This document shows positions 1 through 64,000 of a DNA stretch of 64,000 nucleotides, in pieces (the stretch's first letter is position 1; each line of letters starts with the position of its first letter). This stretch comes from Maribacter sp. (GTDB taxonomy: Bacteria > Bacteroidota > Bacteroidia > Flavobacteriales > Flavobacteriaceae), in contig JAHDDP010000013.1 in assembly GCA_020629285.1 (NCBI GenBank), forward strand, positions 1-64,000, read 5' to 3'. The position numbers and the translations under genes were made by a program. Under the pieces are notes generated by a model that did no database searches, was not told the DNA's origin, and worked only from the letters and a program-made list of their open reading frames with translations.

Positions 1-23
1 CTTTGCGACCTGCAAAAACAGTT

Positions 24-2414
24 ATGGTAGCTAAACTTACGAAAGGATTTTGGCCTAAAACGGCAAACATAATTCTACGAAACAGAATCCTGATTTTACT
101 CTTGATTGCCGGTTTTACCGTTTTTATGGGTTGGCAATGGCAATACATGCGATTCTCTAGCTCGCAAACGAATCTACTGCCAGATGATCACCCTGTAAAT
201 GTTCAATATCAAGATTTTCTAAGCAAATTTGGAGAAGAGGGTAATGCCGTTGTTTTCGCCATACGCGATAATGCCTTATTCACACCTGCCAATTTTAACC
301 GTTGGAACAAGCTTAGCAAACAACTTGCCGCTTTCCCAGAAGTGGAATTTGTTGTTTCAACAGACAATTTAAAAGAGCTTATAAAAGACAAAGAGAAGCA
401 AGAATTTGTAATGCGCCCTTTAATAAATGGCGAACTAAAATCTAAAAAAGAAATAGATAGCATTACCGATCATCTTTTCAATGACATACCATTTTACGAC
501 AATCTACTTTACAATAAGGAAAGTAAAACAATAAGAACCATTGTTAATCTAGATAAGGATATTGTAAATACCTCGGTTAGAAAAGACTTCATTTTACAGG
601 ACATAAACACATTGGTCAAAAAATTTGAAGAAGAGACCAATTTGGACGTTCACATATCAGGTATGCCCTATGTGAGAACAATGAACTCCCAAAATATCAT
701 TGATGAAATTGGTAAATTTATTTTGGCGGCACTTGGTGTTACCTCGTTAATTTTCTTCTTTTTCTTTAGAAGTATCAGAGCTACGTTCATTTCTATGTGT
801 GTGGTGATTATTGGTGTAATGTGGGCTTTTGGTTTACTTGGATTGTTGCAATATGAAATAACCGTTCTTACCGCACTTATTCCACCATTAATTATTGTTA
901 TAGGTATACCTAATTGTATCTTTTTGATAAATAAATACCAGCAAGAAGTCAAGAAACACGGTAACCAAGCATTATCATTACAACGAGTTATTTCTAAGAT
1001 TGGAAATGCTACCTTAATGACCAACATTACGACCGCATCAGGCTTTGCTACTTTCATTGTAACAGACAGTACCTTATTAAAAGAATTCGGTATAGTTGCC
1101 TCTATTAATATCATAGGCATATTTGTTTTATCGCTATTGATCATCCCGATTATTTATAGTTTTATGCCGCTTCCAAAAACAAAGCATTTAAAACATTTAA
1201 ATAAAAAATGGATTGATGCCTTTGTTCAGTGGATGGAACGCATTGTAAGACATAGAAGAATTACGGTGTATATAGTTTCTATATCGTTATTGGTAATAAG
1301 TATTATAGGAATTTATCAAATAAGAATATCAGGAAGCCCCATTGAAGACATGCCCAAAAATGCTGAATTCTTTCATGACATTCGTTTTTTTGAAAAAGAG
1401 TTCAAAGGTATTATGCCTGTAGAAATAGTAGTAGACACTAAAACACCTAAAGGCGTTTTAAAACCTGTTACTCTTAAGCGCATGAACCAACTTGGGGAAG
1501 TTATTGAAGAAATTCCAGAACTCTCTACACCTGTTTCTGTCGTAAATTTGGTAAAATATTCTAAACAGGCTTTCTATAACGGTATTCCAAAATATTATCA
1601 ATTACCTACCAGTCAAGAAAATACATTCATTATGGATGTTGCCCGTAAATCTGGTGATAATGGCGATTTATTAAAAGCCTTCGTAGACAGCACGGGACAA
1701 ACAGCTAGAATGACGACTTTCATGCGCGATGTTAATACCAGCCGTATGGAGGAAATAGAAGAGCGTTTATTAGAGAACATCACAAAGATATTCCCAGCTG
1801 AGCGATATAATGTTTACATGACGGGTAGCGCATTATTGTTCTTAAAAGGAACTAAGTACTTGGTAAAAAACCTTATCATGTCACTTGCTTTGGCAATTGG
1901 GCTAATTGCCTTATTTATGGCCTACTTGTTTAGATCATTTAGAATGATCGTTATTTCATTGATCCCTAACTTATTGCCTCTGGTGATAACCGCTGGTATC
2001 ATGGGCTTTGTTGGCGTTCCAATAAAACCATCAACCATTTTGGTATTTAGTATTGCCTTTGGTATCTCGGTAGATGACACCATACACTTTCTCGCAAAGT
2101 ATAGACAAGAACTCACGGCCAACAATTGGCGCATAGAAAAATCGGTTTATAACGCATTAAGGGAAACAGGGGTTAGTATGTTCTACACCTCAATTGTATT
2201 ATTTTTCGGTTTCTCAGTTTTTGTAATATCTAATTTCGGTGGCACCGTAGCACTAGGCTCGTTAGTTTCAGCAACATTGTTATTAGCCATGTTGGCCAAC
2301 TTAATTTTATTGCCATCACTACTCTTGTCACTGGAAAAAAGTATCGCTAACAAACAAACACTTAAAAAACCACAAATAGATATTTTACCACAAGATGAAA
2401 ATAATAACCAATAA
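24..2414 (+). CDS. RND/MMPL-superfamily transporter
   Basis: Predicted inner-membrane exporter of the RND/MMPL superfamily, 796 residues from the ATG at 24. The sequence shows the duplicated architecture of the family. One N-terminal membrane helix (about residues 20-40) precedes a periplasmic loop, then a cluster of helices (about 230-400). A second single helix near 415-435, a second loop, and a final helix cluster (about 625-780) follow. The GISVDDTIHFL stretch in the second half is typical of the sterol-sensing-like core. A TTG at position 3 would extend the protein by seven residues, but the ATG fits the family N-terminus better. The window begins here, so upstream partners are unseen. 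Substrate is unknown; hopanoid or lipid export is a family-level possibility only. Confidence 0.85.
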   Translation: MVAKLTKGFWPKTANIILRNRILILLLIAGFTVFMGWQWQYMRFSSSQTNLLPDDHPVNVQYQDFLSKFGEEGNAVVFAIRDNALFTPANFNRWNKLSKQLAAFPEVEFVVSTDNLKELIKDKEKQEFVMRPLINGELKSKKEIDSITDHLFNDIPFYDNLLYNKESKTIRTIVNLDKDIVNTSVRKDFILQDINTLVKKFEEETNLDVHISGMPYVRTMNSQNIIDEIGKFILAALGVTSLIFFFFFRSIRATFISMCVVIIGVMWAFGLLGLLQYEITVLTALIPPLIIVIGIPNCIFLINKYQQEVKKHGNQALSLQRVISKIGNATLMTNITTASGFATFIVTDSTLLKEFGIVASINIIGIFVLSLLIIPIIYSFMPLPKTKHLKHLNKKWIDAFVQWMERIVRHRRITVYIVSISLLVISIIGIYQIRISGSPIEDMPKNAEFFHDIRFFEKEFKGIMPVEIVVDTKTPKGVLKPVTLKRMNQLGEVIEEIPELSTPVSVVNLVKYSKQAFYNGIPKYYQLPTSQENTFIMDVARKSGDNGDLLKAFVDSTGQTARMTTFMRDVNTSRMEEIEERLLENITKIFPAERYNVYMTGSALLFLKGTKYLVKNLIMSLALAIGLIALFMAYLFRSFRMIVISLIPNLLPLVITAGIMGFVGVPIKPSTILVFSIAFGISVDDTIHFLAKYRQELTANNWRIEKSVYNALRETGVSMFYTSIVLFFGFSVFVISNFGGTVALGSLVSATLLLAMLANLILLPSLLLSLEKSIANKQTLKKPQIDILPQDENNNQ

Positions 2415-2471
2415 AATTATTTCATCACAAGTTATATAGCTATTTAAGCTCTCTATTTTTTAACAAAATCC

Positions 2472-2479
2472 TATCTTTG
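2472..2479 (+). promoter_or_regulatory. Bacteroidota-type -7 box for asnS
   Basis: TATCTTTG matches the TANNTTTG -7 element of Bacteroidota promoters and lies 26 bp before the asnS ATG. No clear TTG -33 box is visible at the usual distance, so this is a tentative call. Confidence 0.4.
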
Positions 2480-2504
2480 GGACTATAATTTTCAATTCAA
2501 GATC

Positions 2505-3938
2505 ATGCGTTTAGCAACAATAAAAGAATTACTAGCAAGTAAGAACTTACTACAAGAAGTAACAATTAAAGGTTGGGTAAGAACCTTTAGAAGTAATAGA
2601 TTTATAGCATTGAACGATGGCTCTACCTTGGGCACCATTCAGTGTGTTGTTGATTTTGAAAATTTTGACGAAGAGCTATTAAAAAAAGTAAATACTGGTG
2701 CTGCATTAAAAGTAACGGGAACGCTTGTTGAAAGTCAAGGTCGCGGACAATCTGTAGAGATTCAGGTTAGCGCTTTAGAAGTATTGGGTATAGCAGATCC
2801 AGAAGAATATCCTATTCAACCTAAAAAACACTCCTTAGAATTTCTTAGAGAAAAAGCACATTTAAGAATACGTACTAACACATTTGCAGCAATTATGCGT
2901 GTTAGATCTACCTTATCTTTTGCTATACACAACTACTTTAGAGAAAATGGTTTCAACTATTTTCATGCTCCTATTATTACGGGATCAGATGCAGAAGGTG
3001 CAGGTGAAATGTTCAGAGTAACCACACTTGATGAAAAAAATCCACCGTTAACTGAAGACGGAGATGTTAATTACAAAGAAGACTTTTTTGGAAAAGAAAC
3101 TAACTTAACGGTATCTGGTCAACTAGAAGCTGAAGCTTACGCTATGGCTTTAGGAAAAGTATATACATTTGGACCAACATTTAGAGCTGAAAATTCTAAT
3201 ACATCTAGGCATTTAGCAGAATTTTGGATGATAGAACCAGAAATGGCTTTCTTTGATTTAGATGCTAATATGGACTTGGCGGAGGACTTTATTAAGAATG
3301 TTATTTCTTATACTTTAGAACATTGTCAAGAAGATTTAGAGTTCTTAGAAAAGAGATTGTTAGACGAAGAAAAAAGCAAGCCGCAAGCTCAGCGTAGTGA
3401 AATGCCTTTAATTGAAAAATTAAAGTTCGTGGCAGATAACAACTTCAAAAGAGTTAGTTACACTGAAGCTATAGATATTCTAAAAAATTGCAAGCCCAAT
3501 AAAAAGAAAAAATTCTCATATATAATAGAAGAATGGGGTGCCGATCTACAAAGTGAACATGAACGTTATTTAGTAGAAAAACATTTTAAATGTCCGGTAA
3601 TATTGTTTGATTATCCTGCAAAAATCAAAGCTTTTTACATGCGTTTAAATGAAGACGGAAAGACCGTTAGAGCCATGGATATTCTTTTCCCTGGTATTGG
3701 TGAAATAGTTGGTGGATCTCAAAGAGAAGAGCGTTTAGATGTATTAAAGGAGAAGGTTAAGGAACTGGGCATTGACGAAAAAGAACTTTGGTGGTATTTA
3801 GATTTAAGAAAATTTGGAACTGCAGAGCATAGTGGATTTGGACTTGGTTTTGAACGATTAGTTCTTTTCGCTACAGGTATGGGCAATATTAGAGATGTAA
3901 TACCGTTTCCTAGAACACCGCAGAATGCTGAATTCTAA
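2505..3938 (+). CDS. asnS: Asparaginyl-tRNA synthetase
   Basis: Class II aminoacyl-tRNA synthetase that charges tRNA-Asn with asparagine in the cytoplasm. At 477 residues the length is normal for bacterial AsnRS. An N-terminal OB-fold anticodon-binding domain (about residues 15-100; [18 protein letters not shown]) is followed by the class II catalytic core. Motif 2 is visible as [21 protein letters not shown]. Motif 3 is visible near the C-terminus as [15 protein letters not shown], followed by [11 protein letters not shown]. The family-typical residues favour AsnRS over AspRS. The gene stands 90 bp after the transporter and 38 bp before rpoN, an order that suggests co-transcription with rpoN. 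Confidence 0.97.
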
Positions 3939-3976
3939 GCGGATTTAATTACTTTTACAAGTACTAGAATAAAGTA

Positions 3977-5434
3977 ATGCTAAAACAACATTTATCTTTT
4001 AAACTTTCCCAAAAGTTATCTCCCCAGCAAATTCAATTGATGAAGCTGATTCAATTGCCTACGCAGGCTTTTGAACAACGCCTAAAACAAGAATTAGAGG
4101 AGAATCCTGCTTTAGAAACCGGCAAAGAAGATGTTGAAAGCACTACCGATGATTATGATGATGTTTATGATGATGCATCAGACAATGAAACCATCAACAC
4201 AGAAGACATCAATATAGATGATTATCTGAGTGATGATGAAATTCCTGATTATCGTACCAAAGCAAATAACTATAGCTCTGACGATGAGGAAAAAAGTGTT
4301 CCTTATGCTGCAGGTATTTCATTCAACCAGCATTTATTAAATCAGCTAAATACCGTTTATCTAACAGATGATGAATGGAACATTGCCGAGTTCTTAGTAG
4401 GTAGTGTAGATGAAAGTGGATACATACGTAGACCAATAGCCGACATTATGGATGATTTGGCTTTTACCCAAAATGTATACACGGACGAAGAAACCATAAC
4501 TAAAATACTGGGCATAGTTCAAGAGCTAGACCCACCAGGTGTTGGTGCAAGGTCCTTAGAAGAATGTTTGATCATACAACTGGAACGTAAAGAAATTACA
4601 CCAAGTATTGAGCTTGCTACGGATATTCTTAGAAAATCATTTGAGCACTTTACCAAAAAACATTATCAAAAATTAATTCAAAAACATAATATAACCGAAG
4701 CAGAGCTAAAAGAGGCAATCGGAGAAATTGAAAAATTAAATCCTAAGCCAGGTGGTTCCTATTCTGGAAACAACAGAATTGTAGAGCACGTTGTACCTGA
4801 TTTTGCAATAAGAATTACAGAAGGTGAATTAGAACTTACCCTCAATGGCAGAAATGCACCAGAATTACATGTATCTAGAGAGTATAGCAATATGCTTAAA
4901 GGCTATAAAGAAGCCAAGGAGAAATCTAAATCCCAGAAAGACACGGTTATGTTCATTAAGCAGAAATTAGACGCTGCTAAATGGTTTATAGACGCTATTA
5001 GACAACGTCAGCAGACATTGTTCATTACCATGAACTCAATCATGCAATATCAAAAAGAGTATTTCCTAACAGGAGATGAACGTAATTTAAGACCCATGAT
5101 CTTAAAAGATATTGCAGATGAAATCGGCATGGATGTTTCTACCGTTTCAAGGGTAGCAAATAGCAAATATGTTGACACCCCTTATGGTACTAAACTTATT
5201 AAAGAGTACTTTTCCGAGTCAATGAAAAATGAACAAGGTGAAGATGTTTCCACTAAAGAGATAAAGAAAATTTTAGAAACAGTTATCCAAAATGAGCCTA
5301 AGAAAAAGCCATTAACAGATGACAAACTTGCAGCAATTCTAAAGGAAAAAGGATATCCTATTGCTAGAAGAACGGTTGCTAAATATAGAGAACAACTAAG
5401 TATTCCGGTAGCACGCATGAGAAAAGAAATCTAA
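3977..5434 (+). CDS. rpoN: RNA polymerase sigma-54 factor
   Basis: Alternative sigma factor that directs RNA polymerase to -24/-12 promoters and needs an AAA+ activator. At 485 residues all three regions are visible. The N-terminal glutamine-rich region I (about 1-48, LSPQQIQLMKLIQLP) comes first. A strongly acidic region II (about 55-95, runs of D and E) follows, then the core-binding and DNA-binding region III. An HTH lies near 375-395 (DIADEIGMDVSTVSRVANS), and the diagnostic RpoN box ARRTVAKYREQL is at residues 463-474. The stop codon overlaps the next ATG by one base (TAATG), so the downstream membrane protein is probably translationally coupled. No bacterial enhancer-binding protein is encoded in this window. 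Confidence 0.97.
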   Translation: MLKQHLSFKLSQKLSPQQIQLMKLIQLPTQAFEQRLKQELEENPALETGKEDVESTTDDYDDVYDDASDNETINTEDINIDDYLSDDEIPDYRTKANNYSSDDEEKSVPYAAGISFNQHLLNQLNTVYLTDDEWNIAEFLVGSVDESGYIRRPIADIMDDLAFTQNVYTDEETITKILGIVQELDPPGVGARSLEECLIIQLERKEITPSIELATDILRKSFEHFTKKHYQKLIQKHNITEAELKEAIGEIEKLNPKPGGSYSGNNRIVEHVVPDFAIRITEGELELTLNGRNAPELHVSREYSNMLKGYKEAKEKSKSQKDTVMFIKQKLDAAKWFIDAIRQRQQTLFITMNSIMQYQKEYFLTGDERNLRPMILKDIADEIGMDVSTVSRVANSKYVDTPYGTKLIKEYFSESMKNEQGEDVSTKEIKKILETVIQNEPKKKPLTDDKLAAILKEKGYPIARRTVAKYREQLSIPVARMRKEI

Positions 5435-6039
5435 TGAAGGTTTTCTCTAACTTAATCTCATACATATTACACCCCCTTTTCATTCCCATAGGTGGTACTG
5501 TTGCCTATTTTCTTATAACTCCAAAATACACACCTTTAGAAATACAGAGTGCTAGCATTCTACCTATTTTTATATTGACAGTTATTATACCCATAATTAC
5601 ATTTTTAATATTGAAAAATTTGGGTCTAGTCCAATCTGTATCTCTAAACACTATACAAGAAAGAAAATACCCCCTTTATATTCATGCCTCCATTCTTCTT
5701 TTAATCCTCTACAAGGTCATTCCAAACAATTACGTGAGTGAGTTATACTTTTATTTTACGGGTTTATTAGGAGCCACTGTTGCCTGTATATTATTACTGC
5801 TGTTTAATTTTAAAACCAGTTTACATACCGTTGGCGTAAGTGGTCTTTTAATGTATTTGATCAATCTAAGCATACACTTTGAAATCAACTTAATAATAGC
5901 AATAAGTTTATTTATTCTGTTTACGGGAAGTATTATAACCGCCAGACTTTATCTAAAAGCACACACAAGTATTGAAGTGATAGTTGGTCTGTTTATAGGG
6001 CTATTATCACAATTGTTAACCGTAAGGTTTTGGTTATAG
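5434..6039 (+). CDS. PAP2-like integral membrane protein
   Basis: A 201-residue protein made almost entirely of membrane helices (about six). The C-terminal half has SLHTVGVSG and then ARLYLKAHTSIEVIVGLFIG, which resemble PAP2 phosphatase motifs 2 and 3 (SGH-like, and R...H..(D/E)V..G). The first PAP2 motif (KxxxxxxRP) is not evident; TIQERKYPLYIH may be its remnant. A lipid phosphatase role is possible but not shown. The start codon overlaps the rpoN stop by one base. At its 3' end it overlaps the convergent barrel gene by 6 bp. Confidence 0.65.
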   Translation: MKVFSNLISYILHPLFIPIGGTVAYFLITPKYTPLEIQSASILPIFILTVIIPIITFLILKNLGLVQSVSLNTIQERKYPLYIHASILLLILYKVIPNNYVSELYFYFTGLLGATVACILLLLFNFKTSLHTVGVSGLLMYLINLSIHFEINLIIAISLFILFTGSIITARLYLKAHTSIEVIVGLFIGLLSQLLTVRFWL

Positions 6040-6702
6040 AATATAAAAAATAAGTCCGATTCTTAGTGGACGATACTGCAATACCTCTCCATTTACAGAA
6101 GCATTACCATCAAACAATTCGGTTAAAGAATAATAAGCATTTACATTAAAGGTATTATACCCAAAACTTAAAGTCAATCCGTATTGAAATTTTGTCAGAT
6201 CGGTATTCTTGAAATCCTCACTAATATCATCTAAATCATACTTTGATCGAGCACCTAGCACATATGCAGCCTTAATACCACCATATATACGCCAAAACTT
6301 ATATTCCTCTGCTGTAGAATTCCGCCATCTAAACTCTAACGGAAACTCTAATAGGTGCGTTTCTAGCTTACTCCTAGTAATATCGTCATTGATACTATAA
6401 GATATCTCATCATCAGAAATATCTGCCACAAGATTTGAGTAATAACTGTTCAATGCCATGCCTGCTCCTATACCTATAGCTTTAGTTCCTGAACGATTTA
6501 AAGGCAAATCTTTAATTATACCTGCTTGTAGACCATAAGATAAGTTACGTTGATTAGAAGCCTCAGGATGATTTAAAATAAAATTGTATGATAATCCTAT
6601 ATAAAACTGATCTTCAAAATAACGTTCATCCTCCATATTATCAGTTACCAACTGAGCATTAGAATAAAGTGTGACCAAACAAAATAACAGGACAAAGCGC
6701 AT
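6034..6702 (-). CDS. Outer-membrane beta-barrel protein (PorT-like)
   Basis: A 222-residue exported protein with a signal peptide (MRFVLLFCLVTLYSNAQ). Alternating amphipathic strands such as FYIGLSYNFIL, KFQYGLTLSFGYNTFNVNAYY and RPLRIGLIFYIL indicate an eight- to ten-stranded outer-membrane barrel. The size and sequence feel resemble PorT, the type IX secretion barrel of Bacteroidota, but I cannot confirm orthology. It sits convergently with the rpoN operon and downstream of the ExbD operon, separated from it by a terminator hairpin, so it probably has its own promoter. Confidence 0.6.
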   Translation of the reverse strand: MRFVLLFCLVTLYSNAQLVTDNMEDERYFEDQFYIGLSYNFILNHPEASNQRNLSYGLQAGIIKDLPLNRSGTKAIGIGAGMALNSYYSNLVADISDDEISYSINDDITRSKLETHLLEFPLEFRWRNSTAEEYKFWRIYGGIKAAYVLGARSKYDLDDISEDFKNTDLTKFQYGLTLSFGYNTFNVNAYYSLTELFDGNASVNGEVLQYRPLRIGLIFYIL

Positions 6703-6723
6703 GAAGTAAATTTAATGAAATAA

Positions 6724-6753
6724 AAAACGCTTCAAATAAATTTGAAGCGTTTT
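6724..6753 (-). terminator. Terminator of the ExbB/ExbD operon
   Basis: A 13-bp perfect stem (AAAACGCTTCAAA and its complement) with a TAAA loop and flanking A/T tracts. It lies 27 bp beyond the stop of the last ExbD gene and just upstream of the barrel gene start. It should work in both directions. Confidence 0.75.
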
Positions 6754-6779
6754 AAAAATGTAATATTCTACTTAACTAA

Positions 6780-7262
6780 CTATTGTAGATTATTGAAAGC
6801 GTCACCTTCATAGGTAGTATAATTTACCTTTAAAGCGTTAACCTTTCTTAACTCTTGTTTAATATCGGAAATCAATCCCATATTAGCGTTCTTATCAACC
6901 TTAAGTGCTGTGGTCAATACATTTTGAATTTCCTGAGGCTTCTTAGCTCTTTCCATTAAAATATAATCACCAACTTCTGAAGGACTAGCGAATTTATCGT
7001 TCAATTGAATTTTTGGCTCAGACCCAAACGTTTTCTCAAATTCCTTTGTTGGCTTCCCAACATAAATATAGATAACACGATCTTTCTTTTCCAACTTCTT
7101 AACTTCACTAGCATTTGGAAGTACGTTTTCAACTTTCAAGGAACTATCCTTCATAACGGTTACCGTCATAAAGAAAAACAAAAGCATAAATACAATGTCA
7201 GGAAGGGAAGCTGTTGATACCGCTGGTACCTCTCCATCTTTTTTCTTTGCAAATTTTGACAT
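6780..7262 (-). CDS. ExbD/TolR-family protein (second copy)
   Basis: A 160-residue proton-channel partner protein of the ExbD/TolR family. A short cytoplasmic N-terminus precedes one membrane helix (about residues 20-38; SLPDIVFMLLFFFMTVTV). The helix contains the aspartate expected for proton conduction. A periplasmic domain follows, with a C-terminal ALKVNYTTYEGD stretch. It is the last gene of the minus-strand operon and follows the first ExbD copy by 22 bp. Two different ExbD genes behind one ExbB-type gene is a common Bacteroidota layout. The motor probably powers TonB-dependent uptake or a related envelope process. Confidence 0.88.
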   Translation of the reverse strand: MSKFAKKKDGEVPAVSTASLPDIVFMLLFFFMTVTVMKDSSLKVENVLPNASEVKKLEKKDRVIYIYVGKPTKEFEKTFGSEPKIQLNDKFASPSEVGDYILMERAKKPQEIQNVLTTALKVDKNANMGLISDIKQELRKVNALKVNYTTYEGDAFNNLQ

Positions 7263-7284
7263 AGTGTTACTTTTAATTTATTAA

Positions 7285-7908
7285 TTATTCGCTTGAAGTT
7301 TCAGCTTCAGATAATTTCTGAGGAAACAAACCTTGTATTCTAGTCACCTTCTCCTTTAGTTCTTCCTTTACGGAATCCTCAGTTTCAGGGTTCAAATACT
7401 CAGCTTCCATTTCTACATAATCTTTGCCGAATAAACGCTTAGCTTCTCTATTTCTAAGATCGTTGTATGCACCTACTAGCTCATTCTGAACTGTTATGTA
7501 CGTACTGTATTTTGTTTCACGATCATTTTTCAAAGAGATAATTGCTTTTGTCGGGTTATCCGAAGATTCAGCATCACGTTTACCTTTACAGTAGTTACAG
7601 TAATCAGGACTTCCTGATGGTGCTCCACCGTTATCTAAAAACGCAATTGCTTTTTCACGCAATTTATCTATTGAAAGAATCTCATCTTCCACCAACAATT
7701 GACCATTTCGGTTAATATTCACCGTAAAAATGTTCTTTTGTTTAATAATTGGTGGCGCTTCAGTAGGTGGCTCCATTGGCGGCAACATACGATCCAATCC
7801 TGCATCAGTTTCAATAGTAGTAGTTACCAAGAAAAAGATAAGTAAAAGGAAAGCTATGTCTGCCATTGAACCCGCACTTACTTCTGGTGCTCCTGCTCTT
7901 CTAGCCAT
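7285..7908 (-). CDS. ExbD/TolR-family protein (first copy)
   Basis: A 207-residue ExbD/TolR protein. The membrane helix (about residues 15-35; MADIAFLLLIFFLVTTT) carries the conserved aspartate. The periplasmic part begins with a proline-rich stretch (PPMEPPTEAPP). It contains an unusual CNYC element (about residue 107), possibly a disulfide or metal site within an insertion, and a charged C-terminal tail. That makes it longer than the usual 140-160 residues. It is third in the operon, 16 bp after the small membrane protein gene. Confidence 0.88.
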   Translation of the reverse strand: MARRAGAPEVSAGSMADIAFLLLIFFLVTTTIETDAGLDRMLPPMEPPTEAPPIIKQKNIFTVNINRNGQLLVEDEILSIDKLREKAIAFLDNGGAPSGSPDYCNYCKGKRDAESSDNPTKAIISLKNDRETKYSTYITVQNELVGAYNDLRNREAKRLFGKDYVEMEAEYLNPETEDSVKEELKEKVTRIQGLFPQKLSEAETSSE

Positions 7909-7923
7909 AGTTTTCTATTTTTT

Positions 7924-8355
7924 TTATTTACTAAACATGTTTTTAACAGCTGGTATAACTAAAGATAATACAGCGATTATAGTAAGGATAAAAAATACAT
8001 TCAATCCCATTCCTATATTCTTAATAGTACCCTCATCTGTCATAGCGGCGTACTCAGGATCAACATCCGTTCCACTAGCCAAAACATAAGAAACCCCAAC
8101 TACTAATAAAAAACCACCAACAACGAACAACGTCTTCTTAAGACCTTGTGGGTTTGAAAATAAGTTTTTTAATGTAAACACTAAACTTACTACAACAGCA
8201 ACACCCAATAAAAGGTAAGTAATAATAAACATTGTGTTCAAAGCTCCACTTTGAGCAGCTTCAGCTGCCGGCATATCTGAACTTGGCAATAAATACCATA
8301 GTATAGCACTTAATACACCTATAGCAATTAATGCTATTTTAATAATTTTTTGCAT
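7924..8355 (-). CDS. Small membrane protein in ExbB/ExbD operon
   Basis: A 143-residue protein with four predicted membrane helices: near 4-24, 40-62, 75-93 and 115-140. I do not recognise an enzymatic domain. It lies between the ExbB-type and first ExbD genes with gaps of only 25 and 16 bp. That tight and conserved-looking placement suggests it is an accessory subunit or assembly factor of the motor. The function is an inference from context only. Confidence 0.75.
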   Translation of the reverse strand: MQKIIKIALIAIGVLSAILWYLLPSSDMPAAEAAQSGALNTMFIITYLLLGVAVVVSLVFTLKNLFSNPQGLKKTLFVVGGFLLVVGVSYVLASGTDVDPEYAAMTDEGTIKNIGMGLNVFFILTIIAVLSLVIPAVKNMFSK

Positions 8356-8380
8356 AATTTTTAGGTATTAAAAGTGATAC

Positions 8381-9130
8381 TTATTTTTTGTGATCTACCA
8401 ACATATCGATCAATGTAATAGAAGAGTCTTCCATATCATTAACGATGCTATCAATTTTAGCGATAATGTAGTTATAGAAAATTTGAAGGATAATTGCCGT
8501 AATAAGACCGAATACCGTTGTTAATAATGCAACCTGAATATCACCTGCAATAAGAGATGCACTTAAGTTACCAACAGCTGCAATCTTTTGGAAGGCCGCA
8601 ATCATACCAATTACCGTACCCATGAAACCAAGCATTGGTGCAATAGCGATAAATAAAGACAACCAAGAAACGTTTTTCTCTAATTGACCCATTTGAACTC
8701 CACCGTAAGCTACAACAGCTTTTTCAGCAGACTCAATGCTCTCACCAGCTCTATCCAAACCTTGGTAGTAGATAGAAGCAACAGGACCTTTTGTATTTCT
8801 ACAAACCTCTTTTGCAGCTTCAACACCACCAGATGCCAATGCGTCTTCAACTTGTTGTTTCAACTTAGTAGAATTTGTACTTGCCATGTTCAAATAAATA
8901 ATTCTTTCAATAGCAACTGCAAGACCAAGGATCAAACACAAAAGAACGATACCCATGAAACCGGCACCACCTGTAATAAACATTTCTTTTAAAACTTGAG
9001 TGAATCCTTTTTCCGCTTCAGCTCCTCCTTCTTGAACTAGCAAAGCTACTGCTGCTACTTTTGCACTTACAATATTTGTACCTGCTACAAATGCCCCAGC
9101 GACTGCTAGGCTTGGGAATAATTTTTTCAT
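8381..9130 (-). CDS. MotA/TolQ/ExbB proton-channel protein
   Basis: A 249-residue channel subunit of an ExbB/TolQ motor. The N-terminal hydrophobic stretch could be a signal peptide or an extra helix, as in many Bacteroidota homologues. It is followed by the three family helices (about 55-75, 155-178, 195-220). The signature region is seen in SLFIAIAPMLGFMGTVIGM and LLTTVFGLITAIILQIFYN. It heads the minus-strand operon with the small membrane protein and two ExbD genes. Together these would form a proton-driven motor in the inner membrane, coupled to TonB or another envelope machine. Confidence 0.92.
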   Translation of the reverse strand: MKKLFPSLAVAGAFVAGTNIVSAKVAAVALLVQEGGAEAEKGFTQVLKEMFITGGAGFMGIVLLCLILGLAVAIERIIYLNMASTNSTKLKQQVEDALASGGVEAAKEVCRNTKGPVASIYYQGLDRAGESIESAEKAVVAYGGVQMGQLEKNVSWLSLFIAIAPMLGFMGTVIGMIAAFQKIAAVGNLSASLIAGDIQVALLTTVFGLITAIILQIFYNYIIAKIDSIVNDMEDSSITLIDMLVDHKK

Positions 9131-9207
9131 TTTTTCAAACTTAAATTAGTTAGTTAATAGGGTTAAAGATAAAAAAAAAACAATATAAAAAAAGTAAAAC
9201 TTACTTG

Positions 9208-9295
9208 CAGAGAGGAAGGGATTCGAACCCTCGATACCCTTTTGGGGTATACACACTTTCCAGGCGTGCGCCTTCGACCACTCGGCCACCTCTCT
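9208..9295 (-). tRNA. tRNA-Ser(GGA)
   Basis: Folds as an 88-nt class II tRNA. The acceptor stem is AGAGAGG pairing with CCUCUCU, the discriminator is G, and CCA is not encoded. The D arm has GGCCGAGUGG, the T arm has GGUUCGAAUCC, and a long variable arm (UACCCC-AAAA-GGGUA) is present. The anticodon loop is CUGGAAA, giving anticodon GGA for serine. A long variable arm fits tRNA-Ser. Confidence 0.95.
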
Positions 9296-9366
9296 AAGAT
9301 ACCTTTTTTAAGGGTGGGCAAATAACAAAAAAAATATTGGTTTAAGAAATTAAAGCACTGTTAAAT

Positions 9367-10404
9367 TTATAACATCTCTCCACGCAGAGAAGTTTCAAAA
9401 ACAGTTTTAAACAACTCATTAGATATACCACTACCAAGTAAGTACATTGCCTTTGTAATGGCAGCCTCAGTTGTAATATCCTTACCATTAATAACTTGCA
9501 TTTTTTTTAGCCTAGAACTAGTTTCATAATGCCCCATCATTACTGCACCACCAGAACACTGCGTAACATTAATTATATGAATACCTTTATTTATTGCCTT
9601 ATTTAATTTCTCTAAAAACCATTCTTCCATAGGCGCATTTCCAGAACCATACGTCTCCAAAACAAGTGCTTTTAACTTTTCGGCTTGTAAAATTGCATCA
9701 ATAACATTTTTGTTAATTCCCGGAAATATTTTTAAAATCGCCACATTATCATCCATATTTCTATGAGATTTTAACGTTAATTTCTTTTTTTGAGGCAATA
9801 AATATTCATCAAAAACGGTCAAATGCACACCAGATTCAATTAAATGAGGATAATTTAAAGACGCAAAAGCCTGAAATTGTTCTGCATTTATCTTCGTAGT
9901 TCTATTACCACGATACAATTTATACTCAAAATAAAGCCCGACTTCTTGTATCACAGGCTTACCCTTTTTATATAAAGCAGCAATTTGTATAGCAGTTATT
10001 AAATTCTCTTTAGCATCGGTTCTTAAATCACCAATAGGCAATTGAGACCCAGTCAATATTACAGGTTTTGAAAGATTCTCCAGCAAAAAACTCAGTGCGG
10101 ATGCCGTGTAGCTCATAGTATCACTACCATGAAGCACCACAAAACCATCATATTCTTGATATTTTTCTGAAATAATATCTGCAATAGCTACCCAATGAGC
10201 AGGGTTCATATTAGAAGAATCTATTGGATGCTCAAAAGAAAAACTAGATATGGTACAATCTAGTTGATTAAGCTCAGGTATATTCTTCAGCAACTGCGAA
10301 AAATCAAAAGCTTTTAAGGCTCCAGAAGTATAATCTTTCATCATACCTATAGTACCTCCCGTATAAATCAATAATATATTTCTTTTATCTATACCCAAAC
10401 CCAT
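9367..10404 (-). CDS. ansA: Type I L-asparaginase
   Basis: Cytoplasmic enzyme that hydrolyses asparagine to aspartate and ammonia. At 345 residues it has the length of type I asparaginases. No signal peptide is present, which argues against the periplasmic type II form. The two catalytic threonine motifs are visible: LIYTGGTIGM (about residues 12-21) and HGSDTMSYTA (about residues 90-99). A later NVTQCSGGAV segment is family-typical. It is followed by 15 bp and then the TatD gene start side, both on the minus strand, so they may be co-transcribed with tatD first. Confidence 0.93.
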   Translation of the reverse strand: MGLGIDKRNILLIYTGGTIGMMKDYTSGALKAFDFSQLLKNIPELNQLDCTISSFSFEHPIDSSNMNPAHWVAIADIISEKYQEYDGFVVLHGSDTMSYTASALSFLLENLSKPVILTGSQLPIGDLRTDAKENLITAIQIAALYKKGKPVIQEVGLYFEYKLYRGNRTTKINAEQFQAFASLNYPHLIESGVHLTVFDEYLLPQKKKLTLKSHRNMDDNVAILKIFPGINKNVIDAILQAEKLKALVLETYGSGNAPMEEWFLEKLNKAINKGIHIINVTQCSGGAVMMGHYETSSRLKKMQVINGKDITTEAAITKAMYLLGSGISNELFKTVFETSLRGEML

Positions 10405-10419
10405 TTCTTATTTTAATTA

Positions 10420-11187
10420 CTAAATACCAAAAACATCCTTAGAGTTCCCTGTTGTCAATAAAGCTATCTCTTCATTTGGAACACCGTGAATATCCGCCAA
10501 TTTCTCAAGTACATTAATAATGTAAGCACTTTCATTTCTTTTACCTCTATAAGGTGTAGGCGCTAAGTAAGGCGAATCAGTTTCAAGTACAATATGTTTT
10601 AAATCTATTTTATTTAAAAAAGTATCTATTTTACCATTTTTAAAAGTAACCACTCCACCAATACCCAACTTCATATTATATGATATAGCCTTTTCCGCAT
10701 GCTCATATGTTCCCGTAAAACAATGAAATATCCCTCTTAAATCATCACCTTTTTCCTCTTCTAATATCTCAAACACCTCATCAAAGGCATCACGACAATG
10801 TATAACTATAGGCAATTTATGCTTTTTGGCTAGCTGTATTTGCTTTCTAAAAGCTATTTGCTGTTCTTTCAAATACTTCTTTTCCCAATATAGGTCTATT
10901 CCAATTTCACCTATTGCATAGTAAGTATGTTTACCCAACATTTCTTCTACATGTGACAGCTCTTCCTCAAAATTTTCTTTCACATGCGTAGGATGCAAAC
11001 CTGCCATTAAGAACATATGACCCGGAAAGTCTTTCTCTAAAGCTAACATACTTTCTGTATAGGTAGAATCTATAGCAGGAATAAAAAATCGCTTCACTCC
11101 TAAATCAATTGCTTTCTGCACGGCTTCATTTCTATCTTCATCAAAAGCTTCGCTATATAAATGTGTATGCGTATCTGTTATTATCAT
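10420..11187 (-). CDS. TatD-family metal-dependent hydrolase/DNase
   Basis: A 255-residue TIM-barrel hydrolase of the TatD family. Metal-binding motifs are visible in order: DTHTHL near the N-terminus, a glutamate in AIGEIGID (about residue 96), PIVIHCRDA, GIFHCFTG and LETDSPYLAP with the catalytic aspartate. TatD proteins act as 3'-5' exonucleases or deoxyribonucleases in the cytoplasm. It lies directly upstream of ansA in the same orientation. Divergent from it, 38 bp away, is the aspartic protease gene. Confidence 0.93.
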   Translation of the reverse strand: MIITDTHTHLYSEAFDEDRNEAVQKAIDLGVKRFFIPAIDSTYTESMLALEKDFPGHMFLMAGLHPTHVKENFEEELSHVEEMLGKHTYYAIGEIGIDLYWEKKYLKEQQIAFRKQIQLAKKHKLPIVIHCRDAFDEVFEILEEEKGDDLRGIFHCFTGTYEHAEKAISYNMKLGIGGVVTFKNGKIDTFLNKIDLKHIVLETDSPYLAPTPYRGKRNESAYIINVLEKLADIHGVPNEEIALLTTGNSKDVFGI

Positions 11188-11203
11188 GCCGCAAAAATAG
11201 GCT

Positions 11204-11211
11204 TATCTTTG
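11204..11211 (+). promoter_or_regulatory. -7 box for the aspartic protease gene
   Basis: TATCTTTG matches the TANNTTTG consensus and sits 14 bp before the ATG at 11225, in the short divergent gap with tatD. Confidence 0.45.
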
Positions 11212-11224
11212 AAAAAAATGAATT

Positions 11225-11674
11225 ATGACTACCCTCAAAAACTTTTTGAAGGATAAAAATTACGTACGTATACCCTTAGTTTTGACCGCTACAGATCATT
11301 TTGAAATTAATGCAGAAATAAACGCTGTTGAAGGGCGGTTTATTTTAGATACCGGAGCATCCAACACCTGTATTGGAATGGATCGTATGGAACATTTTAA
11401 ATTGATTTCTGAAGAATCTATAATTAAAGCTGCAGGAGCAGGCGCCACTAATATGGAAACCTTAGTTTCTAAAGAGAATACAATTGACATCAACTCTTGG
11501 AAGTATAAAAAACTAGAGATCGTACTTTTCGACCTTAAACACGTTAACGAAGCACTGACTGCCCACAATGCAGAACCTGTTGATGGAATTATTGGAGCCG
11601 ACATTCTAAAAAAGTCGAAAGCAATTATAGACTACAACAAAAAGTGTATTTATCTAAAAAAGAAAAAGCGCTGA
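11225..11674 (+). CDS. Retropepsin-like aspartic protease
   Basis: A 149-residue soluble protein with the hallmark of single-domain aspartic proteases, FILDTGASNTCIG at about residues 38-50. DTGA holds the catalytic aspartate. A second hydrophobic-glycine element, GIIGADILKKSKAIIDY (about 121-137), corresponds to the flap-to-core IIG motif of the retropepsin fold. Such proteins work as homodimers. No signal peptide is seen, so it is probably cytoplasmic. The substrate is unknown. Its stop codon lies inside a bidirectional terminator shared with odhB. Confidence 0.85.
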   Translation: MTTLKNFLKDKNYVRIPLVLTATDHFEINAEINAVEGRFILDTGASNTCIGMDRMEHFKLISEESIIKAAGAGATNMETLVSKENTIDINSWKYKKLEIVLFDLKHVNEALTAHNAEPVDGIIGADILKKSKAIIDYNKKCIYLKKKKR

Positions 11675-11692
11675 GTTTATCTCAACGCTTTT
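11664..11692. terminator. Bidirectional terminator
   Basis: Hairpin AAAAGCG-c-TGAG / CTCA-a-CGCTTTT with loop TTTAT, located between the convergent aspartic protease and odhB genes. A and T runs on the two sides suit termination in both directions. Confidence 0.75.
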
Positions 11693-11718
11693 CCTATATC
11701 TTACTAGCTTTAGAATAT

Positions 11719-12939
11719 TTACATTTCTAAAGCTTTCTTTACATTATTATCCATCAATAATTCTTCTGGATTTTCTAAGGCTTCTTTAATTGCAACTAAG
11801 AAACCTACAGATTCTTTACCATCAATAATTCTGTGGTCATAAGAAACCGCAACATACATTATAGGTGCAATTGCAACAGCCCCATCTCTAGCGATTGGTC
11901 TCTCTACAATATTATGCATACCTAAAATAGCACTTTGTGGCGGATTGATAATTGGCGTAGACAACATAGAACCGAATACACCACCATTAGTAATAGTAAA
12001 TGTACCACCCGTCATTTCATCAACAGTAATTGCTCCATCACGCGCTCTTAACGCCAACCTTTTTACTTCTGCCTCAACACCTCTAAATGTTAAGTTTTCA
12101 GCATTTCTTATTACAGGAACCATTAATCCTTTTGGCCCTGAAACTGCTATACTTATATCACAGAAATCATAAGAAACCATTTCTTTACCATCTATCATAG
12201 AATTAACGGCAGGATACATTTCTAAAGCTCTAACCACAGCTTTTGTGAAGAAGGACATAAATCCTAATCCCACACCATGCTTACTTTTAAAATCTTCTTT
12301 GTACTTTTTTCTAAGTTCAAAAATAGCACTCATATCCACTTCGTTGAAAGTGGTCAGCATAGCTGTTTCGTTCTTTGCAGAAACCAATCTCTCGGCAACT
12401 TTTCTTCTTAACATAGAAAGTTTAGATCGCGTCTCACCACGGTTACCACCTGTAGGTGTACCCATTGAAGGAACTGCATTTACAGCATCTTCTTTAGTAA
12501 TTCTTCCATCACGACCTGAACCGGAAACAGATGTACTATCCACTCCTTTTTCGTCAAGTATTTTCTTTGCAGCCGGTGAAGGCACACCCGAAGCATAAGT
12601 TTCCTTAGCTTTAGCTGGCTGAGGAGCTTTTTCAGTTTTTGGCGCTTCTTTTTTCTCTTCCTTTGGTGCACTAGATGCATCTGCAGCACCTTCTGGTTTA
12701 GCTGCACTTGTATCTATTAAACACACGACAGCACCAACGGCAACAGCATCACCTTCTTCTGCTTTCAATGTAATTGTACCACTTACTTCTGCTGGTAACT
12801 CTAAAGTAGCCTTATCTGAATCTACTTCTGCAATTGCTTGATCTTTTTCTACATAATCCCCATCTTCAACTAACCATTCCGCTATCTCTACCTCTGTGAT
12901 AGACTCTCCCGGCGAAGGGACTTTCATTTCTAGAATCAT
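11719..12939 (-). CDS. odhB: 2-oxoglutarate dehydrogenase E2 (succinyltransferase)
   Basis: Dihydrolipoyllysine succinyltransferase of the 2-oxoglutarate dehydrogenase complex, 406 residues from the chosen start. It has an N-terminal lipoyl domain with lipoylated lysine in [11 protein letters not shown]. An Ala/Pro/Lys linker, a peripheral subunit-binding domain ([14 protein letters not shown]...[14 protein letters not shown]) and the catalytic acyltransferase domain follow. The catalytic domain ends with the [11 protein letters not shown] active-site motif (His and Asp). An upstream in-frame ATG at 13005 would overlap the E1 gene by 41 bp and add a non-homologous tail. The ATG at 12939, giving [13 protein letters not shown], is preferred. 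It follows sucA by 25 bp, so the two subunits form one operon. Confidence 0.95.
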
Positions 12940-12964
12940 TCTTTCTATAATTTGATATGTTATT

Positions 12965-15760
12965 TTATTTTTTAGGTTTGGACATATTGTCCTTTGTCTT
13001 ATCAAAGACGTAATCTATAACTTGTTGGTGACGTGCTTTTGAACGTACAGAACTACCCGCTGCAGGTGCCGCATAAAAACGTCTAGAAACTACTCTAAAA
13101 TTCCTAGCTTCATCAAAATGTGTTAACAGATGGCTCCATGCCCCCATATTTCTAGGTTCTTCCTGAGCCCAAACTATATCGTCCGCATTCTTATATTTGG
13201 CAATAGCTTCCCTAATTTGCTTTTCAGGAATAGGAAACAATTGCTCTATTCTTACCAATGCCACATCATCCCTAGAATTCTCTTCTTTGACCGCCAGAAG
13301 GTCATAATAGAATTTACCCGTACAAAATACCAAAGATTTTATTTTTTTGACATCTGCGGTTTCATCATCTATTACCTCTTGGAAACCTCCGGTAGTTAAA
13401 TCTGCAATCTTAGACACCGCTTTTGGATGTCTCAACAAACTTTTAGGCGTAAATATGATCAAAGGCTTTCTAAAATTAGCCTTCATCTGTCTACGAAGAA
13501 TATGGAACATCTGCGCTGGGGTAGTTACATCCGCTATATACATATTATCTTTTGCACATAGTTGCAAATAACGCTCCATTCTTGCCGAAGAATGCTCTGC
13601 ACCTTGCCCTTCATAACCGTGAGGCAATAACATTACCAAACCATTTTGAAGTTTCCATTTATCTTCTGCCGCAGAGATATATTGGTCGATCATAATTTGA
13701 GCTCCATTACTGAAATCTCCAAATTGCGCTTCCCAAATAGTTAATGTATTAGGACTTGCCATGGCGTAACCATAGTCAAAACCTACAACACCATATTCCG
13801 ACAATAATGAATTGTATATCTGAAACTTAGCTTGCTTTTCAGAAAGGTGATTTAACAAAATAACCTCTTCTTCACTTTCTTCAACTTTCATTACCGCATG
13901 ACGGTGAGAAAAAGTACCACGTTCTACATCTTGTCCAGACATACGAACCGCATAACCTTCTTCCAATAAAGAACCGTATGCTAAAAGTTCTCCCATCGCC
14001 CAGTCAAGATTATCGGCTTCAAAATACATGTTGTATCTATCTTTAACCAATTTCTCCACTTTACGTAAAAACTTCTTACCCTCTGGTAAAGCCGTTATTA
14101 CTTTGGCAATTTTATTCAATTTGGTTTTAGTGAATTTAGTATCCACCGCATCCATCATTTCCCACTCACGTACATTTTCAAAACCTTTCCATTCATCTGC
14201 CATGAACGGTGTAATTACAGTTTTATCTTCTTTACGTGAATCTTCTAATTTTTCTTCTAGAGAATCTTTATACTGCTTTTCTAACTGCTTTACATAAGTG
14301 CCATCGATAACGCCTTCTTGAATCAGTCTTTCCGCATAGATATCTCTTGGATTCTTATGTTTAGATATTGCTTTATATAATTTAGGCTGTGTAAATCTTG
14401 GCTCATCACCTTCATTATGCCCGTATTTTCTATATCCTAACAAATCTATAAATACATCACCTTTAAAGCGCATTCTATATTCTAATGCAAAAAGAGATGC
14501 GTGTACTACCGCCTCTGCATCATCTGCATTAACATGTAATACCGGACTTAATGTTACCTTGGCAATATCGGTACAATAGGTAGATGTTCTTGCATCTAGG
14601 TAATTCGTAGTAAACCCAATTTGGTTGTTTACAACTATATGTATGGTACCACCGGTCTTATATCCATCAAGACCTGCCATCTGAACTACTTCATAGACCA
14701 AACCTTGACCTGCTATTGCAGCATCACCATGAACTACAATAGGTAAAACCTTGGAAATATCATCTTGATAATCTGCATCTTGTTTTGCTCTCGCAATACC
14801 TTCAACAACCGCACCTACCGTCTCTAAGTGAGATGGATTAGGAGCAATACTCATCTTAATTTTATTTCCGTTATCAGATTTTCTATCAGAGGTCCAACCT
14901 AAGTGATATTTTACGTCTCCATCAAAAATCTCTTGTTCGTAATCTTTACCGTCAAACTCACTAAAGATATCTTTAGCAGATTTGCCAAATATATTGGTAA
15001 GTACATTTAATCTACCACGGTGTGCCATACCCATAACAAATTGCTTCACACCCATTTCAGCGGCGCGTTCTACAATTACATCTAAGGCAGGTATCAACGA
15101 TTCATTTCCTTCTAAAGAAAATCTCTTTTGCCCTACATACTTGGTATGCAAAAAAGTTTCGAAAGAAATAGCATGATTAAGCTTCTTAAGAATATGCTTT
15201 TTACGGTCTGGCTCAAAATTCGGATGATTGTCATTAACATTTATCCAATCTTGGATCCATTTAACGCGCTCTGGCTTTCGTATATACATATACTCAACAC
15301 CAATAGCATCGCAATAGATACTTTGTAAATGCCTGATGATCTCTTTTAAGGAATTTGGACCTATACCAATTACGTCACCTGCATTAAAAATAGTATCGAG
15401 ATCAGACGAAGCTAATCCGAAGTTTTCAATTTCTAAAGTCGGCTCGTAATGTCTTCGCTCACGTACGGGGTTCGTTTTAGTAAACAGATGACCTCTGCTT
15501 CTGTAACCATCTATCAATCGGATTACCTGAAACTCTTTTTGAAGAGATTCCGGCATTTCACTAGAATGGCCATTAACTACAACTGTAGTACGATTTTCAT
15601 CGATTTCCAGCTCATCTAAAGAGCTCTCCATTCCAAAATCGAATCCTTGAAAAAAGGCTCTCCAACTTGGCTCTACACTATCTGGATTTACTAAGTACTT
15701 ATCGTATAACTCTGAAAAAAAAGAGGTATGAACGGTATTTAAAAAGGAATATTTATCCAT
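12965..15760 (-). CDS. sucA: 2-oxoglutarate dehydrogenase E1 component
   Basis: Thiamine-diphosphate-dependent decarboxylase that starts the 2-oxoglutarate to succinyl-CoA step of the TCA cycle. At 931 residues it has the normal length. The N-terminal [16 protein letters not shown] element binds E2. [14 protein letters not shown] and [19 protein letters not shown] are followed by [15 protein letters not shown], which forms the ThDP and metal site. The transketolase-like domain has [11 protein letters not shown] and [13 protein letters not shown]. The C-terminal domain has EEPRNMGAW. It precedes odhB on the minus strand; the E3 subunit is not in this window. Confidence 0.97.
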
Positions 15761-15877
15761 GAATTACTTTCTGTATCTTTAGAATAAATTTCTAACAAAA
15801 ATACAACATTTACAATATCTAACGATAGAATGCCATGTATTATTGAAAAAAACGAAACTTTAAAACAAAATCGTCAT

Positions 15878-16393
15878 ATGAGCTTAAAAAAATTAATTTT
15901 CATTGGGTTAGCAACGTTAAATATCACCATAACACTTGCCCAAGCATCAAAAAACAATTCTGATTTCTGGAATAACGTTAGATTTGGTGGAAGTATTGGA
16001 TTAGGGTTCACAAATAATGGATTCAATGGATCTATTGCACCAAGTGCCATTTATCAATTTAACGACAAATTTGCTTCTGGGGCCAGTTTAAGTTTTAATT
16101 ATGCCAAGTTTGACAATGATAAATTATTGGCTTATGGCGGCAGTGTTCTATCATTATACAACCCATTCGCACAATTACAGCTATCTGCAGAATTTGAACA
16201 ATTACGCATAAATAGAACTATTGCCACACAGACTATAGATATAGAAGACAACTATTGGCTACCGGCATTTTTTATTGGCGCAGGATACAGCAACAGAAAT
16301 ATAACATTTGGCATACGGTACGACTTACTATATGACGACAACAAAAGCATTTACGGCAATGCCCTAATGCCATTTGTACGTGTTTATTTTTAA
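15878..16393 (+). CDS. Small exported outer-membrane barrel protein
   Basis: A 171-residue protein with a signal peptide (MSLKKLIFIGLATLNITI to about residue 22, LAQ). It is followed by alternating aromatic and glycine strands such as FGGSIGLGFTNNGF, FASGASLSFNYAKF, AQLQLSAEFEQL and NITFGIRYDLLYDD, ending with FVRVYF. This is the pattern of a small eight-stranded outer-membrane barrel with a C-terminal aromatic. A start at 15830 would put a hydrophilic 16-residue tail before the signal peptide, so the ATG at 15878 was chosen. Its role is unknown. It is divergent from sucA. Confidence 0.7.
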   Translation: MSLKKLIFIGLATLNITITLAQASKNNSDFWNNVRFGGSIGLGFTNNGFNGSIAPSAIYQFNDKFASGASLSFNYAKFDNDKLLAYGGSVLSLYNPFAQLQLSAEFEQLRINRTIATQTIDIEDNYWLPAFFIGAGYSNRNITFGIRYDLLYDDNKSIYGNALMPFVRVYF

Positions 16394-16429
16394 TTAATCG
16401 TTATCTTTCATAAGACCAAACCAACCAAC

Positions 16430-17533
16430 ATGAATACATTTAAGAACCGATATCTTTCATTGGATGTTTTTAGGGGGATGGATGTTGCGCTTATGATTAT
16501 AGTGAACTCCCCCGGAAATGGTGATACGAGTTTTGGAATTTTGAAACACGCCGTTTGGAACGGATTTACACTTACCGATCTTGTCTTTCCTACATTTTTG
16601 TTCGTGGTAGGTAATGCGATGAGTTTTAGTATGAAAAAATACGAAGACGAAGGAAGTAGTACATTTTTCAAAAAGGTTCTAAAACGCTTTTCTATACTAT
16701 TTTTATTAGGGTTTCTTATGTATTGGTTTCCATTTTTTGAAGATGGTGCTTTAAAACCGATTGCAGAAACCCGAATATTTGGAGTATTACAACGAATTGC
16801 ACTATGCTATTTATTCGCTTCTATCCTACTCCATTATTTTAAAACAAAATCTGTATTGATTTTCAGTGCCCTAGCATTGATAGGCTATCATATTATATTG
16901 GTAGTTTTTGGAGACCTCTCTTTAATGGGCAATGCCGTTTTAAAACTTGACAAATTCTTAATTGGCGCAGATCATATGTATCATGGTAACGGTGGCGTAG
17001 CTTTTGACCCTGAGGGATTGTTAAGCACCCTACCAGCTATAGTAAATGTTATTGCAGGATATTTTACCGGAAAATTCATTCAAAAGAGCGGTCAGAATTA
17101 CGAAACCATTGCAAAACTTATAATGGTTGCAGGTCTTCTTGTTGTAGCAGGATTTGCATGGGATTTAATATTACCGTTCAACAAAAAGCTTTGGTCCAGC
17201 TCTTTTGTATTACTTACTAGTGGAATAGACATATTCATCATAGCCGTTTTAATATATCTACTGGATATGTCCAAACCTGGCAAATGGACTTATTTTTTTG
17301 AAGTATTTGGCAGAAATACACTATTCATTTACCTATTATCCGAACTGTTCATTATCAGCTTGGCCGCAATATCCATGAATGGCACAAATGCTTATAACTG
17401 GATAGCAGATAACATTTTTATAGCCACCGTTGGTGATTATTTTGGCTCGTTGTTATTTGCCTTATGGATAATGTTTACCTGCTGGCTTGTTGGTTATATT
17501 ATGGACAAAAAAGGTATTTATATAAAGGTATGA
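16430..17533 (+). CDS. Heparan-alpha-glucosaminide acetyltransferase-like membrane protein
   Basis: A 367-residue multi-pass membrane protein of the HGSNAT/DUF5009 acyltransferase group (NagX-like). It opens with the family signature RYLSLDVFRGMDVALMIIVN. About ten membrane helices follow. The GRNTLFIYLLSELFI element is near residue 290. Relatives move acyl groups to sugars across the membrane or are found with N-acetylglucosamine catabolism genes. The exact substrate cannot be read from the sequence. It stands alone, 36 bp after the small barrel gene. Confidence 0.82.
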   Translation: MNTFKNRYLSLDVFRGMDVALMIIVNSPGNGDTSFGILKHAVWNGFTLTDLVFPTFLFVVGNAMSFSMKKYEDEGSSTFFKKVLKRFSILFLLGFLMYWFPFFEDGALKPIAETRIFGVLQRIALCYLFASILLHYFKTKSVLIFSALALIGYHIILVVFGDLSLMGNAVLKLDKFLIGADHMYHGNGGVAFDPEGLLSTLPAIVNVIAGYFTGKFIQKSGQNYETIAKLIMVAGLLVVAGFAWDLILPFNKKLWSSSFVLLTSGIDIFIIAVLIYLLDMSKPGKWTYFFEVFGRNTLFIYLLSELFIISLAAISMNGTNAYNWIADNIFIATVGDYFGSLLFALWIMFTCWLVGYIMDKKGIYIKV

Positions 17534-17540
17534 AGTAACA

Positions 17541-17894
17541 TTATTGATATCGATTACGATACCATACCTTTTTATACTCCCGCTTTAAAATCAATAATGT
17601 GACCTGATCTGCAACATCAACAGTATCGGTAATTTCTATATTCTGAAATGCACTTTCCGGAATGTCTATGATGTACATTAAGTTTAAATATTCAGCAAAA
17701 TGCTCCATCATTAAGTAATACACTTTCTCACGAATAAGCGATATAAATTCAGCATGACCTAATTTTTCAGGAATTTGCAGAGGTATATTGGCAAGAACAA
17801 AATCCTTCTCCACCTGATGCTTCAATTTATCAAAAAGAGAATCACCAATAGCAACCTGCATTAATTGCTCGCTATTATCAACATTTAACTTCAT
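17541..17894 (-). CDS. Hypothetical protein
   Basis: A 117-residue soluble protein that I do not recognise. It is acidic, predicted mainly alpha-helical, with no signal peptide and no cysteines. It ends in a basic patch (KREYKKVWYRNRYQ). It lies convergently 7 bp from the acyltransferase end and 46 bp upstream of the amidohydrolase stop side on the same strand. No function can be proposed. Confidence 0.6.
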   Translation of the reverse strand: MKLNVDNSEQLMQVAIGDSLFDKLKHQVEKDFVLANIPLQIPEKLGHAEFISLIREKVYYLMMEHFAEYLNLMYIIDIPESAFQNIEITDTVDVADQVTLLILKREYKKVWYRNRYQ

Positions 17895-17940
17895 TTCGCA
17901 CCTATATACCTTACTTCAACAATTAGAAAATAATCCAAAA

Positions 17941-19212
17941 TCATTGCTTATACACAACACCATCTTTCATAACAAAAACAACATCTGTTAATGTTTCTAC
18001 ATTATCTAATGGGTTTTCATTTACTGCAACGATATCGGCTAAATAACCTTCTTTGATTTGTCCTAATTCTTTCTCGCCTAAAAGCATTGCATTTGTAATT
18101 GTAGCTGAACGTAACGCTTCTATGATAGGCATACCTGCTTTGTTCATGTAGATAAATTCTTTAGCATTATCTCCATGAGGCGACACTCCAGAATCGGTAC
18201 CAAAAGCGATACTCACCCCTTTTTTATAAGCTTTTGCAAAAGTTGCATTCAATTTAGGACCAATCTCCAAAGCTTTCTTAGCTACAACAGGTGGCAAGTA
18301 GTTTGGTATTTTTGCCAACCTAGCAGCTTCTTGTCCTGCAGAAATGGTTGGCACCATATACGTATCATGCTTCATCATTAATTCCATTGTTTCCTCTGAC
18401 ATTAATGTTCCATGCTCGATAGTTTTAATTCCTCCTAAAATGGCTCTTTGCATACCTTCATCACCATGCGCATGCGCTGCTGTAAGCATACCGTAATCTT
18501 TAGCCGTTTCTGTAATTGCTTTTATTTCTTCAATAGTAAACTGAGGGTTCTGACCATTTTTAGCAACACTTAAAACACCACCGGTTGCAGTGATCTTAAT
18601 GACATCCGCACCATCTTTATAACGTTGGCGAACCGCTTTTCTACCATCTGCAGGTGAATTGACTACACCTTCTTTTGGTCCCGGATCACCCATTAATTCA
18701 TTACTTCTACCGTTAGTTGGGTCTGCATGACCACCTGTAGTAGCAAGTGCTTTACCTGCTGTAAAAATACGTGGACCAACAACAGTACCTTTGTTAATTG
18801 CATTCTTCAAGGCAATATTTACTCCCGACCCACCTAAATCACGTACGGTTGTAAACCCGGCCATCAATGTTCTTTTCGCATAAACCGTGGATTCAAAGGC
18901 GACATCAGCTTCATTCATGGTAAAAGCCTCTAAATATCTTGACGGACTAGATTCACTTTCAATGTGCACATGCATATCTATGAAACCCGGTAATATGGTC
19001 TTTGACTTTAAATCCACCACCTGATCTTGATCACCACCAATTACATAACCATTTTTGATTTCTGTAATTTTGTTACCCGAAATAACAATTGTTTTCTCAG
19101 ACAATACTTTACCCGATTCAACATCTACAATTTTACCGCATTGAAGGTATGTGTCTTGGGCTGTAGCTACTGTAAAAGACAGAAGCATGAGAAGAAATAA
19201 TGATTTTTTCAT
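17941..19212 (-). CDS. Exported amidohydrolase (imidazolonepropionase-like)
   Basis: A 423-residue metal-dependent amidohydrolase with a signal peptide (MKKSLFLLMLLSFTVATAQ), so it acts outside the cytoplasm. The first metal site is GFIDMHVHIESE (about residues 75-86). Later come TAAHAHGDEGM with two ligand histidines, IKTIEHGTL and FGTDSGVSPHGDN with the catalytic aspartate. These are the features of the prolidase/Xaa-Pro and imidazolonepropionase-related group. Relatives include dipeptidases with broad substrates, so a peptide substrate is plausible. Separated from galE by a 36-bp palindrome. Confidence 0.9.
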   Translation of the reverse strand: MKKSLFLLMLLSFTVATAQDTYLQCGKIVDVESGKVLSEKTIVISGNKITEIKNGYVIGGDQDQVVDLKSKTILPGFIDMHVHIESESSPSRYLEAFTMNEADVAFESTVYAKRTLMAGFTTVRDLGGSGVNIALKNAINKGTVVGPRIFTAGKALATTGGHADPTNGRSNELMGDPGPKEGVVNSPADGRKAVRQRYKDGADVIKITATGGVLSVAKNGQNPQFTIEEIKAITETAKDYGMLTAAHAHGDEGMQRAILGGIKTIEHGTLMSEETMELMMKHDTYMVPTISAGQEAARLAKIPNYLPPVVAKKALEIGPKLNATFAKAYKKGVSIAFGTDSGVSPHGDNAKEFIYMNKAGMPIIEALRSATITNAMLLGEKELGQIKEGYLADIVAVNENPLDNVETLTDVVFVMKDGVVYKQ

Positions 19213-19231
19213 AAGAGGTGGTCTTTAAATT

Positions 19232-19267
19232 AAATAAGGGGAAATATAGCTATATTTCCCCTTATTT
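19232..19267. terminator. Perfect 36-bp palindrome, probable galE terminator
   Basis: Two exact 18-bp arms with no spacer (AAATAAGGGGAAATATAG and its complement). It lies between the galE stop and the amidohydrolase start. It can form a terminator hairpin for galE on the minus strand, although a four-base loop would have to open. The perfect dyad could also be a protein-binding site. Confidence 0.6.
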
Positions 19268-19288
19268 ATATGGTTACAACTGAAAAAA

Positions 19289-20305
19289 TCAGTCACGTAT
19301 TTTCTGTTCCCAAATCCATGCATAATTCATGGCCTCTTCTAAAGTATACTCCGCTTTCCAGCCCAATACTTTATTTGCTTTAGTGGTATCTGCATAAGCA
19401 GTGGTAATATCACCTGGTCTTCTGTCAACTATTTTATAATTTAATTTTCTACCAGATACTTTTTCAAAACTTTTTATAGCCTCTAATACCGAGCTACCAG
19501 TTCCGGTACCTACATTAAAAACTTCAAAATTAGATTCGTTTTTTCCGTTCAACAAACGCTCTAAAGCAACCACATGGGCTTTAGCCAAATCTACCACATA
19601 AATATAATCTCTTATACAAGTACCATCTGGTGTAGGGTAATCATCCCCAAAAACGGATAATTGATCCCTTAATCCAATACCGGTTTGCGTAATAAAAGGC
19701 ACCAAATTCTGAGGCACTCCTTTTGGCAACTCCCCTATTTCTCCACTCGGGTGTGCACCCATTGGATTAAAATAACGTAATGCAATTGCATTTAAACTTG
19801 GAGTAACTTTACAGGTATCTGCTATTATTTCTTCGCCCATTTGCTTGGTATTACCGTATGGTGATTCTGCTACCTTAACCGGTGCGTCTTCTGTAATCGG
19901 CATTTTATCTGCCTGACCATATACCGTACAAGAAGAGCTAAAAATAAAACTAGCCTTGTTCTTTTTACAAAGTTCCTTTAATATGTAAACTAGCGTACCA
20001 ATATTGTTTTCATAATACAACAATGGTTTCTCAACACTTTCACCTACTGCTTTAGAGGCAGCAAAATGGATAACGCCAGCAACATCTTGGTATCGTTGAA
20101 AAAAGTCTTCAACTTTATGCTTTTCTTTTAAATCTAACTTTTCATAAAGCGGCTTTTTACCTGTGATCGCTTTAATACCATCAAGTACATTTTCATCAGA
20201 GTTAGAGCAATCATCTATAATGACCACTTCAAAGCCTTTGTTTTGAAGCTCTACTACTGTGTGAGAACCGATAAAACCTAATCCGCCTGTTACTAATACT
20301 TTCAT
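19289..20305 (-). CDS. galE: UDP-glucose 4-epimerase
   Basis: Short-chain dehydrogenase-type epimerase that interconverts UDP-glucose and UDP-galactose with bound NAD+. At 338 residues the length is exact for GalE. The nucleotide-binding loop GGLGFIGSH is at the N-terminus. FIFSSSCTVYG with the catalytic serine and SPYGNTKQMGEE with the YxxxK pair are present, as are the GalE-type RYFNPMGAHPSGEIGE and DGTCIRDYIYVVDLA. It sits 44 bp downstream of the aminotransferase gene on the same strand, within a surface-sugar group. Confidence 0.95.
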   Translation of the reverse strand: MKVLVTGGLGFIGSHTVVELQNKGFEVVIIDDCSNSDENVLDGIKAITGKKPLYEKLDLKEKHKVEDFFQRYQDVAGVIHFAASKAVGESVEKPLLYYENNIGTLVYILKELCKKNKASFIFSSSCTVYGQADKMPITEDAPVKVAESPYGNTKQMGEEIIADTCKVTPSLNAIALRYFNPMGAHPSGEIGELPKGVPQNLVPFITQTGIGLRDQLSVFGDDYPTPDGTCIRDYIYVVDLAKAHVVALERLLNGKNESNFEVFNVGTGTGSSVLEAIKSFEKVSGRKLNYKIVDRRPGDITTAYADTTKANKVLGWKAEYTLEEAMNYAWIWEQKIRD

Positions 20306-20349
20306 TTATAATGCTGTTTGAACGTTATCAAATTTAAAAAACTACACCA

Positions 20350-21504
20350 CTACCCGTTTACAAATCCGATAATTAACTCGGTTATGTAGTTAATCTGTTC
20401 TTCATCTAATTCTGTATGCATCGGTAAAGACAATACTTCTGTGACTAATTGATTGGTTACAGGAAAATCTTCTTCCTTATATCGATCATCTAGATAAGCT
20501 TTCTGGTTATGTAGCGGAATTGGGTAGTAGACACCAAAAGGAACTTTATTTTCAGCCAGAAATTGTGCTAGCTCATCTCTTTTACCATTTGTAATTCTCA
20601 AAGTATATTGATGAAAAACATGACAATCGCAAACATCGCAAATACCCTCACAATTATTTACGGTTACGGGAGTAATGATATGCTCTTGACCCTCAAAGGC
20701 TTTTGAATACGCACGAGCGGCATTTCTTCTTGCATCGCAATATCCATCTAGCTTAGGTAGTTTTGCCCTCAATACTGCAGCTTGTATAGAATCTAATCTT
20801 GAATTTACGCCAACTACATCATGGTGGTAACGCTCGTACATACCATGATTAACAATACCTCTTAAGGTATGTGCCAGTTCATCATCATTGGTAAAAATTG
20901 CCCCTCCATCACCATAACATCCTAAATTTTTAGAAGGAAAGAAAGATGTTGCACCTACATTACCCATACTACCTGCCATATGCTTTGTACCATCTTTTGA
21001 AAGATATTTAGCTCCAATTGCCTGAGCATTATCTTCAATAACGAACAAATCATGTTTTTTTGCCAACTCAAGAATAGCATCCATATTGGCACATTGACCG
21101 AATAAATGAACAGGGACTATAGCTTTCGTTTTTGGTGTTATTGCTTTTTCTATAGCTTCTATATCAATGTTGAACGTATCTGGATAGACATCTACCAAAA
21201 CCGGAGTCAATTGTAACAATGCAATAACCTCTACTGTAGCGGCAAAAGTAAAATCTGCAGTAATAACCTCATCACCAGGCTTCAAACCTAAACCCATCAT
21301 TGCAATCTGCAAAGCATCGGTACCATTGGCACATGGTATTACATGCTTAACCTGAAGGTAATCTTCTAGCTCCTTCTGAAAAGCATGAACCTCTGGTCCG
21401 TTTATAAATGCCGACGTTTCTAAAATTTGAGTTATAGAAGTATTTACTTGATCTTTAATTTCTTGGTATTGACCACCTAGGTCTACCATTTGTATCTTTT
21501 TCAT
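20350..21504 (-). CDS. DegT/DnrJ/EryC1/StrS-family sugar aminotransferase
   Basis: A 384-residue PLP-dependent aminotransferase acting on nucleotide-linked keto sugars. The substrate-anchoring segment PCANGTDALQIAMM is near residue 58. FVIEDNAQAIGA holds the PLP-binding aspartate. The Schiff-base lysine is in FFPSKNLGCYGDGGA (about residue 190). VNSRLDSIQAAVLR and PIPLHNQKAY are family-typical. A cysteine-rich insertion, NCEGICDVCDCHVFHQY (about residues 285-300), is unusual and might bind a metal. Its position between galE and waaA suggests a role in lipopolysaccharide or capsule sugar synthesis. Confidence 0.92.
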   Translation of the reverse strand: MKKIQMVDLGGQYQEIKDQVNTSITQILETSAFINGPEVHAFQKELEDYLQVKHVIPCANGTDALQIAMMGLGLKPGDEVITADFTFAATVEVIALLQLTPVLVDVYPDTFNIDIEAIEKAITPKTKAIVPVHLFGQCANMDAILELAKKHDLFVIEDNAQAIGAKYLSKDGTKHMAGSMGNVGATSFFPSKNLGCYGDGGAIFTNDDELAHTLRGIVNHGMYERYHHDVVGVNSRLDSIQAAVLRAKLPKLDGYCDARRNAARAYSKAFEGQEHIITPVTVNNCEGICDVCDCHVFHQYTLRITNGKRDELAQFLAENKVPFGVYYPIPLHNQKAYLDDRYKEEDFPVTNQLVTEVLSLPMHTELDEEQINYITELIIGFVNG

Positions 21505-21593
21505 CTGTTGTAATTACATGAAGTCGTACAAAAATACGAAACAGACGACACTAATTTTATGGAAGAAACGTAATTTAGCCTAAAAGCATCTGT

Positions 21594-22841
21594 TTGAACT
21601 TTCTCTATAATCTTCTTGTCATAAGCGCATCTGCCATTTTAAAGGTATTGGCATTGGTGAATTCAAAACTCTCGCTATTTGTAAAGGGCAGAACTGAAAC
21701 TATTTCGCTTATTAAGCAATCTATTTCAAAAGAAGACAGTGTTATTTGGATTCATGCAGCATCTTTAGGCGAGTATGAACAAGGTTTACCTGTTATAGAA
21801 CAATTAAAAATTCATCATCCTACACATAAAATAGTACTTACTTTTTTTTCTCCTTCAGGATACGAAGTAAAAAAGAATAGCAAAATAGCCGATGTTATTT
21901 GCTACCTACCAATGGATACAAAGCGGAAAGTAAAATCGTTTTTGACAGCCGCACACCCAGATATTGCCATCTTTGTAAAGTATGAGATATGGCCTAATTA
22001 CTTAACTGCCTTAAAAAAGGCTGATACTCCCACCTATTTAATTTCCGCATTATTTAAAGACAATCAAATTTATTTTAAGTGGTATGGTGGTTTTATGCGC
22101 AACGCATTAAATAACTTCTCGCACTTTTTTGTGCAAAACGAAAAATCAAAATCATTATTAAATTCGGTTAACTATACTAATGTAACCATTGCCGGAGATA
22201 CTCGTTTTGATAGAGTAAATGAAATAGTAGCGCGTGACAACAAATTAGATTTCATGACCTGCTTTAAAAATGATAAATACTGCTTTGTTGCAGGAAGCAC
22301 ATGGGCAGAGGACGAAAAGATTATTATAGACTATATCAATAAAAATGTTCAGCCAATAAAATTTGTAATAGCTCCGCACGCCATTAAGGATAATCATATT
22401 GAAGAAATAATAGCAGCTATTGACAAAAAAATTATACGCTATACAGAAATGGAAAACGTAAATTTAGCTGAATATGATGTACTTGTCATTGACACCATAG
22501 GTATTTTGACCAAAGTGTATAGCTATGCCGACATCGCATATGTAGGTGGCGGTTTTGCTACAGGTTTGCACAATACATTAGAGCCAGGCGTCTTCGGTAT
22601 CCCGGTTATAATAGGTCCGAAGTATGATGGATTTGCCGAGGCAGAAGAATTGGTACAACTAGGCGGTGTCATTTCTATAAAGAACGATCATGAATTTCAA
22701 GAGCATGCGGATAAGTGCTTTGAAGATATTGACTACAGGTCAAAAATCGGTCTTATAAACACAGGCTACATCAAAGAAAAAGCTGGTGCTACCGAACGTA
22801 TTGTTTCTAAATTAAATGTAGTTTCAACATCGAATAATTGA
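21594..22841 (+). CDS. waaA: Kdo transferase (lipid A)
   Basis: 3-deoxy-D-manno-octulosonic acid transferase, a GT30 enzyme that adds Kdo to lipid A precursor at the inner membrane. It is 415 residues with a membrane anchor at the N-terminus. IWIHAASLGEYEQGLPVIE contains the family's catalytic glutamate. LTFFSPSGYEVKK, FVKYEIWPNYL and AYVGGGFATGLHNTLEPGVFGIPVIIGP follow, the last typical of GT-B donor binding. Translation begins at TTG (21594), because the nearest upstream ATG is followed by a stop and the family N-terminus aligns here. Confidence 0.93.
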   Translation: MNFLYNLLVISASAILKVLALVNSKLSLFVKGRTETISLIKQSISKEDSVIWIHAASLGEYEQGLPVIEQLKIHHPTHKIVLTFFSPSGYEVKKNSKIADVICYLPMDTKRKVKSFLTAAHPDIAIFVKYEIWPNYLTALKKADTPTYLISALFKDNQIYFKWYGGFMRNALNNFSHFFVQNEKSKSLLNSVNYTNVTIAGDTRFDRVNEIVARDNKLDFMTCFKNDKYCFVAGSTWAEDEKIIIDYINKNVQPIKFVIAPHAIKDNHIEEIIAAIDKKIIRYTEMENVNLAEYDVLVIDTIGILTKVYSYADIAYVGGGFATGLHNTLEPGVFGIPVIIGPKYDGFAEAEELVQLGGVISIKNDHEFQEHADKCFEDIDYRSKIGLINTGYIKEKAGATERIVSKLNVVSTSNN

Positions 22842-22948
22842 ATTATTTTCAATTAACTACCTACTATATTATTGAATAAACCATTTTTATAACAACTAGA
22901 TATTGTGTAGAAAATATACTTTACACAGATACTTTCTATACGTTAATC

Positions 22949-22970
22949 GATTTTACACTTCTATTTAACA
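22949..22970 (+). promoter_or_regulatory. Upstream element shared by two tiny genes (copy 1)
   Basis: GATTTTACACTTCTATTTAA lies 47 bp before the 45-residue gene. A near copy, GATTTTACATCTATTTAA, is at 23291. Probably a shared promoter or leader element. Confidence 0.4.
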
Positions 22971-23016
22971 GCACTTTAGGTTAGATCTACCATATTGAAA
23001 GCAGAACAATAGAATA

Positions 23017-23154
23017 ATGAATATGGAAAAAGGACTAACTTCAGGAGTTAAAATACTCAATGGATTTCTTAAATTAATGGTTACCTGCTTGGTAATAATA
23101 CTTTTATCTGTACCCTTGGCAGGCATAGCAGATTGGTTGAATCTTATTCAATAG
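23017..23154 (+). CDS. Small single-pass membrane protein (45 aa)
   Basis: A 45-residue open frame starting at ATG 23017 (a second ATG is two codons on), with a polar amphipathic N-terminus (GLTSGVKILNGFLKL). One membrane helix (about 21-37; MVTCLVIILLSVPLAGIA) and a short aromatic tail follow. No recognised family. A second similar gene lies 234 bp downstream, and both are preceded by a near-identical element, which supports real expression. The coding call rests on composition and the paired arrangement only. Confidence 0.5.
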   Translation: MNMEKGLTSGVKILNGFLKLMVTCLVIILLSVPLAGIADWLNLIQ

Positions 23155-23290
23155 ATTTCATCATAATAATACTTACGAAAGCTACAAATTGTGATATAAA
23201 ATTCTAAAGTGCTGTAATTCAGATATCGACGAGATACCATTTTCTAGGCTGAAATGCATATTTTAAAAAACATATACCACAAAAATGTAG

Positions 23291-23310
23291 GATTTTACAT
23301 CTATTTAAGA
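23291..23310 (+). promoter_or_regulatory. Upstream element shared by two tiny genes (copy 2)
   Basis: GATTTTACATCTATTTAA, 80 bp upstream of the 40-residue gene, repeats the element at 22949 with a 2-base deletion. Confidence 0.4.
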
Positions 23311-23388
23311 GAGTTTTACAACTTTTTCTATGGAATTGTTGCTTAATTCAACTAACTTTAGTAGTGTAACTTTAAAGTAGGTAATGTT

Positions 23389-23511
23389 ATGAACAATTTA
23401 TCTTTCAAAACCGGAGTAGAGACTTATCTATCCGTGCTTGTTATTGCAATGCATGCATTTTTAGCTGTCGTTGTAGTAGGAGCTTTTTTAGCCCTTTTGG
23501 GGATTGTCTAA
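23389..23511 (+). CDS. Small single-pass membrane protein (40 aa)
   Basis: A 40-residue open frame (MNNLSFKTGVETYLSVLVIA and onward) with a polar N-terminus and one long membrane helix (about residues 14-40). It resembles the 45-residue neighbour in layout: a short polar segment with a TGV or SGV motif, then a helix rich in V, L and A. It ends 46 bp before a strong terminator hairpin, consistent with a short transcript. Function unknown. Confidence 0.5.
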   Translation: MNNLSFKTGVETYLSVLVIAMHAFLAVVVVGAFLALLGIV

Positions 23512-23550
23512 TCTTTTAATACCAAATCCTTATTGAGAAAAAATTACTTT

Positions 23551-23585
23551 AAAAAAAATGCCCCTTATTCAAGGGGCATTTTTTA
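23551..23585. terminator. Terminator after the tiny membrane genes
   Basis: Ten-bp stem AATGCCCCTT / AAGGGGCATT with loop ATTC, flanked by an A tract and a T tract. Strong intrinsic terminator for the plus-strand small genes. Confidence 0.8.
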
Positions 23586-23645
23586 TATGATCTATTCATG
23601 TAATATTTAATCTTATAATTCTTCTAAAATTATTAAAGAAAAACA

Positions 23646-23679
23646 AAAGGGCTGTTGATTTCTAAATCAACAGCCCTTT
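23646..23679 (-). terminator. Terminator of the GH16 gene
   Basis: Sixteen-bp stem AAAGGGCTGTTGATTT and its complement with a two-base loop, 18 bp beyond the GH16 stop. On the minus strand it is followed by a T-rich stretch. Confidence 0.8.
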
Positions 23680-23696
23680 ATATAAACCAAATGTTA

Positions 23697-25781
23697 TTAT
23701 TGATAAACTCTTACATAATCTACTTCCATAGTATCTTCTGTAAAAGCCGCATCGATAGTACCACCTAATGTACCACCCATAGCGACATTCATTATTAAAA
23801 AGAAATCAGCATTGAATGGTGTTGTAGCATTGTTCACAAAACTGTTATGTACTAACTGATCATCTACAACAAACTTAATACTATCAGGTGTCCACTCTAC
23901 AGTATAATTATGAAACTCAGAAGTTGCATTTTCCACTGGCGTAGATCCTACTACGGCATTACCTGCAGAATTACCAGGATAATGTAATGCACTACTAATA
24001 GTATTGTTATTATTACCAACATGTTCCATAATATCTATCTCTCCAGCCGTAGGCCAACCAACTTCATCAAAATTAGCACCCAAAGCCCATAATGCAGGCC
24101 AAGTACCACCAGCTGATGGAAGTTTAGCTCTTATCTCAACTCTACCGTAAGTAAACTCAAATAAGTTTTCAGATTTAATACGACCCGAAGTGATTCCGCC
24201 AGAAGGAGAAACACCAAAATCAAAAAACAAGACAACTCGATCATAAGTACCAACAGGAACACCAGTGAAATCAAATGTTAGTGTTTCCCAGGCATTTGCA
24301 ACAGTTGAATTTACACTTACCTCAACATTCTCATCAGCATTAGCTTGATTCTCAAGTTTCAAAATTATATTGGCTCCAGCTGCAGGCGACCATGTTTTTA
24401 AACTAATACTAGGATATGCAACAAGATCAACCGGTGCAGACAAATCAAAGAAAGAACCTGCCCATGTCTCAGCACCTAAAGCTTTAGTAGATTCTGCAAC
24501 ATTAGCACTAGTATTCTCTCCCGTAGGATCCGGATTTGCAATAACTGCAGTACCAACACCACCAAAACCAGTAAAAACAGGGGCCGCACCTTCAAAATCT
24601 TCTAAAGTTTGCGTAGCACCACTTCCATCGACTAATGTCATTTCATCAAAATAGTGAACAGCTGCTTCTCCCTCACCAGCTATAGCGGTAATTTTTAAAA
24701 CACCGTCTTCAACTTTAACGTTTTCAGCTGCATCTGTATATGTTTGAGCCTCACCATTACCCCAGCCACCTGCGCCAAGGTCATAACCCCAATTGGCAGC
24801 ATTTGGTGCACCATCAACATCAAACTCATCTGACCAAACTAAATTGGTATAAATGGTTTCAAGACTTTCGTCTCCACCATCAACAGCAACATCAGAAGTA
24901 AATTTATGATACCACGCTAAATCAGCATTCTCCGTATCATATGTTCTTACATATAAGAAATCCTCGCTTATAGATAGTATTTCATATACAGAAGAACCTA
25001 CATAGTACCCCATGAAACCTCCATCAGAAAATGTCATTTGTATTCCAGTTGTCTCACCCTCTGGAACATTTCCTTCTACTTCAGAAAGCTGAACAGCTTT
25101 TTCACCTGAAGTATCAAAATCATAACAAAAATCAATATCCTCACCTCCGCCAACAACAGCTTTATGACCTACATTAAAATATGTTTGACCTTTATTATCT
25201 AATGTGTAAACTAAACCGCCATTCGCATTTACTGAAAATGTAAGTTCATCATCACAAAGACAATCAGAATCTTCCGTTCCACATTTTTCAAATGCAGCAG
25301 CGGAATACCATTTAGGATACCACCAATCGCCATCAATACCTTCTCTAGCAGGTCCAAGTCCTAAGTGACCCTGCTGAGATGCCGCTAAAAACCAAGTTTT
25401 TGAGCTATCGTTAGTTAAAAAAGTTACCGTTTCAGTATCGGTAAAAGCTAATGAAACAGAAACCTCTAAAGTCTCAGATATCTTTTTACCTTCAGATGAA
25501 CCCGCAGTAATAGTTACAGTATATATATTATCACCTATTTCTTCATAGGTTTTTGAAGTTGCCCCAGAAGTTTCCAGAGCACTTGTGCCATCACCAAAAT
25601 CATAATGATAATAATTAGCATTTGTTGCTAATGCTGTAAAGTCGAATACACCTTCGCCCATGTTCTGAGCACTAACCGTAAGATTAGAAGGTGTAACCGA
25701 TTCTGGAATATCAATGTCATCACCATCGCAGCTCATCATTACTGCAAATACCGACACCATGATGTACTTTAATTTTTTCAT
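23697..25781 (-). CDS. GH16 beta-glucanase (laminarinase-like) lipoprotein with PKD domain
   Basis: A 694-residue secreted glycoside hydrolase, probably for beta-1,3-glucans such as laminarin. The N-terminus is a lipoprotein signal (VFAVMMSC, Cys about 19), so it is likely surface- or membrane-anchored. A PKD-like domain spans about 30-108 (YHYDFGDGTSALETSG). A lipocalin-like or glycan-related region (about 110-300, with FSVNANGGLVYTLDN) follows, then the GH16 catalytic domain (about 310-694). The active site GEIDIMEHVG gives nucleophile Glu581, Asp583 and acid/base Glu586. The domain is interrupted by a beta-sandwich insert at about 375-525 (FDFTGVPVGTYDRVVLFFDFG). The neighbouring regulator gene probably controls it. 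Confidence 0.9.
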   Translation of the reverse strand: MKKLKYIMVSVFAVMMSCDGDDIDIPESVTPSNLTVSAQNMGEGVFDFTALATNANYYHYDFGDGTSALETSGATSKTYEEIGDNIYTVTITAGSSEGKKISETLEVSVSLAFTDTETVTFLTNDSSKTWFLAASQQGHLGLGPAREGIDGDWWYPKWYSAAAFEKCGTEDSDCLCDDELTFSVNANGGLVYTLDNKGQTYFNVGHKAVVGGGEDIDFCYDFDTSGEKAVQLSEVEGNVPEGETTGIQMTFSDGGFMGYYVGSSVYEILSISEDFLYVRTYDTENADLAWYHKFTSDVAVDGGDESLETIYTNLVWSDEFDVDGAPNAANWGYDLGAGGWGNGEAQTYTDAAENVKVEDGVLKITAIAGEGEAAVHYFDEMTLVDGSGATQTLEDFEGAAPVFTGFGGVGTAVIANPDPTGENTSANVAESTKALGAETWAGSFFDLSAPVDLVAYPSISLKTWSPAAGANIILKLENQANADENVEVSVNSTVANAWETLTFDFTGVPVGTYDRVVLFFDFGVSPSGGITSGRIKSENLFEFTYGRVEIRAKLPSAGGTWPALWALGANFDEVGWPTAGEIDIMEHVGNNNNTISSALHYPGNSAGNAVVGSTPVENATSEFHNYTVEWTPDSIKFVVDDQLVHNSFVNNATTPFNADFFLIMNVAMGGTLGGTIDAAFTEDTMEVDYVRVYQ

Positions 25782-25841
25782 AGTTAATTTTTTGAGTTAA
25801 TTATTTGATTTACAATTTATCTAAACATAACACCAACTAAC

Positions 25842-26077
25842 TATGTAGTGTTAAAATTAAAATAATCGCTTATGCAATTTACAATATGCAATTATCAAAT
25901 TATAAATTTTTACCACTACAAAAAACATACAATACAAAATAAATGGCTCAAAAAAGAGATTATGATAACCAAATACGTGAATTATCAACTTAAAATCAAA
26001 AACAAAACATACACTACAAATACATGAAAACAGCTATTGTTGTGGTAATGTTGTGGTGGATTTGAATATTGTAGTGG
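25842..26077. promoter_or_regulatory. Cluster of TGTAGTG/GTTGTGGT motifs
   Basis: The 299-bp gap between the GH16 gene and the regulator gene contains no gene but several related motifs. TGTAGTGTT is near 25843. TACCACTACA at 25911 and ACACTACAAA at 26011 are inverse copies. GTTGTGGT lies at 26039 and 26050 (11 bp apart), and GTAGTGGA at 26071. The spacing of about one and two helical turns suggests operator sites. Confidence 0.35.
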
Positions 26078-26080
26078 AGA

Positions 26081-28876
26081 TTACAAATTAATGATATAGT
26101 CTGTTAATCCAGTTTCGTGCGGAAGATTCATTTTTTTACGCAGGCGGTATCGTTTCACTTCAACACTTCTGACCGATATATTTAAAAGAGGTGCAATTTC
26201 TTTAGAAGACAGGTTTAATCTCAAATATGCACATAATTTTAAATCATTAGCAGATAACTCAGAATGCTTTTCTTTCACCTTTTTCAGAAAATCTTTATCT
26301 GCATTATTAAATGCACTTTCAAAAAAATTCCAGTCATCTGCATTGTTAATATTACTATCTATTGTTTTAATTACTGATTTTATCAGTGGAATATCACTAC
26401 TATCTTTCAACTTTTCTTTGATAGTATTCAAAAACTCATTCTTTTTTATAATACTCATTGTAGAAATAGCTAGTTCTCTATTTTTACTTTCTACAAGTTC
26501 TTGCAGCTGTTCATTTTTTATTTGAACTATTTTTCTTTGATTTTTCAGCTTTTTACGTTTCAACCTCTTATTATTCTCCTTGACAAGGTTCCTTTGCTGT
26601 TTCTTGTAATAATCCTTGTACATCTTATGAATTAAAACAGCTAGGAAAGCACCTAATATTATATAACCCAACAGCGCCCAGTAAGAGATGTACCATGGTC
26701 TTTCTATAACAAACCTATATGAAGATGTATTTTTGGTTAATTCATTACCTACTTTTCCTCTAACCTCAAATTCATAGGAACCATAAGGTAAATTATTAAA
26801 AGAAACTTCTGACCCAGTATCCCAATTACTCCAATCATTGTATAAACCGTCTAATCTATACTGGTAATAAACCTCAGTGAATTTATCATATGATGTAATG
26901 TTATAATTGAAGCTTAAACTATTTTGATCATATGAATACTTGTCATTGTCTTTAAAGGCGACAGGAACGCTGGGAACATCATAAGACTTACGTGAAACAC
27001 TGTTAAGATTGATATTATAATCTCGCTTTTTAACATTACTAAGATTTAAAGTGACGTAACCGTTAGAAATTCCAATTAAATACAATTCATTTTCTAAATG
27101 AACTACAGATTCAAAACCAAGAACTCCCATACTTCTTCTAAAAAAATTGGGAATAGATATTTTAATACTTTCTGGTTCTTCACTTAAATGCCCTGTAGAA
27201 ACACTAATAATATTATCATCTGTAAAACCCCATAACCTCTCAAAATCATTGGTAGATTTTAATACCCCTAGAATACTTTCGTTTTTATTGAAAAATTTAC
27301 TGGTCAACAATGTATCTAAAACAAAGTTATTCTCCTTAGCCCTAAATTTGAAAACACCGTTTATAGTTGAATATACTATATCGTTGTTATATCTCAACAA
27401 GCTTGATCCGTTACCTTTCGATTCAATTTGCTTGACATCTAAAGCTGATGTATATGTTACATCTACCTTTATATCAAAAACACCTTTATAATCGTGGTTA
27501 ACTAATATTCGATGATTATCCACAAACTCAAAAAATCTACTTGAGCTATCAAATCCCTTTATATTATTTCTGTATTTCCATGCTCCGTTTTTAAATTCAA
27601 GAATACTCAACCCTTTGTAATTACCTTGAATTAGTAACTCTGAATTTGTTTTTATAGGTTGAATATCCCAAGTACCTGGATAATCTGAAATAAGGGTAGC
27701 GGTATCATTTTCAACAACGTAAGTACCTTTGTGATGCCCACAAAACAAAGTACTGTTAATTTCTTTTAAAATCCATACCTGACCTTCCGTACCTTTAACT
27801 AGTTTAAAGTCTTCCTCGTCGTCACTTTTATAAAACAGTCCTTGATTTGTACCTAAATACAAAACATTATTCATTTTCTTTGCAGTATAAACCACTCCTA
27901 GAGCCCCTACATGATCTATATACTCTTTAAACGGAGAATCTAGATTTAACACACTTAACCCATTATCCAGACCCAGCCATAAGTTATGATCATCATCTTG
28001 AAATAAGGAAAGGACCGTATTATTATTAAGCCCTTTTTCTTGATTTATATGTTCAACTATTTTTCCGTCCTTATCTAAATGATAAATACCTTTTGAAATA
28101 GTTCCCAAAACAAAAGTCCCATCATTTAAAATCAGAGAACTGTAAACTTTCACTGATGACAAATCTATCTCTGATTTAATCTCCCATTTTTCAAGATGAC
28201 CATCTTTCAGGTATAAAAACGCTCCATTCTCAGTAATAACTAACATATTATCTCCAAATGGAAATGCACCAACAATATTATTATTTTTAAAGATAAAATC
28301 ATCGGAAACCAAGAGTGGTTTGCCATTTTCTAATGTAAAAAAACCTTTATCTTTTATTTGAAAATAGACCTTTCCCCCAACTTCAAAAATTTTTGCTCTT
28401 GTGTTTTTTGCATTTAATATTTCAAAATAGCCTGTTTTAGAATTATATATATAAATCCTATCTAAAGATTGAAACAAAACCCAATCTTTAAACTGAGTAA
28501 TATTCCAAAAGTCTTCATCGTCAATTAATGGCTCATTTAATTTAGAGGATAACGAACTATAATTTAAAACCCCTAAATCATCCTTTTCCCAAAAGCCGAA
28601 TTCCATGTAACCTCCAGTGTAAATTTTGCTTCCAATGGATTTTACAGATTTAACAGGAGTACCAAAAGGAGCCTGATATAATTGCCAAGTAGTACCATTA
28701 AATGCTAACAAGCCACTATTATTTGAAACATATATAGTTTGATCTTCTGACTGGCTTAAATTCCAATTTTGATTACCGGCATTATATTCAATAGGAGTAT
28801 AATTTTGAATAGGAGATATTTCTTGAGCAGAAACAAATAAAGAATACAAAAGAAAAATGTAATAATACGGCTTCAT
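26081..28876 (-). CDS. Membrane sensor-regulator: reg_prop propeller, Y_Y_Y and LuxR-type HTH
   Basis: A 931-residue one-component regulator. It has a signal peptide (MKPYYYIFLLYSLFVSAQ). A long periplasmic beta-propeller follows, built of two-component-regulator propeller repeats (for example VLSLFQDDDHNLWLGLDNGLSVLN near residue 300). A Y_Y_Y domain is near 680-745 (YYQYRLDGLYNDWSNW, LPYGSYEFEVRGKVG). One membrane helix lies at about 755-775, then a coiled coil rich in K and E. The C-terminal LuxR/GerE-like HTH (LSSKEIAPLLNISVRSVEVKRYRLRKKM) has no histidine kinase. Such proteins sense oligosaccharides and control polysaccharide genes in Bacteroidota. It lies directly upstream of the GH16 gene, its likely target. 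The ATG at 28876 is preferred because it gives the signal peptide. Confidence 0.88.
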   Translation of the reverse strand: MKPYYYIFLLYSLFVSAQEISPIQNYTPIEYNAGNQNWNLSQSEDQTIYVSNNSGLLAFNGTTWQLYQAPFGTPVKSVKSIGSKIYTGGYMEFGFWEKDDLGVLNYSSLSSKLNEPLIDDEDFWNITQFKDWVLFQSLDRIYIYNSKTGYFEILNAKNTRAKIFEVGGKVYFQIKDKGFFTLENGKPLLVSDDFIFKNNNIVGAFPFGDNMLVITENGAFLYLKDGHLEKWEIKSEIDLSSVKVYSSLILNDGTFVLGTISKGIYHLDKDGKIVEHINQEKGLNNNTVLSLFQDDDHNLWLGLDNGLSVLNLDSPFKEYIDHVGALGVVYTAKKMNNVLYLGTNQGLFYKSDDEEDFKLVKGTEGQVWILKEINSTLFCGHHKGTYVVENDTATLISDYPGTWDIQPIKTNSELLIQGNYKGLSILEFKNGAWKYRNNIKGFDSSSRFFEFVDNHRILVNHDYKGVFDIKVDVTYTSALDVKQIESKGNGSSLLRYNNDIVYSTINGVFKFRAKENNFVLDTLLTSKFFNKNESILGVLKSTNDFERLWGFTDDNIISVSTGHLSEEPESIKISIPNFFRRSMGVLGFESVVHLENELYLIGISNGYVTLNLSNVKKRDYNINLNSVSRKSYDVPSVPVAFKDNDKYSYDQNSLSFNYNITSYDKFTEVYYQYRLDGLYNDWSNWDTGSEVSFNNLPYGSYEFEVRGKVGNELTKNTSSYRFVIERPWYISYWALLGYIILGAFLAVLIHKMYKDYYKKQQRNLVKENNKRLKRKKLKNQRKIVQIKNEQLQELVESKNRELAISTMSIIKKNEFLNTIKEKLKDSSDIPLIKSVIKTIDSNINNADDWNFFESAFNNADKDFLKKVKEKHSELSANDLKLCAYLRLNLSSKEIAPLLNISVRSVEVKRYRLRKKMNLPHETGLTDYIINL

Positions 28877-29281
28877 GATTATTTTTAGGAAAATCAAAAT
28901 TAGTTGCATTTAAATATAATGCATTTAAAACGAGAGAAGAACTGAATACCGTTGTATGTTGAATTAAAAAAGACATAAAAATATGACTTGCTAGATTTTT
29001 TTTCATTCATAAAACTAAGTATTGAGAAAGTCTAAATTACATTCATTCAAAATGATATTTAAAATCTAACATTTATAGTCATTTTATATTTACCTAGGAC
29101 TTAATCTTGATTAAAATAGTAATTTCATTTTCGGCTAAAAACACCTGAAATACCGCTTATGTTGCTTTTAACAAAGTATTATTTTTAAATAATCTAAATA
29201 CATACTACTGAAAAACAGTTATTTAAATTGCTTCTAAAGGATGAAGGGTCTAGTTTTAATATGAATTTAAAACGGAAGATT
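28877..29281. other. Intergenic region, nothing recognised
   Basis: About 405 bp between the divergent regulator and Cys-rich protein genes. It is very AT-rich. I see no convincing ORF, RNA or repeat; promoters for both genes must lie here. Confidence 0.5.
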
Positions 29282-29530
29282 ATGTCGATAAGATTTGGAA
29301 ACAGTTGTGTTAATTGTGATAATTTGGTTGAAGGCAATACTTGTAAAGTACACGGCGTAAAAGTAGGTAATAGCTATACGTGTGATAGTTTTGAAATGAA
29401 AGCTACTTTAAAAGATGACACCAATTGTGTAACCTGTGTAAAGTTTGAATCTAGTGATTGTGCTAATCCACAAAAAGCAGCACCAGGTATGTCATGTAGT
29501 CATTGGGCACCACAAAATGCTACTGCATAA
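29282..29530 (+). CDS. Small cysteine-rich protein
   Basis: An 82-residue protein with four CxxC-like or spaced-cysteine elements: SCVNCDNL, TCKVHG, TCDSFEMKA, NCVTCVKF, DCANPQKAAPGMSC. The two repeated halves (C-x2-C...C-x-HG...C, then C-x2-C...C...C) suggest a duplicated metal-binding or disulfide module. It has no signal peptide. In-frame starts at 29228 (TTG) and 29261 (ATG) exist. I chose 29282 because MSIRFGNSC is the start I remember for flavobacterial homologues. Function unknown. A hairpin terminator follows. Confidence 0.7.
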   Translation: MSIRFGNSCVNCDNLVEGNTCKVHGVKVGNSYTCDSFEMKATLKDDTNCVTCVKFESSDCANPQKAAPGMSCSHWAPQNATA

Positions 29531-29557
29531 ATGCAAATAATATTTAAGTAAAAATTT

Positions 29558-29584
29558 AAAGGTCAGCCGAAAGCTGACCTTTTT
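29558..29584 (+). terminator. Terminator after the Cys-rich gene
   Basis: Stem AAAGGTCAGC / GCTGACCTTT with loop CGAAA and a T run, 28 bp beyond the stop. It also faces the DUF427 gene end at 29594. Confidence 0.8.
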
Positions 29585-29593
29585 TAATATAAA

Positions 29594-29875
29594 CTATTTT
29601 ACTTCTACGCCTTTCCAAAAAGCCACATAACCCTTAATTCCTTTGGCTAGTTCTGAAACTTCAGGATAATACCATGCAGCATCTTTATTAACATCTCCAT
29701 TCACTTCAATATCATAATATGACGCTACTCCTTTCCAAGGGCAGTTTGTATGGGTCTCGGTACCTTTAAAAAATTCTTGTTTTATTGCTGTTGGAGGAAA
29801 ATAATGATTTCCTTCGATCACTACTGTAGCATCACTTTCTGCTATTACCTCGTTATTCCATATTGCTTGTATCAT
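29594..29875 (-). CDS. DUF427 domain protein
   Basis: A 93-residue protein that is essentially one DUF427 domain. The markers are ATVVIEGNHYFPP, TNCPWKGVASYYDIEVNG and AAWYYPEVSELAKGIKGYVAFWKGVEV. The biochemical role of the family is unknown. It follows the hydrolase-OsmC gene by 17 bp on the same strand and is probably co-transcribed with it, which links it to oxidative or thiol stress by context only. Confidence 0.85.
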   Translation of the reverse strand: MIQAIWNNEVIAESDATVVIEGNHYFPPTAIKQEFFKGTETHTNCPWKGVASYYDIEVNGDVNKDAAWYYPEVSELAKGIKGYVAFWKGVEVK

Positions 29876-29892
29876 ATCTTAAATATTTAATT

Positions 29893-31098
29893 CTATTTTA
29901 ATTCCGTTAATACTGTAGAACCTGTGGTTAAAGTTTTATGTACGGGACATTTATTAGCAATCTCCAATAACCGCTGACGTTGTTTTTCATCTAGATTACC
30001 GAACAGTTCTATTTTTCTTTTAAAGGTATCTATTTTCTTAATCGATGCCGTGTTTTCAGAATCTGGGGCATGCTCTTTGCCATAATCAACATGTACGATT
30101 ACTCTTTGTAAATCCCATTTCTTTCTAGTGGCGTACATTCTCAATGTCATCGCGGTACAAGCTCCTAATCCCGATGAAACATAATCATATGGAGAAGGAC
30201 CAAAATCGTTTCCACCAAAATCAGTAGGTTCATCTGCAATCAACAAATGATTACCAGAAACTATTTCAGAGGTAAAACCTTCATTACCTATACTCACCGC
30301 TAATTGATGAGCTGTCTTTAAAGGTGCTCTCTTAGGAATATCCAAATAACGCTCTGCCCAACCGGCAATAACATTACCTACATAAGTAGAATCTTCATTA
30401 TCCGTCAAAAGATGATCAGCCTTATCTATAGAAATAAAGCTCTTAGGATGATGCGCGTATTTATACAATTCTTTTGCATTTTCAATACCCACAATAGTAT
30501 CTTGTGGCGAATGAATGACCAAATATGGTTTTCTCAAGTTCTTTAATACCTCTTTCATAGGTTTTGACTCAATATCATCAATAAAGTCTTTTTTAATAGT
30601 GAAGTCCCTACCACCAATATTTACTTTTGCCTTTCCTATCGCATTTATTTCTTCCACATTAGACTTGAACAAATGTTTTACATGAGCTGGTGAAGATGGA
30701 GCTCCAATAGTTGAAACAGCGACAACAGATTCAATTTGAGAAGCAGCAAAAATTACAGCTGCACCACCAAGCGAGTGTCCAATTAAAAGAGAAGGAGCTT
30801 TATAATTTTCTTCTAAGAATTTAGTCGCGTGAATAAGATCAGAAACGTTCGATGAAAAATTGGTATCCTCAAAACTACCTTCACTATCACCTAAACCTGT
30901 AAAATCGAAACGAAGTACGGCAATTCCTTTATTTACTAAAGCTCTTGATATATTACGAACGGCAGAAAAATTCTTGTTACACGTAAAACAATGGGCAAAA
31001 ATTGCATAACTATGAGCCACTTGATTGTTAGGCACTTCTAACCTAGCCGCTAATTGTTTTCCTTCAGAATTTGTAAACGATACTTTTTCGAACCCCAT
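29893..31098 (-). CDS. Alpha/beta hydrolase-OsmC fusion protein
   Basis: A 401-residue bifunctional protein. Residues 1 to about 255 form an alpha/beta hydrolase with the nucleophile elbow LLIGHSLGGAAV (serine near 108), IHSPQDTIVG and a late SIDKADHLL histidine. Residues about 270-401 form an OsmC/Ohr-type peroxiredoxin domain. Its two conserved cysteines are in SSGLGACTAMTLRMYA and ANKCPVHKTL. Such fusions are known in Bacteroidota and others. OsmC domains reduce organic hydroperoxides, so the hydrolase half may act on an ester or peroxy-ester. It is transcribed away from the mobile element, with its start 154 bp from attL. Confidence 0.92.
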   Translation of the reverse strand: MGFEKVSFTNSEGKQLAARLEVPNNQVAHSYAIFAHCFTCNKNFSAVRNISRALVNKGIAVLRFDFTGLGDSEGSFEDTNFSSNVSDLIHATKFLEENYKAPSLLIGHSLGGAAVIFAASQIESVVAVSTIGAPSSPAHVKHLFKSNVEEINAIGKAKVNIGGRDFTIKKDFIDDIESKPMKEVLKNLRKPYLVIHSPQDTIVGIENAKELYKYAHHPKSFISIDKADHLLTDNEDSTYVGNVIAGWAERYLDIPKRAPLKTAHQLAVSIGNEGFTSEIVSGNHLLIADEPTDFGGNDFGPSPYDYVSSGLGACTAMTLRMYATRKKWDLQRVIVHVDYGKEHAPDSENTASIKKIDTFKRKIELFGNLDEKQRQRLLEIANKCPVHKTLTTGSTVLTELK

Positions 31099-31222
31099 AT
31101 TTGACTTTTCTATACTGTTAATCTAATCTAAAGTATTAGAAGTAAATAAAGGTTAAAACTTACAAATCTCTTTTAAAAGGGAAGTTCTAAAGAGCTTATT
31201 AGAAAAAATTCATCCATAAAAA

Positions 31223-31248
31223 AAGCCTCTCAGTTTCCTGAAAGGCTT
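31223..31248 (-). terminator. Original terminator of the tRNA-Leu gene
   Basis: Imperfect hairpin AAGCCT-c-TCAG / CTGA-a-AGGCTT with loop TTTC and an A run (T run on the minus strand). It follows the displaced 3' tRNA fragment, as expected for the ancestral tRNA terminator. Confidence 0.6.
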
Positions 31249-31251
31249 CTC

Positions 31252-31306
31252 GTTGTACAGGCGGAGAGACTCGAACTCTCACACCGCAAGGCACTAGATC
31301 CTAAGT
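31252..31306 (-). repeat. attL: displaced 3' half of tRNA-Leu
   Basis: On the minus strand this is the 3' part of tRNA-Leu, from the anticodon loop through the variable and T arms to the acceptor 3' strand. It matches the intact tRNA at 42480-42561. The first 34 bp (31252-31285) equal 42476-42509, then a 5-bp difference, then 16 bp (31291-31306) equal 42515-42530. It lacks the 5' half, so it is not a functional tRNA. It marks the left end of the integrated element. Confidence 0.9.
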
Positions 31307-31411
31307 TCAGCTTTTAAGCATATCAAATCACACCAAAATGATACAAATAATTGATTTTTAATTACTTATATTTTTATTCATACTCATTTGAATCGATATG
31401 ATACAATAAAA

Positions 31412-31432
31412 TGTGTTACCCATGTGTTACCC
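31412..31432. repeat. Left integrase arm-type site
   Basis: Two copies of TGTGTTACCC separated by one A (11-bp period). The same 21-bp unit occurs at 42415-42435 near the right end. It lies just upstream of the integrase promoter-like box. Confidence 0.65.
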
Positions 31433-31440
31433 CGAATGTT

Positions 31441-31448
31441 TATCTTTA
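31441..31448 (+). promoter_or_regulatory. -7-like box of the integrase gene
   Basis: TATCTTTA is close to TANNTTTG, 17 bp before the integrase ATG and 8 bp after the arm-type repeats. Integrase binding there could repress its own transcription. Confidence 0.35.
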
Positions 31449-31465
31449 TAAAAAATCGGTAAGAT

Positions 31466-32692
31466 ATGGCAACCTTAAAAACAGTTTTACACACCAAAAC
31501 CGACACAAAAGGAAACAAAGATTATAGACTTGCTCTGCGGCTCACTGTAAATCGAAAACGAAGTTATTATCATTTGGGGCAAAAGATAGACCCAAAATTT
31601 TGGGATGAACAAGCTGGAAAAGTAAAATCTTCACATTCAAGACATAAGCAGTTGAATAGGTTGATAAGAAAGAAATATGATGAAATAGAAGATATCATTT
31701 TTGAAATGGAAGCTTCAAAACAGAATTATTCCGCAAAACAGATAATAGACTCCATCAGAAAAAACACCAAGAGACTATCGTTTTTTGAACTTGCCGATGA
31801 GCATGTCGAAGATTTAATCAAAGCAAATAATCATAACAGAGCAATTTCCGATAGAAGTAAAATCAACAGAATAAAAGAATTCGCTAAAAAGCGCAACATA
31901 GAGTTTGAAGAAATTGACGAAAATTTATTGAAAAAATTGAAAATTTATCTCCGTACTACTGCAAGACTATCCGAACGATCCGTTATGAATATTTTCGTCA
32001 TGATTCGATTACTATATAATAAGGCCATCAGCAGAAAAATAGTAGATAGAAAGTTTTACCCTTTCGGGAAGGACAAAATAAAAATCAAATATCCCCAGAC
32101 CATTAAAATAGGTTTGGATGAAACCGAAATTCGTAAAATTGAAGAACTTGACTTGGACCCAAGAACATCCGTATGGCATACTAGAAATGTATTTTTATTT
32201 TCATTCTATCTTGCGGGAATACGGATTTCAGACGTTTTAAGGATGAGATGGTCCGATATTGTCGGAGGCAGATTATATTACAAGATGAGTAAAAATGACA
32301 AAGCTGATTCTTTAAAACTCCCAACGCCCGTAATTACTATTTTATCATATTATCGAAAAGATAAAAAAACCAAATCCGATTATATTTTTCCAGAACTCAA
32401 GACCATACATATTAAAGATTCAAAAGCTATCTATTCGAGAATTAAAACCTCAATTAAAAGACTTAATTCAAATCTGACCATTATTGCGGACCTTGCCGGA
32501 ATCGACAAAAAAATCACCAATCATATTGCCCGTCATAGTTTTGGAAATATAGCCGGAGATAAAGTTTCTCCACAAATGCTTCAGAAATTATATCGACATA
32601 CTCATCTAAGCACTACTATAGGTTATCAAGGCAACTTCATTCACAAGAACGCTGATGAAGCTTTGAACGCAATAATTAATTTTTCTAAATAA
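31466..32692 (+). CDS. Tyrosine recombinase/integrase
   Basis: A 408-residue tyrosine recombinase that should integrate and excise this element at tRNA-Leu. Domains in order are an N-terminal arm-binding domain (about 1-90, with RLTVNRKRSYYHLGQKIDPKFWD), a SAM-like core-binding domain (about 105-195) and a catalytic domain (about 215-400). Catalytic residues are visible: Arg253 (AGIRISDVLRM), His353 and Arg356 (HIARHSF), His378 and nucleophile Tyr387 (LSTTIGYQGN). It starts 160 bp inside attL and reads into the element. The Bacteroidota-type domain order is complete, so it is probably active. Confidence 0.95.
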   Translation: MATLKTVLHTKTDTKGNKDYRLALRLTVNRKRSYYHLGQKIDPKFWDEQAGKVKSSHSRHKQLNRLIRKKYDEIEDIIFEMEASKQNYSAKQIIDSIRKNTKRLSFFELADEHVEDLIKANNHNRAISDRSKINRIKEFAKKRNIEFEEIDENLLKKLKIYLRTTARLSERSVMNIFVMIRLLYNKAISRKIVDRKFYPFGKDKIKIKYPQTIKIGLDETEIRKIEELDLDPRTSVWHTRNVFLFSFYLAGIRISDVLRMRWSDIVGGRLYYKMSKNDKADSLKLPTPVITILSYYRKDKKTKSDYIFPELKTIHIKDSKAIYSRIKTSIKRLNSNLTIIADLAGIDKKITNHIARHSFGNIAGDKVSPQMLQKLYRHTHLSTTIGYQGNFIHKNADEALNAIINFSK

Positions 32693-32918
32693 TCATGGAA
32701 TTGTAAATATTTAAAACGAAATAATCTTTTCTGTCCCGTAAAAAGTGAATTAGCAGGGCTATTAAAAAAGACCAAGAAAAGGACACATCAACAGTGTGCC
32801 TTATGATTTTGGAAAATAGTATTGTAAAAGGGCCGTTTCAGAGGACAGTTTTGTCATAGTTATTCCTCGGTTACAAAATGTGTTATCTATATACTATTTA
32901 TTTGAAATTGATAACGAC

Positions 32919-33830
32919 TCAATTCAGATTCCGAAATTCATTGGGTGCGACCCCCGTGCTTTTTTTGAACATCCGGCTAAAGTGCTGGGGATATTTAAAG
33001 CCTAGTTCGTAGGCAATCTCCGATATACTCTTATCCACATTATAAATTCGTTCTTTCGCAAGATTAATGACCTTTAAATGAATATGTTCCTGTGGCGACT
33101 TGCCCGTTTCTTTTTTGACCAAATCGCCAAAATAGTTGGGGGATAAATGTAGCTGCTCGGCAAAGTGGCTTACCGAGGGCAAACCATATTTCTTTGGTTT
33201 TTCCGATGAAAAGTAACCATTCAGAAGTACTTCAAACTTTTGTAATGATGATTTGTTTGCCTCTTCCCGGGTTATAAACTGCCTATCGTAAAAGCGGGTA
33301 CAATAATCCAACAACAATTCTAGATTGGCAGTAATCAAATGCTTACTGTGCTTGTCGATATTTTGCTCCAGTTCAAATTGTATTTTTTCTATTGAACTAA
33401 GGATGACTTTACGTTCTTTTGAAGAAAGATGGAGCGCCTCATTTGAGGTGTAGGAGAAAAAATTATATTGATTTATTTTTTCAGCGAGGGTCGTCCCAAA
33501 CAATAAATCAGGATGGAATAAAAGTGCGTATCCTTTCGGTACGTAATCGGGATCTAAATTTCCGAACTCGATGATTTGGTTCGGGGCCATAAAAACAAGC
33601 GTACCCTCATCATAATCATACGATTTGCCTCCGTACATCAATTTACATCCTTTGGCATCTTTTAAGAAGATAGCGTAACACTGATAATGAAAGGCATCAT
33701 AGTCTTTGTTAGTGTAACCTGTTTCGTTTACTTTGTCAAAATCCACAACACATATCAATGGATGCTGAACCTCATAATTTCTTAACTTACAGTAATCTGC
33801 AACCGACCTGATATAAAGGATGTTTTCCAT
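32919..33830 (-). CDS. AraC-family transcriptional regulator
   Basis: A 303-residue regulator. The N-terminal cupin-like sensor region (about 1-165, including GGKSYDYDEGTLVFMAPNQIIEFGN) is followed by a C-terminal AraC DNA-binding domain. That domain has two HTHs: LPSVSHFAEQLHLSPNYFGDLVKKETGKSPQEH and SISEIAYELGFKYPQHFSRMFKKSTGVAPNEF. An ATG at 33896 gives an extra 22 residues that look like translated promoter sequence, so 33830 (MENILYIRS) was chosen. It is divergent from the cargo genes, which it probably activates on binding a small molecule. Confidence 0.9.
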   Translation of the reverse strand: MENILYIRSVADYCKLRNYEVQHPLICVVDFDKVNETGYTNKDYDAFHYQCYAIFLKDAKGCKLMYGGKSYDYDEGTLVFMAPNQIIEFGNLDPDYVPKGYALLFHPDLLFGTTLAEKINQYNFFSYTSNEALHLSSKERKVILSSIEKIQFELEQNIDKHSKHLITANLELLLDYCTRFYDRQFITREEANKSSLQKFEVLLNGYFSSEKPKKYGLPSVSHFAEQLHLSPNYFGDLVKKETGKSPQEHIHLKVINLAKERIYNVDKSISEIAYELGFKYPQHFSRMFKKSTGVAPNEFRNLN

Positions 33831-33922
33831 AATCCGAAAGAATTTGGAATAAAGATAGCTGAAAGGAAGGTACCAGATCAAGCGTATTGGCACCAATCAG
33901 TAAAAATGGTCGGTAAAACAGT

Positions 33923-33957
33923 AATCGATATACAAAAAGCGCAAATACGAATCGATA
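33923..33957. promoter_or_regulatory. Direct repeat in the divergent cargo promoter
   Basis: AATCGATA occurs at 33923-33930 and again at 33950-33957 (27-bp period), between the AraC gene and the first cargo gene. Direct repeats of this kind are usual AraC operators; binding is inferred. Confidence 0.35.
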
Positions 33958-33989
33958 CCTTTGTTTATGAATACATAAAATACATTTTT

Positions 33990-34490
33990 ATGAGAGTATC
34001 CTTACTATTTTTATCCTTGGCTCTTTGTGTTGTAGGGTGCAAACAGAAAGGGGATGTAAATGGGAAATCTGTCCAAGCTAAAGCAGATAGTGCTACCGTT
34101 TCACAAAACGTAAAAACCGGTATAGCCATACAAAATACGACCTACGGCAGTAGTGATGTGGAAATGATGTACCGCATATCGGAAATCGAAATATATCCAG
34201 ATGATTTAGAGGCATATAATGCTATTTTGAAAGAAGAAACATCCGCTTCGGTACGGTTAGAGGCTGGAGTAATCGCTATTTTCCCGATGTACCAAAAAGA
34301 GAATCCCAACCAATTCAGGATATTGGAAATCTATGCAAGTCAAGAAGCATATCATTCACATTTGCAAACGCCACATTTCAAGCATTACAAAGAAGCCACG
34401 CTGAAGATGGTCAAGTCTTTAAAATTAGTGAATATGGAGACTTTGGACGAGGACACTGTCGATTTAATCTTTAGAAAAACCGGACAATGA
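33990..34490 (+). CDS. Lipoprotein with antibiotic-biosynthesis-monooxygenase (ABM) domain
   Basis: A 166-residue lipoprotein. The signal MRVSLLFLSLALCVVGC gives a lipobox ending at Cys17. After a polar linker, the domain (about 65-155) has a ferredoxin-like ABM pattern (MYRISEIEIYPDDLEAYNAILKEE, then GVIAIFPMYQKENPNQFRILEIYASQEAYHSHLQTPHFKHYKEAT). ABM domains are cytoplasmic in most bacteria, so an anchored extracytoplasmic form is notable. The alternative ATG at 33906 would precede the signal with 28 polar residues and is rejected. Its TGA overlaps the next ATG (ATGA), so the two are translationally coupled. Confidence 0.82.
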   Translation: MRVSLLFLSLALCVVGCKQKGDVNGKSVQAKADSATVSQNVKTGIAIQNTTYGSSDVEMMYRISEIEIYPDDLEAYNAILKEETSASVRLEAGVIAIFPMYQKENPNQFRILEIYASQEAYHSHLQTPHFKHYKEATLKMVKSLKLVNMETLDEDTVDLIFRKTGQ

Positions 34491-35611
34491 AAAATTCTTT
34501 AAAAGTTATAATTATTCTTATAGTTACAATGCACATTTTCGGATGCAAGGAAAACAATACCGAGCAGACCAAGACTATCGATAATACCATTGATAGTACA
34601 ATCATTGCAATTAAGGAACAGGGTACATTTGCCATCGGGGGCACTGTTAAAGAGAGTCCCGGAACTTTTGACCCCATAGCTAATGGCGCATTCAATCCTA
34701 CAGATCAAAGCACGGATGGCCAAACCCTGCACGGTGACCACGCATCGGTATTCTATCAGATTCCTATTAATGCGAGGGATTTACCTCTCGTATTCTGGCA
34801 CGGCTATGGGCAGTCGATGCGCACTTGGCAAAGTACTCCCGATGGTCGGGAAGGCTTTCAGAGCATTTTCTTGAGAAAGGGCTTTCCGGTCTATTTATTG
34901 GACCAACCAAGACGAGGCCTTGCAGGTCAAAGTCTGGAACCTGGAACATTGCAGGCCAGAACGGAAGACCAGCTTTGGTTCGGTATTTTCAGAATGGGCG
35001 AGGGAACAGAATTTTATCCAGACGTACAATTTTCCAAAGATCCCGAAGCGCTCAACCAGTTCTTTCGTCGGAGCACGCCTGACACGGGACCATTGGATAT
35101 CGATCTTAATATAGATGCAGTTTCGGCGCTGTTCGATAAGATAGGTGATGGCGTTTTGGTTACCCATTCCCATAGCGGAGGGCAAGGATGGCTTACGGCA
35201 TTGGAAAGCGACAATATCAAAGCCATTGTGTCCTATGAGCCCGGTAGTAATTTTGTGTTCCCTGAAGATAATGTTCCAGAGCCGATATCGTATGTAGGTG
35301 GTGCGTTGCGTGCGCGTGGTGTCGCTATGAAGGAATTTGAAAAGCTGACCAAAATTTCTATCGTGATTTACTATGGGGATTATATCCCGGAAACCGAAGT
35401 AGAAAATCCCGGCCAAGAGCAATGGCGTGCCGCGCTTTTGATGGCGCGTAAATGGACAGAAGCAGTGAATGATGCCGGAGGGGATGTTACACTTGTTGTA
35501 TTGCCGGAAAAAGGCATCAAAGGAAATACCCACTTCCCCATGTCGGATCTGAACAATCAAGAAATAGCCGATTTGATGTACAAATGGCTCGCAGAAAAAG
35601 AATTGAACTAA
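34487..35611 (+). CDS. Alpha/beta hydrolase lipoprotein
   Basis: A 374-residue hydrolase with a lipoprotein signal (VTMHIFGC, Cys about 20). The alpha/beta fold is visible: LPLVFWHGYGQSMRTW provides the oxyanion region. The nucleophile elbow is VTHSHSGGQGW (serine in SHSGG rather than GxSxG). IKAIVSYEPGSN follows, with a late KGNTHFPM segment carrying the probable catalytic histidine. Esterases with a HSGG-type elbow are found near aromatic-compound genes. It overlaps the ABM gene by four bases, and the next gene begins 12 bp later, so it belongs to the cargo operon. Confidence 0.88.
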   Translation: MKNSLKVIIILIVTMHIFGCKENNTEQTKTIDNTIDSTIIAIKEQGTFAIGGTVKESPGTFDPIANGAFNPTDQSTDGQTLHGDHASVFYQIPINARDLPLVFWHGYGQSMRTWQSTPDGREGFQSIFLRKGFPVYLLDQPRRGLAGQSLEPGTLQARTEDQLWFGIFRMGEGTEFYPDVQFSKDPEALNQFFRRSTPDTGPLDIDLNIDAVSALFDKIGDGVLVTHSHSGGQGWLTALESDNIKAIVSYEPGSNFVFPEDNVPEPISYVGGALRARGVAMKEFEKLTKISIVIYYGDYIPETEVENPGQEQWRAALLMARKWTEAVNDAGGDVTLVVLPEKGIKGNTHFPMSDLNNQEIADLMYKWLAEKELN

Positions 35612-35623
35612 AATTATAAGCAA

Positions 35624-36097
35624 ATGAAAAATCTAATCACAACAGTATTACTTATTATTCCTATTTGTGTTTTTGCACAACATAGCGACTACGAAGTTTC
35701 TTCATACAAAGAAGAAGGCTTTAAGGCTCCGAATACTCATTACATAGGCGAGGCTTGGTTGAACAGCGTACTGGAGGCCGACGATCCAACGGACTTTAAT
35801 ATTACCAAAGCAACCTTTAAGGCAAATTCTACGTTGGACTGGCACAAACATTCATCATCCCAAGTCCTTATCTACGTAGACGGCGAAGGATACTATCAAG
35901 AAAGAGGAAAAGATCCTGTGATTCTTAAAGCAGGTGATGTGATTAAATGCGATAAGGACACAGAGCATTGGCACTCATCCACCAAGGAAAACGATGTTAC
36001 CTATCTGGCCATTTACGGTGGAGCACAACCTACCACGTGGACCGAGGTGCTTACCCAAGAATATTACGATAGCGTAGCGAATAAACTCAAGGACTGA
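35624..36097 (+). CDS. Exported cupin-domain protein
   Basis: A 157-residue cupin with a cleavable signal peptide (MKNLITTVLLIIPICVFAQ). The conserved cupin motif 1 is seen as STLDWHKHSSSQVLIYVDGEGYYQERGKDP, with metal-ligand His residues in WHKHS. Motif 2 is DKDTEHWHSSTKENDVTYLAIYG, with His in EHWH. A single cupin of this size may bind Fe, Mn or Zn and act as an isomerase or dioxygenase. It resembles the second cupin in this cassette. The export signal implies a periplasmic place of action. Confidence 0.9.
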   Translation: MKNLITTVLLIIPICVFAQHSDYEVSSYKEEGFKAPNTHYIGEAWLNSVLEADDPTDFNITKATFKANSTLDWHKHSSSQVLIYVDGEGYYQERGKDPVILKAGDVIKCDKDTEHWHSSTKENDVTYLAIYGGAQPTTWTEVLTQEYYDSVANKLKD

Positions 36098-36140
36098 TTT
36101 ACCACTGACAAGGTTGAAGTTTTTAACACCTGAACATATT

Positions 36141-36881
36141 ATGATTTCGAAAAAGCCTCTTAAAATCAAAAACTTGTTGCTATTTGCGGTCCTGATTTTT
36201 GGATTGCAATCCAATGCACAGCAAACAGAACTAAACGACAATGTTTTATCAGACCAAGAAAAAAGCATTGTCAAAATTGCCAGTCATACCGCCCAAGGCA
36301 ATTTGAAACAGCTTAAGGAAGTATTGAATGAAGGATTGGATAACGAGCTTACTGTTAATGAAACGAAGGAGATTTTAGTACATCTTTACGCCTATGCAGG
36401 ATTCCCAAGAAGTATACGTGGCTTGCAAACCCTTCTCGAAGTGCTGGAAGAAAGAACGGCAAAAGGAATAGCAGATGATTGGGGGCCAGAAGCCTCTCTC
36501 ATTACCGATTCCCGAACCAAGTATGAGCGTGGAAAGACTATTTTGGAAGAGCTTGTCGGAAGCCCGTTGGAAGGAAAACCCGAATATCAGGAATTTTCGC
36601 CCGAAATGGACAGATTCCTGAAAGAACATCTTTTTACAGATGTATTTGAGCGGGATGTGCTCAGTTACAAACAGCGAGAATTGGTAACCATTTCGGTTAT
36701 CGCTAGTTTGGGCACCTTGGAACCTATGTTAAGAAGTCATTACAATCTTTCGCTCAATGTAGGTTGGCAGCCAGAGCAATTGGAGAATTTCGTTCAAATA
36801 ATAGCGACCACGGCCTGGGAAGAAAAAGCCAAATCCGCCAATTCAGTATTAAATCAAGTCCTTGATAACCATGAAAAATAA
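36141..36881 (+). CDS. Exported double carboxymuconolactone-decarboxylase (CMD) protein
   Basis: A 246-residue protein with a signal peptide (PLKIKNLLLFAVLIFGLQSNAQ region). Two CMD/AhpD-like helical domains follow (about 40-115 and 165-240). They show LVHLYAYAGFPRSIRGLQTLLEVLEE and ELVTISVIASLGTLEPMLRSHYNLSLNVGW. No CxxC pair is present, so AhpD-type redox activity is unlikely. A decarboxylase-like role is possible. The ATG at 36114 would add nine residues; 36141 gives the cleaner signal. The gene is tightly placed in the cargo operon. Confidence 0.88.
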   Translation: MISKKPLKIKNLLLFAVLIFGLQSNAQQTELNDNVLSDQEKSIVKIASHTAQGNLKQLKEVLNEGLDNELTVNETKEILVHLYAYAGFPRSIRGLQTLLEVLEERTAKGIADDWGPEASLITDSRTKYERGKTILEELVGSPLEGKPEYQEFSPEMDRFLKEHLFTDVFERDVLSYKQRELVTISVIASLGTLEPMLRSHYNLSLNVGWQPEQLENFVQIIATTAWEEKAKSANSVLNQVLDNHEK

Positions 36882-36898
36882 CGTTCAAAAAATACCCA

Positions 36899-37372
36899 AT
36901 GATGCAAAAACGAATATCTTTTATTGTTACGATAGCCGCGCTGATTCTAACAGGGTGCGCAGAGCATAAAGAACGTGTCGCAGAAGACGTTTCAATTTTT
37001 CCTGACGGACGGAAAATCGATAACGATAATTTTAATGGTGTCGCTTGGCTTACGATGCTTGCGGAGTCAGATAGCCTAAATACGATGTATGCTGCAAATG
37101 TAAGATTTGAACCGGGTACAAGAACCAATTGGCACTCACACCCCGCCGGGCAATTGCTCATAGTAATTGACGGGGAAGGTTATTATCAAGAAAAAGGACA
37201 ACCTAAACGAATTCTACGGAAAGGGGATGCGGTAAAGTGTCCACCGGACACCCCACATTGGCATGGAGCAAGTCTCGATAGCGACTTTTCACACATTGCG
37301 GTTTCCAGTAGCGAAAATGGCCCCACAGAATGGCATGAGCCGGTTTCCGATGGTGAATATTTTGGTCAATAA
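36899..37372 (+). CDS. Cupin lipoprotein
   Basis: A 157-residue cupin with lipoprotein signal MMQKRISFIVTIAALILTGC (lipobox LTGC). Motif 1 is NWHSHPAGQLLIVIDGEGYYQEKGQP. Motif 2 is PPDTPHWHGASLDSDFSHIAV. The matching metal-binding histidines show it is a paralogue of the cupin at 35624. It ends the cargo operon. No terminator hairpin with a clear T tract is seen immediately after it, although palindromes start about 105 bp downstream. Confidence 0.88.
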   Translation: MMQKRISFIVTIAALILTGCAEHKERVAEDVSIFPDGRKIDNDNFNGVAWLTMLAESDSLNTMYAANVRFEPGTRTNWHSHPAGQLLIVIDGEGYYQEKGQPKRILRKGDAVKCPPDTPHWHGASLDSDFSHIAVSSSENGPTEWHEPVSDGEYFGQ

Positions 37373-37844
37373 ATTTCAAAGACTAGAATATTGTATAGCT
37401 TGGGGGCATAGTTCCTTGATAGCAACGATTTTTTGGACACTCCAATAAAACTATTTTCGGGTAGCTAGCTTTTTAAATTTTAAGTAATGCCATACTTAAA
37501 CAAATGGCACATTTTGGATTTATCCAAATGTGTAATTTGTCTTTTAACTACACTTTTTTTCTTGATTATTAAATTGTCAATTGTTGATAACTCAAAATCC
37601 TTCCAGTTTTAAAAAAAATCAAATGGTACCATTTGAATCGTTTTGAAACCAAATTTTATTCACTAAATGATATTTGGTTTCTTTTGTACCGATTTGACAC
37701 AAGTCGTTGTTTATCAAATATTTGTGGATAAAATTAGTGAATCAACCTTACCTTTTCCCCTCCTTCTTTTTACCTTTATCCATAGAATTCCACAAAAGAA
37801 AACAAAAGCGCTTTTGTTCATTTTTTAATCTAAAAAGAAACAAA
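37373..37844. promoter_or_regulatory. Palindrome-rich intergenic region of the element
   Basis: A 472-bp gene-free region, AT-rich, with several dyads. TTTAAGTA-6-TACTTAAA lies at 37479-37500. CACATTTTGGAT / ATCCAAATGTG (one gap) is at 37508-37532. A perfect 16-bp palindrome CAAATGGTACCATTTG lies at 37620-37635. GAAACCAAAT / ATTTGGTTTC arms are at 37645-37654 and 37672-37681. It precedes the HTH and primase genes and may be an origin of replication, oriT-like region or operator array. Confidence 0.45.
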
Positions 37845-38114
37845 ATGGACAATTTTTTGATACTCGAACGGCTCGACCGTTTGGAAAGACTGTTGATTGA
37901 CAATAAAGAGGTACTGACCTTTGAGGAAACATGTGACTACACAGGTATATCCAGAAGCTATCTGTACAAACTTACCGCCGCGGGGCATATCCCGCACTCC
38001 AAACCCAACGGGAAACTGATCTTTTTCGAAAGGAAGAAAATCGTCGATTGGCTGCTCCAAAACGAACGGAAACCCATTCCTGAAATCGAGACTATAGCGG
38101 AACCAGTTGGTTAG
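37845..38114 (+). CDS. HTH DNA-binding protein (excisionase-like)
   Basis: An 89-residue DNA-binding protein with a winged HTH of the excisionase/MerR type. VLTFEETCDYTGISRSYLYKLTAAGHIPHSKPNGKLIFFERKKIVDWLLQ spans about residues 27-76 and is the standard pattern. An N-terminal coiled-coil (LERLDRLERLL) suggests dimers. It begins at 37845; in-frame ATGs further upstream lie in the palindrome region. In related elements this gene regulates or promotes excision and lies upstream of the replication and mobilization genes, as here. Confidence 0.88.
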   Translation: MDNFLILERLDRLERLLIDNKEVLTFEETCDYTGISRSYLYKLTAAGHIPHSKPNGKLIFFERKKIVDWLLQNERKPIPEIETIAEPVG

Positions 38115-38188
38115 GCAATACCAATCCTGGATTTTATCAATCTATACTACGCCTTAGGAATCACCTTTGGCCTCTAAAACCTTATCAT

Positions 38189-39394
38189 ATGAAATCAATT
38201 CCTTATTTAAGGGTGGGCACTTCGTACTACAAATTGGTACAGGCACCAACTATCGCCGGGCATTTCAACGAGATCCTGGTCCATTGGAACATCGAGACCA
38301 TCCGCCAGGACCATGGGAAGGATTACCTGAGCAAGGTGCCCAAGTACGATGGCTTTACCTGTATCCCGAGCCATATCGATTTCAAGCAGGAATACAAAGG
38401 GTTCTACAATACCTATTCCCCGTTACCTGCAATCCCCAAAGAAGGGGAATACCATACCTCATTGGGATTCGTCGAACACATATTCGGGAAGCACTATGAA
38501 CTGGGTTTGGACTACTTACAACTGTTATATACAAGGCCGGTACAGGTATTGCCTATACTTTGTTTGGTCTCCAAGGAACGTTCCACGGGCAAGAGTACTT
38601 TTTTAAAGTGGTTGAAGGCCATATTCGACAATAACCTGACCTATCTGACCAATGACAGTTTCAGCAGCCAGTTCAATGCGGATTGGGCCAATAAGCTTCT
38701 CATCTGTATCGACGAGGTACTGTTCAACAAGGAAGAGCTTACCGAGCGCATCAAGTACCTGAGCACGACCAATATCAACAAATTGGAGGCCAAGGGAAAG
38801 GACAAGCGGGAAGTTGAGTTCTTCGGAAAGTTCGTTCTCTGTAGCAACAATGAGGATAATTTTATCAAGATAGACGGGAACGAGACCCGATTTTGGGTAC
38901 TGAAGATACCAGTGTTAAAAAAAGAGAAAACGGATTTCCTCCAACAACTGGTATCCGAAATACCAGCTTTCCTATGCTATCTGCAAAAAAGACGATTGTC
39001 TTCCGGGCATACCACCAGAATGTGGTTTACACCAAAACAGATTAGAACAGCCGCGTTAAAAAAGTTGGTGCAGAACAACCGCAATAGGGTTGAAAAGGAA
39101 CTTGCCACGATTCTTCTTGGGGCCATGGAACAGTTCGATACCGAGGAAATACACCTTTGCCCCTTGGATGCCTTGCAGTTGTTGAACCGGACACGGATAA
39201 AGACAGATCTGACCCAACTCCGAAGATTGCTGAAAAGGGATTGGAAACTGGACAACAGGGACAATACCTTGAGCTATCAAAAACTGGTCATCTGGCAGGA
39301 TGCCTCAATGCAGCTGCTGGATGCCAAGGGAAGGTATTTTATTGTCGAGAAATCTTTTTTGCTCGAAAATTTCGATGAAACGATGACAAATTGA
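38189..39394 (+). CDS. Primase-helicase family protein
   Basis: A 401-residue SF3-like or VirE-associated helicase. The Walker A motif is SKERSTGKST (about 128-137, Lys135), and Walker B is LLICIDEV (170-177, Asp175-Glu176). A sensor stretch VLCSNNEDNF near 225 and ETRFWVLKIPV follow. The C-terminal third is helical and probably binds DNA or the primase partner. Such proteins are standard in Bacteroidota integrative mobilizable elements and support replication of the excised circle. Its codons and base composition look more GC-rich than the host genes. Confidence 0.85.
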   Translation: MKSIPYLRVGTSYYKLVQAPTIAGHFNEILVHWNIETIRQDHGKDYLSKVPKYDGFTCIPSHIDFKQEYKGFYNTYSPLPAIPKEGEYHTSLGFVEHIFGKHYELGLDYLQLLYTRPVQVLPILCLVSKERSTGKSTFLKWLKAIFDNNLTYLTNDSFSSQFNADWANKLLICIDEVLFNKEELTERIKYLSTTNINKLEAKGKDKREVEFFGKFVLCSNNEDNFIKIDGNETRFWVLKIPVLKKEKTDFLQQLVSEIPAFLCYLQKRRLSSGHTTRMWFTPKQIRTAALKKLVQNNRNRVEKELATILLGAMEQFDTEEIHLCPLDALQLLNRTRIKTDLTQLRRLLKRDWKLDNRDNTLSYQKLVIWQDASMQLLDAKGRYFIVEKSFLLENFDETMTN

Positions 39395-39536
39395 ACTGAC
39401 CCCTTTGTTTATCGATGCTTAGGCCGTCATCATTATATCATCATTTGTTCATCAAAAAATAGAACGATGAGAATTAAGGTCGAATAAAAAAGTAAAATGA
39501 TGAATCGATGAACAGAACGATGAAGCAAAAACCTTA

Positions 39537-40562
39537 ATGAATACTGATGCTCTGGAAGGAATTCATCAAATCATCAAAAAAATGACCAAAAGTAATCTGC
39601 TTATGAAAATAAAAAGAACAAAAGGAATATCGTGCGAAAGAGCCCGAGCTTTTCCCATCGAAAAGGCGCTGGCAAAACTAGGGCACTTTCCGACAAGGAC
39701 GACCCCCAAAGAAGCTTGGTTCCTGAGCCCTTTCCGCTCAGAAACCCAAGCCTCTTTCAAGGTATGCAAGAAACTGAATAGATGGTACGACCATGGAGCA
39801 GGAAAAGGCGGGAACGTAATAGACCTGATATGTTCGATTAGAGAATGTACCGTAAAAGAGACATTATTATTTTTAGACGAAGATGAACCTCTTTTTTCTT
39901 TTCAGCAGCAATTGATTTTTGAGAAAAAAGAACGAGAAAATGAAAAAATTGTCATCACCGAAGTCAAGCCGATATCACATCCCGCATTGTTGGGCTATAT
40001 CAAATCAAGGAACGTTCAAATTTCCATAGCCAAAAGCCATTGTAAGGAAGTCCATTACACGTTTAAGGGGAAACCGTATTTCGCCATGGGTCTACAAAAT
40101 GAATCCGGTGGATGGGAGCTACGGAACAAGTACCTGAAGAACTGTACCTCTCCCAAGGATATCACATTGTTCCAAACCGGACACAACACCATGATAGTAA
40201 CCGAGGGCATGTTCGATTTGCTTTCCATTGTTGATCACAGACCGGAATTGCGGCAAAAAAGCGATTTTTTAGTAATGAATTCCACAGTTTTAATCCAAAA
40301 AACAATGTCGTTTTTACAGGGGTATACTACCATAAAACTCTATCTGGACAACGATTCGAACGGGAGGTCATGTACGGAAAGGCTAATGGAACATAGGGGT
40401 GCGAAGGATATGTCTTTAATCTATACAGGCCATAAGGACATGAACGAATGGCTTGTGGAACATACCAAAAATACTGTTGGTCAGAAAGCGCAAGATTTGT
40501 CTTTGTTGCCACAAAGACAAACTTGCTTTACTCCCGATGGTCGCAAAGTAAAAAGAAGATGA
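39537..40562 (+). CDS. Toprim-domain primase (CHC2-like N-terminus)
   Basis: A 341-residue primase. The N-terminal region is related to the CHC2 zinc domain (AWFLSPFRSETQASFKVCKKLNRWYDHGAGKGGNVIDLI) but lacks a full set of zinc cysteines. The Toprim domain (about 210-300) has VTEGMFDLLSIV with the catalytic Glu and LYLDNDSNGRSC with the DxD motif. It would make primers for replication or transfer of the element. It overlaps the next start codon by four bases (ATGA), so it is coupled to the MobC-like gene. Confidence 0.88.
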   Translation: MNTDALEGIHQIIKKMTKSNLLMKIKRTKGISCERARAFPIEKALAKLGHFPTRTTPKEAWFLSPFRSETQASFKVCKKLNRWYDHGAGKGGNVIDLICSIRECTVKETLLFLDEDEPLFSFQQQLIFEKKERENEKIVITEVKPISHPALLGYIKSRNVQISIAKSHCKEVHYTFKGKPYFAMGLQNESGGWELRNKYLKNCTSPKDITLFQTGHNTMIVTEGMFDLLSIVDHRPELRQKSDFLVMNSTVLIQKTMSFLQGYTTIKLYLDNDSNGRSCTERLMEHRGAKDMSLIYTGHKDMNEWLVEHTKNTVGQKAQDLSLLPQRQTCFTPDGRKVKRR

Positions 40563-40864
40563 AGAAAACCTACGTTAAATTCAGGTGCTCCATCTACGAG
40601 AAGAAGCTGCTCAATAAAAGGGCGGAACGGGCCGGTATTTCCCTCTCCGAATATTGCCGCAGTTCGGCTTTTGGAAATTCGGTCATCGAACGTTTGACCG
40701 AGGAACAATTGGCCCACTATAGAATGCTGGTGAAGTACAAGGGGAATTTTACCCGCATCAGTAATATGTTCAGGAAGCACAATCCGAAACTGGCCAACGA
40801 GGTCGAGGCCTTGGCAGCGGAAATAAGAAAACACCTCCATAACTTCAAAAGGACCAAGAAATGA
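40559..40864 (+). CDS. MobC-like mobilization protein
   Basis: A 101-residue small basic protein with a ribbon-helix-helix-type N-terminus (KKTYVKFRCSIYEKKLLNKRAERAGISLSEYCRSSAFG). A helical tail (NFTRISNMFRKHN...) typical of MobC/NikA-type relaxosome accessory proteins follows. It should bind the transfer origin and assist the relaxase. Both ends are coupled by ATGA overlaps (40559-40562 with the primase, 40861-40864 with the relaxase). A longer frame to 40448 would overlap the primase extensively and is rejected. Confidence 0.85.
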   Translation: MKKTYVKFRCSIYEKKLLNKRAERAGISLSEYCRSSAFGNSVIERLTEEQLAHYRMLVKYKGNFTRISNMFRKHNPKLANEVEALAAEIRKHLHNFKRTKK

Positions 40865-41730
40865 TAGGAAAGGGGACATCCATAGCGCACACCGGGACAA
40901 GTATCGATTACGGTTGGAACCAAGAGAAGGGTGCCGAAGTGGTCTTCAGTCAACACCTGGCAGGGGAAAACCCCAAAGAGATCACCGAGGAGTTCAGGCT
41001 GGTCCAGGAGGAGAACACGCGTTGCCAAAAGAACACCCTGAGCTTTATCCTTAGCCCGACCCAGGAGGACGGCAGGAACTTGACCAAGGCACAACTAAGG
41101 GAAATGACCCAACGATTCATAAAAGAAATGCAGCTGAAGGAACGACAGGCCATTGCCTTCGTACACAGGGACAAGGCACATACCCATGTGCATCTGTACG
41201 TGAACCGTATTGGTTTCGACGGCAAGGCATATAACGACAGCTTTATCGGAAAGCGCAGCCAACTGGCGGCGGAGAGCGTGGCCAAGGAAATGGGGCTGAC
41301 CACGGTCAAGGAGGTACAACTGGAAAAGGAACTGGATTCCATAAAGGTCCGGCTGGAAATAAAGGACATCCATCATAAAGTAATGGAAAGCGATAGACCA
41401 AAAACATTGGACTACTACATCAAGGCCATGCAAGAAAGGAACGTGGAAGTCATCCCGACAATAAACCGGGCCAATAAGTTGCAGGGATTCCGGTTCCAAT
41501 ATGAAGGCCATAATTTCAAGGCAAGCGAGGTACACCGTTCCATGTCCGGGGGAAGGATAATGGCACAACTTTCCCGGAACGAAGGGATTGCCAAACCAAA
41601 AGAAGTCGGAAAATCGGTCCAATTACTTGGGAAAACGGTGGAACTGGGTACCAACCTCGCAACGAGTATCGCCAAGAACATCATCAAGAAAACCATCAAA
41701 AGGGCCATCGACACGGGAATTGGAATTTAA
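40861..41730 (+). CDS. MobB-type relaxase
   Basis: A 289-residue relaxase that should nick the transfer origin and lead the strand into the recipient. The metal-binding three-histidine motif is HTHVH (His107, His109, His111 in RDKAHTHVHLYVN). Tyr17 (SIDYGWNQ) is the best candidate for the strand-transfer tyrosine. The C-terminal half is helical and basic. No MPF genes are present, so a coresident conjugative system must supply the pore. The composition is GC-rich relative to host genes. Confidence 0.9.
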   Translation: MIGKGTSIAHTGTSIDYGWNQEKGAEVVFSQHLAGENPKEITEEFRLVQEENTRCQKNTLSFILSPTQEDGRNLTKAQLREMTQRFIKEMQLKERQAIAFVHRDKAHTHVHLYVNRIGFDGKAYNDSFIGKRSQLAAESVAKEMGLTTVKEVQLEKELDSIKVRLEIKDIHHKVMESDRPKTLDYYIKAMQERNVEVIPTINRANKLQGFRFQYEGHNFKASEVHRSMSGGRIMAQLSRNEGIAKPKEVGKSVQLLGKTVELGTNLATSIAKNIIKKTIKRAIDTGIGI

Positions 41731-41741
41731 AACTGAAAACT

Positions 41742-42215
41742 ATGGGATATAAAAAGCTGGACGAGGTAATGGAACTGCTCACCGACGAGCTGGACGGGTT
41801 CAACAAGGCCATCGTTAGATTGGAACGCTTTACCCAAAATACGGACAACATCAAAGTAGTACCTGATACTTCGGAAATCGAACGATTGCTCCGAGAACAT
41901 TTGAATTCCGAGAAGGACGGTACTGAAAGGCTTCATGAGTCGGTTCAGGATATCAGTAGTCAGATTTCCAAGGCACGGATTATCCCAAAAACAAAATTAT
42001 GGATTCACTATATGATTTGGCTCTTTAGCTTGATTATCATAGGATATTTGGGATTTAAAGCATCCCGAATGAACGATGTTCGGGAAAAAGCCTTTTCCGA
42101 AGGCGAACAAAATGTCATATTGAGTTTGAGAGGATATTTCGAACAAAACCCCGAGCTTTATGAATCGTACCAAAAATGGTTAAGGGAAAAAGATAGTGTT
42201 CTAGACCAAGAGTAG
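41742..42215 (+). CDS. Mobilization-module membrane protein
   Basis: A 157-residue protein with an N-terminal coiled-coil (LDEVMELLTDELDGFNKAIVRLERF) and one membrane helix (about 93-108, IHYMIWLFSLIIIGYLGF). A short helical tail with Trp and charged residues follows. Proteins with this layout commonly follow relaxase genes in Bacteroidota mobilizable elements. It may tether the relaxosome to the membrane. It starts 11 bp after the relaxase stop and is the last element gene before attR. Confidence 0.75.
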   Translation: MGYKKLDEVMELLTDELDGFNKAIVRLERFTQNTDNIKVVPDTSEIERLLREHLNSEKDGTERLHESVQDISSQISKARIIPKTKLWIHYMIWLFSLIIIGYLGFKASRMNDVREKAFSEGEQNVILSLRGYFEQNPELYESYQKWLREKDSVLDQE

Positions 42216-42414
42216 GGTGCGCCCTATGGAATTTTTGCTTGACGTTTATCTGCCGGAACACTACAAAAATTCCACAGGATCCAGGCGCAGGTAAGTTATG
42301 GTAAGATTTGGGACTCGTCCCTGAAATACCCATAAAAGACTAACAACTATTCAATTTGACATCAAATGGTTGGAAATGGTATCATCTAAAATGTCCAACC
42401 GAAAAATATCCAAT

Positions 42415-42435
42415 TGTGTTACCCATGTGTTACCC
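42415..42435. repeat. Right integrase arm-type site
   Basis: Same 21-bp unit as at 31412: two TGTGTTACCC copies 11 bp apart, 40 bp before the attR core. Direct orientation at both ends supports an arm-site role. Confidence 0.65.
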
Positions 42436-42444
42436 AGAACTAAA

Positions 42445-42470
42445 AAAGCCGACTCCTAAAAGTCGGCTTT
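42445..42470 (-). terminator. tRNA-Leu terminator supplied by the element
   Basis: Ten-bp stem AAAGCCGACT / AGTCGGCTTT with loop CCTAAA. On the minus strand the stem is followed by a T run. It differs from the ancestral terminator at 31223, so the element brought its own. Confidence 0.75.
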
Positions 42471-42479
42471 CCCTTGTTG

Positions 42480-42561
42480 TACAGGCGGAGAGACTCGAAC
42501 TCTCACACCTTGCGGCACTAGATCCTAAGTCTAGCGTGTCTACCAATTCCACCACGCCTGC
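42480..42561 (-). tRNA. tRNA-Leu(UAG)
   Basis: 82-nt class II tRNA, acceptor GCAGGCG / CGCCUGU with a G-U pair and discriminator A. The anticodon loop CUUAGGA has a CUAGA stem (anticodon UAG). D arm GGUGGAAUUGGUAGACACG, T arm GUUCGAGUC and a long variable arm are present. The 3' half is element-derived and the 5' half (42531-42561) is chromosomal. Confidence 0.95.
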
Positions 42562-42689
42562 ATACTTTCCAAAATCACGATATGTGATTATCGGGGTGCA
42601 AATATAATGCAAAAAATCAATTCTCTAAATTTTAGCTATTTAAAAATTACGCTTTTTGTACTTTTATCGAAAGTCATATAAAAAAGTAC

Positions 42690-44081
42690 ATGAAAAACGT
42701 AAAGAATTATATAGCGGAAAATAAGGACAGATTTTTAAACGAAATCATAGAACTACTTAAGATCCCGTCTGTTAGTGCAGATCCTGCTTATTCGCAAGAT
42801 GTTTTAAATACCGCAGAAATGGTAAAAACTAGATTAGTGGGTGCTGGCTGCGATATTGTTGAAATTCATGAAACTGCCGGTTACCCGATAGTTTATGGCG
42901 AAAAAATTATAAATAAAGACCTACCAACCGTACTGGTTTATGGTCATTATGACGTACAACCTGCCGAACCATTAGAATTATGGACTTCACCACCATATGA
43001 GCCAGTTATTAAAAAAACGGACTTACACCCGGAAGGAGCCATTTTTGCACGTGGTGCTTGCGATGATAAAGGGCAAATGTACATGCACGTAAAAGCTTTG
43101 GAATTAATGGTGAAAACCGACCAACTTCCCTGTAATGTAAAATTCATGATCGAGGGTGAAGAAGAAGTTGGTAGTAACAACTTAAGCATCTACGTAGCCG
43201 AGAATAAAGAAAAACTAGCTAACGACGTTATCCTAATTTCGGATACGGGAATGATTGCCAATGATGTGCCGTCTATAACTACAGGTTTACGCGGACTTAG
43301 TTATGTTGAAGTAGAGGTTACTGGTCCTAATCGTGATTTACATTCTGGCTTATATGGTGGCGCTGTTGCCAACCCTATCAATATTTTGACAAAAATGATT
43401 GCTAGTCTACATGACGAGAACAATCATATTACCATTCCTGGTTTTTATGATAAGGTAGAAGAGCTTTCTGCTGAAGAAAGAGCTGAAATGGCAAAAGCAC
43501 CTTTTAGTATTGAAAAATACCAAGAGGCTTTGGATATTGAATCTGTTTACGGAGAAGAAGGATATGCTACCAACGAACGCAACTCTATCAGACCAACATT
43601 AGATGTTAATGGTATTTGGGGCGGATATACTGGCGAAGGTGCAAAAACAGTTATTGCTAGTAAGGCTTTTGCAAAAATATCTATGCGATTGGTACCGAAC
43701 CAAGATTGGAAAGAAATTACCGATTTATTCAAAACACATTTTGAAGCTATTGCTCCAAAAGGTGTGAAGGTAGTCGTAAAACCTCACCATGGCGGACAAG
43801 GGTATGTAACGCCTATTGATACCATTGCATACCAAGCAGCATCCAAGGCTTATGAAACTACCTTTGGTAAAAAACCGATACCGCAACGTAGTGGTGGTAG
43901 TATTCCAATTGTTTCTCTATTTGAACAAGAACTAAAAAGCAAGACCATACTTATGGGCTTTGGCTTGGATAGTGATGCTATACACTCTCCTAACGAACAT
44001 TTCGGAGTATGGAACTATTTTAAAGGAATTGAAACCATCCCTTATTTCTATGAATATTTTACTGAGATGACCAAGAAGTAA
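42690..44081 (+). CDS. M20-family dipeptidase
   Basis: A 463-residue cytoplasmic metallopeptidase of the M20 family. The metal site is visible as VYGHYDVQPAEP (His and Asp). The general-base glutamate is in MIEGEEEVGSNN (about residue 150). The zinc-bridging aspartate is in FARGACDDKGQ, and late ligands are near LDSDAIHSPNEHFG. An internal dimerization domain (about 210-330) is typical. It probably cleaves dipeptides or N-acyl amino acids. It stands 128 bp after the right end of the tRNA gene. Confidence 0.93.
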   Translation: MKNVKNYIAENKDRFLNEIIELLKIPSVSADPAYSQDVLNTAEMVKTRLVGAGCDIVEIHETAGYPIVYGEKIINKDLPTVLVYGHYDVQPAEPLELWTSPPYEPVIKKTDLHPEGAIFARGACDDKGQMYMHVKALELMVKTDQLPCNVKFMIEGEEEVGSNNLSIYVAENKEKLANDVILISDTGMIANDVPSITTGLRGLSYVEVEVTGPNRDLHSGLYGGAVANPINILTKMIASLHDENNHITIPGFYDKVEELSAEERAEMAKAPFSIEKYQEALDIESVYGEEGYATNERNSIRPTLDVNGIWGGYTGEGAKTVIASKAFAKISMRLVPNQDWKEITDLFKTHFEAIAPKGVKVVVKPHHGGQGYVTPIDTIAYQAASKAYETTFGKKPIPQRSGGSIPIVSLFEQELKSKTILMGFGLDSDAIHSPNEHFGVWNYFKGIETIPYFYEYFTEMTKK

Positions 44082-44101
44082 ATGGTTGACAGTTTAATAT
44101 A

Positions 44102-44196
44102 AAACGTCTTTGCGAGTTTAGCGAAGCAATCTGTAACTGTAAAACACGAAACTTGCAGATTGCTTCATCGCTAAAAAGCTCCTAGCAAAGACGTTT
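44102..44196. repeat. Nested inverted repeat (REP-like)
   Basis: Outer arms AAACGTCTTTGC and GCAAAGACGTTT are exact complements. Inner arms GCGAAGCAATCTG and CAGATTGCTTCatcGC match except for a 3-base bulge. The 95-bp unit resembles a palindromic repeat common in flavobacterial intergenic regions. Confidence 0.6.
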
Positions 44197-44259
44197 ATTT
44201 TATTCTAGAAGTATTTTTTTATAGATGATATACTGATTTTAAGAACCTACAATCAACAA

Positions 44260-44838
44260 CTAAATTTTCTTCACGTACTTTGTAATAATAACGGTCATTG
44301 TTGGTCCTACTTTACCTTCAATGTATTCTGCATTTTCACGGTCTAAAGAAATTCTACGCACGGCAGTACCTTGTTTAGCTACTTGGCTAGACCCTTTAAT
44401 TTTTAAGTCCTTCACCAGAACTACACTATCGCCATTTTCAAGTATTACACCATTGACATCTCGGTGAATTATTTTCTCGCTTTCTGCTAATCCTTCGCCA
44501 GTAGCTTTTGCCCAATCTAAAACCTCTGGTTCCAAATACATCATATCCAGCAAATCTTTAGGCCAGCCTTCAGATTTTAATCTAGACAACATTCTCCAAG
44601 CTACAACTTTTACTGAATCATATTCACTCCACATACTATCGTTCAGACAACGCCAGTGGTTAGCATCCATTTGTACTGGGTCTTCAATTTGGGTACGGCA
44701 TGTTTCGCAAGCCAAAATACTTGAATCTACTCCGCTTATAGAAACCGGTTCTACTTCAAAAACCTCTAAATTATCGGTTCCCGTACATAATTCGCAAGTG
44801 GAGCCACTACGCGCTTCCAAATCTGCTAATACACTCAT
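44260..44838 (-). CDS. PhnA-domain protein
   Basis: A 192-residue protein of the PhnA family. The N-terminal zinc ribbon is CELC...CETC (about 15-42). The middle is helical (VKVVAWRMLSRLKSEGWPKDLLDMMY). The C-terminal PhnA domain has GDSVVLVKDLKIKGSSQVAKQGTAVRRISL and ends in VGPTMTVIITKYVKKI. Despite the historical name, the family's role in phosphonate use is not established, and no phosphonate gene is near. It is divergent from the BlaI/M56 operon. Confidence 0.9.
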   Translation of the reverse strand: MSVLADLEARSGSTCELCTGTDNLEVFEVEPVSISGVDSSILACETCRTQIEDPVQMDANHWRCLNDSMWSEYDSVKVVAWRMLSRLKSEGWPKDLLDMMYLEPEVLDWAKATGEGLAESEKIIHRDVNGVILENGDSVVLVKDLKIKGSSQVAKQGTAVRRISLDRENAEYIEGKVGPTMTVIITKYVKKI

Positions 44839-44889
44839 ATTATTGGTTGTTTAAGAAAACAAACTTACATCTTTTAAGTGGGTCAATTG

Positions 44890-44980
44890 GACCTTTCCCC
44901 AAAGAATTGGGGTCGGGCTATACATTACAAGTACACTTCGCAAAAAGCGAATGCGGGCTTTTCATTACTATCCCTAAGGC
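44890..44980. repeat. Flavobacterial intergenic repeat remnant
   Basis: Starts with CCCC AAAGAATT GGGG, then GTCGGGCTATAC and a CTTCGC-5-GCGAATG hairpin. It ends in TACTATCCCTAA. This pattern (GTCGGGCTAT...CTATCCCTAA) resembles a repeat seen in many Bacteroidota genomes. I see no other copy in this window. Confidence 0.4.
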
Positions 44981-44995
44981 AAAAAACAAAACTTA

Positions 44996-45059
44996 CTCTA
45001 CATTTGTAGAATCAAAATATATGTTCTATGTTTGTAGAACATACTCTAAACTTGTAGAA
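44996..45059. promoter_or_regulatory. Three BlaI/MecI-type operators
   Basis: TCTACATTTGTAGA (44997-45010) is a perfect dyad around ACA/TGT. GTTCTATGTTTGTAGAAC (45023-45040) and TCTAAACTTGTAGA (45045-45058) are related imperfect dyads. All lie immediately upstream of the BlaI gene, as in the classical autoregulated arrangement. Confidence 0.75.
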
Positions 45060-45060
45060 A

Positions 45061-45426
45061 ATGCATTTATCCAAATCAGAAGAAGAATTAATGAATATTC
45101 TATGGAAGCAAAAGAAGGCTTTCATGAAAGATTTGCTCGATGCTTACCCAGAACCCAAGCCTGCCACTACAACGGTTGCCACACTTTTAAAAAGAATGAC
45201 CGACAAGAAGTTTATTGACTACAAAAACTTTGGTAGAAGTAGAGAATACTTTCCGTTGGTAAAGAAAAAAGACTATTTCTCTAAACATGTTAACGGACTC
45301 ATTAAAAACTTTTTCAATGATAGTGCCAGTCAGTTCGCATCTTTTTTTACTCAAGAAACCAATTTAAGCAAATCAGAATTGGAAGAACTGAAAAAACTAA
45401 TAGATGTTGAAATAGAAAAGAAGTAA
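45061..45426 (+). CDS. BlaI/MecI/CopY-family transcriptional repressor
   Basis: A 121-residue winged-HTH repressor. The N-terminal domain shows LSKSEEELMNILWKQKKAFMKDLLDAYPEPKPATTTVATLLKRMTDKKFI. This includes the recognition helix and the conserved TTV...LKRM stretch. A wing (YKNFGRSREYFPLVKKKDY) and dimerization helices follow. In the family the paired membrane protease relieves repression after sensing a signal. It precedes the M56 gene by 2 bp. No beta-lactamase gene is nearby, so the signal may be envelope stress. Confidence 0.93.
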   Translation: MHLSKSEEELMNILWKQKKAFMKDLLDAYPEPKPATTTVATLLKRMTDKKFIDYKNFGRSREYFPLVKKKDYFSKHVNGLIKNFFNDSASQFASFFTQETNLSKSELEELKKLIDVEIEKK

Positions 45427-45428
45427 TT

Positions 45429-48116
45429 ATGGAAATCTATCTTTTAAAATCCGCCGCATGTATGGGCATCTTCTTGCTTTTCTATAAACTCCTATTGGAG
45501 AATGAAAGTATGCATCAATTTAAAAGATTCTTTCTATTAACTGCAGTTATCGCTTCTTTTATAATACCACAAATTGTATTTACAGAATATATTGAAGTAG
45601 AACCCACCACGGCAGTCACTCAAATTATTTCCATAAATGAACCCCAAAATATACAACCAGTAGTTCAGGCTATTGAAAAATCGCCTATGAATTGGTCTTT
45701 AATACTATGGACTATCTACGGATTAGGTGTTGCAGGATTTGCATTGCGTTTTCTTATCAATCTTTATAAAATATGGAAACGTATTCGTAACAACCCAAGA
45801 ACAAAACATAGTGCTATCTATAGAATATTACTAAAAGAACAACTGCCGCCACATACCTTTTTACGTTACATATTTTTAAACAAACGAAAGTTTGAAGTCA
45901 ACAGCATACCAAATTCCGTAATAAAACATGAGGAAACCCATGCTAAAGAATGGCATAGTTTAGATGTACTTTTTATTGAAATATTACAAGTATTATTTTG
46001 GTTCAATCCGTTAATATATGCTTTCAAAAAAACCATTAAACTAAATCATGAATTTTTAGCAGATAGTGCTGTACTAAATGGTCAAGAAGACCACTTAAAC
46101 TATCAAAATACATTACTGTCGTACTTATCAAACGACAATCTTAACACCCATCAATCAGTTGGTATTGCAAATGCCATAAATTATTCATCAATCAAAAAAC
46201 GATTCATCATCATGAAAAAACAAACATCAAAAAAAGGAATTGCAATTCGAAGCCTATTGTTGCTACCGGTATTGGCTTTAATGCTTTATGGTTTTGCAGA
46301 AAGAAAAGAAAAATTCATAAGTAAACCAGATGGTTACTCCATTAATGGAGATTGGCTAAATAAAGAAAATGAATTAGAAAAATTAACAATTACAAAAGAA
46401 AATGAAAATTTACTATGGGGTAATAACCAAGGTCTTATCTTAAAAATTGAAAAACAAAAAGGTCAATTTTACTATTATTCCAAGCCTAATGAAGAAAAGA
46501 TATTAATTGAAATAAACGCAAAAGAAGAAACCATTAAAATTAACGGAGAAAGATTTATCCGCAAAGAAAAAAGCTTAAGAAATCGATTAAATGGCACATG
46601 GCGTAATGAGGAAAATAACATTAAAATAATTGTTTCCGAATACGATATTTATATGGTTTTTGATTTCATAGAGGGTAATAAAAAAGCTGTTCGTTATTAC
46701 CCTAAGAAACGTGGCAACAGTTATTATTTCACCTATGGCTATGAAGATTGGTCGTTTAAAATTGAAAATAATCAATTAGTTGACTCTAGAGGAAATTATT
46801 ATACCAAACAAGAGAACCAGCAATCAATCAAAAAATCCAACAGAGTAATAAAACTTGCTGGTTTAGTAGTAGATTCTGAAACTTTAGAACCTTTAGTAAA
46901 TGCAGAAATTAAGGACCATAAAGGAACTGTTCTCACCAAAACAGACATTAAAGGTTATTATTCGTTTGAATTAAATAATGACTCACAAGGTGAAATAAAT
47001 TTTAGCCTAACGGTCAGAAAAGATGGCTATAAATCATTATTACAGAATGAGCATTGGGGAAATCTTCAAAGTGAAATTACTAGCTCCTTCTTCTTCGGTC
47101 TTCAAAAAAATAACGGAGCTACAACTGAGTTCTCTAAACTTTTTACGAGGAACGGTAACTTAGATTATGCATCTGTTTTAAAAAACAAATCTATAATTGA
47201 AAGCGAACGGTTTTTGAATTCAAAGTTAAAGGATGCAAAAAATGGTAATACTAATTGTATTGTAAAGGTTAATGAATCACATTATTTACTAGACGCTACG
47301 TCATGGATTAAACTAAATTCTACAAACGATATTATAGCTATTAATGATAAAGAGGATTTACCTGCTTACAAATTGAACGGTTATATTAATAGAAACAATA
47401 TTAAAGCAATGTCTCCATTAGAAAGCCTTGACAGTGCTCAGTTTGCTATATATACCACTTCGGGCGATATCAATACCAACCTAAACAAGAGAGCTTTTTC
47501 CACATATAATAACCTTGCTAAAAAATACAACGCTATTCCCATTGCAACGAGAGAAATTCCACTTAATGATTTGAAAATATTGGAGTCTCTTTATAGAAAT
47601 TTGAGTCCAGCTCAAAAAGAGGAGGCTCAACCCTTCCCCAAGTATTTGCCAAAGCAAAATCAAGATGGTGCTACAAAGGAGCAATTATCCACCTACAATA
47701 AGTTGGCAAAAAGTTACAACACCATGATTTCCGAAGGCGGAAACATTCGCATCCTAAAATCTGATGTTGATCAACTAACATATATCTACGGATTAATGTC
47801 TGAAAAACAAAAAGTGAATGCAGAGCCATTCCCTGATTTCCCGGAGCCACCACCTGCTCCCAAGGCACCTGAAGTGGCAAAAGGAGAAAAAAGTAATATT
47901 CCACCTCAACCATCTCCTCCTACTCCACCATCACCCATAGATTATGCTATTAGTATGGCAAAAAAAGGAGCAACGTTTTTCTACGAAGGCAAAGCCATTT
48001 CGTCTGATAAAGCCATTGACCTACTAAAGAAAAACAAAGCGTTAAATATAGAATCTAGAGAGAAAAATGGCAAAGCAGAAGTAAGAATTACCAAAGAACC
48101 TGTAACAATAAGATAA
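45429..48116 (+). CDS. BlaR1-like M56 metallopeptidase with long C-terminal extension
   Basis: An 895-residue membrane sensor protease. The N-terminus (1 to about 285) has several membrane helices and the zinc site HEETH (167-171), with Glu208 in NHEFLAD as third ligand. A last helix (about 265-285) leads to an extracytoplasmic part unlike the penicillin-binding domain of BlaR1. That part has a beta-rich region (about 290-460) and a carboxypeptidase-regulatory-like domain (about 475-540; GLVVDSETLEPLVNAEIKD). Two YN-LAK-YN repeats (about 690-800) have a FP-rich, PPPAP-rich tail. Flavobacterial BlaR1-type proteins share this type of tail. It likely cleaves the BlaI repressor. Confidence 0.85.
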   Translation: MEIYLLKSAACMGIFLLFYKLLLENESMHQFKRFFLLTAVIASFIIPQIVFTEYIEVEPTTAVTQIISINEPQNIQPVVQAIEKSPMNWSLILWTIYGLGVAGFALRFLINLYKIWKRIRNNPRTKHSAIYRILLKEQLPPHTFLRYIFLNKRKFEVNSIPNSVIKHEETHAKEWHSLDVLFIEILQVLFWFNPLIYAFKKTIKLNHEFLADSAVLNGQEDHLNYQNTLLSYLSNDNLNTHQSVGIANAINYSSIKKRFIIMKKQTSKKGIAIRSLLLLPVLALMLYGFAERKEKFISKPDGYSINGDWLNKENELEKLTITKENENLLWGNNQGLILKIEKQKGQFYYYSKPNEEKILIEINAKEETIKINGERFIRKEKSLRNRLNGTWRNEENNIKIIVSEYDIYMVFDFIEGNKKAVRYYPKKRGNSYYFTYGYEDWSFKIENNQLVDSRGNYYTKQENQQSIKKSNRVIKLAGLVVDSETLEPLVNAEIKDHKGTVLTKTDIKGYYSFELNNDSQGEINFSLTVRKDGYKSLLQNEHWGNLQSEITSSFFFGLQKNNGATTEFSKLFTRNGNLDYASVLKNKSIIESERFLNSKLKDAKNGNTNCIVKVNESHYLLDATSWIKLNSTNDIIAINDKEDLPAYKLNGYINRNNIKAMSPLESLDSAQFAIYTTSGDINTNLNKRAFSTYNNLAKKYNAIPIATREIPLNDLKILESLYRNLSPAQKEEAQPFPKYLPKQNQDGATKEQLSTYNKLAKSYNTMISEGGNIRILKSDVDQLTYIYGLMSEKQKVNAEPFPDFPEPPPAPKAPEVAKGEKSNIPPQPSPPTPPSPIDYAISMAKKGATFFYEGKAISSDKAIDLLKKNKALNIESREKNGKAEVRITKEPVTIR

Positions 48117-48137
48117 CCACAGCGTCAAACATATGTT

Positions 48138-48162
48138 AAAGCCCTCTTTACGAGGGCTTTTT
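48138..48162 (+). terminator. Terminator of the BlaI/M56 operon
   Basis: Nine-bp stem AAAGCCCTC / GAGGGCTTT with loop TTTAC and a T tract, about 21 bp after the M56 stop. Confidence 0.8.
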
Positions 48163-48253
48163 CAGTACCAAAAGTGAAATAGTTACGTTCACCCAGTATA
48201 CATCATCATCAACTTGCCAGCCGTATGGATGGTCAAAAAACAAATCAATCATC

Positions 48254-49357
48254 ATGATACAAGACTTCTTTATTCTCTGCTCGGGGGCAGATGCCGATCT
48301 TTTAAAAACCTGCTCTAAAGGTGAACAAAACAAATATGCAGGTATTGGCGCTACCGTGTTCTTTACAGCGGTAATGGCTTTTATTGCTAGTAGCTATGCA
48401 TTATTCACGGTTTTCGACAATGTGTATGCCGCAGTATTCTTCGGTTTCATTTGGGGGTTATTAATATTCAATCTAGACCGTTTTATAGTTGCTACCATTA
48501 AAAAAAGAAACAATTTTGGTCAAGAATTTTTACAAGCTACTCCGCGTATCATTCTCGCAGTCATAATTGCCATAGTAATTTCAAAACCCTTGGAAATGAA
48601 AATTTTTGAGAAAGAAATAAATCAGGTACTATTAGAACAAAAGAATGAACTTACCCTTGCCAATAAAGACCAACTTGCGTTGCAATACACCCCAAAGGCA
48701 GAAGAATTAAATCAAGACATTGCCTCTTTAAAATCAGAAATCGCGACTAAAGAAAAAGAAACAAATGCGCTTTATGATATTTATATCAATGAAGCCGAAG
48801 GTACTGCCGGAACCAAACTGCTAGGTAAAGGTCCCGTTTATGCTGAAAAACGAGATAAGCATGATGCTGCACTTGCAGAATTACAGGCGCTTAAAACTAC
48901 TAATAATGAAAAAGTATTGGCTATAGAATCTCAAATAGAAGCTTTAGATAAGGAATATGGCGAAGTAGTAAAAAATTCGCAACCCATTATAGATGGTTTC
49001 GACGGATTAATGGCTCGAATTACCGCTTTAGACGAATTGCCGTGGTTACCTTCTTTCTTTATATTTCTATTGTTTCTGGCTATTGAAACATCACCGATTA
49101 TTGCAAAATTACTTGCCCCCAAAGGAGAATATGATATTAAACAAGAAGAGGAAGAAAGTGTACTTTCTACTTGGGTAGAACAAAAATTGGCACAACGTCA
49201 ACTTATAGCTTCAACTGACGGAGAAATTAATCAAAAAATATATGAAGATTTAAAAGGGGAAGAAGAATTGTACGGCTATAAAAAGAAAAAGGCAGAAGAA
49301 CTACTTCGCCTACAAGCCGATAGTTTTCATAAAATTCAGACCAAAGGATTAAAATAA
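48254..49357 (+). CDS. DUF4407 membrane protein
   Basis: A 367-residue protein of the DUF4407 family, common in Bacteroidota. N-terminal LCSGADADLLKTCSKGEQNKYAGIGATVFFTAVMAFIASSYAL precedes three membrane helices (about 30-125). A long coiled-coil (about 130-255, rich in E, K, L and A) follows. A fourth helix is near 265-285 (LPWLPSFFIFLLFLAIETSPIIAKL), and a charged C-terminus follows. The function is unknown. It is a stand-alone gene with a terminator directly after it. Confidence 0.9.
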   Translation: MIQDFFILCSGADADLLKTCSKGEQNKYAGIGATVFFTAVMAFIASSYALFTVFDNVYAAVFFGFIWGLLIFNLDRFIVATIKKRNNFGQEFLQATPRIILAVIIAIVISKPLEMKIFEKEINQVLLEQKNELTLANKDQLALQYTPKAEELNQDIASLKSEIATKEKETNALYDIYINEAEGTAGTKLLGKGPVYAEKRDKHDAALAELQALKTTNNEKVLAIESQIEALDKEYGEVVKNSQPIIDGFDGLMARITALDELPWLPSFFIFLLFLAIETSPIIAKLLAPKGEYDIKQEEEESVLSTWVEQKLAQRQLIASTDGEINQKIYEDLKGEEELYGYKKKKAEELLRLQADSFHKIQTKGLK

Positions 49358-49384
49358 AAAAGCCAATATTACTATTGGCTTTTA
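49357..49384 (+). terminator. Terminator of the DUF4407 gene
   Basis: Stem AGCCAATA / TATTGGCT with loop TTAC, flanked by A and T runs, immediately after the stop at 49357. Confidence 0.75.
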
Positions 49385-49414
49385 GTGATTTGGGGGAACT
49401 ACCTGAACAATTAC

Positions 49415-49543
49415 CTATTTTGCCATAGCCTCTAAAATCAGTTCAGAACAAGTAATATTAAAATTGCCGATTTCGAAAATTTCATCTTGGCTAACGGTTT
49501 CAAAATAACCTAAACATTGTTTTGCGTTGACTACTTTTTTCAT
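49415..49543 (-). CDS. Small hypothetical protein (42 aa)
   Basis: A 42-residue open frame (MKKVVNAKQCLGYFETVSQD and onward) with two cysteines and no membrane helix. It is predicted alpha-helical. It ends in a FNITCSELILEAMAK segment. It is divergent from TamB-side small ORFs and convergent with the DUF4407 terminator. Composition looks coding, but there is no family evidence. Confidence 0.4.
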   Translation of the reverse strand: MKKVVNAKQCLGYFETVSQDEIFEIGNFNITCSELILEAMAK

Positions 49544-49801
49544 AGACCTTACTAATAATACTTTGTTTGTTAATCGTTACTTACACTTCAAAGATATGGT
49601 GACGGTCTGGCTTTAAAAGACCGTAGCTGCCAAATCAGCGGTATGTGTAGACGAAATACCGTTTTGCATAGATGTGCTATTACTAACACCTAATTATATC
49701 AAGAACAAACAATAGTCTTCGATCAAATAAAAACGCATACAGATAATCTTCTTTTCAAAAAAGCTAAATTTATCTATTGGTAGGTTTAACTTTGCTGTTT
49801 T

Positions 49802-49912
49802 ATGGCATCACTTAAAGAATCCAAGAAAAAAAAGAGAAGGTTTTACAACCTCGTTATTATAATAGTACTGCTGATTATAATTGCTACAGGTTTTATGGCT
49901 CAACTGGGATAG
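49802..49912 (+). CDS. Small basic single-pass membrane protein (36 aa)
   Basis: A 36-residue open frame with a Lys/Arg-rich N-terminus (SLKESKKKKRRFYN). One membrane helix (about 15-33, LVIIIVLLIIIATGFMAQL) follows, and it is positive-inside oriented. It precedes the TamB gene by 54 bp and could be co-transcribed. Family unknown; the call rests on the clear layout and start codon. Confidence 0.45.
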   Translation: MASLKESKKKKRRFYNLVIIIVLLIIIATGFMAQLG

Positions 49913-49966
49913 TATTGCCCAGGTTTATAATTGAATGTTAGTATTCAATCACTCAGTATTAACGAA

Positions 49967-52900
49967 ATGGCCAATATAAATCCGAAATTTAAGAAATATC
50001 TAAAACTACTAGGAAAAACAGCTCTTGGTCTCTTGTTTCTATTCCTCATATTAATTTTAATAATTAGAACTCCTTGGGCGCAGAACTTAATTGTTTCAAA
50101 GGTCACTGGTTCCATATCAAACAAAACCAATACTAAAGTAGAGGTTGGTAATTTATACCTCACCTTCTTAGGAGACGTTCAAATAGAAAATATATTTCTT
50201 GAGGATAAAAAGGGAGATACTTTGTTCTTCTCCAAATCATTGCAGGCAGATATACCTATTTACCCACTTGTCTTTCAAAATTCTTTAAATGTAGATGATG
50301 TCATATCGAACGGCGTAGTTGCTAATGTTAGTCGAGCAAGCAACCCCGATGAATTTAATTTTACATTTTTGATCGATGCCCTGACCACACCAACGGATAC
50401 TACTACAACTGCCAGCGAACCAATGAGTATTACTGTGGGCAATTTAGATATAGCCGATTGGAAGTTGAAGTATAACGATACCTATTTAGGAACGGATATG
50501 AACTTAGTACTTGGTAAACTAGATATCGATGTATCTGAATTTGACCTAGATGCCATGAAATTTTCTTTAGATGATTTTGAGCTTAGCGATACTGAGTTTA
50601 CATATGTACAATCCCAAGCCTTTCCAATAACAGAAGACACCACTAGTACAGCCCTACCATATATAGAAGTTGAAGATTTTAATGTAAAAAATGTTCATAT
50701 CAACTACGATAGCCAACCTGGTGGTTTACAAACTAAATTACAATTAGGCACTATTGAACTTACAGATATACTAGCAGATGTTTCTAAGAATAGATACGAG
50801 ACAGATGACTTTGTTTTTCAAAATTCAAAAATCGACCTTCAAATAAATAGTGAAGAAGCAGTAGAAACTACCAATAATACAGCTGAATTTATATGGCCCG
50901 AATTTATCATTGCAGCCAACAATATTGATATTTCAAAAAATACATTTCGTTATTCATTAAATGGTAACCAATATAAAACTGAAGCCTTCAACCCAAAAGC
51001 ATTTAAAATTGAAAAGCTACAACTGCTAGCTGAAGATTTAAAATACCAACCAAAGAAATTCAATCTAAACCTTTCTGATTTCTCCTTTTCAGAATCTAGC
51101 GGCATCAGGTTAAATCAATTGACATTTAATGTAGGTTTGACCAATACCAAAGCGTCACTTTCAGATGTAGTTTTTCAAATGAATCAGAGTTCTGCAAATG
51201 CAGATTTTAATATACGGTTTAGTTCTTTGAAAGGAGCAATGAAAAATCCTGAGAAAAGTACTTTGTTCGCACAAATTTCAGACCTTAATTTAGAACTTGA
51301 CGATCTACTGAGATTTCAACCTGACTTAGCTCAAAATCAGTATATAGATTCACTATCCGCATATCCTATTAAGGGGAATTTAAAAGCTGAGGGGACCTTG
51401 AAAAAAGTAGATAATTTCAATACAGAACTACAATGGGGCAAAGACACCGAACTTATTGCAGAAGGCAGTATAAATAATCTTACAGATGCAGATTCCCTCA
51501 ATTACGAATTGAACAATATTAGCCTTCACACTACCAAAATGGCTATTAATAAAATAATATCGTCCAAAAATTTAGGTATTTCTATTCCAAAAACAATAGT
51601 TACGAAAGGGAGTTTATCTGGTGGAACAACATGGGCAAACCCCAATTTAAACATTAAAATACCAGAAGGAAACGCTAACATAAATGCCCTAGTGGATTTT
51701 GAAAATCTCATAAAATTCGACGGCACTGTTTCAGTGGATAGTTTAGAGCTGGGGCAGCTGCTACAAAACAATCGAATGGGTAACATTTCACTTGATGTAA
51801 AAGCTAAAGGATCAGGTAATGAATTAAGTGATTTTAATGCTAATATCAACGGTACGGTTCCGCAATTTCAGTACAGTGGATATACCTATAACAAAGTCAG
51901 CATTAATGGTTTTCTAAAAGATGGAAATGCTAATGTAACCGCCAACATAAAAGATCCAAATTTGAACATGAAAGCTAATGCAACAATGATGCTTTCAGCA
52001 GAAGAAAATGATATTACTTTCACTTCAAATATCATTGGTGCAGATTTACAGCAGCTTGCCCTTACAAAGCAAAACATAAAAATTGCGGCAAATATCAATG
52101 GTAATTATAAAGGCAATCCATCAAATTTCAGGATCAAAACAACTATTGATGACGGTATTGCCATTGCAGATAACGAACAATACCAAGTTTCTACCATACT
52201 TTTAAAAGCTCACATTGAAGATACTATTACCGACGTTTCTGTTGAAAGTAACTTCTTGAACGGGCAATTGGCATCAAACGCATCACCCAATAGAATTACT
52301 AATGCCTTAAAAAAACAAATAGCGAATTACTTCTCTACAAACGGCAGCACATTTGAAGTTGAGGATGATATTGACGCGAAATTGGCTCTCGCAATTATTC
52401 CAACTCCGGTTCTTTCTAAAGTGTTTTTCAACGGAGTAGAAGATTTAGACTCTTTAAATATAGATGCAAGTTTTAATTCTAAAAATAGAAAAATATCCGC
52501 AGAGGTTAAAGTACCGCATATTGCTTATGCAGGTAGCTCTGTTGATAGTTTAAATGCATTCATAAAAGGAGATGCCGTTGACCTTAGGTTCTCGGCAGGT
52601 TTAGCAGATTTGATTTATGAACCCGTTCACCTAAAACAGACTTATTTAGAGGGTAATTTGAATAACAAAGAGCTTTTGCTTGATTTTACATCAAAGAACG
52701 ACTCTGTTCAAGTAATGTATATAGGTTCTAAACTCGCTTTTCAAAAAGATACCTTAAAACTACAAATTGATTCTAAAGATTTGATATTAAATAAAAAACA
52801 ATGGCAAATACCTAAGGATAATAATATCGTTATAGCCGATAAATATTCAGACTTCAAGAATCTAATTTTGTCCAGAAACACACAAAAACTTGAAATTTCA

Positions 52901-54958
52901 AACAAAGTACCGAAAATGAAGGGCGAACATATTGGCATTCTGTTCGAGAATTTTCAGTTACAGACATTTCTAAGCTTTTTGAATCCTGATGAAGCTCTTG
53001 CAAAAGGCAACGTAGAAGGTAATTTTGTTATTCTTAATCCATACTCGGCCTCTGGTTTAATTGCCGATATCGATATAAAAGATTTTCAAGTAATGCAAAA
53101 CCCGTTAGGTACGTTAACCTTAGACGGATCCTCCAAATCTTTATCAGAATACGACTTCGACCTTGCGGTTAAAGATGGTGGTGCTAACCTCACCTTGACA
53201 GGAGACTACAAGGCTACGGAAGATGCTGCGTATTTAAACATGGAACTTGATATTCAAAAGCTACAGGCTAGTGTTGTTGAAGGATTTTCTAACGAACAAC
53301 TAACAAACGGTAGTGGTTATTTAGATGGTAGCTTATTGGTCAAAGGCACACTTACCCAACCTAAATATTCCGGAAGAATAAATTTTAATGAATTTGGCAT
53401 AAGCTTAAATGCTTACAAGTCTGCATTGCTCATTGACAATCAAAGTATTGATATCGATCAAGATGAAATCACCTTTAATGACTTCTACATAAACGATGTC
53501 AACCAGGGTAAACTAACCATTGATGGTAACGTTACTACAAAGAGTTTTGCAAATCCTACTTTTAATTTGTCTCTGATGACCGATCAGTTTAGAGTATTGG
53601 ATTCTAAAAAAGGAGATAATGAACTCGTATATGGTATTGCAAGTATACAGGCAGATTTAAAAGTACAGGGTAACTTAGAATTACCGATTGTAGATGGAAA
53701 ATTACGTATTCGTGATATTACGGATATTACCTATGTTGTACCACAAGACCAATTGGACATTCAAGAGCGTGACGGGGTTGTTATTTTCGTAAACAGGCAA
53801 AATCCCGATGCTATTCTTACCAGAACAGATGAAGAAACTACCGAATCTTTTTTTGCCGGCATGGATATCAATACCATATTGGAGGTTGGTGAAGAAGCCA
53901 AATTCACTATTGTTCTCGATGAGAAAACACAAGATAAATTACAGGCATCAGGTAGTGCAACATTGAATTTAAATATTGATCCAAATCAAGATATACGTCT
54001 CGCTGGCAGATTAGAATTAAATTCAGGCTTTTATAGAACAAGCCTGTATAATCTAGTTAGCCGTGAATTTCAATTACAAAAAGGCAGCAGTATCGTTTGG
54101 AGTGGAGACCCTTATGATGCCAGAATGGATGTTACCGCCATATACGAGATAGAAACCTCGGCATCTTCGTTAATGTCATCTATTAGTTACGGTACTGACA
54201 ACAGCGCTTCAGGCATTTATCAGCAGGCGACAGACTTTTTGGTATACTTGAATATCGACGGTCAATTAACTAAACCAGAAATTTCATTTGCTTTGGACAT
54301 GCCCGAAAACGAACAAGGTAATTTTGGTGGTGCGGTTTATGGTCGTATTCAACAATTGAACGAGCAAGAAGCTGAATTGAACAAACAGGTGTTTTCGCTA
54401 TTGGCACTCAACCGATTTTATCCTACTTCTGGTAGTGATGGTAGTAGTGGCGGTGCTATTTCCATTGCAAAAAACAACGTCAACAAAGTACTTTCAAACG
54501 AACTTACCGCTATTTCAAGTAAACTACTGGGCAATACAGGTTTTGAGCTTGGTTTTGATTTAGATAGCTTTGAAGATTATGAAAGTGGTACCGCAGAGAG
54601 TAGAACACAGTTAAATATTAATGCCAGTAAAAAACTATTCAACGAACGCTTGATAGTAACGGCAGGTAGTGCCGTAGACGTTGAGGGCAGCGCATCATCT
54701 AGCGATACCGAAACCCCTATAATCGGTAACGTTACCTTAGAATATTTATTAAGTGAAGAAGGTACGTATAGAATTAAAGGTTTTAGAAAACAAGAATATC
54801 AAAATATTATAGATGGACAGTTGATCATAACCGGTGTGGCTTTTATATTTAACCGCGAGTTCAATAAATTCAGTCAATTATTCAGCCCGATAAAAGATAA
54901 GAATTCCGATAAAAAATCTCTGAAAGAGGATAAGAAAGAAGAGGACATTGAAAAATAA
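49967..54958 (+). CDS. tamB: TamB-like translocation and assembly module protein
   Basis: A 1663-residue very long protein with a single N-terminal membrane helix (about 15-35, LGLLFLFLILILIIRTPW). A periplasmic repeat-rich beta region follows. The C-terminal DUF490/TamB domain (about 1300-1600) contains GSATLNLNIDPNQDIRLAGRLELNSGFYRTSLYN and SREFQLQKGSSIVWSGDPYDARMDVTAIYE. TamB spans the envelope and, with a TamA-type barrel, helps lipid or autotransporter movement. The TamA-like gene starts 11 bp before its stop. A TTG at 49931 would extend it by 12 residues; the ATG at 49967 was chosen. The tail is rich in Asp, Glu and Lys. Confidence 0.9.
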   Translation: MANINPKFKKYLKLLGKTALGLLFLFLILILIIRTPWAQNLIVSKVTGSISNKTNTKVEVGNLYLTFLGDVQIENIFLEDKKGDTLFFSKSLQADIPIYPLVFQNSLNVDDVISNGVVANVSRASNPDEFNFTFLIDALTTPTDTTTTASEPMSITVGNLDIADWKLKYNDTYLGTDMNLVLGKLDIDVSEFDLDAMKFSLDDFELSDTEFTYVQSQAFPITEDTTSTALPYIEVEDFNVKNVHINYDSQPGGLQTKLQLGTIELTDILADVSKNRYETDDFVFQNSKIDLQINSEEAVETTNNTAEFIWPEFIIAANNIDISKNTFRYSLNGNQYKTEAFNPKAFKIEKLQLLAEDLKYQPKKFNLNLSDFSFSESSGIRLNQLTFNVGLTNTKASLSDVVFQMNQSSANADFNIRFSSLKGAMKNPEKSTLFAQISDLNLELDDLLRFQPDLAQNQYIDSLSAYPIKGNLKAEGTLKKVDNFNTELQWGKDTELIAEGSINNLTDADSLNYELNNISLHTTKMAINKIISSKNLGISIPKTIVTKGSLSGGTTWANPNLNIKIPEGNANINALVDFENLIKFDGTVSVDSLELGQLLQNNRMGNISLDVKAKGSGNELSDFNANINGTVPQFQYSGYTYNKVSINGFLKDGNANVTANIKDPNLNMKANATMMLSAEENDITFTSNIIGADLQQLALTKQNIKIAANINGNYKGNPSNFRIKTTIDDGIAIADNEQYQVSTILLKAHIEDTITDVSVESNFLNGQLASNASPNRITNALKKQIANYFSTNGSTFEVEDDIDAKLALAIIPTPVLSKVFFNGVEDLDSLNIDASFNSKNRKISAEVKVPHIAYAGSSVDSLNAFIKGDAVDLRFSAGLADLIYEPVHLKQTYLEGNLNNKELLLDFTSKNDSVQVMYIGSKLAFQKDTLKLQIDSKDLILNKKQWQIPKDNNIVIADKYSDFKNLILSRNTQKLEISNKVPKMKGEHIGILFENFQLQTFLSFLNPDEALAKGNVEGNFVILNPYSASGLIADIDIKDFQVMQNPLGTLTLDGSSKSLSEYDFDLAVKDGGANLTLTGDYKATEDAAYLNMELDIQKLQASVVEGFSNEQLTNGSGYLDGSLLVKGTLTQPKYSGRINFNEFGISLNAYKSALLIDNQSIDIDQDEITFNDFYINDVNQGKLTIDGNVTTKSFANPTFNLSLMTDQFRVLDSKKGDNELVYGIASIQADLKVQGNLELPIVDGKLRIRDITDITYVVPQDQLDIQERDGVVIFVNRQNPDAILTRTDEETTESFFAGMDINTILEVGEEAKFTIVLDEKTQDKLQASGSATLNLNIDPNQDIRLAGRLELNSGFYRTSLYNLVSREFQLQKGSSIVWSGDPYDARMDVTAIYEIETSASSLMSSISYGTDNSASGIYQQATDFLVYLNIDGQLTKPEISFALDMPENEQGNFGGAVYGRIQQLNEQEAELNKQVFSLLALNRFYPTSGSDGSSGGAISIAKNNVNKVLSNELTAISSKLLGNTGFELGFDLDSFEDYESGTAESRTQLNINASKKLFNERLIVTAGSAVDVEGSASSSDTETPIIGNVTLEYLLSEEGTYRIKGFRKQEYQNIIDGQLIITGVAFIFNREFNKFSQLFSPIKDKNSDKKSLKEDKKEEDIEK

Positions 54959-57272
54959 AAAAACAACATACCTTAATCTATGCTGCATAATACTATTATT
55001 CATGCATTCTTGTGGAATAGAGAAGTATATACCAGAGGGTGAGCAACTATATACAGGATCAACTCTTGAGTTAACTACAGAAAGTAACAGTAAAGACGAA
55101 AAAGAAATAAAATCAGAACTACTAGGTCTTATTGAGCCCAACCCGAATACTACGTTTTTAGGAATGAAGCCAGCTTTGTTCTTTCATTATAAAGCGCAGC
55201 GAGAAAAACCAGGTTTCATATACAAATTTCTAAACAAATCTTTTGGGGAAGAACCTGTATATTTTTCAGATGTAAACCCAGAACGTATAGAAGAATTGAT
55301 ACTGAACCGACTGGATAATAATGGATTTTTCTACAGTAGATCAGCATCTGAAACGGTCATAGATGAGAAATTTGCCTCTGTAAATTATTCCGCCAAGTTA
55401 CCTGTTCCTTATGTATTGGAGAATTACAATCTAGAATCTGACACCTTACCCATATATAAGGAAATAGAAAAAATGCTCCCTGAAACCGCTCTAAAGAAAG
55501 GAGACCGTTTTGATCTAAATCTATTAAAAGCTGAAAGAATACGTTTGAATAATGGACTAAAACAAAGGGGGTTTTATAACAGCCAAGAAGACCTTTTGAT
55601 TTTTGAAGCGGACACCAATCAATATAAAAATCGCAAGTTCGATTTATTTCTCAGGCTTAAAAAAGATGTACCAGCACGTGCATCTATTCCTTACACTATA
55701 GATTCTATTACTGTTTATCCAAATTATACTATTGAGGGCGACACCTTACCCTTGAATGAAAAAAATGCTACACGGGTTAACGGTATCGATTTTATTCAAG
55801 AAGAGCTTTATTTTAAACCAGAACTCTTAGAGTCGTATTTATTATTCAATAAGGGAGATTTGTACAATGCCAACACGTCTAAACAAACAAGCAACAGATT
55901 ATCTGCATTAGGCAGTTATAAGTATGTAAATATACAATACACCGAATTAGACACCACTGCAACCGATGGCAATGGTGGTTCGTTGGCAGCAAACATTTAT
56001 TTGGCTCCATTGACCAAAAGGTCTATTAGAGCAGAGATACAGGCCGTATCTAAATCAAATGGATTTACCGGGCCAGGTGTTTTATTAAGCCATATCAATA
56101 GAAACATATTTAATGGAGGCGAAACCTTTAGTGTTTCCGCCAATTTCAGTTATGAATCGCAATTATTAAGTGGTAATAATTCCAGTTTAAGCAGCATTGC
56201 CGGTGGTATAAGCGCAGACTTAATCATACCTAGATCCGTACCGTTATCTCCTCGCAGGTTTCAATATGCCGTACCCAAAACAAAAATATCCCTAGGCTAC
56301 GATTTTTTACAGCGCAGCCAATTGTTTACTCTAAGCTCAGTCAATGCTTCTTTTGGCTATACATGGCAAGAAAATCAATATGTATACCACACCCTAGACC
56401 CTATTAATATCAACTACTCTAAACTTTCTAACGTAACCAATGACTTCCAGACCATACTTGACGATAACGAATATCTCAGCCAAAGTTTCGAGCAGCGCTT
56501 TATTGCAGGCTTATTGTATAGTTTTACTTACGATGAAGTTTCTAAATTAAGTAAAGAGGCGCCAATATATTTCGCTACAAATGTTGATGTAGCAGGTAAC
56601 CTTCTAGGTCTTATTAGCAGTGGATCAGAGACTGTATTCGGTTCTACTTATGCGCAATATACAAAGGCAGATGCAGATTTGAGACTATATTTGCGTTGGC
56701 AAAAAGAACGCACCTTAGTTTCTCGCATATATGCCGGTTGGGGTGTACCTTATGGCAATAGCACAACGCTACCTTTTATAAAGCAATTTTATTCTGGAGG
56801 TCCCTATAGTGTTAGGGCCTTCAATATTCGTTCTTTGGGTCCGGGTAATTTTAACGCAGAGACCGAAAACGCCACTACAGATTATTTTGACCAGTCTGGA
56901 AACCTAAAATTAGAAGCCAATGTTGAATATCGTTTCCCTTTGTTTTCTTACCTAAAGGGTGCCTTTTTCATTGATGCAGGTAATGTTTGGTTGACAGGTG
57001 ACTACTCTGATATCGAAGCCGACCAAAGAAACAGTAGTTTTTCAGAAACACTTTTTACCGATGGTAAATTCGAAAAAGATTGGTTAAGCGAAGTAGCCGC
57101 AGGTGTAGGTTTTGGTGTTCGTTTAGATATTCAAAGTTTTGTAATTCGGTTAGATTTAGCTTCGCCACTGCGTATACCCTATTTAGATGAAAACGAACGT
57201 TGGAATGTACCTTTCTTTAGTAATGCTGATAATAATATGACCTTGAATTTTGCGATAGGCTATCCGTTTTAA
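54948..57272 (+). CDS. BamA/TamA-family outer-membrane protein
   Basis: A 774-residue Omp85-type protein with a lipoprotein-like or signal N-terminus (KKTTYLNLCCIILLFMHSC). POTRA-like periplasmic domains (about 35-345) lead to a C-terminal 16-strand barrel. The barrel contains the lid-loop RGF-type motif region (FYSGGPYSVRAFNIRSLGPGNF) and ends in LNFAIGYPF. It is adjacent to tamB and overlaps it by 11 bp, so it is the likely TamA partner. Translation probably begins at TTG (54948), because no ATG precedes the signal sequence. Confidence 0.85.
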   Translation: MKNKKTTYLNLCCIILLFMHSCGIEKYIPEGEQLYTGSTLELTTESNSKDEKEIKSELLGLIEPNPNTTFLGMKPALFFHYKAQREKPGFIYKFLNKSFGEEPVYFSDVNPERIEELILNRLDNNGFFYSRSASETVIDEKFASVNYSAKLPVPYVLENYNLESDTLPIYKEIEKMLPETALKKGDRFDLNLLKAERIRLNNGLKQRGFYNSQEDLLIFEADTNQYKNRKFDLFLRLKKDVPARASIPYTIDSITVYPNYTIEGDTLPLNEKNATRVNGIDFIQEELYFKPELLESYLLFNKGDLYNANTSKQTSNRLSALGSYKYVNIQYTELDTTATDGNGGSLAANIYLAPLTKRSIRAEIQAVSKSNGFTGPGVLLSHINRNIFNGGETFSVSANFSYESQLLSGNNSSLSSIAGGISADLIIPRSVPLSPRRFQYAVPKTKISLGYDFLQRSQLFTLSSVNASFGYTWQENQYVYHTLDPININYSKLSNVTNDFQTILDDNEYLSQSFEQRFIAGLLYSFTYDEVSKLSKEAPIYFATNVDVAGNLLGLISSGSETVFGSTYAQYTKADADLRLYLRWQKERTLVSRIYAGWGVPYGNSTTLPFIKQFYSGGPYSVRAFNIRSLGPGNFNAETENATTDYFDQSGNLKLEANVEYRFPLFSYLKGAFFIDAGNVWLTGDYSDIEADQRNSSFSETLFTDGKFEKDWLSEVAAGVGFGVRLDIQSFVIRLDLASPLRIPYLDENERWNVPFFSNADNNMTLNFAIGYPF

Positions 57273-57276
57273 GAAG

Positions 57277-58278
57277 TTAATTGCCCCACATACGTTGCCA
57301 CAACGCAGCCATTAAACGTTTGGCGTCTCTTTTAAACTTTGGTCTTTCTTCCACAATTAAATCATCTCCATTAGGCACTAATTTATAACTGAATGCAAAC
57401 TGGGTTTCATTATCGTCTAAACTAATGAGTCCGAATCTTAGGTCGTTAAAATACAGCTGCCCATCATTTTCGGTAATCGTATACCAGCCTTCGGTTAATT
57501 TTATAAGTCGCTCTATTTTATCGTTACTAGACCATTTACCCAGTAATTCATGATTTTTAGGATACGATGTAAACGAGATAGGCTGCGTATCAAAGAAAGA
57601 ATAATCTCCCATTAAATAAGCATCTTCAGTATCTATATTTGCCATCCAAAGTACCGTATTTAATGGTGCAGGGCGGGTATTCATATCATTATAAGAAACA
57701 CCTTGTTCCTCAAGCGCATTTTCAAATTTCTGAAAAGCGATTCCTTTTAAAACTAATGTTAATACTAAATATGATGTACTAATGACTAGTCCGAGTTTCA
57801 CATATTTTTTACGTTTCAAAAAAGTACGCTTTTGAAACATAGCTAATATCAAGAAAATAATAAACGGAACAGTATACAACGGGTCTATCACAAAAACACT
57901 CTGAAACGCTAATCTCGTTTTAAACGGCCAGAATAATTGTGTGCCCCAAGTGGTAAAAGCATCTAACAACGGATGCGTAAAGAGACCCCAGAACATTAAC
58001 CAAGACCATTCTTTCCAAGTAGCAGATTCTTTCTTGTTTATTTTCCAGACCAGCCAACCAAAAATGGGTGCAAATACTACTGAAAAGAAAATAGAATGAC
58101 TAACTCCCCTATGCCATTCGGTAGCCGTAACGGTATCTAGAAAATAACGGGTAATCACATCTAAATCGGGTATGGTACCAGCAATAGCACCGAAAAGCAT
58201 AGCCTTATTGCCCACTTTCTTACCAAGAACCGCCTCGCCCACTGCTGCCCCAAGTACAATTTGTGTTAGTGAATCCAT
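57277..58278 (-). CDS. YdjM-like membrane-bound metal-dependent hydrolase
   Basis: A 333-residue membrane protein. The N-terminal region MDSLTQIVLGAAVGEAVLGKKVGNKAMLFGAIAGTIPDLDVI is typical of the DUF457/YdjM family. HRGVSHSIFFS and HPLLDAFTTWGTQLFWP carry the histidine/aspartate metal residues. Five or six membrane helices cover the first 180 residues, and a soluble domain follows. The ATG at 58356 would overlap the MutS-like gene by 55 bp, so 58278 is preferred. It lies 23 bp after that gene and forms an operon with it. Confidence 0.88.
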   Translation of the reverse strand: MDSLTQIVLGAAVGEAVLGKKVGNKAMLFGAIAGTIPDLDVITRYFLDTVTATEWHRGVSHSIFFSVVFAPIFGWLVWKINKKESATWKEWSWLMFWGLFTHPLLDAFTTWGTQLFWPFKTRLAFQSVFVIDPLYTVPFIIFLILAMFQKRTFLKRKKYVKLGLVISTSYLVLTLVLKGIAFQKFENALEEQGVSYNDMNTRPAPLNTVLWMANIDTEDAYLMGDYSFFDTQPISFTSYPKNHELLGKWSSNDKIERLIKLTEGWYTITENDGQLYFNDLRFGLISLDDNETQFAFSYKLVPNGDDLIVEERPKFKRDAKRLMAALWQRMWGN

Positions 58279-58301
58279 TTTATAATATAAAATTGATAAT
58301 A

Positions 58302-60074
58302 CTATTTTATAATCCCCATCTTCTTTAACAAAAAAGAAGCGTTCATATTCTGACAAATACCGTCTTTAAACGTGTAATCAAAATGTAGTTCGTTATCTAT
58401 GATTTCCGCGTCAAAATAATGGTTCTTAACCGCATCATATTCATTAGCGACTTCGCAAAGACTAAGATCATGCGTAGCGATTATTCCGGTAGATTTACTC
58501 TTTACTAAACGCTCTACAAACTTTCTTGAACCCAATGCCTTATCAGTACTATTAGTTCCCTTTAAAATTTCATCTAAAACAATAAAATAACGGTCCGTTT
58601 GTATTTCATCTACAATGTATCTAAGGCGCTTTAGTTCTGAAAAGAAGTAAGACTCATCATCTGTCAATGAATCTGTAGTACGCATACTGGTAATTAGTTT
58701 TATTGGGGAATAACTTACAGATTCAGCACAAACTGGCAACCCAACATTTGCCATCATAATCTGCAGCGATACCGTTCTCAAGAACGTACTCTTACCTGCC
58801 ATATTTGCACCGGTAATAATAAAGAACTGTCCGCCATCAATAGTAATATCATTTAATACACTTTTCGCTGGATCTAATAACGGGTGACCTGCATTTTTAG
58901 ACTTTAACACCACTCCGTCATTGGTAATCGTAGGATATGTGAAATTCGGATGATTAAAAGCGAAGTTCCCTAAACTACTATAGGCATCAAAAAATGCGAT
59001 GGTATTGAACCAAATTTCTACACTTTTACCATGTTTTTGAATCCAGTTTTCTACCGCAAGGCAATCGGTCAACGAACGGAGGAAAAATCCATTTGCAAAA
59101 ATCAGATATAGAAGATTATTATTACGGTCTAGATTACTTAAAAGCGAAGCGAATTTCTTTAATACTTTAGAATTATTCTCCCCATTGCTTAATATATTGG
59201 ATTTCTGTTTCTTTAATAGATCAGACGAAAATCCCGTTGTTTCTATCATTGACAGCAATTGATTGTACTGATCAAAAGTAGATTTCATTTTGGTAGCACT
59301 CTGTCCTAAATTGGTTACCTTTTTTGTAAATAAACCAACAATGATCATACCTAGAACCAACCATGTAATCAATACAGATTCTGGTAGGTAATCTAAAAAG
59401 TATGCAATGAAAATAGCCACTGAAATAATTGAAAATACTAGCGGAATAAATTTCATTGCCTTTGGTACAAAAGATTCGTAATTCTTTAACCATTTAGCAA
59501 TAGTATGTGTAGAAGTTTCCGTTTTCGTTAATGCCGCCATCGCAGAAAACTCTTGTCGCCAATCAACTTTTTCACCAATTTCAGTAATTGCCTCTTGCTT
59601 TTCGGCGATGTCGTTAATGGAATTCTTCTTATAAATTTCGGCTAATAAAAGGCTACCCTCTGCAAGTTTTGTTCTATTTGAAATTTGATAAAAAGAATCT
59701 TCACCAAACAAGTCTATATCTTGGCTAAAAAAATGAATATCATCGGCAAATTCTTTTCCGTTAGACAATTTAGAAAAGTCTCTTTTTAGCACTTGTAACT
59801 CTACTTGATTGAGATTTCTCAACTCTTCAATTTTAGCTTTTTGAAGTTTTAGATTTGTGTACTTACTTACTAAAAACAAGAACAATGGTATACCAACAAA
59901 TAACACGGCAACCACATATTTTGCATTTACCGAAGCGAAATAAAGTGCAGCTATTGTACCTAAGAATATCAGTAATCGTAACGTGCTAAATAAAAAAAGT
60001 TTCTTATTCAAGGCTTCAATAAGCTCCTCAAACTTTTGTACGCGTTGGGTGTAAAATTCTTCTAAATTATTCAT
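58302..60074 (-). CDS. Membrane-anchored MutS-family ATPase
   Basis: A 590-residue MutS homologue without mismatch-recognition domain I. The N-terminus has two membrane helix pairs (about 28-72 and 205-255), which are unusual for MutS. The C-terminal ATPase is complete: Walker A GANMAGKST (GKST at 427-430), the DDESYFFSELKRLRYI region, Walker B FIVLDEILKGTNSTDK (Asp near 501) and ATHDLSLCEV. The function is unknown. It is probably not mismatch repair because the clamp and mismatch domains are absent. It heads an operon with the YdjM-like gene. Confidence 0.88.
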   Translation of the reverse strand: MNNLEEFYTQRVQKFEELIEALNKKLFLFSTLRLLIFLGTIAALYFASVNAKYVVAVLFVGIPLFLFLVSKYTNLKLQKAKIEELRNLNQVELQVLKRDFSKLSNGKEFADDIHFFSQDIDLFGEDSFYQISNRTKLAEGSLLLAEIYKKNSINDIAEKQEAITEIGEKVDWRQEFSAMAALTKTETSTHTIAKWLKNYESFVPKAMKFIPLVFSIISVAIFIAYFLDYLPESVLITWLVLGMIIVGLFTKKVTNLGQSATKMKSTFDQYNQLLSMIETTGFSSDLLKKQKSNILSNGENNSKVLKKFASLLSNLDRNNNLLYLIFANGFFLRSLTDCLAVENWIQKHGKSVEIWFNTIAFFDAYSSLGNFAFNHPNFTYPTITNDGVVLKSKNAGHPLLDPAKSVLNDITIDGGQFFIITGANMAGKSTFLRTVSLQIMMANVGLPVCAESVSYSPIKLITSMRTTDSLTDDESYFFSELKRLRYIVDEIQTDRYFIVLDEILKGTNSTDKALGSRKFVERLVKSKSTGIIATHDLSLCEVANEYDAVKNHYFDAEIIDNELHFDYTFKDGICQNMNASFLLKKMGIIK

Positions 60075-60143
60075 GAATATCAACCTATTATAGAAAAGGT
60101 AAAGATAACCTTAGAAAGTGGTTTCTATAAATGGAATGATGAA

Positions 60144-60497
60144 TTAAAGTGCCTCCAACTCCGCCTTCACTTTCTTAGTCAATTTAGACACCACCAAATC
60201 ATAAGAATGGTCAATAAGATCTTTTGTAAGGTCTTTTGATATTTTATCTAGATATACAGTGTTCCAATGCTTTTTACTCATGTGCCAACCTTCAATAATG
60301 CCTTCATGCTCTTCACGAAGTGCTATAGCTCTTTCTGGCTCGCATTTTAAGTTGATACGTAACGGAACATTATCCAAACCACAAAGGGCAAACATTTTAC
60401 CCATAACTTTGAATACCAACGTCGTCTCATCAAAAGGAAAAGATTCTGTTACTCCTTTCTTTAAAATACAATAATCTCGGTATTCTTCAACATTCAT
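60144..60497 (-). CDS. MmcQ/YjbR-family protein
   Basis: A 117-residue CyaY-fold protein of the MmcQ/YjbR family. YCILKKGVTESFPFDETTLVFKVMGKMFALC is the signature N-terminal region. INLKCEPERAIALREEHEGIIEGWHMSKKHWNTVYL follows, ending in a helical DLIDHSYDLVVSKLTKKVK. Members bind DNA or act in unknown roles. It stands alone in a group of minus-strand genes. Confidence 0.9.
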   Translation of the reverse strand: MNVEEYRDYCILKKGVTESFPFDETTLVFKVMGKMFALCGLDNVPLRINLKCEPERAIALREEHEGIIEGWHMSKKHWNTVYLDKISKDLTKDLIDHSYDLVVSKLTKKVKAELEAL

Positions 60498-60575
60498 GCT
60501 ATTGAGGTTTTAGAACATAATTTGAGTAAGGTCAAATACCGTAAACAGTACCTGACCTTAAAATTATGGTACTTT

Positions 60576-60971
60576 TTAAATACCAGTAGAATCGTAAACG
60601 ATGACCTTAGACCACAACTTTTCAGATTCGGCAATAAACACCTTGTGCGGTGCTTCATCTTGGTATGCTTGTTGAGATTCAGCAGAGTCGAAACTTACGA
60701 TTAAAGAATACGTAAATGAACCATCTACCACATCTCTACTCGCTTTTGGCGGCTTGCCAATAAATTGTGTTTTAGCATATGCCGAGTTATCTAAAAACTT
60801 ACGTAAAGAAGTTTCAAAAGCAGTTCGGTCTGCTTGATTATCAGGATTTTTCAACCAAAAAAATACGGTATGGGAAAAATTAGCGTCGAATTCAGTCATT
60901 TTATCATCATTTTGACCAAAAGTTACAGAGGTCATTAGTGTTATTGCAAGGATACAAATTACGTTTTTCAT
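60576..60971 (-). CDS. Exported Dabb-domain protein
   Basis: A 131-residue protein with a signal peptide (MKNVICILAITLMTSVTFGQ). One stress-responsive Dabb (dimeric A/B barrel) domain follows, FSHTVFFWLKNPDNQADRTAFETSLRKFL...VVDGSFTYSLIVSFDSAESQQAYQDEAPHKVFI. It ends VIVYDSTGI. Dabb domains are usually cytoplasmic; export suggests a periplasmic role. The active site and substrate are unknown. Confidence 0.88.
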   Translation of the reverse strand: MKNVICILAITLMTSVTFGQNDDKMTEFDANFSHTVFFWLKNPDNQADRTAFETSLRKFLDNSAYAKTQFIGKPPKASRDVVDGSFTYSLIVSFDSAESQQAYQDEAPHKVFIAESEKLWSKVIVYDSTGI

Positions 60972-60988
60972 AATTAAATCTTAGTTGT

Positions 60989-61615
60989 TTATTGTTTTTC
61001 TTCGAGTAATTCTATTTGTTTCTGCGGAATTTTAAGTGCGGAATAATCAAGCGTCCAACCAATGGTTTCAACAATCTTTTCCATAATCAAAACTGTTTGC
61101 AAGGCTTCTTTTCTTGCATTATCCATTAGTCCGCTTTCAGGAATCTTTTCCTTTATATGTGCTTTGGCTTCCGCATTTAATTTGGTTAAATCATCTGGAG
61201 CAAAAAAGTTAAAAAATCCACTTTTAATATCATAAAACTCCAGTTCTGGTTCAATACTTAGTACTTCCGGTTGCGGAAAATTATCAAGAACTATTTTTTT
61301 CTTTTTCTCATCGGCATGCATTAAAAGTTTACTTAGATCATAACCAATATGTGCTTTAGCTTTTATAACTACCAAAGCCTTCTTTTTACTACTCACTAAA
61401 CTCATGAAATCTTTCACATTTTCATACTGGTAGATTTCTGCAAATTCGCCTTCAACAGATATCAATTTGCAAACACTTTTCATCTTCTCTAACAACACGG
61501 TAGATTGGTGTGTTGTGATCTCTTTACTTTTCTTGCCTTTAAAAAAATTAAAAAGCCAATACATACCAATAGCCCCTAAAACCAGACCGAGAATCGTATC
61601 AAATATATTATCCAT
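60989..61615 (-). CDS. DUF4230 membrane-anchored protein
   Basis: A 208-residue protein with an N-terminal membrane helix (ILGLVLGAIGMYWLFNFF). A DUF4230 domain follows, with VLLEKMKSVCKLISVEGEFAEIYQYENVKD, ALVVIKAKAHIGYDLSKL and a C-terminal helix pair. It overlaps the DUF4260 gene by 8 bp, so they form an operon. Function unknown. Confidence 0.85.
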   Translation of the reverse strand: MDNIFDTILGLVLGAIGMYWLFNFFKGKKSKEITTHQSTVLLEKMKSVCKLISVEGEFAEIYQYENVKDFMSLVSSKKKALVVIKAKAHIGYDLSKLLMHADEKKKKIVLDNFPQPEVLSIEPELEFYDIKSGFFNFFAPDDLTKLNAEAKAHIKEKIPESGLMDNARKEALQTVLIMEKIVETIGWTLDYSALKIPQKQIELLEEKQ

Positions 61616-61967
61616 TGTTATTTCCTATTTCGCCTAAATGCGTAAACTTAAACCCCTTATTATATTTGAGTCCGTAGCCAAAGATACGGTCCATGGCGGT
61701 ATGTATAAAAAGAATTGTACCTATTAATTGTATTATAGGTAACATAAAATAAATACCTACAAAGTATAATAGTACGGCGAATCCCCTATGGTGAAAGATA
61801 TTATAACACACTGCACCTATTTTGGAACCTAGTAAATAACCCAACATTGAAATATCTGGCGTAAGTATCAAAACTGGCAACCACCACCATTGATAACCTA
61901 ACAAGCCGAACATAAAAATACCGAGCACCATTAAGGCGAGTTCCTCTAATTTTAGTAGATTTTTCAT
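61608..61967 (-). CDS. DUF4260 membrane protein
   Basis: A 119-residue four-helix membrane protein of the DUF4260 family. Distinctive segments are QWWWLPVLILTPDISMLGYLLGSKIGAVCYNIFHHRGFA and DRIFGYGLKYNKGFKFTHLGEIG. Function is unknown. It lies between the cyclase-family gene (3 bp gap) and the DUF4230 gene (8-bp overlap), all on the minus strand. Confidence 0.9.
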   Translation of the reverse strand: MKNLLKLEELALMVLGIFMFGLLGYQWWWLPVLILTPDISMLGYLLGSKIGAVCYNIFHHRGFAVLLYFVGIYFMLPIIQLIGTILFIHTAMDRIFGYGLKYNKGFKFTHLGEIGNNNG

Positions 61968-61969
61968 AA

Positions 61970-62716
61970 TTATTCTATTTTATAAAGCACCGGTCTGCTT
62001 GGGCTAGCGTCATTCTCAAAAGGTGCCACCTGCAAGTTTACAAAGTACGAACCATCAGTAATGGAATCTGGAACATATATGAACTCCGTAATGGTAGCGT
62101 TCAATCTCACCTCTGAATTGAAGTTCCAAAATGCCTTGTGTGCCAGAAGCTTGCCATCATCTTTTTCCTTGTCTACAGATGGCAAGTCGATCAACAAATG
62201 CTCCACTCCCAAATCTTTTAATAACACCATGGCATCCTCTAATATGTAAGGCGGGTTGGTATGCGAATACTGCCTATTTAGTTTTAATGCCAGATTAGGA
62301 AGCGTTCTTATCACTAGTGCCTTTGGTGTTTTACCGCCAAGTAACTTTTGAAATTGATCTTTTGTAATGACCAAATCTCCTTTTTCTTTAGATGGTGTAA
62401 TCGTAATCACCTCAGCCAAAAAGAAAAACTGTTTTAAATGCTGATTTATAGATTGATGCGCTGCAGAAATATGACCAACACATTCGGTATGCGTACCATG
62501 TGCATGCGGATTGAAAGATATATCATAAAAATTGGTGCTCGCCCCTGCCGGAATACTCCCAACAAAATCCTTCTCTCGATGTGGCTCTATCTTTGGGGCA
62601 TCAATATACCAAGCGTTTACGTTATCATCTTTATTAGTGATTGGTATGGAAATATCCAAGGGTTTAGACAGGTCTATTTTGTACTCGTTGGCATTATGGG
62701 TTATGGTAGTCTTCAT
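61970..62716 (-). CDS. Cyclase-family (kynurenine-formamidase-like) hydrolase
   Basis: A 248-residue metal-dependent hydrolase of the cyclase family. HAHGTHTECVGHI (about 73-85) is the metal-binding HxGTHxD-like signature, although an E replaces the D at that point. LLIDLPSVDKEKDDGKLLAHKAFW and the C-terminal VNLQVAPFENDASPSRPVL are also typical. An ATG five codons upstream (62731) is possible. The substrate is unknown; formyl-kynurenine or a related amide is only a family guess. Confidence 0.88.
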   Translation of the reverse strand: MKTTITHNANEYKIDLSKPLDISIPITNKDDNVNAWYIDAPKIEPHREKDFVGSIPAGASTNFYDISFNPHAHGTHTECVGHISAAHQSINQHLKQFFFLAEVITITPSKEKGDLVITKDQFQKLLGGKTPKALVIRTLPNLALKLNRQYSHTNPPYILEDAMVLLKDLGVEHLLIDLPSVDKEKDDGKLLAHKAFWNFNSEVRLNATITEFIYVPDSITDGSYFVNLQVAPFENDASPSRPVLYKIE

Positions 62717-62810
62717 TTTACTTACACTCAAATTATAAGGCAGCTTTGAGATAAGAAATTTACAACTTTTTGGGCGGTTATTTCGAAGGATTCTAGAAGA
62801 TGTGAATATT

Positions 62811-63660
62811 CGTGTCCCTAGCCTGTTCTCGATACATAGCCTGTAATAAAGTGAATCAAGAAGCCTGTTCGTGTCAAATCCTGTTCTCGATACAATTTTA
62901 TACTTCCATTACATTGCAGCTTAAAATCACTCGAACTGACAGTACATTTTATACCACCTCTGACAAATAGACTATTTCAAGTACTAATGTCACTTCGAGT
63001 GGATTTACGAGGTACGAGAAAATTTGTATCGAGAAGCTCGCGTGTTCCGAACCTGTTCTCGATACAATTTTTAATTTCCGTTACACTTCAATAAAAAATC
63101 ACTCGAACTGACAAAACGTTTAATATTAACCTTAACAAAATGATTGTTTCTAGTACTCTTGTCACTTCGAGTGAATTTTTGAGGCACGAAGAAATTTGTA
63201 TCGAGAACTCGTTTGTAAACATCTAAATCGTAAATTGAAAAGGTGATAACTTACTATGTTTATATATTGGAATGTGCCGACAGCACTTTTTACACCGGCA
63301 TAACCTCTAGACTAACTCAAAGGTTAGAATCACACCAATCAGGTAAATATAAGGACAGCTACACAAGCAAAAGAAGACCTGTCACTCTAGTCTATTATTG
63401 TGAATTCACTGACCCCAATATCGCAATTGAAACCGAAAAGCGTATTAAAAAATGGTCAAAAGCTAAGAAAAGAGCGCTTATTGCAGGAGAATACGACGAA
63501 TTGCCGAATCTTTCGAAAAAGAAGTTTTCGTAATAGCTATGAGTAGTCGTGTTCCAAACCTGTTCTCGATACAATTTATTATTTCCGTTACACTTCAATA
63601 AAAATCACTCGAACTGACAGTACGTTTTACCTCAACTTTGCAAATAGATTATTTCAAATT
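62811..63660. repeat. 171-bp nested palindromic repeat family
   Basis: Two adjacent full units, 62870-63040 and 63041-63212. Each has outer arms GTTCTCGATACAA ... TTGTATCGAGAA and inner arms TCACTCGAACTGAC ... GTCACTTCGAGTG. A 5' half unit is at 63548-63660 and a short fragment at 62811-62836. The two full units are direct, head-to-tail copies. They surround the GIY-YIG gene. Confidence 0.85.
63243..63533 (+). CDS. GIY-YIG nuclease family protein
   Basis: A 96-residue single GIY-YIG domain. VYI (6-8) and YTG (17-19) stand for the GIY and YIG tyrosines. Arg27 (RLTQRLESH) and Glu65 in ETEKRIKKW are candidate catalytic residues. A basic C-terminus (KWSKAKKRALIAG) may bind DNA. The reading frame begins with GTG at 63243. 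No partner domain is present. It sits directly between the second full 171-bp repeat and a half repeat, which suggests a functional link to repeat spread or maintenance. Confidence 0.9.
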   Translation: MITYYVYILECADSTFYTGITSRLTQRLESHQSGKYKDSYTSKRRPVTLVYYCEFTDPNIAIETEKRIKKWSKAKKRALIAGEYDELPNLSKKKFS

Positions 63661-64000
63661 CAACATAAACAAATCTGCCGCAATGCCGTCTGCTAGAAAC
63701 ATCCCTTTTTTAGTGGTCTTCAGAATGTCACCGTCAACAAAAAGTAAATGCTCTTCTAGAAACTTATCGGCTTGCATTAGCGCATATTCTTTGTATTGAG
63801 GACCGAATTCAGTTGATATTCTAGTAAGAGACACACCCCAGATAGTCCGCAAGCCTGTCATCACATACTCGTTGTATTTATCGGTCGCAGAAAGTACTTC
63901 CACCTCCATGGGTAATATATTCCGCGCTATGGATTTTATATACTTAGGGTTATTATTAATATTCCATCCTCTGCGTACACCATCAAAAGAATGTGCAGAC
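63649..64000 (-). CDS. hemW: HemW-like radical SAM heme chaperone (C-terminal part)
   Basis: Partial gene, open to the end of the window. The frame continues upstream of the ATG at 63909 as SAHSFDGVRRGWN...ILPMEVEVLSATDKYNEYVMTGLRTIWGV, which is the conserved C-terminal region of HemW (oxygen-independent coproporphyrinogen oxidase-like). The radical SAM CxxxCxxC part lies beyond the window. The last codons and the stop (63649-63651) fall in sequence shared with the 171-bp repeat, so the repeat seems to have replaced or extended the original end. Confidence 0.85.
   Translation of the reverse strand, partial: SAHSFDGVRRGWNINNNPKYIKSIARNILPMEVEVLSATDKYNEYVMTGLRTIWGVSLTRISTEFGPQYKEYALMQADKFLEEHLLFVDGDILKTTKKGMFLADGIAADLFMLNLK

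Follow-up and report, generated by a model that had tools for sequence, protein, structure and literature searches.

A single-domain GIY-YIG nuclease gene that co-occurs and co-varies with inverted hairpin repeats in Maribacter and related bacteria

Results

Layout of the hairpin-nuclease locus

We analysed 64,000 nucleotides of Maribacter sp. DNA (contig JAHDDP010000013.1, positions 1 to 64,000; hereafter the window). Two full repeat copies lie in tandem at 62880-63035 and 63052-63207, with 79% identity and a spacing of 172, followed by a small GIY-YIG gene on the plus strand (63243-63533) and a half copy beginning at about 63548. Coordinates, word counts and the Pfam match of the gene product (GIY-YIG, PF01541; 62.1 bits, cut-off 22.6) bear out the sequence-only reading, which had placed two full copies and a half copy beside a GIY-YIG gene. 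Six instances of GTTCTCGATACAATTT, allowing up to two mismatches, occur in the window, five of them inside the hairpin-nuclease locus (0.04 expected), and all five instances of TCACTCGAACTGAC fall within this locus (0.18 expected).

Each repeat of the 171-bp period consists of two hairpin elements in inverted orientation, a single element comprising TTCTCGATAC, a variable inverted-repeat core and CACTCGAACTGACA. The order in the window is X1 (+), Z1 (-), X2 (+), Z2 (-), the GIY-YIG gene and X3 (+), so the gene is flanked on each side by a TTCTCGATAC tag. Hairpin X1 (TTCTCGATAC-core-CACTCGAACTGACA) occupies 62884..62941 on the plus strand. A gene-less, REPIN/MITE-like hairpin pair of 126 bp follows at 62988..63113 and reads TGTCA-Z1-20 bp-X2-TGACA (Z1 at 62994-63035, minus; X2 at 63056-63107, plus), the element order of complete dispersed copies. 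The gene-bearing unit of 460 bp at 63160..63619 reads TGTCA-Z2-GIY-YIG gene-X3-TGACA, with Z2 at 63166-63207 on the minus strand and X3, the half copy of the sequence-only reading, forming the right end of the array on the plus strand (63563..63619 including TGACA; hairpin 63563-63613). From the sequence comparison we infer that the TGTCA/TGACA ends mark the boundary of the 460-bp unit, because two genus genomes (G005 and G007) have the cassette in common. An isolated tag, GTTCTCGATACA, at 62825..62836 (+), recognised by sequence and by its likeness to a tag at the left array edge in genome G026, is probably the leftover of one more hairpin. Elsewhere in the window, primase-like and relaxase-like ORFs (named by eye) at 39537-42215 lie beside a tRNA-Leu at 42479-42561, a region that looks like a mobilisable element.

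The nuclease

The gene starts with GTG and encodes 96 amino acids in which GIY-YIG is the sole domain found. Seventeen alignment columns are invariant among 15 relatives of the protein, including Y7, G19, R27, H31 and E65, which we take to be catalytic. The predicted model has a mean pLDDT of 88.3, and its nearest PDB entries by both sequence and fold are the UPF0213 proteins 1zg2 (E 8.7e-21 by sequence) and 1ywl, with a moderate fold match (TM-score only 0.54-0.60); the branched-DNA nuclease Slx1 comes next by fold, also with a moderate score. Domain content, alignment, model and fold thus place the protein among UPF0213-like single-domain nucleases. Across ten genes of the window clade, mean dN was 0.067 and mean dS 1.32, a ratio of 0.05 over 45 pairs that is rough because synonymous sites are near saturation; the G005/G007 pair gave a dN of 0.050 and a dS of 0.53. 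Judged by these substitution estimates, the nuclease is kept by selection.

A close-relative search of viral contigs returned no relative of the nuclease, and plasmid and phage relatives amounted to two distant plasmid records and one partial phage record; a viral or plasmid origin was therefore dropped. In a small sample of six loci taken from records of plasmids and phages, TTCGA...CTCA elements stood beside the gene at two Methylobacterium loci and one Sphingomonas locus, and no such elements were found beside it at the S. paeninsulae, Subdoligranulum and phage contig loci. The alpha-Proteobacterial elements have the core in common and are devoid of the TGTCA end. At the Sphingomonas paeninsulae locus (L338) the GIY-YIG gene lies in the rnc-era interval, has no hairpins and is perhaps a fixed host copy.

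Association of hairpins with one nuclease clade

Nuclease matches at E <= 1e-15 were found in 27 of 60 genus genomes, the own genome included. All 17 genus loci with E <= 2.4e-35 carried TTCTCGATAC tags within about 300 bp, and 15 weaker matches examined had none nearby, bar one bare tag about 1.5 kb away. Many weaker matches carried instead elements of a second class (class II), which read stem-TCGACnn(n)GCTC-stem', mostly followed by TGAC (60 elements shown).

We then used the best 80 of 515 loci confirmed in a profile scan of named genomes, which come mostly from Flavobacteriaceae and also from Weeksellaceae, Sphingobacteriaceae, Chitinophagaceae, Ignavibacteriota, Nitrospinota and Nitrospirota. 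A class I or II hairpin lay within 600 bp of the gene in 72 of these best 80 (28 class I, 41 class II, 3 both and 8 neither). Looser patterns revealed variants in six of the eight remaining loci (L121, L139, L148, L151, L165 and L178) and no hairpin in L174 and L186; L151 bridges the classes, having class II tags with a hairpin inside. The sequence-only reading had proposed repeat enrichment beside the nuclease as its test, and the enrichment is clear in these best 80 of 515: the density of the class I outer tag is 1.22 per kb up to 600 bp from the nuclease and falls to 0.033 per kb beyond 1.5 kb, and that of class II elements falls from 1.37 to 0.027 per kb. An exact word of at least 14 nt was common to both 400-bp gene flanks in 66 of 74 loci (from the best 80 of 515, six with short flanks being left out), compared to 33 of 2618 control positions taken from those loci.

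Together with 57 loci from the genome search, the best 80 of 515 make up 137 classified loci, some of them near copies, of which 13 bear neither class. A small nuclease clade mostly without hairpins comprises L016 (the own genome's second nuclease), L041, L043 and L186, and its relatives L037 and L176 have class II elements. As controls we took 12 genomes (11 of the genus, 1 of the order) in which the first protein search at E <= 1e-15 had given no relative; among their 56 PF01541 matches, 30 were taken as loci, and neither hairpin class was found at the 18 long or the 12 other small GIY-YIG loci.

The elements are also mostly oriented: the nearest upstream element was minus-oriented in 91 of the 112 loci having one, the nearest downstream element was plus-oriented in 80 of 104, and median gaps from the gene to its nearest hairpins were 35 and 14 bp. 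At class II loci including L141, L159 and L161, the 3' end of the nuclease gene extends into the downstream element, and part of the nuclease C-terminus is thus encoded by hairpin sequence. Two further observations concern individual loci. A different small GIY-YIG gene is triplicated in tandem, at a spacing of about 400 bp, in two genomes (L092 and L103 in G017:C34, and G033:C1:3130649-3131665), one copy in each having a stop, and words common to its flanks may simply be tandem copies. Locus L145, on a contig titled as a Klebsiella pneumoniae MAG, has a class I nuclease match with tags and is probably a mis-binned flavobacterial contig.

Co-variation with the nuclease tree and folding

On a tree of 135 nuclease proteins (137 minus two), two exchanges between class I and class II suffice for the 117 rows with a single hairpin class, and class I as a label required seven changes compared to 40.2 in shuffles (none of 500 as low), counts to be read with the protein being short, many forks weakly supported and near copies favouring clustering. 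One class II locus (L133) lies inside the class I clade. Sequence comparison thus shows that nuclease clade and hairpin class co-occur and vary together across the nuclease tree.

Within an element, the two stem halves match better than after re-pairing between elements: 4.49 versus 1.74 bp for class II stems (257 elements), 5.67 versus 2.97 bp for class I cores (304 unique cores) and 4.87 versus 2.03 bp for 94 non-redundant class I cores. This matching supports folding at the family level. In the window itself, four hairpins tested singly showed no folding advantage over shuffled sequences (z 0.15 to 0.52), and the gene-less pair, tested as 129 nt, showed a strong one (z -3.98).

Dispersed copies and phase of the unit

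The own genome, whose assembly is 83% complete, holds 14 repeat matches on six contigs, and its contig 11 carries a 171-bp array of five copies and a part copy. Of its three nuclease matches, on contigs 38, 111 and 25, the one on contig 38 alone has hairpin repeats within 1.5 kb. Among 18 hand-picked dispersed regions from G021, G025 and G026, nine hold a complete TGTCA...TGACA pair and nine hold partial forms; in complete pairs the two TTCTCGATAC tags are central and as a rule about 20 bp apart. Complete dispersed pairs thus have TGTCA and TGACA as their outer ends, which makes the opposite phase of the 171-bp period the natural unit. The nested 171-bp palindrome of the sequence-only reading is therefore real as a repeat, but its unit is an inverted pair of hairpins, and the phase given there for the dispersed unit is ruled out. 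Read at the sequence level, then, hairpins are arranged as inverted pairs bounded by TGTCA...TGACA, and gene-less pairs are dispersed through genomes.

In the window clade the gene occupies the middle of such a pair, TGTCA-Z2-gene-X3-TGACA. A rule that the gene is always central in a pair is excluded by G005 and G007, where it stands between two pairs, and both class I phases are common near nucleases (41 '-+' versus 53 '+-' neighbours). By one strict pattern, 36 genus genomes hold 0 to 30 hairpin copies each, and in the 14 with a close nuclease 63 of 188 such hairpins lie inside the nuclease locus (<=3.3 kb). Genome G022, which has two tandem nuclease copies, shows a local expansion, with many hairpin pairs, often about 260-390 bp apart, in two stretches (C12, ~432700-447600; C13, ~24600-28100).

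Changes of place and copy number

Genes flanking the window locus were matched in all 22 genus genomes searched. At this site, seven genomes have the nuclease (two copies in two of them) and three carry hairpins without it, leaving 12 that lack both gene and array; the sequence was read at eight of the 12, and a tag fragment persists in G028. The gene is thus missing in 15 of 22 relatives, rather than conserved in place without repeats as would have counted against the sequence-only reading. Tandem nuclease gene copies occur in two genus genomes.

Four of the 12 genomes (G005, G007, G011 and G032) have a close nuclease at another place. The G005 cassette aligns with the differently placed G007 cassette over 780 bp at 82%, the similarity beginning at GTCACTTCGAGTG and stopping at TGACA, with TGTCA and CGTCA as the left ends of the cassettes in G005 and G007; the G005 cassette site is empty in G007 and G009, and no target-site duplication was seen in this one comparison. 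These alignments show that the nuclease-hairpin cassette occupies different loci in two related species, with duplication followed by losses from a once common double state being a possible origin of the difference. The G005 cassette also has class II-like sequence inside the central spacer of its class I pairs (L026:1129-1908).

A clean empty site with target duplication, sought at four places and read at three, was not found. At the L218 site, relatives have 0, 1 or at least 3 hairpins. At the orthologous L226/L297 site, class I and II pairs with like words in their central spacers interchange between species, amid other simple repeats. Hairpin copies were more numerous in genomes with a close nuclease (median 13.5 in 14 genomes versus 3.0 in 22 without, p = 4e-5), also with local copies excluded (7.5 versus 3.0, p = 0.0055, same 36 genomes); these p-values treat genomes as independent, ignoring kinship, several genomes are incomplete, and the 14 include G024, whose gene is broken by an internal TAG. 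The main exception is G033, with 30 hairpin copies and no close nuclease. On this comparative evidence, the cassette and hairpins do change place and number, and the nuclease and hairpins, found together in many marine and soil bacteria, appear to move together.

Discussion

By analogy and from the sequence patterns above, we think it probable that nuclease and hairpins form a partnership that works like RAYT and REPIN, in which the role of the HUH tyrosine transposase falls to a single-domain GIY-YIG nuclease. The nuclease would recognise a folded single strand, its address being the conserved TCGA...CTC segment around the variable hairpin together with the TGAC tail. It might nick the hairpin when DNA becomes single-stranded, on the lagging strand or during DNA uptake, and nicking could promote copying or relocation of the hairpin pair and occasionally of the unit holding the nuclease gene; arrays may grow and shrink through recombination between direct copies. 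More tentatively, and possible rather than probable, nucleases of about 96 residues of this single-domain kind would be dedicated mobilisers of a superfamily of TCGA...CTC-core hairpins, mostly with TGTCA ends, in Bacteroidota, Ignavibacteriota and Nitrospinota.

The recognition step is common to a different explanation, in which the nuclease is a site-specific ssDNA nuclease and the hairpins are marks controlling DNA uptake or recombination, their spread being incidental or host-selected. Strong purifying selection suits such a host function, and a precedent reportedly exists in Ssn, a published GIY-YIG family of site-specific ssDNA nucleases with cognate dispersed NTS repeats in Neisseria. 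We nevertheless consider this explanation rather unlikely, as the gene is absent from the window site in most relatives and the cassette, hairpins included, lies at different loci in related species in the manner of a mobile unit.

Proximity of hairpins to both gene ends would also be expected if their role were local, as terminators or attenuators for the nuclease gene, but gene-less copies elsewhere in the same genomes, multi-copy arrays at many loci and the lack of any Rfam match in 62700-63700 make this quite improbable. A further explanation takes the hairpins to be repeats in their own right and the nuclease gene to be carried along in intergenic islands rich in repeats, which would fit the one site at which class I and II pairs interchange amid other simple repeats. 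Against such chance company, the link is limited to one nuclease clade and absent at 30 other GIY-YIG loci, hairpin class follows the nuclease tree and element orientation is mostly fixed, so that we find it very hard to credit.

If the RAYT-like partnership is true, these nucleases would cut ssDNA at predictable addresses, and the arrangement of RAYT and REPIN would have arisen a second time with an unrelated enzyme. If, beyond this, such nucleases are dedicated mobilisers, the 460-bp TGTCA-hairpin-gene-hairpin-TGACA unit would rank among the smallest self-mobile DNA elements and, to our knowledge, would be the first case in bacteria of a transposon-like element that owes its movement to a GIY-YIG enzyme.

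Comparison with known systems

The UPF0213 proteins 1zg2 and 1ywl were deposited as hypothetical, and their entries carry no repeat link. Like the reported Ssn enzymes, the nuclease is a small GIY-YIG enzyme with a cognate dispersed sequence, but host and repeat differ, and its many cognate copies (up to 30 per genome) are far below the hundreds of NTS copies said to occur in Neisseria. With respect to insertion sequences, ends were seen in one cassette comparison and no duplication was visible. A search of titles and abstract starts, covering few subscription papers and no bioRxiv and with sequence words perhaps unindexed, returned no report linking GIY-YIG, UPF0213 or COG2827 with REP-type repeats or class II words, and the text of PMC12306157 mentions neither GIY nor RAYT.

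In the portions available to us, accounts of RAYT and REPIN describe an enzyme gene beside repeats, gene-less inverted doublets elsewhere and enzyme-specific repeat classes (PMC3116915). The system described here resembles them in its enzyme gene beside hairpins, dispersed inverted doublets, tandem clusters and clade-specific repeats (PMC3116915, PMC3733652), and its two inverted REP-like hairpins fold together as in REPINs. The linked enzyme is not a RAYT, because it is a GIY-YIG protein lacking the HUH motif and catalytic tyrosine of the IS200/IS605 type, and the tags are TTCTCGATAC and TGTCA instead of the GTAG that accompanies a RAYT partner. RAYTs are described in those same portions as single-copy and not self-moving (PMC3116915, PMC3733652), whereas here tandem gene copies occur in two genomes and a gene-bearing cassette lies at different loci. 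The RAYT/REP-like role suggested by the sequence-only reading finds support as an analogy in logic, through association, co-variation and dispersed pairs, with an unrelated enzyme.

The repeats can also be set beside CGTC-tagged REPs, often TGTC, which a 2013 survey, in its available part, reports as hairpins and dimers from Bacteroidetes and alpha-Proteobacteria among others, and which "seem lacking a dedicated transposase" (PMC3733652). Complete copies here have the corresponding TGTCA ends, but the 8-9 bp stem, 4-5 nt loop and CCA tail described there do not fit, class II stems being mostly 3-7 bp around TCGACnn(n)GCTC and class I containing a further hairpin; for this reason we do not claim membership. 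Unlike the surveyed repeats, those described here have a linked nuclease. The phylogeny of the nuclease clade predicts the surrounding hairpin class, which makes the nuclease a testable candidate for CGTC/TGTC repeats listed as transposase-less in that part of the survey, and, if such nucleases are dedicated mobilisers, it would supply the enzyme missing from such surveys. From its sequence associations, we propose the nuclease as a candidate for the enzyme that partners one class of bacterial repeats.
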